DNA of 20,311 nt from positions 1 through 20,311 of the IMG/VR virus record IMGVR_UViG_3300009285_000787; one strand, given 5' to 3'. The notes under the pieces are model-generated. The model was not told the origin of the DNA. It did no database searches and saw nothing but the letters and a program-made list of their open reading frames with translations. Position 1 is the stretch's first letter. Each line of letters opens with the position of its first letter. The DNA is from a virus. Positions 1-20,311 of the stretch are shown here, in pieces. The position numbers and the translations under genes are program-made.

Positions 1-108
1 ACCGCCCCGCTCACTCCCATCATCACGCACGGTCCCACGCTGCCCCCGTGGCGTGGCATTGCTGAGGCGATCGGTGGTGCGCGAGAAGCATGGCCTGCGC
101 GCTCGTGA
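1..108 (+). CDS. C-terminal end of a protein (partial)
   Basis: Frame 1 is open from the window edge to a TGA at 106-108 and gives 35 residues, ending in IGGAREAWPARS. Most codons end in G or C, as in the real genes of this window, so this is probably the tail of an upstream gene whose body lies outside. It is too short to recognise. It could equally be chance reading of GC-rich DNA. Confidence 0.4.
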   Translation, partial: TAPLTPIITHGPTLPPWRGIAEAIGGAREAWPARS

Positions 109-173
109 CGCGCCGACGACCGCACCACGTGGCTACTTTCCCCCCTCCCCTTCCCCTCACCCCTCGACGCACG

Positions 174-234
174 CAACAAAACGCGCGTTGGCCGCCATTA
201 TTTTGTTGCAGTCGTCGGGGACGCGGGGTAGTAT
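174..234 (+). promoter_or_regulatory. Promoter/operator module P1
   Basis: An inverted repeat CAACAAAA (174-181) and TTTTGTTG (201-208) is separated by exactly 19 bp. The right arm overlaps a -35 box TTGCAG (206-211). A 17-bp spacer leads to a -10 box TAGTAT (229-234). ATGG follows 6 nt downstream at 241. The same geometry recurs at 3837-3897 and 6537-6597, which makes chance unlikely. It is probably bound by a dimeric phage or host regulator. Between 109 and 173 I see only a pyrimidine-rich stretch. Confidence 0.78.
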
Positions 235-273
235 CAGTGCATGGAAACGACGAACACCAACCGGGAGAACGCC

Positions 274-528
274 ATGCAGACCTCGACCCTGACCATCGGT
301 GACGAGATCCTGTTCCCGACCGCCGGGCGCGTCGAGGTCTACGAGCACAACCGCCGCTGGTTCTCGCGTGCCTACGTGACGGTCGAAGGCGTCGAGGATA
401 CGTGCTACAGCACGAGCCCCAGCGACTCCATCGGTGGCAAGTTCAAGGCGGTCGCGCAGAACAAGGCCCGCGAGGCGCTGCGTGAGGCCATGGCGACAGG
501 CGTGCACCGCATCACGCGGACCGCGTAG
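274..528 (+). CDS. Hypothetical small protein, first gene after P1
   Basis: This encodes 84 residues that I do not recognise. The protein starts MQTSTLTIGDEILFP, has a beta-rich middle (around 10-45) and a helical, Ala/Lys/Arg-rich C-terminus (KAREALREAMATG). I chose ATG 274 because CGGGAG lies 6 nt upstream. The in-frame ATG at 241 sits at the predicted transcription start and would add 11 residues if translation is leaderless. Codon use is strongly GC3, like the neighbours. It is followed 9 nt later by the next gene, so the two are probably cotranscribed from P1. Confidence 0.7.
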   Translation: MQTSTLTIGDEILFPTAGRVEVYEHNRRWFSRAYVTVEGVEDTCYSTSPSDSIGGKFKAVAQNKAREALREAMATGVHRITRTA

Positions 529-537
529 GAGCCACCC

Positions 538-864
538 ATGACCCCCACCCAGGCCGAGACCATCCGCCAGTTCCTCGCCCTCACCCCCGAGGCGATCCGC
601 GTGGGTCGCCAGACGTTCCGCCGCGCTACCACCCTCACGGGCGACGGCGACGTGGTGATCTTCGCCTGGGCCAGCAAGCGCCAGGGCGCGATCGTCGCGG
701 ACAAGATCGTGGCCACCGTTGACTACTGCCACGCGAGCGACACCTACTCGCTGGGGGTGGCGAGGTTCGACGGCGTGACGTGGGAGAGCACGGTGCTGCG
801 CGAAGTGGAGGGCGCGACGTTCGAGGCGTTCCGCAACGTGGCCGTGATGGCCGAGAGGGGGTGA
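538..864 (+). CDS. Hypothetical protein
   Basis: This encodes 108 residues of unknown function. The N-terminus (TPTQAETIRQFLALTPEAIR) looks like an amphipathic helix. It is followed by alternating beta-type segments around VVIFAWASKRQGAIVADKIVA and YSLGVARFDG, so it is probably a small soluble alpha/beta protein. The start is supported by TAGGAG just upstream, overlapping the stop of the previous gene. It lies in the P1 transcription unit with a 3-nt gap to the next gene. No membrane segment or cysteine cluster is visible. Confidence 0.75.
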   Translation: MTPTQAETIRQFLALTPEAIRVGRQTFRRATTLTGDGDVVIFAWASKRQGAIVADKIVATVDYCHASDTYSLGVARFDGVTWESTVLREVEGATFEAFRNVAVMAERG

Positions 865-867
865 GCG

Positions 868-1116
868 ATGAACGTCTACTGCCAGAAGCACCACCGCCAG
901 GAGTTGAAGGTCCACGGTGGCAACGACATGGACGGCAACGCCACGCTGTACGTCGAGACGTGCCCCAAGTGCGTTGCTGAGGCGGACGCTCACGGGTACG
1001 AGGTGGGTGAGGCTGACGGGAAGCACGAAGCCACGTTGACGACGCCTACTGCAGAGCACGTCGACGCCACCCTCGCCCGCTGCGACGACCTGACGATCGC
1101 CGCGTGGGTGCGGTGA
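868..1116 (+). CDS. Small putative zinc-binding protein
   Basis: This encodes 82 residues. The N-terminal half has C5, H8/H9 and a CPKC knuckle (C32-x2-C35), a plausible treble-clef or zinc-ribbon layout. The C-terminal half is acidic and helical. Small proteins of this shape are common in phage early regions, but no specific function can be assigned. GAGAGGGGG precedes the ATG, and the gene starts 3 nt after the previous stop. It is the last gene of the P1 unit, because a new promoter begins immediately after it. Confidence 0.75.
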   Translation: MNVYCQKHHRQELKVHGGNDMDGNATLYVETCPKCVAEADAHGYEVGEADGKHEATLTTPTAEHVDATLARCDDLTIAAWVR

Positions 1117-1122
1117 CTACGC

Positions 1123-1151
1123 TTGAAAACCCTCGCCGCTGAGGGTACTAT
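1123..1151 (+). promoter_or_regulatory. Sigma-70-type promoter for the 1252 gene
   Basis: There is a -35 box TTGAAA (1123-1128), a 17-bp spacer and a -10 box TACTAT (1146-1151), close to the actinobacterial consensus. The spacer contains the inverted repeat CCCTC (1130-1134) and GAGGG (1141-1145), a plausible repressor site between the boxes. Predicted transcription starts near 1158, about 95 nt before the gene. Confidence 0.75.
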
Positions 1152-1154
1152 GAC

Positions 1155-1246
1155 GGTGGTTGCGTGCGAGGCTGATCCCCTCCCGTACGCAAGTCTTCGG
1201 TGCCCTACACACCGAGGAGCGCAACCACCACTTTCCTGTAGGGAGG
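1155..1246 (+). promoter_or_regulatory. Structured 5' leader with competing helices
   Basis: GGTGGTTGCG (1155-1164) is a perfect 10-bp complement of CGCAACCACC (1220-1229). The same left arm can instead pair TTGCGT (1160-1165) with ACGCAA (1187-1192). A separate 8-bp stem with one G-U pair is formed by 1195-1202 and 1210-1217. CCTCCC (1179-1184) is complementary to the SD GGGAGG (1241-1246). Mutually exclusive helices plus SD sequestration suggest a leader that controls translation. This is inference from base pairing only. Confidence 0.5.
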
Positions 1247-1251
1247 ACCCC

Positions 1252-1668
1252 ATGGTCGTAAGACCGATCCGCGAAGCGCCAGATCCAGTGAAGTTGAAGG
1301 GCATGGACGGAGACGCCGATCTTGTGTTCGTCGGCGTGTCGAACTACTCGTTGCAGCACTACCTGACCGAACGCTACGACCTGACCTCTACCGAGTTGCT
1401 CGTGGGGCTCGTGCTCACCACGTTCCGCAACCAACGCGACGCGAAGTGCTGCCCGTCGAAACCAACGCTAGATCGCAAGTGCCACCTTGGGCACACGGCG
1501 GTAACGACGGCTCTCGGGGGGCTGATCAGGAAGGGCGTGCTGGTGAGGAAGGACGGAACGGGCGTGCGTAACAAGGTATCACGGTACTACTTCCCCTACG
1601 ACGAGGCTGCGGCCCGGCAGCTCTACGAGCGGAACAGGATGGCGATCGATGCGTTCGACGACGACTAG
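1252..1668 (+). CDS. Winged helix-turn-helix DNA-binding protein
   Basis: This encodes 138 residues. Residues about 44-117 look like the winged-helix domain used in phage replication/regulatory proteins (helix_turn_helix-36 or DnaD-N type). The segment runs LTSTELLVGLVL, a loop with CCPSKPTL, a recognition-helix-like stretch HTAVTTALGGLIRKG, then a wing ending SRYYFPYD. This whole segment aligns by eye with residues 21-94 of the gene at 9591, so the two are probably paralogues. The acidic C-terminus ends DDD. ATG 1252 is chosen for the SD GGGAGG 5 nt upstream; an upstream in-frame start near 1123 lies inside the promoter. It may bind the dyad array that starts 6 nt after its stop. Confidence 0.8.
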   Translation: MVVRPIREAPDPVKLKGMDGDADLVFVGVSNYSLQHYLTERYDLTSTELLVGLVLTTFRNQRDAKCCPSKPTLDRKCHLGHTAVTTALGGLIRKGVLVRKDGTGVRNKVSRYYFPYDEAAARQLYERNRMAIDAFDDD

Positions 1669-1673
1669 AATAG

Positions 1674-1755
1674 AACCGCTTGGCGGAAACAAGGAACCGC
1701 GACGCGGTTTTAGTTTGAGCCGCGTCGCGGTTCTAGTATGGGCCGCCAAGCGGTT
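1674..1755. repeat. Array of four CCGC-N3-GCGG dyads, nested inverted repeats
   Basis: Four 15-bp near-palindromes of the form AACCGC-N3-GCGGTT occupy 1674-1688, 1695-1709, 1718-1732 and 1741-1755, with 21, 23 and 23 bp between starts. Site 2 is a perfect palindrome. Sites 1 and 4 (1674-1686/1743-1755), and sites 2 and 3 (1695-1707/1720-1732), are also perfect 13-bp inverted copies of each other, so the whole block is symmetric about 1714. Likely roles are an operator array, a partition or origin site, or (with TTTTAGTTT after site 2) a terminator. The gap 1756-1808 shows nothing else. Confidence 0.85.
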
Positions 1756-1808
1756 GCTGAACAGGGTACCGATCCAACAGACAATCCCAACCGACAAATG
1801 GGAAGCAG

Positions 1809-1839
1809 CTTCGCCTGGGGCGAAGTTGCATTGCTTCGC
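1809..1839 (+). promoter_or_regulatory. Two mutually exclusive hairpins
   Basis: CTTCGCC (1809-1815) pairs with GGCGAAG (1819-1825). The second arm can instead pair as GCGAAG (1820-1825) with CTTCGC (1834-1839). Such alternatives are typical of attenuators, but there is no U-tract and no leader peptide I can defend. It sits in the 237-bp gap between the winged-helix gene and the 1906 gene, for which I find no convincing promoter. Confidence 0.35.
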
Positions 1840-1856
1840 TCACGCCACGGATCGCA
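1836..1856 (+). repeat. 21-bp direct repeat, copy A
   Basis: This 21-bp stretch, beginning TCGCTCACGCC and ending GATCGCA, is found identically at 10137-10157. Both copies lie downstream of a winged-helix gene (168 and 15 nt after the stop codon). It may mark the edge of a duplicated cassette, a recombination junction or a regulator site. Confidence 0.75.
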
Positions 1857-1905
1857 GCGTCGCGTTGACGCTCTCGACCTGTGGCTTTCGTAGGAGGTGC
1901 GACCG

Positions 1906-2271
1906 ATGAAGATCGCGATCGGCTCGAACGTGTATGAGGGCGCGACCGCCGTCGACGTCTGCGCGGAGATGGAAGCAACGGCAGTGGAACGGAGTGCCAA
2001 GGACTCGGAGATGCGTCAGGGGTTCGAGCGTGGCTACAACGGCGACTCGTGCTTTGCGTGCGAGACGGCTGAACGCCTGGCCTGTTTCGACGAGCGGTTC
2101 GCTCGCGTGGCCGAGGTGCAGTCGCCCCCGTCCCACGTGTGGGAGTTCTCCGACTGCGAGCCGTTGTGCAAGCGGATCATCGATTCCTACAACGAGGATA
2201 CGTGTCAGGCGTTCCTCGACGCGATCGTGGCCTGTGGCTACGGTCGGTGGCTTGACGAAAGGCAGGTGTGA
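1906..2271 (+). CDS. Hypothetical protein
   Basis: This encodes 121 residues that I do not recognise. The N-terminus is MKIAIGSNVYEGATA. A cysteine-containing middle (SCFACETAERLACFDERFARVA) has C-x2-C and a third Cys, followed by a helical tail with more Cys (DCEPLCKRII, DTCQAF). The spread of cysteines could bind a metal, but no family signature is clear. ATG 1906 is preferred over GTG 1897 because TAGGAGG ends 8 nt upstream of it. It begins a run of three overlapping or abutting genes ending with the DUF5131-like gene. Confidence 0.75.
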   Translation: MKIAIGSNVYEGATAVDVCAEMEATAVERSAKDSEMRQGFERGYNGDSCFACETAERLACFDERFARVAEVQSPPSHVWEFSDCEPLCKRIIDSYNEDTCQAFLDAIVACGYGRWLDERQV

Positions 2272-2273
2272 CC

Positions 2274-2705
2274 ATGGCCGAACCCAGGACAATCTACGTC
2301 GTGACCGACGGGGACTACAGCGACTACCGGATCTGCGGCGTCTACAGCACGCCCGCGAAAGCCAAGCGCGGGCAGGTGCTGCACTCGGGCAGGTACGGGC
2401 ACAACCCGGCCATCGAGACGTTCACGCTCGACGACTTCGGCGAGATCCCTCCCGGGCTGCTCCCGTGGTACGTGCGCATGGCCAGGGACGGGGAGGCCGT
2501 GGAGTGCGTGCGCGAGTCCGTCAGCGACAACGGGCGGGAGTGGGCGCCCTACGGTGACGACGAGACGGTTGGCTTCTCCATGCTCGCGAAGGACGAGGAG
2601 CACGCGATCAAGATCGCGAACGAACGGCGGGCTGGGCTGGTCGCGTCGGGGCAGTGGACCACGCGCCACAGCGAGTGGCGTACGTTGATGGGGTTGACGA
2701 AATGA
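2274..2705 (+). CDS. Hypothetical protein with a DUF7336-like N-terminus
   Basis: This encodes 143 residues. The N-terminal segment (TIYVVTDGDYSDYRICGVYS, then TPAKAKRG) resembles the short beta-alpha module in many phage proteins, written as YVV..Y.DY.I.GVYST..KA and annotated DUF7336 as I recall; this is unverified. The rest is acidic, with a possible second copy of a similar module near GFSMLAKDEEHAIKIANERR. The next gene's ATG overlaps its stop (ATGA at 2702-2705), so the two are translationally coupled. An accessory role is likely but unknown. Confidence 0.75.
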   Translation: MAEPRTIYVVTDGDYSDYRICGVYSTPAKAKRGQVLHSGRYGHNPAIETFTLDDFGEIPPGLLPWYVRMARDGEAVECVRESVSDNGREWAPYGDDETVGFSMLAKDEEHAIKIANERRAGLVASGQWTTRHSEWRTLMGLTK

Positions 2706-3628
2706 AGTGTTCCAAGTCCGATATCCCGTGGTGTGACTACGGGTCGAGCCCGGTTACGGGCTGCTACCACCCGTGCCGCGGGAAGTTCTGCTACGCCGCT
2801 TCGATGGTGAAGCGCTGGCATGGACCTGGCGGCGATGGGATCGAGCCGCCTGCGTGGGATGGCCTGCACGTTCTCTACGAGCCGTTTCGCTACCAGCACG
2901 AGCGCGACGCTGACGGACACCCCTCGGCAGACCCATACCCGTTCGGCTTCCACCCGACGTTCCACCGCTACCGTCTCGACGTGCCAGCCCCGCGCAAGCC
3001 CGGGAGGGTGTTCGTCGTTCCCATGGGCGATCTGTGGGGTGAGTGGGTGCCGCCGACGTGGCAGGATGAAGTGATCTCCGCGTGTGCTCAGGACGCGCGC
3101 CACGATTACCTGTTCCTCACGAAGAACCCGCAGGCGTACAGGCGCATCGACTGGAGCGACAAGCCGTGGGCGTGGCTGGGTGCGACTGCGACGGGTGTCG
3201 CTGGCGTAGGCGGGTTCCACGGAGCTGCGGCGCACCTGGCTGTTCTTCGTGGCAAGCCGACGACGTTCGTGAGCATGGAGCCGTGGCTGGGTGGCGACGA
3301 TGGTCTCGACGCGATCGGTGCTGTCGTCGGATCGTGCTCGCTGGCGTGGCTCATCATCGGACCGCTCACCGGCGCGAAGGCACGCACTGCACCGCCCGTC
3401 TCGCGTGACGCGGTGCTGCGGCTGCGCGACGCCTGCCGGCGCGAGGGCGTGGCGCTCTACGTCAAGCCTTCGTCGACGGCATGGGGGATGGCGCCTGACG
3501 AGATCACGGGCATGCAGGCGTTCCCGCGACCGCACCCGAACGTCGCCACCTACCGCACCGCCGACGATTTCCAAGCGCTGCCGTTCGAGAACGCGGTTCC
3601 CGAGCGTAGCCAGGCGTCGCTGTTGTAG
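2702..3628 (+). CDS. Phage Gp37/Gp68 (DUF5131) family, radical-SAM-like protein
   Basis: This encodes 308 residues, close to the usual length of the DUF5131 family. The family hallmark, a PVTGC..C...CYA cysteine motif near the N-terminus, is present as C21, C25 and C30 in a Cx3Cx4C arrangement. Downstream conserved-looking segments are RVFVVPMGDLWGEW (a typical family motif), a DYLFLTKNPQ strand-helix, TTFVSMEPWLG and LIIGPLTGAKA. The family is thought to be related to radical-SAM TIM barrels of the spore-photoproduct-lyase kind. Its reaction is not established to my knowledge. It overlaps the previous gene by 4 nt and is the last gene before P2. Confidence 0.88.
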   Translation: MKCSKSDIPWCDYGSSPVTGCYHPCRGKFCYAASMVKRWHGPGGDGIEPPAWDGLHVLYEPFRYQHERDADGHPSADPYPFGFHPTFHRYRLDVPAPRKPGRVFVVPMGDLWGEWVPPTWQDEVISACAQDARHDYLFLTKNPQAYRRIDWSDKPWAWLGATATGVAGVGGFHGAAAHLAVLRGKPTTFVSMEPWLGGDDGLDAIGAVVGSCSLAWLIIGPLTGAKARTAPPVSRDAVLRLRDACRREGVALYVKPSSTAWGMAPDEITGMQAFPRPHPNVATYRTADDFQALPFENAVPERSQASLL

Positions 3629-3636
3629 CTCGCATC

Positions 3637-3657
3637 CGCCACCTCGTTATCGTGGCG
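3637..3657 (+). terminator. Candidate stem-loop at operon end
   Basis: CGCCAC (3637-3642) and GTGGCG (3652-3657) form a 6-bp stem 9 nt after the DUF5131 stop. There is no U-tract, so termination is uncertain. In the remaining gap before P2, CTTGCGT and ACGCAAG around 3799-3818 form another small stem. I see no gene in 3629-3903. Confidence 0.3.
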
Positions 3658-3836
3658 CCACTACCAACCGACCCTGCACAGAAACCGCCGCGCCAAGCCC
3701 ACCCGTTGCAACGCCACGTGCCCCAGGAACGCGCTCGCCTCGTCGCCGGGGTGGTTGGCGCGGATCGGGTGTCGCACGCGCAGAAAGGGCACAGGCGCTT
3801 GCGTGGGGCTGTACGCAAGTAATCGCGTTGTGCCCG

Positions 3837-3897
3837 CGAGAAAAGTATCGCGAGCGTGCGTTTTTTTGTTGCAGCCGTTCCCGATCCGGGGTACAAC
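3837..3897 (+). promoter_or_regulatory. Promoter/operator module P2
   Basis: This has the same architecture as P1. The right half-site TTTTGTTG (3864-3871) overlaps -35 TTGCAG (3869-3874), a 17-bp spacer follows, then -10 TACAAC (3892-3897), and ATGG lies 6 nt later at 3904. The left half-site (3837-3844) is degenerate, CGAGAAAA, matching the consensus at 6 of 8 positions at the same 19-bp distance. Confidence 0.75.
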
Positions 3898-3939
3898 TGA
3901 GCCATGGATGGAACGAAGCAACCCGCCCGGGAGACGACG

Positions 3940-4266
3940 ATGGCCAGCCCGAAGTTCACGACGACGACGATGCGCGACTCCACCGGCCGCGAGCACCTGG
4001 TCACCATCCTCGACCGCACGATGTTCGACCAGGGCGCTCAGGCCATCGCGGGTAACGGCCCGATGGCCAAGGCTCGCGTCAACGGCGCGTCGGTCGCGGA
4101 CGCCACGGTGAACGTCGCTGCGTACCTCGCTGCTCACCACTTCGACAAGCTGTGTGGCCAGTGGGTTGCCAGCGTCACAGAGCCCGTGCGCGTGATTGCC
4201 GGTGGGGAGCCGGATGGGACGACCAGCGCCTTCCGTGGCTTCCGCATCCCCCGCCCCGCACTGTAG
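3940..4266 (+). CDS. Hypothetical protein, first gene after P2
   Basis: This encodes 108 residues with no family recognised. It starts MASPKFTTTTMRDSTGREH, with a middle helix-like segment (TVNVAAYLAAHHFDKLCGQW) and a beta-rich C-terminus (EPVRVIAGGEPDG). ATG 3940 has CGGGAG 6 nt upstream. The alternative in-frame ATG at 3904 is at the predicted transcription start and would add MDGTKQPARETT. The P3 gene has a similar extension (MDGTEQ...). The shared MAS start after both promoters suggests the downstream ATGs are the true starts. Confidence 0.72.
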   Translation: MASPKFTTTTMRDSTGREHLVTILDRTMFDQGAQAIAGNGPMAKARVNGASVADATVNVAAYLAAHHFDKLCGQWVASVTEPVRVIAGGEPDGTTSAFRGFRIPRPAL

Positions 4267-4275
4267 GAGACCCCG

Positions 4276-4503
4276 ATGACCATCACCTGCCAGCCCGATG
4301 GCGTCTACGTGGTGCGTGGAACCGGGGCGCCGTTCCTCGTGGCGAACAAGCCCCGCAAGCTGGGGATGACCGACCCGTCGCGCAAGGGGTGGGCGTTCTG
4401 CCGCCTGGGCGGTCAGTCGGCCGGCTGGGGCCACAAGACTATGGCGAAGGCGATCGAAGCAATCGAGAGCGTCCTGCTGCGTGACGCCACGAAGGGAGCG
4501 TGA
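4276..4503 (+). CDS. Hypothetical small protein
   Basis: This encodes 75 residues of unknown function. The first half is beta-rich (TITCQPDGVYVVRG), followed by a basic Trp/Gly loop (GWAFCRLGGQSAGWGHKT) and a short C-terminal helix (MAKAIEAIESVLLRD). The layout of a small sheet plus helix resembles the later gene at 8442, which also opens VTITCGRAGRYSV; the two may be diverged copies. TAGGAG precedes the start and overlaps the end of the previous gene. It is in the P2 unit. Confidence 0.75.
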   Translation: MTITCQPDGVYVVRGTGAPFLVANKPRKLGMTDPSRKGWAFCRLGGQSAGWGHKTMAKAIEAIESVLLRDATKGA

Positions 4504-4506
4504 CCG

Positions 4507-4779
4507 ATGACCGCCACGACCGCCACCCCCACCCCCGAGCACTGCGGCAACTGCGCCAACGCGCGATCCGACACCCAGCACACCACGTGCACCGCCTCGC
4601 GGGACGTGGGGATGCTGAACCTGCGACCGCCCGTGCGCTGCGTGTGCACCTGGGTGGCTAACTTCACGAAGCACCCCAACTGCCCGGGGTGGGTGGCGGC
4701 GTGGACATCGGACGCCAAGCGCTGCGCCGCCGCTGCGGTGGACGCGCTGACCGTGGCCTACCACACTGGGAAGGTGTGA
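4507..4779 (+). CDS. Cysteine-rich small protein, putative zinc finger
   Basis: This encodes 90 residues with six Cys at 13, 16, 28, 45, 47 and 59. The CGNC knuckle and the following C-x-C suggest one zinc site. The motif EHCGNCANARSDTQHTTC is reminiscent of small phage zinc-ribbon proteins. The C-terminus is a plain helix. AAGGGAG precedes the ATG, with a 3-nt gap to the previous gene. The function is unknown; it could be a host-protein-binding factor. Confidence 0.75.
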   Translation: MTATTATPTPEHCGNCANARSDTQHTTCTASRDVGMLNLRPPVRCVCTWVANFTKHPNCPGWVAAWTSDAKRCAAAAVDALTVAYHTGKV

Positions 4780-4781
4780 CG

Positions 4782-5216
4782 ATGACCATGTTCGACCGCT
4801 CGACGCTCGCGACCTCGCGCTACGACGCGCTCTCCGACAAGCCGATCTTCACGTGGTCGACGCCCGCCGACCCCACCGCGACACCGTGGCGCGTGGCATG
4901 GCCGTCGAGGCTGCACGCGCTCATCGTGGGTGCGCGCCTTGACGCGGGGAGCATGGTGGACGACCGGTACGCGGACCTGTTCGTCGACTACCACGCCGAC
5001 GTGAACGGCCGGCGCACGCTGGAAGTGTGGCTGCGCGACAACCGCGACCACGATGCGCACTGGAATCGGCTGTGCGCGCTGGCGGGGTGGCTGTGCCGCG
5101 AGGGCTTGCTGACGCGCTACGGCGGGCTGCCGACCGCGGACGCCAACTTCACCGGCGGCGAGTACCTGCTGGTGAGCGACGACTTGAGCATCGACCACAA
5201 ACAGACGAAGGGGTAG
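4782..5216 (+). CDS. Hypothetical protein
   Basis: This encodes 144 residues and is not recognised. The central part (ADLFVDYHADVNGRRTLEVW) looks like beta strands with acidic loops. The second half is helical (HWNRLCALAGWLCREGLL) and ends in a strand and a basic tail. ATG 4782 is chosen over the longer open frame because it follows the previous stop by 2 nt and GGGAAGG precedes it; ATG 4788 is a weaker alternative. It is a middle gene of the P2 unit. Confidence 0.72.
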   Translation: MTMFDRSTLATSRYDALSDKPIFTWSTPADPTATPWRVAWPSRLHALIVGARLDAGSMVDDRYADLFVDYHADVNGRRTLEVWLRDNRDHDAHWNRLCALAGWLCREGLLTRYGGLPTADANFTGGEYLLVSDDLSIDHKQTKG

Positions 5217-5219
5217 ACG

Positions 5220-5486
5220 ATGGACCGCAAGCGACTGGCCGACGCGATTGAGGCGACGCGGGTTCTCTGCGACGCGATGGGCACCCGTGACGCCGCGGGG
5301 ACGTGGACGAAGAACCCCGCGGTGACGCACGAAGCGCACTCGGTGGCGCACCTGCACGCTGGAATCCTGCACTGCCTGTGGATGGACCACCCGGGTACCG
5401 TCGAGGTGTTGCGCGACTGCCTGGCCATCGCGGATGCGCAGGAGAGCGTCGAGGCCACCGACGAACCGACGAAGGCGAAGGGGTAG
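5220..5486 (+). CDS. Hypothetical helical protein
   Basis: This encodes 88 residues, mostly predicted helix. The first helix is MDRKRLADAIEATRVLCDAM. A His-containing stretch (HEAHSVAHLHAGILHCLW) follows, then a second acidic helix ends in TKAKG. The clustered His residues (four within HEAHSVAHLH) could bind metal, but no catalytic motif is evident. GAAGGGG overlaps the previous stop codon, consistent with coupled translation. It is in the P2 unit. Confidence 0.75.
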   Translation: MDRKRLADAIEATRVLCDAMGTRDAAGTWTKNPAVTHEAHSVAHLHAGILHCLWMDHPGTVEVLRDCLAIADAQESVEATDEPTKAKG

Positions 5487-5489
5487 ACC

Positions 5490-5825
5490 ATGCAGCGCAA
5501 CTGGACCACGGTCGGGCTTCCCCACGTCCCCGTCGACCAGCGCGAGCTCGTGGGCGCTATCTTCGACCGCATGGAGTGGCAGGCTGTGCCGGTGCTGGGC
5601 GACGGCGAGCTACGGTTGGGCGCCATGCCCGCGGAGTGCCTGAGCACGATGATCAACGAGCTGCACATCCCCCGCGTGTCGCACGTGGCGGTGTCGCACG
5701 AGATGGCGCCGTGCGGGCTGGTAGCGGCGAGAGGCCACTACACCAACGGCCGCGCCGACGTGTACGCGCTGGACCTGGGGCACGAGGCGGTTGTCTTGTG
5801 CTCGGACTTCTACGAGGGAGAGTGA
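5490..5825 (+). CDS. Hypothetical protein
   Basis: This encodes 111 residues of unknown function. It has a helical N-terminal third (VDQRELVGAIFDRMEW), a central region with SHVAVSHEMAPCGLVAARG, and a strand-rich C-terminus (ADVYALDLGHEAVVLCSD). The composition suggests a soluble alpha/beta protein. GAAGGGG precedes the ATG, overlapping the previous gene's stop, and the junction sequence is nearly identical to the one before 5220. It is in the P2 unit. Confidence 0.75.
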   Translation: MQRNWTTVGLPHVPVDQRELVGAIFDRMEWQAVPVLGDGELRLGAMPAECLSTMINELHIPRVSHVAVSHEMAPCGLVAARGHYTNGRADVYALDLGHEAVVLCSDFYEGE

Positions 5826-5828
5826 CCC

Positions 5829-6065
5829 ATGCTGCACCCGAAGACCCGCTTCACCCGAGACGCCGACGTGGCCACCTCGACCAACCCCGTGGCCACCGCG
5901 TTGCAGATCGTGCGGGCCATGCGCCGCAACGTGACCGCGAGGGCCTACGGGCGCATCGACGCGCGCACCTTCGCTCAGCGGGTCGACCGCCTGTGGCGCG
6001 AGGCAGAGGTGGCCGGCGACGAGGTGTACCAGCTCGTGAGCGAGCGCGCGGATCTGGCAGCGTAG
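5829..6065 (+). CDS. Hypothetical small protein
   Basis: This encodes 78 residues. After a short basic N-terminus the protein is largely helical (ATALQIVRAMRRNVTARAYG and TFAQRVDRLWREAEVAGDEV). The alternation of Arg and acidic residues would suit a small protein-binding or nucleic-acid-associated helical bundle, but nothing specific is recognised. GAGGGAGAG precedes the ATG, 3 nt after the preceding stop. It is in the P2 unit. Confidence 0.72.
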   Translation: MLHPKTRFTRDADVATSTNPVATALQIVRAMRRNVTARAYGRIDARTFAQRVDRLWREAEVAGDEVYQLVSERADLAA

Positions 6066-6074
6066 GTGACGACG

Positions 6075-6521
6075 ATGGACGCCACCGCCAACCGCCATCG
6101 CTTCACCGCCACCGCCGACGTGCTGGCGTTCGTGCTCGCGGGCAACGCGATCCTCACCATCGAGAGCGGGCACACGGGCCAGCGCTACACCTACCGCGTG
6201 CGCCAGCCCAAGACGCCGGGTCCGCACTTCGTGCAGCTCCTCACGGGGCCCGACAACACCAGCAGCTACACGTTCCTCGGTACGATCTTCGAGGGGCGGG
6301 AGTGGCGGCATTCGCGCAAGTCGCCGGTGAGCGAGAAGGCCACGAGCGCGGTGGCGTGGGCGTGGCTCTGGGGCCTGCTGGTACGTGGGCACGAGCTGCC
6401 CGAGGCGCTGGGGGTGTGGCATGAGGGGCGGTGCGGGAGATGCGGTCGGGTGCTGACGACGCCGGAGAGCTTGGAGCGCGGCGTCGGTCCTGAGTGCCAG
6501 GCGAAGCGGGCAGGACTGTGA
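6075..6521 (+). CDS. DUF6011-like zinc-binding protein
   Basis: This encodes 148 residues. The C-terminal segment, WHEGRCGRCGRVLTTPES followed by GVGPEC, carries C120, C123 and C141. It strongly resembles the DUF6011 motif (CGRCGRxLTxPES...GxGPxC), common in actinobacteriophage early genes, where it is thought to bind zinc. The N-terminal part (ADVLAFVLAGNAILTIES and RYTYRVRQP) is beta-rich, as in other fused members. ATG 6075 is preferred; GTG 6066, right at the previous stop, is possible. It is the last gene of the P2 unit. The function is unknown. Confidence 0.82.
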   Translation: MDATANRHRFTATADVLAFVLAGNAILTIESGHTGQRYTYRVRQPKTPGPHFVQLLTGPDNTSSYTFLGTIFEGREWRHSRKSPVSEKATSAVAWAWLWGLLVRGHELPEALGVWHEGRCGRCGRVLTTPESLERGVGPECQAKRAGL

Positions 6522-6536
6522 CCCTCCCGACCGAAG

Positions 6537-6597
6537 CAACAAAAGTTACGCTCACCTCCATTATTTTGTTGCCACCAATCCAGCCCCATGGTACAAC
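6537..6597 (+). promoter_or_regulatory. Promoter/operator module P3
   Basis: CAACAAAA (6537-6544) and TTTTGTTG (6564-6571) are separated by 19 bp, identical arms to P1. The -35 box TTGCCA (6569-6574) is followed by a 17-bp spacer and -10 TACAAC (6592-6597). ATGG is 6 nt downstream at 6604. The ATTATTTTGTTGC block is shared with P1, and GGTACAACT with P2. Confidence 0.78.
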
Positions 6598-6630
6598 TAA
6601 GCCATGGACGGAACGGAACAGGGGATGACG

Positions 6631-6864
6631 ATGGCCAGCACGAAGTCGATCAACCAGGTGGCGCAGGCAGAGGGTGACACGAGCGCCAACGAAGTACGCC
6701 GGATCGCCGATCGCGAAGCCAGCGTCAAGCGGGCGTGGAGAACGATCGCCTGGGAGACCAGCGAGAGCGACTGCACCGCGGAGAAGATCGCCAACGTGAC
6801 CGGGCTCGCGATCGGCTACGTGCGCACGATCTGCGAGCGCAACGGGCTTGGGCTGGCAGCGTAA
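6631..6864 (+). CDS. Small helical, possibly HTH, protein after P3
   Basis: This encodes 77 residues from ATG 6631 (MASTKSINQVAQAEG). The C-terminal half, CTAEKIANVTGLAIGYVRTI, reads like a helix-turn-helix: helix, turn at TGLA, then a recognition-like helix. A small DNA-binding role is therefore plausible but not proven. AGGGG lies 6 nt upstream. ATG 6604, at the predicted transcription start, and ATG 6625 are in-frame alternatives. It is directly under P3 and could regulate the P1-P3 operators. Confidence 0.68.
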   Translation: MASTKSINQVAQAEGDTSANEVRRIADREASVKRAWRTIAWETSESDCTAEKIANVTGLAIGYVRTICERNGLGLAA

Positions 6865-6875
6865 CACCCCAGCGA

Positions 6876-6897
6876 CCCCCGGCGATCGCGCCGGGGG
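6876..6897 (+). other. Strong intergenic hairpin
   Basis: CCCCCGGCG (6876-6884) and CGCCGGGGG (6889-6897) form a perfect 9-bp GC stem closed by ATCG. It lies 11 nt after one stop and ends next to the SD of the following gene. It has no U-tract, so it could be a processing or stability element or a GC-rich terminator. Confidence 0.6.
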
Positions 6898-6911
6898 AGG
6901 AGGACGAAGCC

Positions 6912-7115
6912 ATGACGACCGACCAGAACGGCAACCGGATCTCGAAGAACGTGCGGCGCACTGGCGAGCATTGGGCGGCCAACGTGTGGTTCGGTGGCTC
7001 GAATGGCTGGGCCACCAACGTTCGCACCTACGTCTACGAGACGCGCAATGCCGCCAGGAACGCCGACATCAGCGACACCCCCGGCAAGCGCGGGTGCCTT
7101 CGCTGCCACGTATAG
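6912..7115 (+). CDS. Hypothetical small protein
   Basis: This encodes 67 residues. The polar N-terminus (MTTDQNGNRISKNVRRTGEH) leads into aromatic, strand-like stretches (WAANVWFGGSNGWATNVRTYVYET) and a C-terminal CLRC motif that may bind metal. It is not recognised. GGAGGAGG precedes the ATG by about 9 nt, and the hairpin 6876-6897 sits immediately upstream. The transcript from P3 probably reads through. Confidence 0.68.
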   Translation: MTTDQNGNRISKNVRRTGEHWAANVWFGGSNGWATNVRTYVYETRNAARNADISDTPGKRGCLRCHV

Positions 7116-7122
7116 CACACCT

Positions 7123-7149
7123 CGCGGCGACTCCCTTACGGGTGCCGCG
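7123..7149 (+). other. Intergenic stem-loop
   Basis: CGCGGC (7123-7128) pairs with GCCGCG (7144-7149), and CCC/GGG inside (near TTAC) extends the stem after an internal loop. It lies 7 nt after a stop codon. There is no U-tract. It may mark an RNA 3' end or processing site before the pentapeptide gene. Confidence 0.45.
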
Positions 7150-7209
7150 GGGACCAACGCTGGCGCGTGACCAGCGACCAACCGACGACGAGAGACTTGG
7201 GAGGGGAGC

Positions 7210-7665
7210 ATGGCAGAGCGAATGGAGCAGGCCCGACTCGACGCGATCCTGGCTCAGCACGCGGAGTGGGTCGCCAGCGGTGGCGAGCGGGGCACCCGCG
7301 CCGACCTGACGTCCGCCAACCTGAGGTCCGCCGACCTGACGTCCGCCAACCTGAGGTCCGCCGACCTGACGTCCGCCAACCTGACGTCCGCCAACCTGAG
7401 GTCCGCCGACCTGACGTCCGCCAACCTGTACGGCGCCAACGTCAACGGAGTGCTGGGCCGGCGCTTGATGTCGGTCGGCCCCGTTGGCTCGCGCAACGGC
7501 CTGCTCATCTACGACGCTGACGCCGATATGGTCTACGCCGGTTGCTGGCGCTCCAGCCTGGCCGACCTGCTCGAACGCGTCGAGGCCGTCTACCCCGAGG
7601 GCAGCCAGCACCGCGCCGGATACCTGCTGGCGATCGAGTGGCTGATACGGGCGCTGGCGCTGTAA
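7210..7665 (+). CDS. Pentapeptide-repeat protein
   Basis: This encodes 151 residues. Residues 31-80 form ten tandem A(D/N)LxS pentapeptides (ADLTS, ANLRS, ...), ending ANLYG and ANVNG. Pentapeptides of the A(D/N)LXX type fold into a right-handed quadrilateral beta-helix; some family members mimic DNA and bind gyrase. Ten repeats make only about two and a half coils. The N-terminal helix (LDAILAQHAEWVASGG) and the C-terminal domain (RNGLLIYDADADMVYAGCW) resemble other phage pentapeptide proteins. GGGAGGGG precedes the ATG. The target is unknown; gyrase or topoisomerase binding is only a possibility. Confidence 0.9.
   Translation: MAERMEQARLDAILAQHAEWVASGGERGTRADLTSANLRSADLTSANLRSADLTSANLTSANLRSADLTSANLYGANVNGVLGRRLMSVGPVGSRNGLLIYDADADMVYAGCWRSSLADLLERVEAVYPEGSQHRAGYLLAIEWLIRALAL
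7300..7449 (+). repeat. 15/30-bp tandem repeats encoding pentapeptides
   Basis: In-frame 15-bp units alternate CTGACGTCCGCCAAC and CTGAGGTCCGCCGAC, making 30-bp higher-order repeats that are nearly identical at DNA level. The near identity suggests recent expansion or contraction by recombination rather than slow divergence. Confidence 0.85.
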
Positions 7666-7694
7666 CCAACGCCCGAGAGGGCAAGGAGGACCGA

Positions 7695-7862
7695 TTGACC
7701 ACCTACCCCCGTGACGTGCCCCTGGCACTGGTGCCCCTGCCGCGCCGCGAACTGCGCGCACTGCGTCGGCGCCTGTGGTGGCGCAGGAACCGGCACGTGG
7801 TTGCGCAGTGGGCCTTGGTAGCGGCTGGCTCGGTCGCCCTGTGGGCGATCGCGACGTGGTAA
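7695..7862 (+). CDS. Small single-pass membrane protein
   Basis: This encodes 55 residues starting at TTG 7695, chosen because AAGGAGG lies 5 nt upstream and the longer open frame has no SD. The N-terminal half is highly basic (RRELRALRRRLWWRRNRH). The C-terminal half is a hydrophobic segment (VVAQWALVAAGSVALWAIATW) long enough to span the membrane. By the positive-inside rule the N-terminus faces the cytoplasm. It could be a membrane-associated early protein; its function is unknown. Confidence 0.65.
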   Translation: MTTYPRDVPLALVPLPRRELRALRRRLWWRRNRHVVAQWALVAAGSVALWAIATW

Positions 7863-7942
7863 TCGCGGTGGGCGTGTCGCCCGGCTGGGTGCGTGGTTGG
7901 TGGTACTGACAGCGCCGACCACGCATCCAGCGCAGCCGCGAT
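7862..7942 (+). other. Structured intergenic RNA candidate
   Basis: ATCGCGG (7862-7868) pairs with CCGCGAT (7936-7942). Inside are a 5-bp hairpin GGGCG/CGCCC (7870-7874/7878-7882) and a 7-bp stem GCGTGGT/ACCACGC (7891-7897/7918-7924). The three stems make a closed multibranch fold in the 131-nt gap between two genes. No promoter is seen. Confidence 0.4.
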
Positions 7943-7993
7943 CGCTGGTGATGGTGACGACGAACGAACCACTGGACGAGGGAGGTGCTGACC

Positions 7994-8269
7994 ATGGACG
8001 AGAAGCGCAAGCACATGGGGCCGCCGGGGCTCTCGCGCATCGAAGACGACGGGAGGCGCACCGCACAGACGATCGTGGACGCCACCGAGTACGAGCGGCT
8101 GGTGGCGGTCGAGAAGGCGGCGCGCGACCTGGTGGCGCAGGTCGACGTGCGCTCGGTGGGTGGCTTGGCGTGGGTACCGGTCAACCACGTGGAGTACGCG
8201 GCGCTTGCGGTAGCGCTGGGCATGCCGTTCAGCGGGGTGGTCGACAACAACGAGGGGGTGACGCCATGA
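7994..8269 (+). CDS. Hypothetical protein
   Basis: This encodes 91 residues. It starts MDEKRKHMGPPGLSRIED, then a helical stretch (TIVDATEYERLVAVEKAARDLV). The second half is less charged (AWVPVNHVEYAALAVALGM). The ATEYERLVAVEKAARDL segment is the kind of short coiled-coil often seen in phage proteins. No function is recognised. GAGGGAGG ends 8 nt upstream of ATG 7994; GTG 7985 is unlikely. The stop overlaps the next ATG (ATGA), so the next gene is coupled. Confidence 0.72.
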   Translation: MDEKRKHMGPPGLSRIEDDGRRTAQTIVDATEYERLVAVEKAARDLVAQVDVRSVGGLAWVPVNHVEYAALAVALGMPFSGVVDNNEGVTP

Positions 8270-8439
8270 ACCGCACGCTGGGCTACCTGACCACCGACGC
8301 CAACGGACGCCTGCTGTACCGCTCGTGGGAGGCGGACGTGCGACGCGCGCTCCGTGGCGTGATGATCGCGGGGGCGTGCGTGCTCGTGTTTGGCTCGATC
8401 GGGGTGATGGTCTCGGTCGCGTTGACGGGAGGGCTGTGA
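8266..8439 (+). CDS. Small membrane protein
   Basis: This encodes 57 residues. The soluble N-terminus contains TTDANGRLLYRSWEADVRR. The hydrophobic segment GVMIAGACVLVFGSIGVMVS then spans about 20-25 residues near the C-terminus. It is the second one-TM protein in this block (compare 7695-7862) and is likely inserted with its basic N-terminus in the cytoplasm. It overlaps the previous gene by 4 nt, and CGAGGGGG provides the SD. The role is unknown. Confidence 0.7.
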   Translation: MNRTLGYLTTDANGRLLYRSWEADVRRALRGVMIAGACVLVFGSIGVMVSVALTGGL

Positions 8440-8441
8440 CG

Positions 8442-8678
8442 ATGGGCAAGGACCGCGTGACCATCACCTGCGGACGCGCCGGGCGCTACAGCGTAGCCAG
8501 CGCCGTGATCAGCGTGCCCGGCTACCAGTTCGCCGATGGCACCCACGAGCGCATCGAGACCTACGGCGTCAACGGTGGTGAGCACAAGACGCGAGCACTG
8601 GCACTCGCGGCGCTGCGTGACGGCGGGCTCACCGTCCACGAGTGCCCCGACGACTGCGACTGTCGAGAGGAGGAGTAG
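8442..8678 (+). CDS. Hypothetical small protein
   Basis: This encodes 78 residues. It begins MGKDRVTITCGRAGRYSVAS and ends with a Cys/Asp cluster (HECPDDCDCREEE), where three Cys sit within six residues. A helix (HKTRALALAALRDGG) precedes the tail. The beta start and helix recall the 4276 gene. The acidic Cys tail might chelate a metal. GGGAGGG precedes the ATG, which is 2 nt after the previous stop. The function is unknown. Confidence 0.72.
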   Translation: MGKDRVTITCGRAGRYSVASAVISVPGYQFADGTHERIETYGVNGGEHKTRALALAALRDGGLTVHECPDDCDCREEE

Positions 8679-8680
8679 CC

Positions 8681-9016
8681 ATGAACCTCGCGTTCAAGCT
8701 CACCCTCGGCGACGACGTGTTCGAGGTGCTCGGCGAGTTCATCCCGGGTCGCGAGGCGCCTGCGTGCTCCAACCCGTCGAGCCCGCGCTTCGCTGATCAG
8801 GGTGACCCAGCGGAGTTCGCGCCCGAGGTGGCGCACCGCGTGGACGGCGGGAACGTCACCCTCGACGAGTTGGCGCGGCTGTACCGCCCGTCGCGCGAGA
8901 CGTGGGCGGCGCGTGAGGCGCTGGCGGTGCTTCTCGACGACTTGGCGCAAGCGGAGTACGAGCGCCTGTGCCACGTGATGGCCACCGTCGACTGCGACGA
9001 CTTGACGGGGCTGTGA
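8681..9016 (+). CDS. Hypothetical protein
   Basis: This encodes 111 residues that I do not recognise. The N-terminal strands (AFKLTLGDDVFEVLGEF) are followed by a loop with the single Cys ACSN. A long helical C-terminal half (LDELARLYRPSRETWAAREA, then LAVLLDDLAQAEYERLC) follows and ends at CDDLTGL. GAGGAGGAG precedes the ATG, 2 nt after the previous stop. It is the last gene of the accessory block before the tRNA region. Confidence 0.74.
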   Translation: MNLAFKLTLGDDVFEVLGEFIPGREAPACSNPSSPRFADQGDPAEFAPEVAHRVDGGNVTLDELARLYRPSRETWAAREALAVLLDDLAQAEYERLCHVMATVDCDDLTGL

Positions 9017-9139
9017 CCGATGCTCTACCACGCCCGCCAGCCCCATTCGGGCATCAACGGCGACCGGCCGACACCTCGTGTGGACAGCGAGGGCCGCAAG
9101 CCGTGGCGGGCGTTCTGCGGGGGGAACCCGCGTCAACTC

Positions 9140-9211
9140 GTGCGCGAAGCTCTCGTGGGAGAGGCGCCCGCTTCTGAGCGGGAGGGCTGCGTTCGACTCG
9201 CAGCGCGCACG
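9140..9211 (+). tRNA. tRNA-like element with 6-nt anticodon loop (Gln-CUG-like)
   Basis: A perfect 7-bp acceptor stem GTGCGCG/CGCGCAC (9140-9146/9204-9210) encloses a D-arm, an anticodon arm and a T-arm CTGCG-TTCGACT-CGCAG with canonical T-loop. The anticodon arm CCCGC/GCGGG (9167-9171/9178-9182) leaves only six loop bases, TTCTGA, or eight if the last pair opens. CTG would be the anticodon in the six-base form. The usual U8 and A14 are A and T, and the 10-25 pair is G-G. It may be a decaying or specialised tRNA. No CCA is encoded. It ends 3 nt before the tRNA-Ala. Confidence 0.55.
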
Positions 9212-9214
9212 CCT

Positions 9215-9287
9215 GGGGATGTAGCTCAGTTGGGAGAGCGCGGGATCTGCAATCCCGAGGCCGCCGGTTCGATCCCGGTCATCTCCA
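9215..9287 (+). tRNA. tRNA-Ala(UGC)
   Basis: This is a full cloverleaf: acceptor GGGGATG/CATCTCC, D-arm GCTC-AGTTGGGA-GAGC, anticodon arm CGGGA-TCTGCAA-TCCCG (anticodon TGC at 9248-9250), variable loop AGGCC and T-arm GCCGG-TTCGATC-CCGGT. The third acceptor pair is G-U, the alanyl-tRNA synthetase identity element, and the discriminator base is A. The following CCG means CCA is not encoded and must be added. It decodes GCA and related Ala codons, probably supplementing the host. Confidence 0.95.
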
Positions 9288-9293
9288 CCGCAC

Positions 9294-9356
9294 CCGTGGC
9301 AAGAGGTCCACGGTACAGGGGCCAATGCAGGCTGGCCCGCGAACGTCTGCTCGTTC
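9294..9356 (+). other. Row of three small hairpins after the tRNA-Ala
   Basis: Three consecutive stems are present: CCGTGG/CCACGG (9294-9299/9308-9313), GGGCCA/TGGCCC (9319-9324/9333-9338) and GAACG/CGTTC (9341-9345/9352-9356). The first two have 8-nt loops. They directly follow the tRNA and precede another cloverleaf-like fold. They could be remnants of tRNA genes, processing signals or a structured RNA. No open frame explains them. Confidence 0.45.
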
Positions 9357-9359
9357 TGG

Positions 9360-9428
9360 TCGCTCGCCACGCCAGCAGCGCGGCGTGGAGTGTGTGCGGA
9401 TCACGGTGGTGCAATTCCACCCGAGCGA
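9360..9428 (+). ncRNA. Third cloverleaf-like RNA, possibly a degenerate tRNA
   Basis: TCGCTCG (9360-9366) pairs perfectly with CGAGCGA (9422-9428). Inside are a D-arm-like hairpin ACGCC/GGCGT (9369-9373/9382-9386, extendable by CC/GG) and a T-arm-like hairpin GGTGG-TGCAATT-CCACC (9405-9421), where position 55 would be G instead of U. The middle arm around GTGCGGA is poorly paired and the variable loop is missing. Total length is 69 nt. It is not a functional tRNA by standard rules, but it is too well paired to dismiss. Confidence 0.4.
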
Positions 9429-9434
9429 CCGATC

Positions 9435-9463
9435 TTGACCTGCCTAGGCCTCCTGGGTAGGGT
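9435..9463 (+). promoter_or_regulatory. Promoter for the winged-helix/HNH gene
   Basis: There is a -35 box TTGACC (9435-9440), a 17-bp spacer and a -10 box TAGGGT (9458-9463) of the TAnnnT type. The spacer contains the palindrome CCTAGG. Transcription should start near 9470, leaving a leader of about 120 nt. Confidence 0.68.
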
Positions 9464-9539
9464 GGTGAGCGACCGGTGCGGTACACGAGGCGTTTGCAAG
9501 CGCCATGTGGAAACCGTGTAGCGGGAGCAGAAGGGGGCT

Positions 9540-9576
9540 ACCACCTCTGGACGCCGCACCGAGTCACCACCTCTGG
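9540..9576 (+). repeat. Direct repeat in leader next to the SD
   Basis: ACCACCTCTGG occurs at 9540-9550 and 9566-9576, 26 bp apart, the second copy running into the SD GGTAGGAGG. CTACC (9538-9542) can pair with GGTAG (9575-9579), and CCTC with GAGG across the SD, so the repeats may bind a protein or mask the ribosome site. Confidence 0.55.
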
Positions 9577-9590
9577 TAGGAGGCACCACA

Positions 9591-10121
9591 ATGGTCATCG
9601 CACTTGACAACACGAAGCTGCGCAGGCACTTGTTCGAATCGTTCCCACAACTATCACAGAACGCATTGTCGGTAGCGCTTGCTGTTGCTGAAAACCGGGA
9701 TGAAGCAACCGGCGGTTGTCATCCGACTAAAAATTTATTGGTCGCGATGTCTAGAGGATCAAAGACACAGTTTCGACGGGCCATCAATGAACTTTCTCGC
9801 TTAGAAATAATGCACCGAGTCAATGGGACAGGGGCGTCTGGCGTCACTTCATGTTACTGGTTTCCATTTGACCAAGAAAAACCATCAATCAATGTGAAAT
9901 CTTCTACTCCAAATACTCGTGCCAAGTCGAAGCGATCTACAAGCATTTGTGACCGGTGCGGAACGCGCCCAGATGTAATCCATCGTCACCATGTGCTTCC
10001 CGTTGCGAGCGGGGTAGAGGACAGTCGTGAGTGCAACATCGTTCGCATGTGCGTCGATTGCCACAGGTGGGTGCATGGCGCCGAGAATGTTGATGGGCTA
10101 TATGTAGCTTGCCGGGTCTAG
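9591..10121 (+). CDS. Winged-helix/HNH endonuclease fusion
   Basis: This encodes 176 residues. Residues 21-94 (LSQNALSVALAVAEN to CYWFPFD) are a winged-helix domain aligning with residues 44-117 of the 1252 protein. After a basic linker comes an HNH-like domain: C120-x2-C123, HRHH at 131-134, N149, then C154-x2-C157-H158 and H162. These fit a zinc-supported beta-beta-alpha-metal nuclease with H133/H134 and N149. Its codons are clearly AT-richer than the surroundings (for example AAA AAT TTA TTG around 9729), a sign of recent transfer. A likely role is a free-standing homing-type endonuclease, with DNA targeting by the winged helix. TAGGAGG lies 8 nt before the ATG. Confidence 0.85.
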   Translation: MVIALDNTKLRRHLFESFPQLSQNALSVALAVAENRDEATGGCHPTKNLLVAMSRGSKTQFRRAINELSRLEIMHRVNGTGASGVTSCYWFPFDQEKPSINVKSSTPNTRAKSKRSTSICDRCGTRPDVIHRHHVLPVASGVEDSRECNIVRMCVDCHRWVHGAENVDGLYVACRV

Positions 10122-10136
10122 CGGAGCCTCTTGCCG

Positions 10137-10157
10137 TCGCTCACGCCACGGATCGCA
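10137..10157 (+). repeat. 21-bp direct repeat, copy B
   Basis: This is identical to 1836-1856 and starts 15 nt after the HNH gene stop. Further on, 10158-10250 holds a weak stem CCGC/GCGG (10176-10179/10188-10191) and no gene that I can support. Confidence 0.75.
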
Positions 10158-10259
10158 CTCGTCGCACACCACCCGCCGCGAGTGCTTGCGGTCTGTGGCA
10201 CGGAGATCTTATGTTCCCGCAACTGGATCAGCTTTTCCGCTCGCAACGCCAAAAAACCG

Positions 10260-10288
10260 TTGACCCGATCCGGTTCCTCGTATACAGT
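10260..10288 (+). promoter_or_regulatory. Promoter of the regulator/recombination operon
   Basis: There is a -35 box TTGACC (10260-10265), a 17-bp spacer and a -10 box TACAGT (10283-10288). AACCG (10255-10259) and CGGTT (10271-10275) flank the -35 as an inverted repeat, a plausible operator for the XRE regulator encoded downstream. The leader contains CCCACGCGG twice (10307-10315 and 10333-10341). Confidence 0.75.
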
Positions 10289-10357
10289 CCAGATCGTACC
10301 TGACGCCCCACGCGGGCACCAACGCAACGGCGCCCACGCGGCGCAGGGAGGTGATCG

Positions 10358-10654
10358 ATGATCGATTCGTGGCTCCGCAACAAGGTGCAGGCGCGCATGG
10401 CGGCCAAGGGGGTCGGCGCCACCGTGGCACCGCTCGCCAGGGCCACCGGCATCCTGCCGCAGTCGCTCTCCGCGATGCTCGACAACCCCGACAGCATCAA
10501 GGCGGGGAACCTGAGCAAGCTCGCCTCGGTGCTCGGGGTGTCGCTGGAGTGGCTGCGCAACGGGCGCACCGACGACGCGTGCGACGACCTCGACTCGGTG
10601 GACATGGTGGCGCTGACCACCGAGACCGACGACACCGCCAGCAAGCAGGCGTAG
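10358..10654 (+). CDS. Cro/CI-type (XRE) helix-turn-helix regulator
   Basis: This encodes 98 residues. The N-terminal domain fits the XRE/HTH_3 fold: helix 1 SWLRNKVQARMAAKG, helix 2-3 with APLARATGILPQSLSAML as the helix-turn-helix, and then NLSKLASVLGVSLEWLRNG, which is the classic C-terminal part of the fold (ALGVSxxWLxxG). The tail (about 70-98) is acidic and probably disordered. Its small size and first position make it a Cro-like or auto-regulating protein for the promoter 10260-10288. GGGAGG lies 6 nt upstream. Confidence 0.88.
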   Translation: MIDSWLRNKVQARMAAKGVGATVAPLARATGILPQSLSAMLDNPDSIKAGNLSKLASVLGVSLEWLRNGRTDDACDDLDSVDMVALTTETDDTASKQA

Positions 10655-10665
10655 GGGGGACCACC

Positions 10666-11154
10666 ATGGACAAGATCGAGAAGCTGACGACCGAGCAGGA
10701 AGCGCAGATCGCGGCGCTGCGCGAACGGTTTTTCGCGCAGGCGACGAGCACTGAGCCCGCGGACCGCCTGCGTGCGGAAGCGGCTGCGCGCAGGCTGGCG
10801 GAGATCGGCGGCGTGAAGGTCAACGCGGTCGTGTGGGCCAAGTCGGCGCAGGACGGGCGGCATGAATACGAGAAGGCGGGGGCCTCGCTGTGGGACTCGC
10901 TGTGGGCCTCGCTGCGGGCCTCGCTGTGGGACTCGCTGTGGGACACCGGCTGGACGGCGTTCTACGCCGCTGGGCGCGACGTGCTCGGCGTCGAGTACGA
11001 TCCGAAGCAAGCCGAGATCCTGCGGCTGCACGAAGAGATCGGGGCCTCGTGCTTCGCACTGTGGATCGTGCCTGGCACGGTCATTCTGTGCGAGCGCCCG
11101 AGCAAGTGCGAGGTCGTCGACGGGCGCCTCGTCGGTATCGAGTGGAAGGAATAA
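10666..11154 (+). CDS. Hypothetical protein with SLWDSLWA repeats
   Basis: This encodes 162 residues. The N-terminal helical region (LTTEQEAQIAALRERFFAQA) is followed at about residues 71-90 by tandem five-residue repeats of the form SLW(D/A) (GASLWDSLWASLRASLWDS), encoded by 15-bp DNA repeats. The C-terminal part holds LFxLW-like aromatic stretches and ends EVVDGRLVGIEW. As I recall, similar (D/A)SLW or (D/A)SVR repeats occur in DUF6745-type proteins of high-GC bacteria and phages; this is unverified and their function is unknown. It sits between the regulator and the nuclease. Confidence 0.75.
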   Translation: MDKIEKLTTEQEAQIAALRERFFAQATSTEPADRLRAEAAARRLAEIGGVKVNAVVWAKSAQDGRHEYEKAGASLWDSLWASLRASLWDSLWDTGWTAFYAAGRDVLGVEYDPKQAEILRLHEEIGASCFALWIVPGTVILCERPSKCEVVDGRLVGIEWKE

Positions 11155-11157
11155 GCG

Positions 11158-12423
11158 ATGGCCATCTACACCGTTCAGACGCCCCTCATCGTCCACGGCA
11201 CCGAGGGCAAGCTGCGCGTGTCCAACAGTTCGCGCAACGCCTACACCAGGTGCCGCCGGTACTACCAACTCAGCAACGTGATCGGCCTCCGGAGGAAGGT
11301 CGACCCCATGCCCCTGTCGGCGGGCAAGCTGGTGCACGAGATGCTCGCCCGCTGGTACATGGGCTCCGACGTGCTCGAATGCGAGGCGGCCATCGACGAG
11401 TGGCGCACGAAGGAACTCGAGATCGCCAGCACCTCGGAGTACGGGCAGCCCGACAAGATCGAAGAGACCGCGACGCTGGCCCGCGACGTGCTCGAGCGCT
11501 TCGTGGCCAAGTACCACGCGGACCGCGAGCACTTCGAGGTGCTGGCCGTCGAGGCGCCCTTCGTCGTGCCACTCCCCGCGCCCACCGAGAGCGGGGCGTG
11601 GCGCGCAGACCGCCGGTACGCGTACACCGGCGTGTTCGACCTGGTCGTGCGTGACCTGCGCACCGGTCAGGTGGTCATCTACGACCACAAGACCACCACC
11701 GACACCAACCTCGACGCCTTCGAGAAGAACGCCCGTGACGGTGGCCACGGCCAGCGCGTGGGCTACGTCTACGCGGCCCGCTACTTCTTCGGCTCGGACG
11801 TGTGTGCGCTGGGCTACGACGTCATCAGGAAGAAGATCCCCAGCCGCGTGGAGACGACGCAGTGCCCGACGTGCAAGGGCGTGGGCAGCGTCGACGGCGA
11901 GCCCTGCGTGGCCGGCGCGTCGTTCGCTATCTACAAGGCGGGCGAGAAGAAGGGCCAGGCCAAGCCGACGTGCAACGGGTCGGGCATCGGTGGGCTGTCG
12001 AGCAAGGTGCCCGACACCACGGCGGTGCTGTACCGCCAGGCGGTCGACGCGCTGCGGGCGAAGAACCCCGGGCTCGACCTCGCGAACTTCGACCCCGCGC
12101 TGGCAGAGCTGCTCACCCGCGGCGACCGGTTCCTCTACCGCTTCGTCATGGCGGTGGCAGAGGACGAGATCTGGCGCTGGGCCCGCGACCTGCACGCCAT
12201 CACGCACGAGATGGGGCGGTCGGTGGCGAAGTTCGCGCGCAACCCGGGCGACGAGACGCACTGGTTCCGCAACCTCGACGCGTGCAACCCGATCGGACGG
12301 CGGTGCGTGTACTTCAACATCTGCATGTACGGGGGCGAAGACGCGCAGAACTGGGAGCGCGTGCCGGTCGACCCGTTCCAACCCGCCGAAGCCGCGTTCG
12401 GCATCACGCAAGAGGAGGAATAG
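11158..12423 (+). CDS. PD-(D/E)XK nuclease, RecB/Cas4-like
   Basis: This encodes 421 residues. The N-terminal SNSSRNAYTRCRRYY (C32) and LSAGKLVHEMLARWY (His in a GxxxH motif) match the start of RecB-family PD-(D/E)XK proteins. Catalytic residues are D161 (GVFDLVV) and D176-x-K178 (IYDHKTTT). A C-terminal cysteine set C376, C383 and C389, together with C32, fits the 4Fe-4S cluster of Cas4/AddB-type nucleases. A separate insertion with CPTCKGVG (and a later PTCNGSG) may bind zinc. It probably trims DNA ends for recombination with the ATPase that follows 3 nt later. GGAAGGAA precedes the ATG. Confidence 0.9.
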   Translation: MAIYTVQTPLIVHGTEGKLRVSNSSRNAYTRCRRYYQLSNVIGLRRKVDPMPLSAGKLVHEMLARWYMGSDVLECEAAIDEWRTKELEIASTSEYGQPDKIEETATLARDVLERFVAKYHADREHFEVLAVEAPFVVPLPAPTESGAWRADRRYAYTGVFDLVVRDLRTGQVVIYDHKTTTDTNLDAFEKNARDGGHGQRVGYVYAARYFFGSDVCALGYDVIRKKIPSRVETTQCPTCKGVGSVDGEPCVAGASFAIYKAGEKKGQAKPTCNGSGIGGLSSKVPDTTAVLYRQAVDALRAKNPGLDLANFDPALAELLTRGDRFLYRFVMAVAEDEIWRWARDLHAITHEMGRSVAKFARNPGDETHWFRNLDACNPIGRRCVYFNICMYGGEDAQNWERVPVDPFQPAEAAFGITQEEE

Positions 12424-12426
12424 CCG

Positions 12427-13680
12427 ATGAAGTTGCCCACGCAGAAGACGGCGCCGGTGTTCGACGTGTCGTCGCAGTCGGTGCTGGTGTACGGCCGCCC
12501 CAAGATCGGCAAGTCGACGTTCTGCTCGAAGGCCGACATGGCATTGTTCCTGGCGACCGAGCCGGGGCTGAACAGCCTCGACGCGTACCAGGTGCCGATC
12601 GTCAACTGGCCCGAGTTCCTGGAGGCGTGCGCGGAGGTGGCGAAGGGTGGCCACGCGTTCAAAACGGTCGTGCTCGACACGGTCGACAACGCGTACCAGT
12701 ACTGCGCCGACTTCGTGTGCGAGAAGTGGAAGATCAAGCACCCCAGCGACCTCGCGTACGGCAAGGGGCAGGGGTTGGTGAATCAGGAGTTCCACCGTGC
12801 GCTCACGAAGCTGGCGGCGCTGCCGTACGGGCTGATGCTCACGAGCCACGCGGTCGATCGTGAGATGGAGTCGTCGACGGGCAAGTTCATGAAGACGACG
12901 CCGACGCTGCCCGAGGGTGCGCGCAAGATCCTCCTGGGCTTCGTCGACATCATCCTGTACGCCGACGTCGAGATGGCCACCGACGCAGCGGGGAACACGG
13001 TCTACAACCGCGTCCTGCGCACGAAGCCGAACAAGCACTACGAGGCGGGCGACCGTACGGGGCGCTTGCCTGCGACGCTGCCGATGGACTTCGGCGCGTT
13101 CATCGGGGCGCTGGCGGTGGACGCGCCCGAGTTCGAGAACGGGATCAAGATCCGCGGGAGCGAGACGAAGCCCGTGGCGGCCACGAAGCCCGTGGTCAAG
13201 CAGACGGCGAGGGTGGAGCCCGCGGCCACCGTCGCACCCGTCACCACGTCCACCGTGGCCACCCCCGCCGTGGTCGAAGCCACCGACAAGCACCCGCCCG
13301 TCGAGGCCTACGCCGACGACGTGGCGCGCGAGCAGTCGCAGGCCACCGACTCGACGACCACCGAGACCGCCGGCTCCGATGCGCAGGCGGCGATGGCCAC
13401 CGACCCCGCGCCGGCGATCCCGCACGTCGAGGGGCCCACGCTGGCGCCCGGTGATGAGCACGTCGAGAAGCTGGTGGGCGTCGAAGAGATCAAGGCCATC
13501 CGCGCGCTGTTGAAGAAGAACGCGGTCGACGAGGTGGCGGTGCTGACCGGGTACCAGATCGCGCGGCTGGAAGACCTGCCGCTGAAGAAGTACACGGGGT
13601 GCATGGGCCGGCTGCAGAAGAGCGGCAAGGGTGCGACGAAGACCACCGCCGGCGTCGGCGCGGTCATGGGCGCGAAGTAG
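12427..13680 (+). CDS. RecA-fold ATPase, Sak4-like single-strand annealing/recombination protein
   Basis: This encodes 417 residues. The N-terminal RecA-like domain has Walker A GRPKIGKST (23-31) and a Walker-B-like KTVVLDTVDN near 80. It matches the phage nucleotide-binding/Sak4 family annotated as AAA_24. Residues about 245-345 are a low-complexity Ala/Thr/Pro/Val linker (PVTTSTVATPAVVEA). A short C-terminal helical domain (EIKAIRALLKKNAVDEVAV, then GYQIARLEDLPLKKY) follows. Sak4 proteins work with an SSB in DNA recombination, and the SSB-like gene is next, 30 nt on. Such a long linker and C-terminal extension are not usual for Sak4 proteins as I know them. Confidence 0.88.
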   Translation: MKLPTQKTAPVFDVSSQSVLVYGRPKIGKSTFCSKADMALFLATEPGLNSLDAYQVPIVNWPEFLEACAEVAKGGHAFKTVVLDTVDNAYQYCADFVCEKWKIKHPSDLAYGKGQGLVNQEFHRALTKLAALPYGLMLTSHAVDREMESSTGKFMKTTPTLPEGARKILLGFVDIILYADVEMATDAAGNTVYNRVLRTKPNKHYEAGDRTGRLPATLPMDFGAFIGALAVDAPEFENGIKIRGSETKPVAATKPVVKQTARVEPAATVAPVTTSTVATPAVVEATDKHPPVEAYADDVAREQSQATDSTTTETAGSDAQAAMATDPAPAIPHVEGPTLAPGDEHVEKLVGVEEIKAIRALLKKNAVDEVAVLTGYQIARLEDLPLKKYTGCMGRLQKSGKGATKTTAGVGAVMGAK

Positions 13681-13710
13681 ACCACCAACCAGGAACGGGA
13701 GGGAACGCAG

Positions 13711-14226
13711 ATGGCGAGACAGGTGAGCGTCGGGACCGCGAAGAACGAGTTCAAGCTGTGCCCGGTCGGTCGGCACGTGGCCCGGATCACGAAGGCCGAG
13801 TACCGCAAGACCGAGGGCAGCGAAAAGGAAATGAACGAAGTCACGTTCCGCGTGCTGGAAGGGCCCGGAGCGGACTGCACGATGCGTGAGACCTTCTGGC
13901 TCACGAGCGACAAGACGTACGAGCGCTACGACCTGTTCTGCGCGGCGCTCGGCATTCCGAAGGGCACGCAGGTCGATCCCAACGACCCGTGGAGCGCTCT
14001 GGTCGGGCGCACCATCGCGATCAAGGTCAAGCACGAGGACCGCGAGCACAACGGCGAGACGTACACCGACGCGCGGCTGTCGGGGTTCGTGGGATGGGAC
14101 GCGGTCGACAAGGCGAAGTACCCCGACGTGCCCGCGGGCGAGAAGGGCGGGCACGCGAACCCCGATCCCACGGGCAGCGGTGCGGCGGCGCAGGATCATG
14201 ACGATTCGAGCGATTTGCCGTTCTGA
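13711..14226 (+). CDS. DUF669/SSB-like single-stranded DNA-binding protein
   Basis: This encodes 171 residues. The body (KNEFKLCPVGRHVARITKAE, then EVTFRVLEG, then WSALVGRTIAIKVKHED) fits the DUF669-type fold, thought to be an OB-fold ssDNA-binding protein of phages. The C-terminal end is DHDDSSDLPF, which closely resembles the DDDIPF acidic tip by which bacterial SSB recruits other replication proteins. Its position between Sak4-like and RecD2-like genes supports an SSB role. GGGAGGGAA precedes the ATG. Confidence 0.85.
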   Translation: MARQVSVGTAKNEFKLCPVGRHVARITKAEYRKTEGSEKEMNEVTFRVLEGPGADCTMRETFWLTSDKTYERYDLFCAALGIPKGTQVDPNDPWSALVGRTIAIKVKHEDREHNGETYTDARLSGFVGWDAVDKAKYPDVPAGEKGGHANPDPTGSGAAAQDHDDSSDLPF

Positions 14227-14248
14227 GCCCAGCAAGATCAACGACTTC

Positions 14249-14284
14249 CCCCGCGCGCTACCGGGGTCTTACGCCGGCGCGGGG
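14249..14284 (+). other. Intergenic inverted repeat
   Basis: CCCCGCGC (14249-14256) pairs with GCGCGGGG (14277-14284) with a 20-nt loop, in the 94-nt gap between SSB-like and helicase genes. There is no U-tract. It may attenuate or process the transcript. Confidence 0.45.
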
Positions 14285-14320
14285 CCAAAGTGCTGAACCG
14301 ACAACCGGGAGGGGTCCCAG

Positions 14321-16537
14321 GTGGCAGAGCAACTCGAAGCGACGATCATCGACGTGTTTCAGCCCAAGAAGGGCGAGGCATGGGGAGTGGCCACCGTGAC
14401 CACCGGCCACGTGTCCGACTCCACCTCGCGGCAGTCGACGAAGGACACGATCTCGGTGGTCGGCTCGGTCGGCATGGCGAAGATCGGCGAGGTGCTGGTG
14501 GCCACCGGGCGCTGGGTCGACCACCCCACCTACGGCCGGCAGTTCAAAGCCGAGACGGTGGCGTTCAAAGCCCCCACCAAGCGCGAGCCCCTCATCCGCT
14601 TCTTGGCGTCCACAGTGTCGGGCATCGGCGAGACGCGGGCTGCAATGATCGTCGACCACTTCGGAACCGACGCGATGCGCATCCTCGACGCACGCCCCGA
14701 CCTGCTGCGAATGGTTCCCGGGCTGCCGCGCTCGCTGGTGCCCAAGATGGTCGAGGCGTATCAGGCCGCGCGCTGCACGAAGCACCGCGACATCCTGCTG
14801 TACCTGCAGACCGCAGGGGTGGGGCCCAAACTGGCCGGGCGTATCGTGGCGAAGTACGGCGACAATGCCGAAGAGGTGATCGCCGAGGACCCCTACGTCT
14901 TGATGACGGAGTTCTCTGGGGTGGGGTTTTTGACCTGCGACAAGATCGCAGACCAACTCAGCATCCCCGCCAACGACCGGCGCCGGCTGCGTGCCGCGCT
15001 CGTGTACCACATCACTGAGGACTGCGAAGGCCAAGGGCACACCCACCTACCGACCGAGGGGCTGGTCGACCGCCTGGGCGACAAGATGCGCAAGACGCGC
15101 GACGTGGAGACCGTGGCGATCCGCACGTACCTCAAGGAGCTGCTCGACGAGGGGACGATCGTTTTCGAGGACGGCCGGCTGTACCTGAGCAGGACGCACC
15201 AGACGGAGATCACGGTTGCCACGCGCTTGGTGGAGATCGCTGAGTCGCGACGGGCGGTGGTGCCAGGCGTGGCCAACGAAGCGATCGCGTGGGCAGAGGC
15301 TGAGGACGGGATCACGTTGACCGATGAGCAGCGGGCCGCGGTACTCGCTGCCACTGCTGGCGGGCTGCTTTCGGTCACGGGAGGTCCTGGTACGGGCAAA
15401 TCGTGCGTGACTCGTGCCATCGTCCGCGCGCTAGAGAACCTGCGGATCTCGTATGCGCTGTGTGCACCCACGGGCAAGGCGGCGCAGCGGTCCACCGAGG
15501 CCACGGGTCGTCACGCCACGACGATCCACCGGCTGCTGGGGTTCAAGGGCGACGGCTTCGAGTACAACGCGGGGAACCAACTGAGCGCGGGCGTGGTCAT
15601 CATCGACGAAACCTCGATGGTCGACCTGACGCTGGCTCGCGCGCTCCTTGTGGCCATGCGGCCAGGCGCTGCGCTGGTGCTGGTTGGCGACGTCGACCAG
15701 CTCCCGAGCGTGATGCCTGGCTCAGTCCTCGACGACGTGATCAACTCGGGGCTCGCCACCGTCGTCAGGCTCACGACGATCCACCGGCAGGGCAAGGGCT
15801 CTGCGATCTCGCTGGCGGCTGCCACGGTGAACGCAGGCGGTCGACCTGATGGGCCCAGCCCCTACAGCGAGCCCGGTGCGGAGTTCGCGGTGGTCGCGCT
15901 GAAGGAGAGCAACGCGATCGCGGACGCCACGGAGGACCTGGTGTTACGGGCTCGCGAGGTGTGGGGCTTCGACCCCGTGCGCGAGGTGCAGGTCATCACG
16001 CCGATGAAGAAGTACGCGTCGGGGGTCATCGAACTGAACCTCCGGCTGCAGCAGGCGCTGAACCCCGTGCAGCTCGGCGTCGGTGAGGTGCGCGCCCACG
16101 GCGATGCCTTCCGGCCTGGCGACAAGGTGATGCAGACCAAGAACGACTACCAGCGGATGGTTTTCAACGGCATGGTGGGCTACGTGGCCTCGGTGGACCC
16201 GCAATCGAGCCGGCTCACGGTGGCGTTCGCGGACGGTGACGACGAGGTTGTGGCGTACGACCGGGAGGACCTGGCGCACCTGGTGCTCGCGTACGCTTGT
16301 ACAGTGCATAAACTACAAGGGTCAGAATCGCCCGTTATCGTGTTTCCTCTTGATCCATCACACTGGTTCATGCAATTTAGGGCATTGGTATACACCGGCA
16401 TCACGCGGGCTCGCAAGCGGTGCGTGCTGGTGGGCGACGTGGCGAAGGCGCAGTCGAGGTACCGTGCCAAGAAGCGCGACGAGCGAGTCACGTGGCTGGC
16501 GTCGAGGATGCGCGAGATCGCCAAGACGAGGGGGTGA
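14321..16537 (+). CDS. recD2: RecD2-like superfamily 1 DNA helicase
   Basis: This encodes 738 residues starting at GTG 14321 (GGGAGGGG upstream), close to the usual RecD2 length. An N-terminal OB-like domain (1-90) is followed by helix-hairpin-helix repeats (FLASTVSGIGETRA, LQTAGVGPKLAGRIVAKYG, EFSGVGFLTCDKIA). Walker A GGPGTGKS is at 354-361 and motif II DETSMVD at about 429-435. LVGDVDQLPSVMPGSVL and the C-terminal VHKLQGSE (662-669) with YTGITRARK are further hallmarks of 5'-to-3' RecD helicases. It likely acts at replication forks or recombination intermediates. A 95-bp patch around 16298-16392 has AT-rich codons unlike the rest. Confidence 0.95.
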   Translation: MAEQLEATIIDVFQPKKGEAWGVATVTTGHVSDSTSRQSTKDTISVVGSVGMAKIGEVLVATGRWVDHPTYGRQFKAETVAFKAPTKREPLIRFLASTVSGIGETRAAMIVDHFGTDAMRILDARPDLLRMVPGLPRSLVPKMVEAYQAARCTKHRDILLYLQTAGVGPKLAGRIVAKYGDNAEEVIAEDPYVLMTEFSGVGFLTCDKIADQLSIPANDRRRLRAALVYHITEDCEGQGHTHLPTEGLVDRLGDKMRKTRDVETVAIRTYLKELLDEGTIVFEDGRLYLSRTHQTEITVATRLVEIAESRRAVVPGVANEAIAWAEAEDGITLTDEQRAAVLAATAGGLLSVTGGPGTGKSCVTRAIVRALENLRISYALCAPTGKAAQRSTEATGRHATTIHRLLGFKGDGFEYNAGNQLSAGVVIIDETSMVDLTLARALLVAMRPGAALVLVGDVDQLPSVMPGSVLDDVINSGLATVVRLTTIHRQGKGSAISLAAATVNAGGRPDGPSPYSEPGAEFAVVALKESNAIADATEDLVLRAREVWGFDPVREVQVITPMKKYASGVIELNLRLQQALNPVQLGVGEVRAHGDAFRPGDKVMQTKNDYQRMVFNGMVGYVASVDPQSSRLTVAFADGDDEVVAYDREDLAHLVLAYACTVHKLQGSESPVIVFPLDPSHWFMQFRALVYTGITRARKRCVLVGDVAKAQSRYRAKKRDERVTWLASRMREIAKTRG

Positions 16538-16539
16538 CT

Positions 16540-17622
16540 GTGGCAGAGCCGTTGAAGTTTCCCGCGCCGTACTTTGGAGGCAAGTCCAAGATCGCACCGC
16601 AAGTATGGGAGCGCATCGGCGCGGGCGTGCCCAACCTCGTCGAGCCCTTCGTGGGGTCGGGCGCCTTCCTGCTGGCGCGACCGGGCGGAAAGCCTCGGGG
16701 CTGCGTCGAGACAGTGAACGACGCGAGTGGCTACCTGAGCAACGTGTTTCGCGCGTTGCAGGCAGACCCCGACGCGGTGGCACGGCACGCAGACCGCCCG
16801 GTGAACGAGCGCGACCTTGAGGCGATCCATTGGTGGCTGCTGACGGAAGGGGCTGCGCGGCTCGTGCCGTTGGCGGGTGACTTTCGCGCGTTCGATGCGG
16901 AGGTGGCGGGGCTATGGATCGCCGGCGCATGTTGCTGGATCGGCGGGGGCTGGTGCTCAGGCGAAGGCCCGTGGCAGTGGACGGGCAGCGAGTGGGCGAA
17001 GCGCGACAGCGCGAGCCAACTCCCGCACGTAGGCGACCCGGGGATGGGCATCAACCGCCAACTCCCGCACGTAGGCGACCCGGGGATGGGCATCAACCGC
17101 CAACTCCCGCACGTAGGCAACCCGGGGATGGGCATCAACCGCCAACTCCCGCACGTAGGCGACCCGGGGATGGGTGGCGAACGAACCGAGTTCATCCGCG
17201 CCTGGTTCACGCGCCTGTCTGCACGCCTGCGCGACGTGCGCGTTGCCTGCGGCGACTGGTCGCGCGTCATGGGCGACTCGGTGACGTTCCGCCACGGCTT
17301 GACCGGCGTGTTCCTTGATCCGCCCTACCACGGCGCGGGCGTCGAGTGGCAGCACGACGGATACGCGCCGGACGCCAGCGGTGCAGACGTGTGGGCAGAC
17401 GTAACCGCGTGGTGTCGCGAGAACGGCAACAACCCGCTGCTCAGGATCGCGCTCTGCGGCTACGAGGGCAGCCCCGGCGTGCCGGAGGGATGGGAAGCGA
17501 TGGCCTGGAAGAGTCATGGTGGCTATGGATCGCAGGGAGACGGGGCCGGGCGTGCCAACGCGATGCGCGAAGTGGTCTGGCTGTCGCCAGCATGTCTCGA
17601 ACCGCAAGGAAGGCTCCTGTGA
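16540..17622 (+). CDS. D12-class N6-adenine DNA methyltransferase
   Basis: This encodes 360 residues. The start PAPYFGGK (8-15), SAM-binding motif PFVGSGAF (36-43), VNDASGYLSNVFRAL and catalytic DPPY (260-263) are diagnostic of Dam-like D12 methyltransferases. In place of a normal segment between 160 and 212 is a tandem QLPHVGDPGMGINR repeat. GTG 16540 is chosen for GAGGGGG spacing; GTG 16534, overlapping the helicase stop, is an alternative. It probably methylates phage DNA at adenines to avoid host restriction. The ATGA-type overlap with the next gene indicates coupling. Confidence 0.92.
   Translation: MAEPLKFPAPYFGGKSKIAPQVWERIGAGVPNLVEPFVGSGAFLLARPGGKPRGCVETVNDASGYLSNVFRALQADPDAVARHADRPVNERDLEAIHWWLLTEGAARLVPLAGDFRAFDAEVAGLWIAGACCWIGGGWCSGEGPWQWTGSEWAKRDSASQLPHVGDPGMGINRQLPHVGDPGMGINRQLPHVGNPGMGINRQLPHVGDPGMGGERTEFIRAWFTRLSARLRDVRVACGDWSRVMGDSVTFRHGLTGVFLDPPYHGAGVEWQHDGYAPDASGADVWADVTAWCRENGNNPLLRIALCGYEGSPGVPEGWEAMAWKSHGGYGSQGDGAGRANAMREVVWLSPACLEPQGRLL
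17017..17174 (+). repeat. 42-bp in-frame tandem repeat in the methyltransferase
   Basis: Three complete 42-bp units (17017-17058, 17059-17100, 17101-17142) and a 32-bp partial one (17143-17174) encode QLPHVGDPGMGINR. Only one base differs (GGCAAC in unit 3). Near identity at DNA level indicates recent expansion. Confidence 0.93.
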
Positions 17623-17966
17623 TGCACGCCACCGACCGCCGCATCCTCACCGCCCTCGCCCTGCTCCCCTTCGAAGCCACCGCCGCGACGATCGCGCGCT
17701 CCATCCCGGTGGCCCGCTCGACGCCTGGTCGCCACCTGCCAGCGCTCGAAGCGGCTGGGCTGGTGCGCTCGCGGTGGGACGAGCAGGCGTCGGTGATCGG
17801 CGCGCTGGTGTGGCGGCTCACGGGCAAGGGGCGGGCGCTCGCGGAGACGATCGCGCGTGACAACGAGGGGCTCGCGGCTGAGGCGATCGGGGCGGGCGGG
17901 GATGGGGCCACAGAGGGCGCTGGCGACGTGGCTGGTGACGTGGCTGACGAGGGGCCGCGATCGTGA
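17622..17966 (+). CDS. Winged-helix (MarR/ArsR-like) small protein
   Basis: This encodes 114 residues. The first ~75 residues fit a winged helix: TDRRILTALALLPFEATAAT, a helix-turn-helix with IARSIPVARSTPGRHLPALEAAGLV, then a wing (RSRWDEQASVIGALVWRLTGKG). The tail is low-complexity Gly/Ala/Asp (GAGGDGATEGAGDVAGDVAD). It overlaps the methyltransferase stop, so it is probably coupled to it. It could regulate the operon or modulate the methyltransferase. This is inferred from fold pattern only. Confidence 0.75.
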   Translation: MHATDRRILTALALLPFEATAATIARSIPVARSTPGRHLPALEAAGLVRSRWDEQASVIGALVWRLTGKGRALAETIARDNEGLAAEAIGAGGDGATEGAGDVAGDVADEGPRS

Positions 17967-18013
17967 CCGCGCAAGCCTCGCAGGCTGACACGACGGCGAT
18001 CGCGAGATTGGCG

Positions 18014-18043
18014 TTGACGGGGTGCGCGGGGGTGGCGTATCTT
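18014..18043 (+). promoter_or_regulatory. Promoter for the replication-initiator/primase unit
   Basis: There is a -35 box TTGACG (18014-18019), an 18-bp spacer and a -10 box TATCTT (18038-18043), the TAnnnT type. Predicted start near 18050, 150 nt before the next gene. A short frame 17963-18166 crosses this promoter; I do not regard it as a gene. Confidence 0.68.
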
Positions 18044-18085
18044 GGCCGCGCTGGCTGCTCTGTTCGACAAAACAATGACTCGCGC

Positions 18086-18136
18086 CCCCTGGCGGTGGGA
18101 CCTCTCTTCGGAGCGGCCAGCCCCCACCGCCAGGGG
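18086..18136 (+). promoter_or_regulatory. Long leader hairpin with UUCG loop
   Basis: CCCCTGGCGGTGGG (18086-18099) is a perfect 14-bp complement of CCCACCGCCAGGGG (18123-18136). The 23-nt apex holds a small CTC-TTCG-GAG hairpin with a stable C(UUCG)G tetraloop. It lies in the untranslated leader, about 35 nt after the predicted transcript start. It has no U-tract, so it is more likely a stability, attenuation or protein-binding element than an intrinsic terminator. Confidence 0.75.
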
Positions 18137-18203
18137 TCAACGCGAGCTTGCGTGCGTCTGGGGTGAGCGTCACGGAGGGGTCCAGGACGCGGGGAGGTGC
18201 GGG

Positions 18204-18431
18204 ATGAAGGTGCGTGCATCGCTGACCGAGAAATTCTTTTGCTGGGATTGCGGGTTTGAGCACCGCGTCGTTGTGGAGATCCATGCGTCGGAAGAAACCG
18301 ATGCACCTCCGATCAACAAGAACACGTTCTGCGCCGAGTGCCTTTTGCATTACGCGAAGGAGGCAGCGCGGTACGAAGAGGCGCTGGTGGCCGCCGATTC
18401 GACCATGGGCTGGATCGGTGACGAAGAATGA
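18204..18431 (+). CDS. Small zinc-finger protein
   Basis: This encodes 75 residues. C13-x2-C16 (FFCWDCGFEH) and C43-x2-C46 (NTFCAECLLHY) form two knuckles, consistent with one zinc site. The C-terminus is a helix and ends GWIGDEE. ATG 18204 follows GGGGAGG by 6-7 nt; the longer upstream reading includes the leader hairpin and is rejected. It overlaps the replication-initiator gene (ATGA at 18428), suggesting coupled expression and perhaps interaction. Confidence 0.75.
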   Translation: MKVRASLTEKFFCWDCGFEHRVVVEIHASEETDAPPINKNTFCAECLLHYAKEAARYEEALVAADSTMGWIGDEE

Positions 18432-19492
18432 GAATCCGCAGCGTGAAGCCTGAGTTCTGGAGTGACCAAAAGGTCGGCGTGTTGGATGCTGAGACGCGGT
18501 TGGCGTTCATCTGGACGTGGGGCGCCGCTGACGACTGGGGATGCTTGAAGCTCTCGCCCGGCGCGCTTCGGTCGGGCGCGTTCGAGTGCCACGATATGAC
18601 GCTGGCGCGTGGTCGCGAAATCATCGACACGCTGACCGCTGCACGACGAGTGATCGGCTACGTCGTCGACGGCGAGATGTACGCGTTCATCCCGTCGTGG
18701 TTCCGACACCAGCGGCCCAACAACCCAGCGGCACCGCTGCACCCCGTTCCGCCGTTCGATTTCTGCGACGAGGCGCGCTGGTTTCTGCGTGAGTACGCCG
18801 ACGCCCTTCGCTCCGAATGCTCTGGACGTGAGCGCAAGAACACCGCGGCGATGTCTCGGGCGTACCAGTCACTTCCGAGCGAATGTCTGGACACGAAGGC
18901 ACGCGCGGCGCGAGAGGATCAAGAGACTCTCAAGACACTGTCTGGAGAGTGTCAGGACACTTCTGCGCCAGGAGCAGGGGAGCAGGGGAGCAGGGGAGCA
19001 GGGGAGCAGGGGAGCAGCGACGGAGCAGCAGCAACACATATATTGCTCGCTGGTGAGACGCCACAGACCGACCAGCCCGACGCTCCCTCTCCACATCGTG
19101 CGTGGTCGCGTGGCTCCATGACGAGAGAGCAGGCGCGGAAGGTGTTCGACCTGTGGCTCAAAACCTTCGACAAGACCGATCGCAACGTGTTCGAGGGGCC
19201 GCGCGAAAATGCAATCCGGGCACGTGCGAACGAGGGTGCCAAGTTCATGGAGGCGAAGCTCGCCATCATCGGGTGCTACTCTGAGGGCAAGCGCGACACG
19301 TTCTCCGATGGCAGGAAGCGCATCGACCACGAGAGCGCGATCAAGTTCACGCTGATCTTCAAGTCCGACGAGAGGATGCGCGGGTTCATCGACACCGCCA
19401 GGAAATCGCTCGACAAGCGCGGCATGAAGGTTTCCGACGACGGCGAGTACATCGTCAACAAGAAGACCGGCGAACGCGTCGAGGGGTGGTGA
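18428..19492 (+). CDS. Phage replication initiator/replisome organiser-like protein
   Basis: This encodes 354 residues. The start MRIRSVKPEFWSD is typical of phage replication proteins with an N-terminal winged-helix domain (about 1-100: LAFIWTWGAADDWGCLKLS, a helix with DTLTAARRVIGYVVDGEMY, FIPSWFRHQRPNNP). A disordered linker (about 130-225) carries an 8-bp DNA repeat giving GAGEQGSR. The C-terminal domain begins near TREQARKVFDLWL and ends in a basic, conserved-looking stretch (ESAIKFTLIFKSDERM). It probably binds the origin and recruits the primase or helicase encoded 3 nt downstream. It is similar in role to DnaD or gp-O type proteins, but the homology was judged by pattern. Confidence 0.82.
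   Translation: MRIRSVKPEFWSDQKVGVLDAETRLAFIWTWGAADDWGCLKLSPGALRSGAFECHDMTLARGREIIDTLTAARRVIGYVVDGEMYAFIPSWFRHQRPNNPAAPLHPVPPFDFCDEARWFLREYADALRSECSGRERKNTAAMSRAYQSLPSECLDTKARAAREDQETLKTLSGECQDTSAPGAGEQGSRGAGEQGSSDGAAATHILLAGETPQTDQPDAPSPHRAWSRGSMTREQARKVFDLWLKTFDKTDRNVFEGPRENAIRARANEGAKFMEAKLAIIGCYSEGKRDTFSDGRKRIDHESAIKFTLIFKSDERMRGFIDTARKSLDKRGMKVSDDGEYIVNKKTGERVEGW
18973..19012 (+). repeat. Five 8-bp tandem repeats in coding sequence
   Basis: AGCAGGGG is repeated exactly five times and followed by a partial copy. Eight is not a multiple of three, so gain or loss of one unit shifts the frame. Loss of one unit would stop at TGA 19054-19056 and gain of one unit at about 19119-19121. Confidence 0.92.
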
Positions 19493-19495
19493 CCG

Positions 19496-20311
19496 ATGCA
19501 CTTCGACGCTGAGCACGACGTTCGCGCGCTGGTCACCGAGAAGGGTTGGGAGGTGCTGTTCGAGGCGGGCCGCGAACTGTGGCTGAAGGTGTGCCCGCTA
19601 TGCGGTGGCGAGAGCAGGGACGTCAGCGACAAGGCGTGCTCGTTCAACCTCGACAGCGGGGCGTTCCGCTGCTTCCGCGGTGGCTGTGCAGGTGGCGGCG
19701 GCAAGGGCCAGGGGCTCAACATCTGGACGCTCAGGAAGGCGCTGGGCGACGTGCTCGACATCGGCAGCTACACGCCCGGGAAGGTCGAGAAGGCGAAGGC
19801 CGCTGAGTACGTCCAGCGCTTGACCACGGCCAAGGCGAAGCTCGCCAATGCCGATGGCCCGGAGGCGTGGCACCGGCTGCTACTGGAGACGCCGGCAGCG
19901 CTGGATTGGCTGGCGACGTGTGGCGGACCGCTGAAGGGGCGCGGGCTCACGAGGGAGACGGTTGAGCGCTTCCACCTCGGGCTGCACAAGGATGGCCCGG
20001 ACCAGAAGGATCGGCGGTGGCTCACGATCCCGTACTACCACGACGGCGAGCCCGCGCTGGTGAAGGAGCGGTCGATCGGCGGCGCCAAGGACTTCCGCCG
20101 CGTGCCGGCGGGGGCCCCGTCGCTGATGTTCAACGGCGACGCGATCGCGGGTGGGGGCAGCCACGTGTACCTGTGCGAGGCCGAGATCGACGCGATCAGC
20201 CTGGAGCAGCTTGGGTTCTCGCCGGCGGTGGCAGCGAGCGCCGGCGCAGGTGCGTTCCCCGACGAGTGGCGGGAGCAGCTCGAGGCCGTCGAGAACATCG
20301 TGATCGTGTAC
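19496..20311 (+). CDS. DnaG/gp4-like primase (partial, cut by window end)
   Basis: This encodes 272 residues with no stop before the window edge. A zinc-binding domain CPLC (C33, C36) with RCFRGGC (C59, C64) is followed by a linker and then the TOPRIM core YLCEAEIDAISL (E228, E230, D232). This is the same order as DnaG and T7 gp4/Twinkle-type primases. The missing C-terminus may carry a helicase domain. ATG 19496 follows the initiator stop by 3 nt with GAGGGG upstream. It synthesises RNA primers for phage DNA replication. Confidence 0.9.
   Translation, partial: MHFDAEHDVRALVTEKGWEVLFEAGRELWLKVCPLCGGESRDVSDKACSFNLDSGAFRCFRGGCAGGGGKGQGLNIWTLRKALGDVLDIGSYTPGKVEKAKAAEYVQRLTTAKAKLANADGPEAWHRLLLETPAALDWLATCGGPLKGRGLTRETVERFHLGLHKDGPDQKDRRWLTIPYYHDGEPALVKERSIGGAKDFRRVPAGAPSLMFNGDAIAGGGSHVYLCEAEIDAISLEQLGFSPAVAASAGAGAFPDEWREQLEAVENIVIVY

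What the first reader, a model, noticed from the sequence alone, without database searches (positions are those of the whole stretch)
1674..1755. Symmetric array of four CCGC-N3-GCGG dyads right after a DNA-binding protein gene
Four 15-bp palindromic sites at 21-23 bp spacing (about two helical turns) are also arranged as two nested, coaxial 13-bp inverted repeats. Regular phasing suggests cooperative protein binding on one DNA face. The block begins 6 nt after the winged-helix stop. It could be that protein's operator, a replication origin or partition site, or a cruciform/terminator.
Basis: seen in the sequence. Interest (0 to 1): 0.8.

Follow-up and report, generated by a model that had tools for sequence, protein, structure and literature searches.

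The report
Phage replication origin beside shortened initiator
Four evenly spaced DNA palindromes just behind a small DNA-binding-protein gene look like the replication start site of a bacterial virus, built like the classic one of phage lambda but with the initiator protein cut down to its DNA-binding half and the start site moved outside the gene.

Summary
Four CCGC-N3-GCGG dyads (centres 1681, 1702, 1725, 1748; spacing 21, 23, 23) lie in a non-coding gap that starts right after the 1252-1668 stop, with nested perfect inverted repeats of 13 and 14 bp. No simulation of 2000 gave four such dyads within about 90 bp.

The 138-aa product is a winged-helix domain (Pfam HTH_36; PHROG "replication initiation O-like"). 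Collection scans show that dyads of this kind with A/T-flanked arms, 22-23 bp apart, are close to diagnostic of lambda-O-like initiator genes. In one exhaustive scan 24 of 25 such loci have the winged-helix domain 64-389 bp upstream on the coding strand. The 25th (L216) again has a free-standing, O-like 122-aa protein with the array starting about 6 nt after its stop. Lambda's own ori has four imperfect-dyad iterons spaced 20, 24, 23 bp.

Best explanation: a lambda-type iteron origin whose initiator kept only the DNA-binding domain, with the iterons outside the gene; helicase loading would need another protein (candidate 18428-19492). Binding and origin activity are inferred, not shown. Rivals: operator, decoy or second origin, hairpin element. 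New variant of a known kind.

The parts
1252..1668 (+). Gene for a 138-aa free-standing winged-helix protein (lambda-O-like DNA-binding domain only)
   Evidence: Pfam HTH_36 E 2.3e-6 above cut-off; PHROG 391/270 replication initiation O-like E 9e-7/4.6e-6; AF2 model H-H-H-H-E-E winged helix, mean pLDDT 78.5; viral fold matches include proteins named lambda GpO N-terminal and replication protein O
1669..1905 (.). Non-coding gap that holds the origin-like block
   Evidence: No codon-position GC signal (0.5-0.67 in all phases against 0.82 at third positions in the flanking genes)
1674..1755 (.). Iteron-like array of four dyads, also two nested inverted repeats
1676..1686 (.). Dyad 1 CCGC-TTG-GCGG
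1697..1707 (.). Dyad 2 CCGC-GAC-GCGG (15-bp perfect palindrome AACCGCGACGCGGTT at 1695-1709)
1720..1730 (.). Dyad 3 CCGC-GTC-GCGG
1743..1753 (.). Dyad 4 CCGC-CAA-GCGG
1756..1805 (+). A-rich, T-poor tract on the coding strand, with two near-copies of CCAACMGACAA; candidate strand-opening region
   Evidence: 60-mer after the array has 20 A and 7-8 T, 53-55% GC; about 9% of window 60-mers are as skewed, so weak taken alone
1809..1825 (.). Stem-loop CTTCGCC-TGG-GGCGAAG 55 bp after the last dyad; comparable hairpins follow many homologous arrays
   Evidence: P 0.02 here; 8-10-bp stems in L033, L240, L125, L055, L122, L105, L072
18428..19492 (+). Second replication-initiation-type gene (phrog_2149), next to a primase/helicase gene that begins near 19496; candidate helicase loader, or a second origin

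Best explanation
The block is a lambda-type phage replication origin. The 138-aa winged-helix protein binds, most likely as a dimer per dyad, to the four CCGC-N3-GCGG iterons and forms an O-some-like nucleoprotein complex. This strains the A-rich tract and stem-loop that follow and lets the replicative helicase be loaded. In ordinary relatives the initiator is one 290-430-aa protein with the iterons inside its gene, in the linker between the DNA-binding and helicase-loading parts. Here the gene ends just before the iterons, so the DNA-binding part stands alone, the origin is non-coding, and helicase loading must come from another protein (candidate 18428-19492, beside the primase/helicase). 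Shown here: the array, its rarity, the O-like fold of the neighbour, the near-exclusive association of such arrays with O-like genes, and the lambda-like geometry. Inferred: binding, unwinding, helicase loading, and that replication starts here.
For: (1) The neighbour is O-like by Pfam, PHROGs and predicted fold. (2) In an exhaustive scan of IMG/VR for two TCCGC-N3-GCGGA dyads 20-25 bp apart, 24 of 25 loci with 22-23 bp spacing have the winged-helix domain 64-389 bp upstream, always on the coding-strand 5' side; only 1 of 6 with other spacings does (Fisher P 2e-4). The domains fall into about 7 clusters at 50% identity. Across collections, arrays with two or more complementary flanking bases: 23 of 33 near a winged-helix gene; core-only dyads: 4 of 172. 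(3) PHROGs independently calls the array-bearing genes 'replication initiation (O-like)' for L033, L015, L030, L055, L125, L215 and, more distantly, L036; L002 and L105 weakly. (4) The 25th locus, L216, also has a free-standing 122-aa O-like protein (phrog_9773, E 1e-15) with a dyad array starting about 6 nt after its stop and then an AT-rich tract: a second case of the same layout. (5) Lambda control: annotated ori iterons at 39034, 39054, 39078, 39101, spacing 20/24/23, span 85 bp; here 21/23/23, span 82 bp. Lambda iterons are 19-bp imperfect inverted repeats bound by O dimers (PMC7466680). (6) Spacers between the dyads are AT-rich (GC 0.30, 0.25, 0.42) and a hairpin follows as in many homologues.
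Against: No binding or replication data. The protein lacks the helicase-loading half that all full-length relatives keep, so it cannot act exactly like lambda O. The phage carries another initiator-type gene (18428) with its own 8-bp tandem repeats and TGTC-WG-GACA dyads, which could be the real origin. The flanking A-rich tract is only mildly AT-rich (55% GC). GC skew of the 70.8-kb contig shows no inflection here. The winged-helix profile was built partly from the loci it then scored, although PHROGs supports most of them independently.
Confidence: 0.74

Rival explanations
1. Operator / autoregulatory site: the winged-helix protein is a transcription regulator of the downstream early genes (or of its own gene), and the four dyads are cooperative operators.
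For: Free-standing winged-helix proteins are commonly regulators; the closest solved structures by fold are MarR-type regulators; the array lies between two co-directional genes.
Against: No promoter-like site is found between array and next gene; the only one in 1000-2500 is at 1123-1151, upstream of gene 1252, and no dyad of this type lies there. In relatives the arrays lie inside initiator coding sequence, not at promoters.
Confidence: 0.12
2. Decoy or second origin: the phage's working origin is in the 18428 initiator gene; the 1252 module is a second origin (for example for plasmid-like maintenance) or a truncated initiator plus decoy iterons that interferes with competing O-type phages.
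For: Gene 18428 is a separate replication-initiation family member beside the primase/helicase, with GGGGAGCA x6 tandem repeats and TGTC-WG-GACA dyads inside; like repeats sit in initiator genes of Gordonia phage Bantam and Streptomyces phage Alderaan. A paper on arrest of lambda proliferation by ectopic ori copies exists (PMC4488673, title and start of abstract only).
Against: No test of either origin; a helicase loader for a split initiator is expected somewhere, and 18428 could be just that.
Confidence: 0.17
3. Structural RNA or DNA element: a transcription terminator or cruciform made of the nested inverted repeats.
For: The strand folds to -63.8 kcal/mol, z -8; one terminator-like match on the - strand.
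Against: No T-run follows the hairpin on the + strand, where the neighbouring genes lie; no Rfam family. In relatives the dyads are conserved but the nesting is not: the central N3 occurs in either orientation.
Confidence: 0.05
4. Partition (centromere-like) site bound by the winged-helix protein.
For: Clustered palindromes next to a small winged-helix gene resemble some plasmid partition loci; TubR is among the weak fold matches.
Against: No ParA (PF13614) or ParB (PF02195) relative in the 70.8-kb contig; homologous arrays lie in replication initiator genes.
Confidence: 0.03

Closest known systems
Phage lambda ori and O protein (ori-lambda)
   Same: Four dyad-symmetric iterons at about 22-bp mean spacing over 82 against 85 bp, directly 3' of the winged-helix coding part, A-rich tract after the last iteron
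   Different: Iteron sequence differs (CCGC-N3-GCGG against ATCCCTC-N5-GAGGGAT); array is outside the gene; no C-terminal helicase-loading domain in the protein; flank much less AT-rich
HTH_36 / PHROG 270, 391, 1032 replication initiators carrying GTCCGC-N3-GCGGAC or TACCGC-N3-GCGGTA arrays in the gene (L002, L033, L015, L030, L055, L125 ...)
   Same: Same core dyad, same 22-23-bp spacing, same position behind the winged-helix domain, hairpin downstream in many
   Different: They are 290-430 aa with the array in frame; the window protein is 138 aa and the array non-coding
L216 (IMGVR_UViG_3300020109_002546)
   Same: Free-standing O-like winged-helix protein (122 aa) and dyad array starting about 6 nt after its stop, followed by an AT-rich tract
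   Different: Protein is from another O-like PHROG (9773); TCCGC-TTA/TAA-GCGGA dyads
O-like genes of named phages (Pseudomonas phi2, LESphi3, D14B; Arthrobacter Renna12; Sphingopyxis VSN-002)
   Same: Iterons at 17- or 22-bp spacing in the same gene position
   Different: Other iteron sequences, no CCGC-N3-GCGG dyad arrays

Membership tests
Lambda-type (O-like) iteron origin | Initiator with O-like N-terminal winged-helix domain | tested here: met
   PHROG 391/270, Pfam HTH_36, predicted fold
Lambda-type (O-like) iteron origin | Several iterons, each an inverted repeat, at 20-24 bp spacing | tested here: met
   Four dyads, 21/23/23 against 20/24/23 in lambda
Lambda-type (O-like) iteron origin | Iterons lie inside the initiator gene | tested here: not met
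   Array starts 6 nt after the stop, in non-coding DNA; relative position to the domain is the same
Lambda-type (O-like) iteron origin | C-terminal helicase-loader-binding part in the initiator | tested here: not met
   138 aa, matches end at residue about 123; relatives extend 290-430 aa
Lambda-type (O-like) iteron origin | AT-rich unwinding region beside the iterons | tested here: inconclusive
   A-rich, T-poor 60-mer at 53-55% GC in a phage of about 67% GC; AT-rich spacers
Lambda-type (O-like) iteron origin | Initiator binds the iterons; replication starts there | not testable with these tools
   Needs gel shift, footprint and origin mapping
Partition site (parS / tubC type) | Cognate ParA/ParB or TubZ motor gene nearby | tested here: not met
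   No PF13614 or PF02195 match in the 70.8-kb contig; TubZ not searched
Intrinsic terminator | G+C-rich stem followed by a T-run in the direction of transcription | tested here: not met
   None on the + strand in 1000-2500

The most novel reading that the evidence does not exclude
A class of phages, seen twice here independently (this phage and L216), has split the lambda-O initiator. A free-standing winged-helix DNA binder marks a non-coding iteron origin placed directly after its stop codon, and helicase loading is delegated to a separate protein; alternatively the truncated binder plus iterons works as an interference module against O-type phages.
Probability: 0.5. Interest if true: 0.65.

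Novelty: new variant of a known kind. Interest (0 to 1): 0.5.

Why it matters
Origins of most uncultured and GC-rich phages are unmapped. This work gives a simple, searchable signature: [A/T]-flanked CCGC-N3-GCGG dyads at 22-23 bp behind an O-like winged-helix domain. It predicts origins in many unrelated phages and prophages. It also suggests that the lambda initiator can be taken apart, with origin recognition separated from helicase loading, which can be tested with a 138-aa protein and an 82-bp DNA fragment.

Tried and rejected
GC skew as origin evidence: monotonic over the 70.8-kb contig, uninformative. Rfam: nothing at the array. Close relatives of the 138-aa protein: none in IMG/VR besides the same virus, and no significant match in named phages. 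PDB fold search: only generic MarR-type winged helices, E 6e-3 at best. Exact-flank pattern ACCGC-N3-GCGGT: 9 of 12 hits are pairs 21 bp apart in one group of related contigs, in what reads as coding sequence, without a winged helix; rejected as coincidence. The exact nesting of the inverted repeats was considered as the functional feature and set aside, because relatives keep the dyads but not the nesting.

Full report
WHAT IS THERE. The window is a 20,311-base virus record, identical over this region to part of a 70,837-base contig, IMGVR_UViG_3300009031_000062. They also form two perfect nested inverted repeats: 1674-1686/1743-1755 (13 bp) and 1694-1707/1720-1733 (14 bp). Site 2 is a perfect 15-bp palindrome, site 3 has one mismatch, and sites 1 and 4 are palindromic over the 11-bp core only. 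In 2000 first-order Markov simulations of the window, three dyads within about 90 bp arose once and four never.

SETTING. The preceding gene (1252-1668) encodes 138 aa: Pfam HTH_36 (E 2.3e-6) and PHROG 391/270 'replication initiation O-like' (E 9e-7, 4.6e-6). The AF2 model is a winged helix (mean pLDDT 78.5). Matches among predicted viral structures include a 'Bacteriophage lambda, GpO, N-terminal' protein and 'replication protein O' of phage Min27. PDB matches are generic MarR-type winged helices. The stop is at 1666-1668. The gap 1669-1905 shows no codon-position signal, so the array is non-coding. After it comes an A-rich, T-poor tract (1756-1805) and a stem-loop at 1809-1825.

RELATED LOCI. 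A pattern scan of IMG/VR for three dyads gave 37 loci. Some are protein repeats, but the non-repeat arrays mostly sit inside genes for winged-helix initiators, behind the domain. Arms with two or more complementary flanking bases separate the classes: 23 of 33 such arrays lie near a winged-helix gene, against 4 of 172 core-only arrays. An exhaustive scan for TCCGC-N3-GCGGA pairs gave 31 loci. Of the 25 with 22-23 bp spacing, 24 have the winged-helix domain 64-389 bp upstream on the coding strand; of 6 with other spacings only 1 does (Fisher P 2e-4). The domains form about 7 clusters at 50% identity, so this is not one virus counted many times. The profile used was built from part of these loci, but PHROGs independently names six of ten tested array genes as replication initiators with strong scores, two weakly and one not at all (L032); the tenth, L036, from a more distant initiator family, also matches. 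Full-length relatives continue for 290-430 aa with the array in frame.

A SECOND FREE-STANDING CASE. The only exception in that scan, L216, proved to have the window's layout: a 122-aa protein matching phrog_9773 'replication initiation O-like' over its N-terminal domain only (E 1.2e-15), stop codon, about 6 nt later the first of several dyads about 22 bp apart, then an AT-rich tract and the next gene. Its protein is not closely related to the window's (hhalign E 0.05), so the layout recurs in a different O-like lineage.

LAMBDA CONTROL. In lambda the four annotated ori iterons start at 39034, 39054, 39078 and 39101 (spacing 20, 24, 23), span 85 bp, and are followed by an A-rich tract. [quoted passage not shown] Named phages with O-like genes have other iterons at 17- or 22-bp spacing in the same place. 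Geometry is therefore conserved while iteron sequence varies by subfamily.

MECHANISM. Most likely the 1252 protein binds the dyads cooperatively and marks a replication origin. Because it lacks the helicase-loading half, another protein must do that part. The natural candidate is the 354-aa product of 18428-19492 (phrog_2149 replication initiation), directly before a primase/helicase gene. That gene also carries six GGGGAGCA tandem repeats and TGTC-WG-GACA dyads, and similar 7-8-bp tandem repeats lie in initiator genes of Gordonia phage Bantam and Streptomyces phage Alderaan. A second or alternative origin there cannot be excluded.

ALTERNATIVES. Operator: no promoter-like site between array and next gene, and homologous arrays lie in coding sequence. 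Partition: no ParA or ParB in the long contig. Terminator or cruciform: strong fold but no T-run on the coding strand and no conservation of the nesting. GC skew gives no information.

VERDICT. It works like a lambda-type origin, but is not filed as a strict member, because two defining features (iterons inside the gene; initiator with a C-terminal loader part) were tested and not met. It is a new variant of a known kind. Origin activity is inferred.

Noticed in passing
18428-19492: Second replication-initiation-type gene carries 8-bp tandem repeats GGGGAGCA x6 (18971-19019) and TGTC-WG-GACA dyads (18884-18893, 18950-18959); similar 7-8-bp repeats (GGGGAACA, GGGAACA) sit in initiator genes of Gordonia phage Bantam (L287) and Streptomyces phage Alderaan (L286), perhaps a shared strand-opening element.
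   Followed up: partly
downstream of arrays in L033, L240, L105, L072, L055, L122, L125, L032: CCGC arrays in O-like genes are often followed by AACCGTCA-type short repeats on the coding strand and/or by a 7-10-bp stem-loop; looks like a conserved further part of these origins.
   Followed up: partly
9591-10121: 176-aa protein with a weak HTH_36-like N-terminal part and an HNH endonuclease-like part, in the most AT-rich stretch of the window (57-60% GC).
   Followed up: no
7299-7440: 15-bp tandem repeat in a pentapeptide-repeat-like gene (RSADLTSANL); the longer contig has 165 bp more repeat here than the window: copy-number variation.
   Followed up: partly
17015-17174: 42-bp tandem repeat (3.8 copies) inside the 16420-17622 reading frame.
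   Followed up: no
1140-1250: Leader of gene 1252 with a long imperfect stem (GTGGTTGCG...CGCAACCAC) after a promoter-like site; fold z-score only -1.6.
   Followed up: partly
9140-9213 and 9215-9289: tRNA-Ala (TGC) with a second tRNA-like gene of unclear anticodon directly before it.
   Followed up: no
L036:2805-2881: CCGCAATGCGG array at 22-bp spacing inside another initiator family (phrog_9474), with long simple-repeat coding stretches downstream.
   Followed up: no
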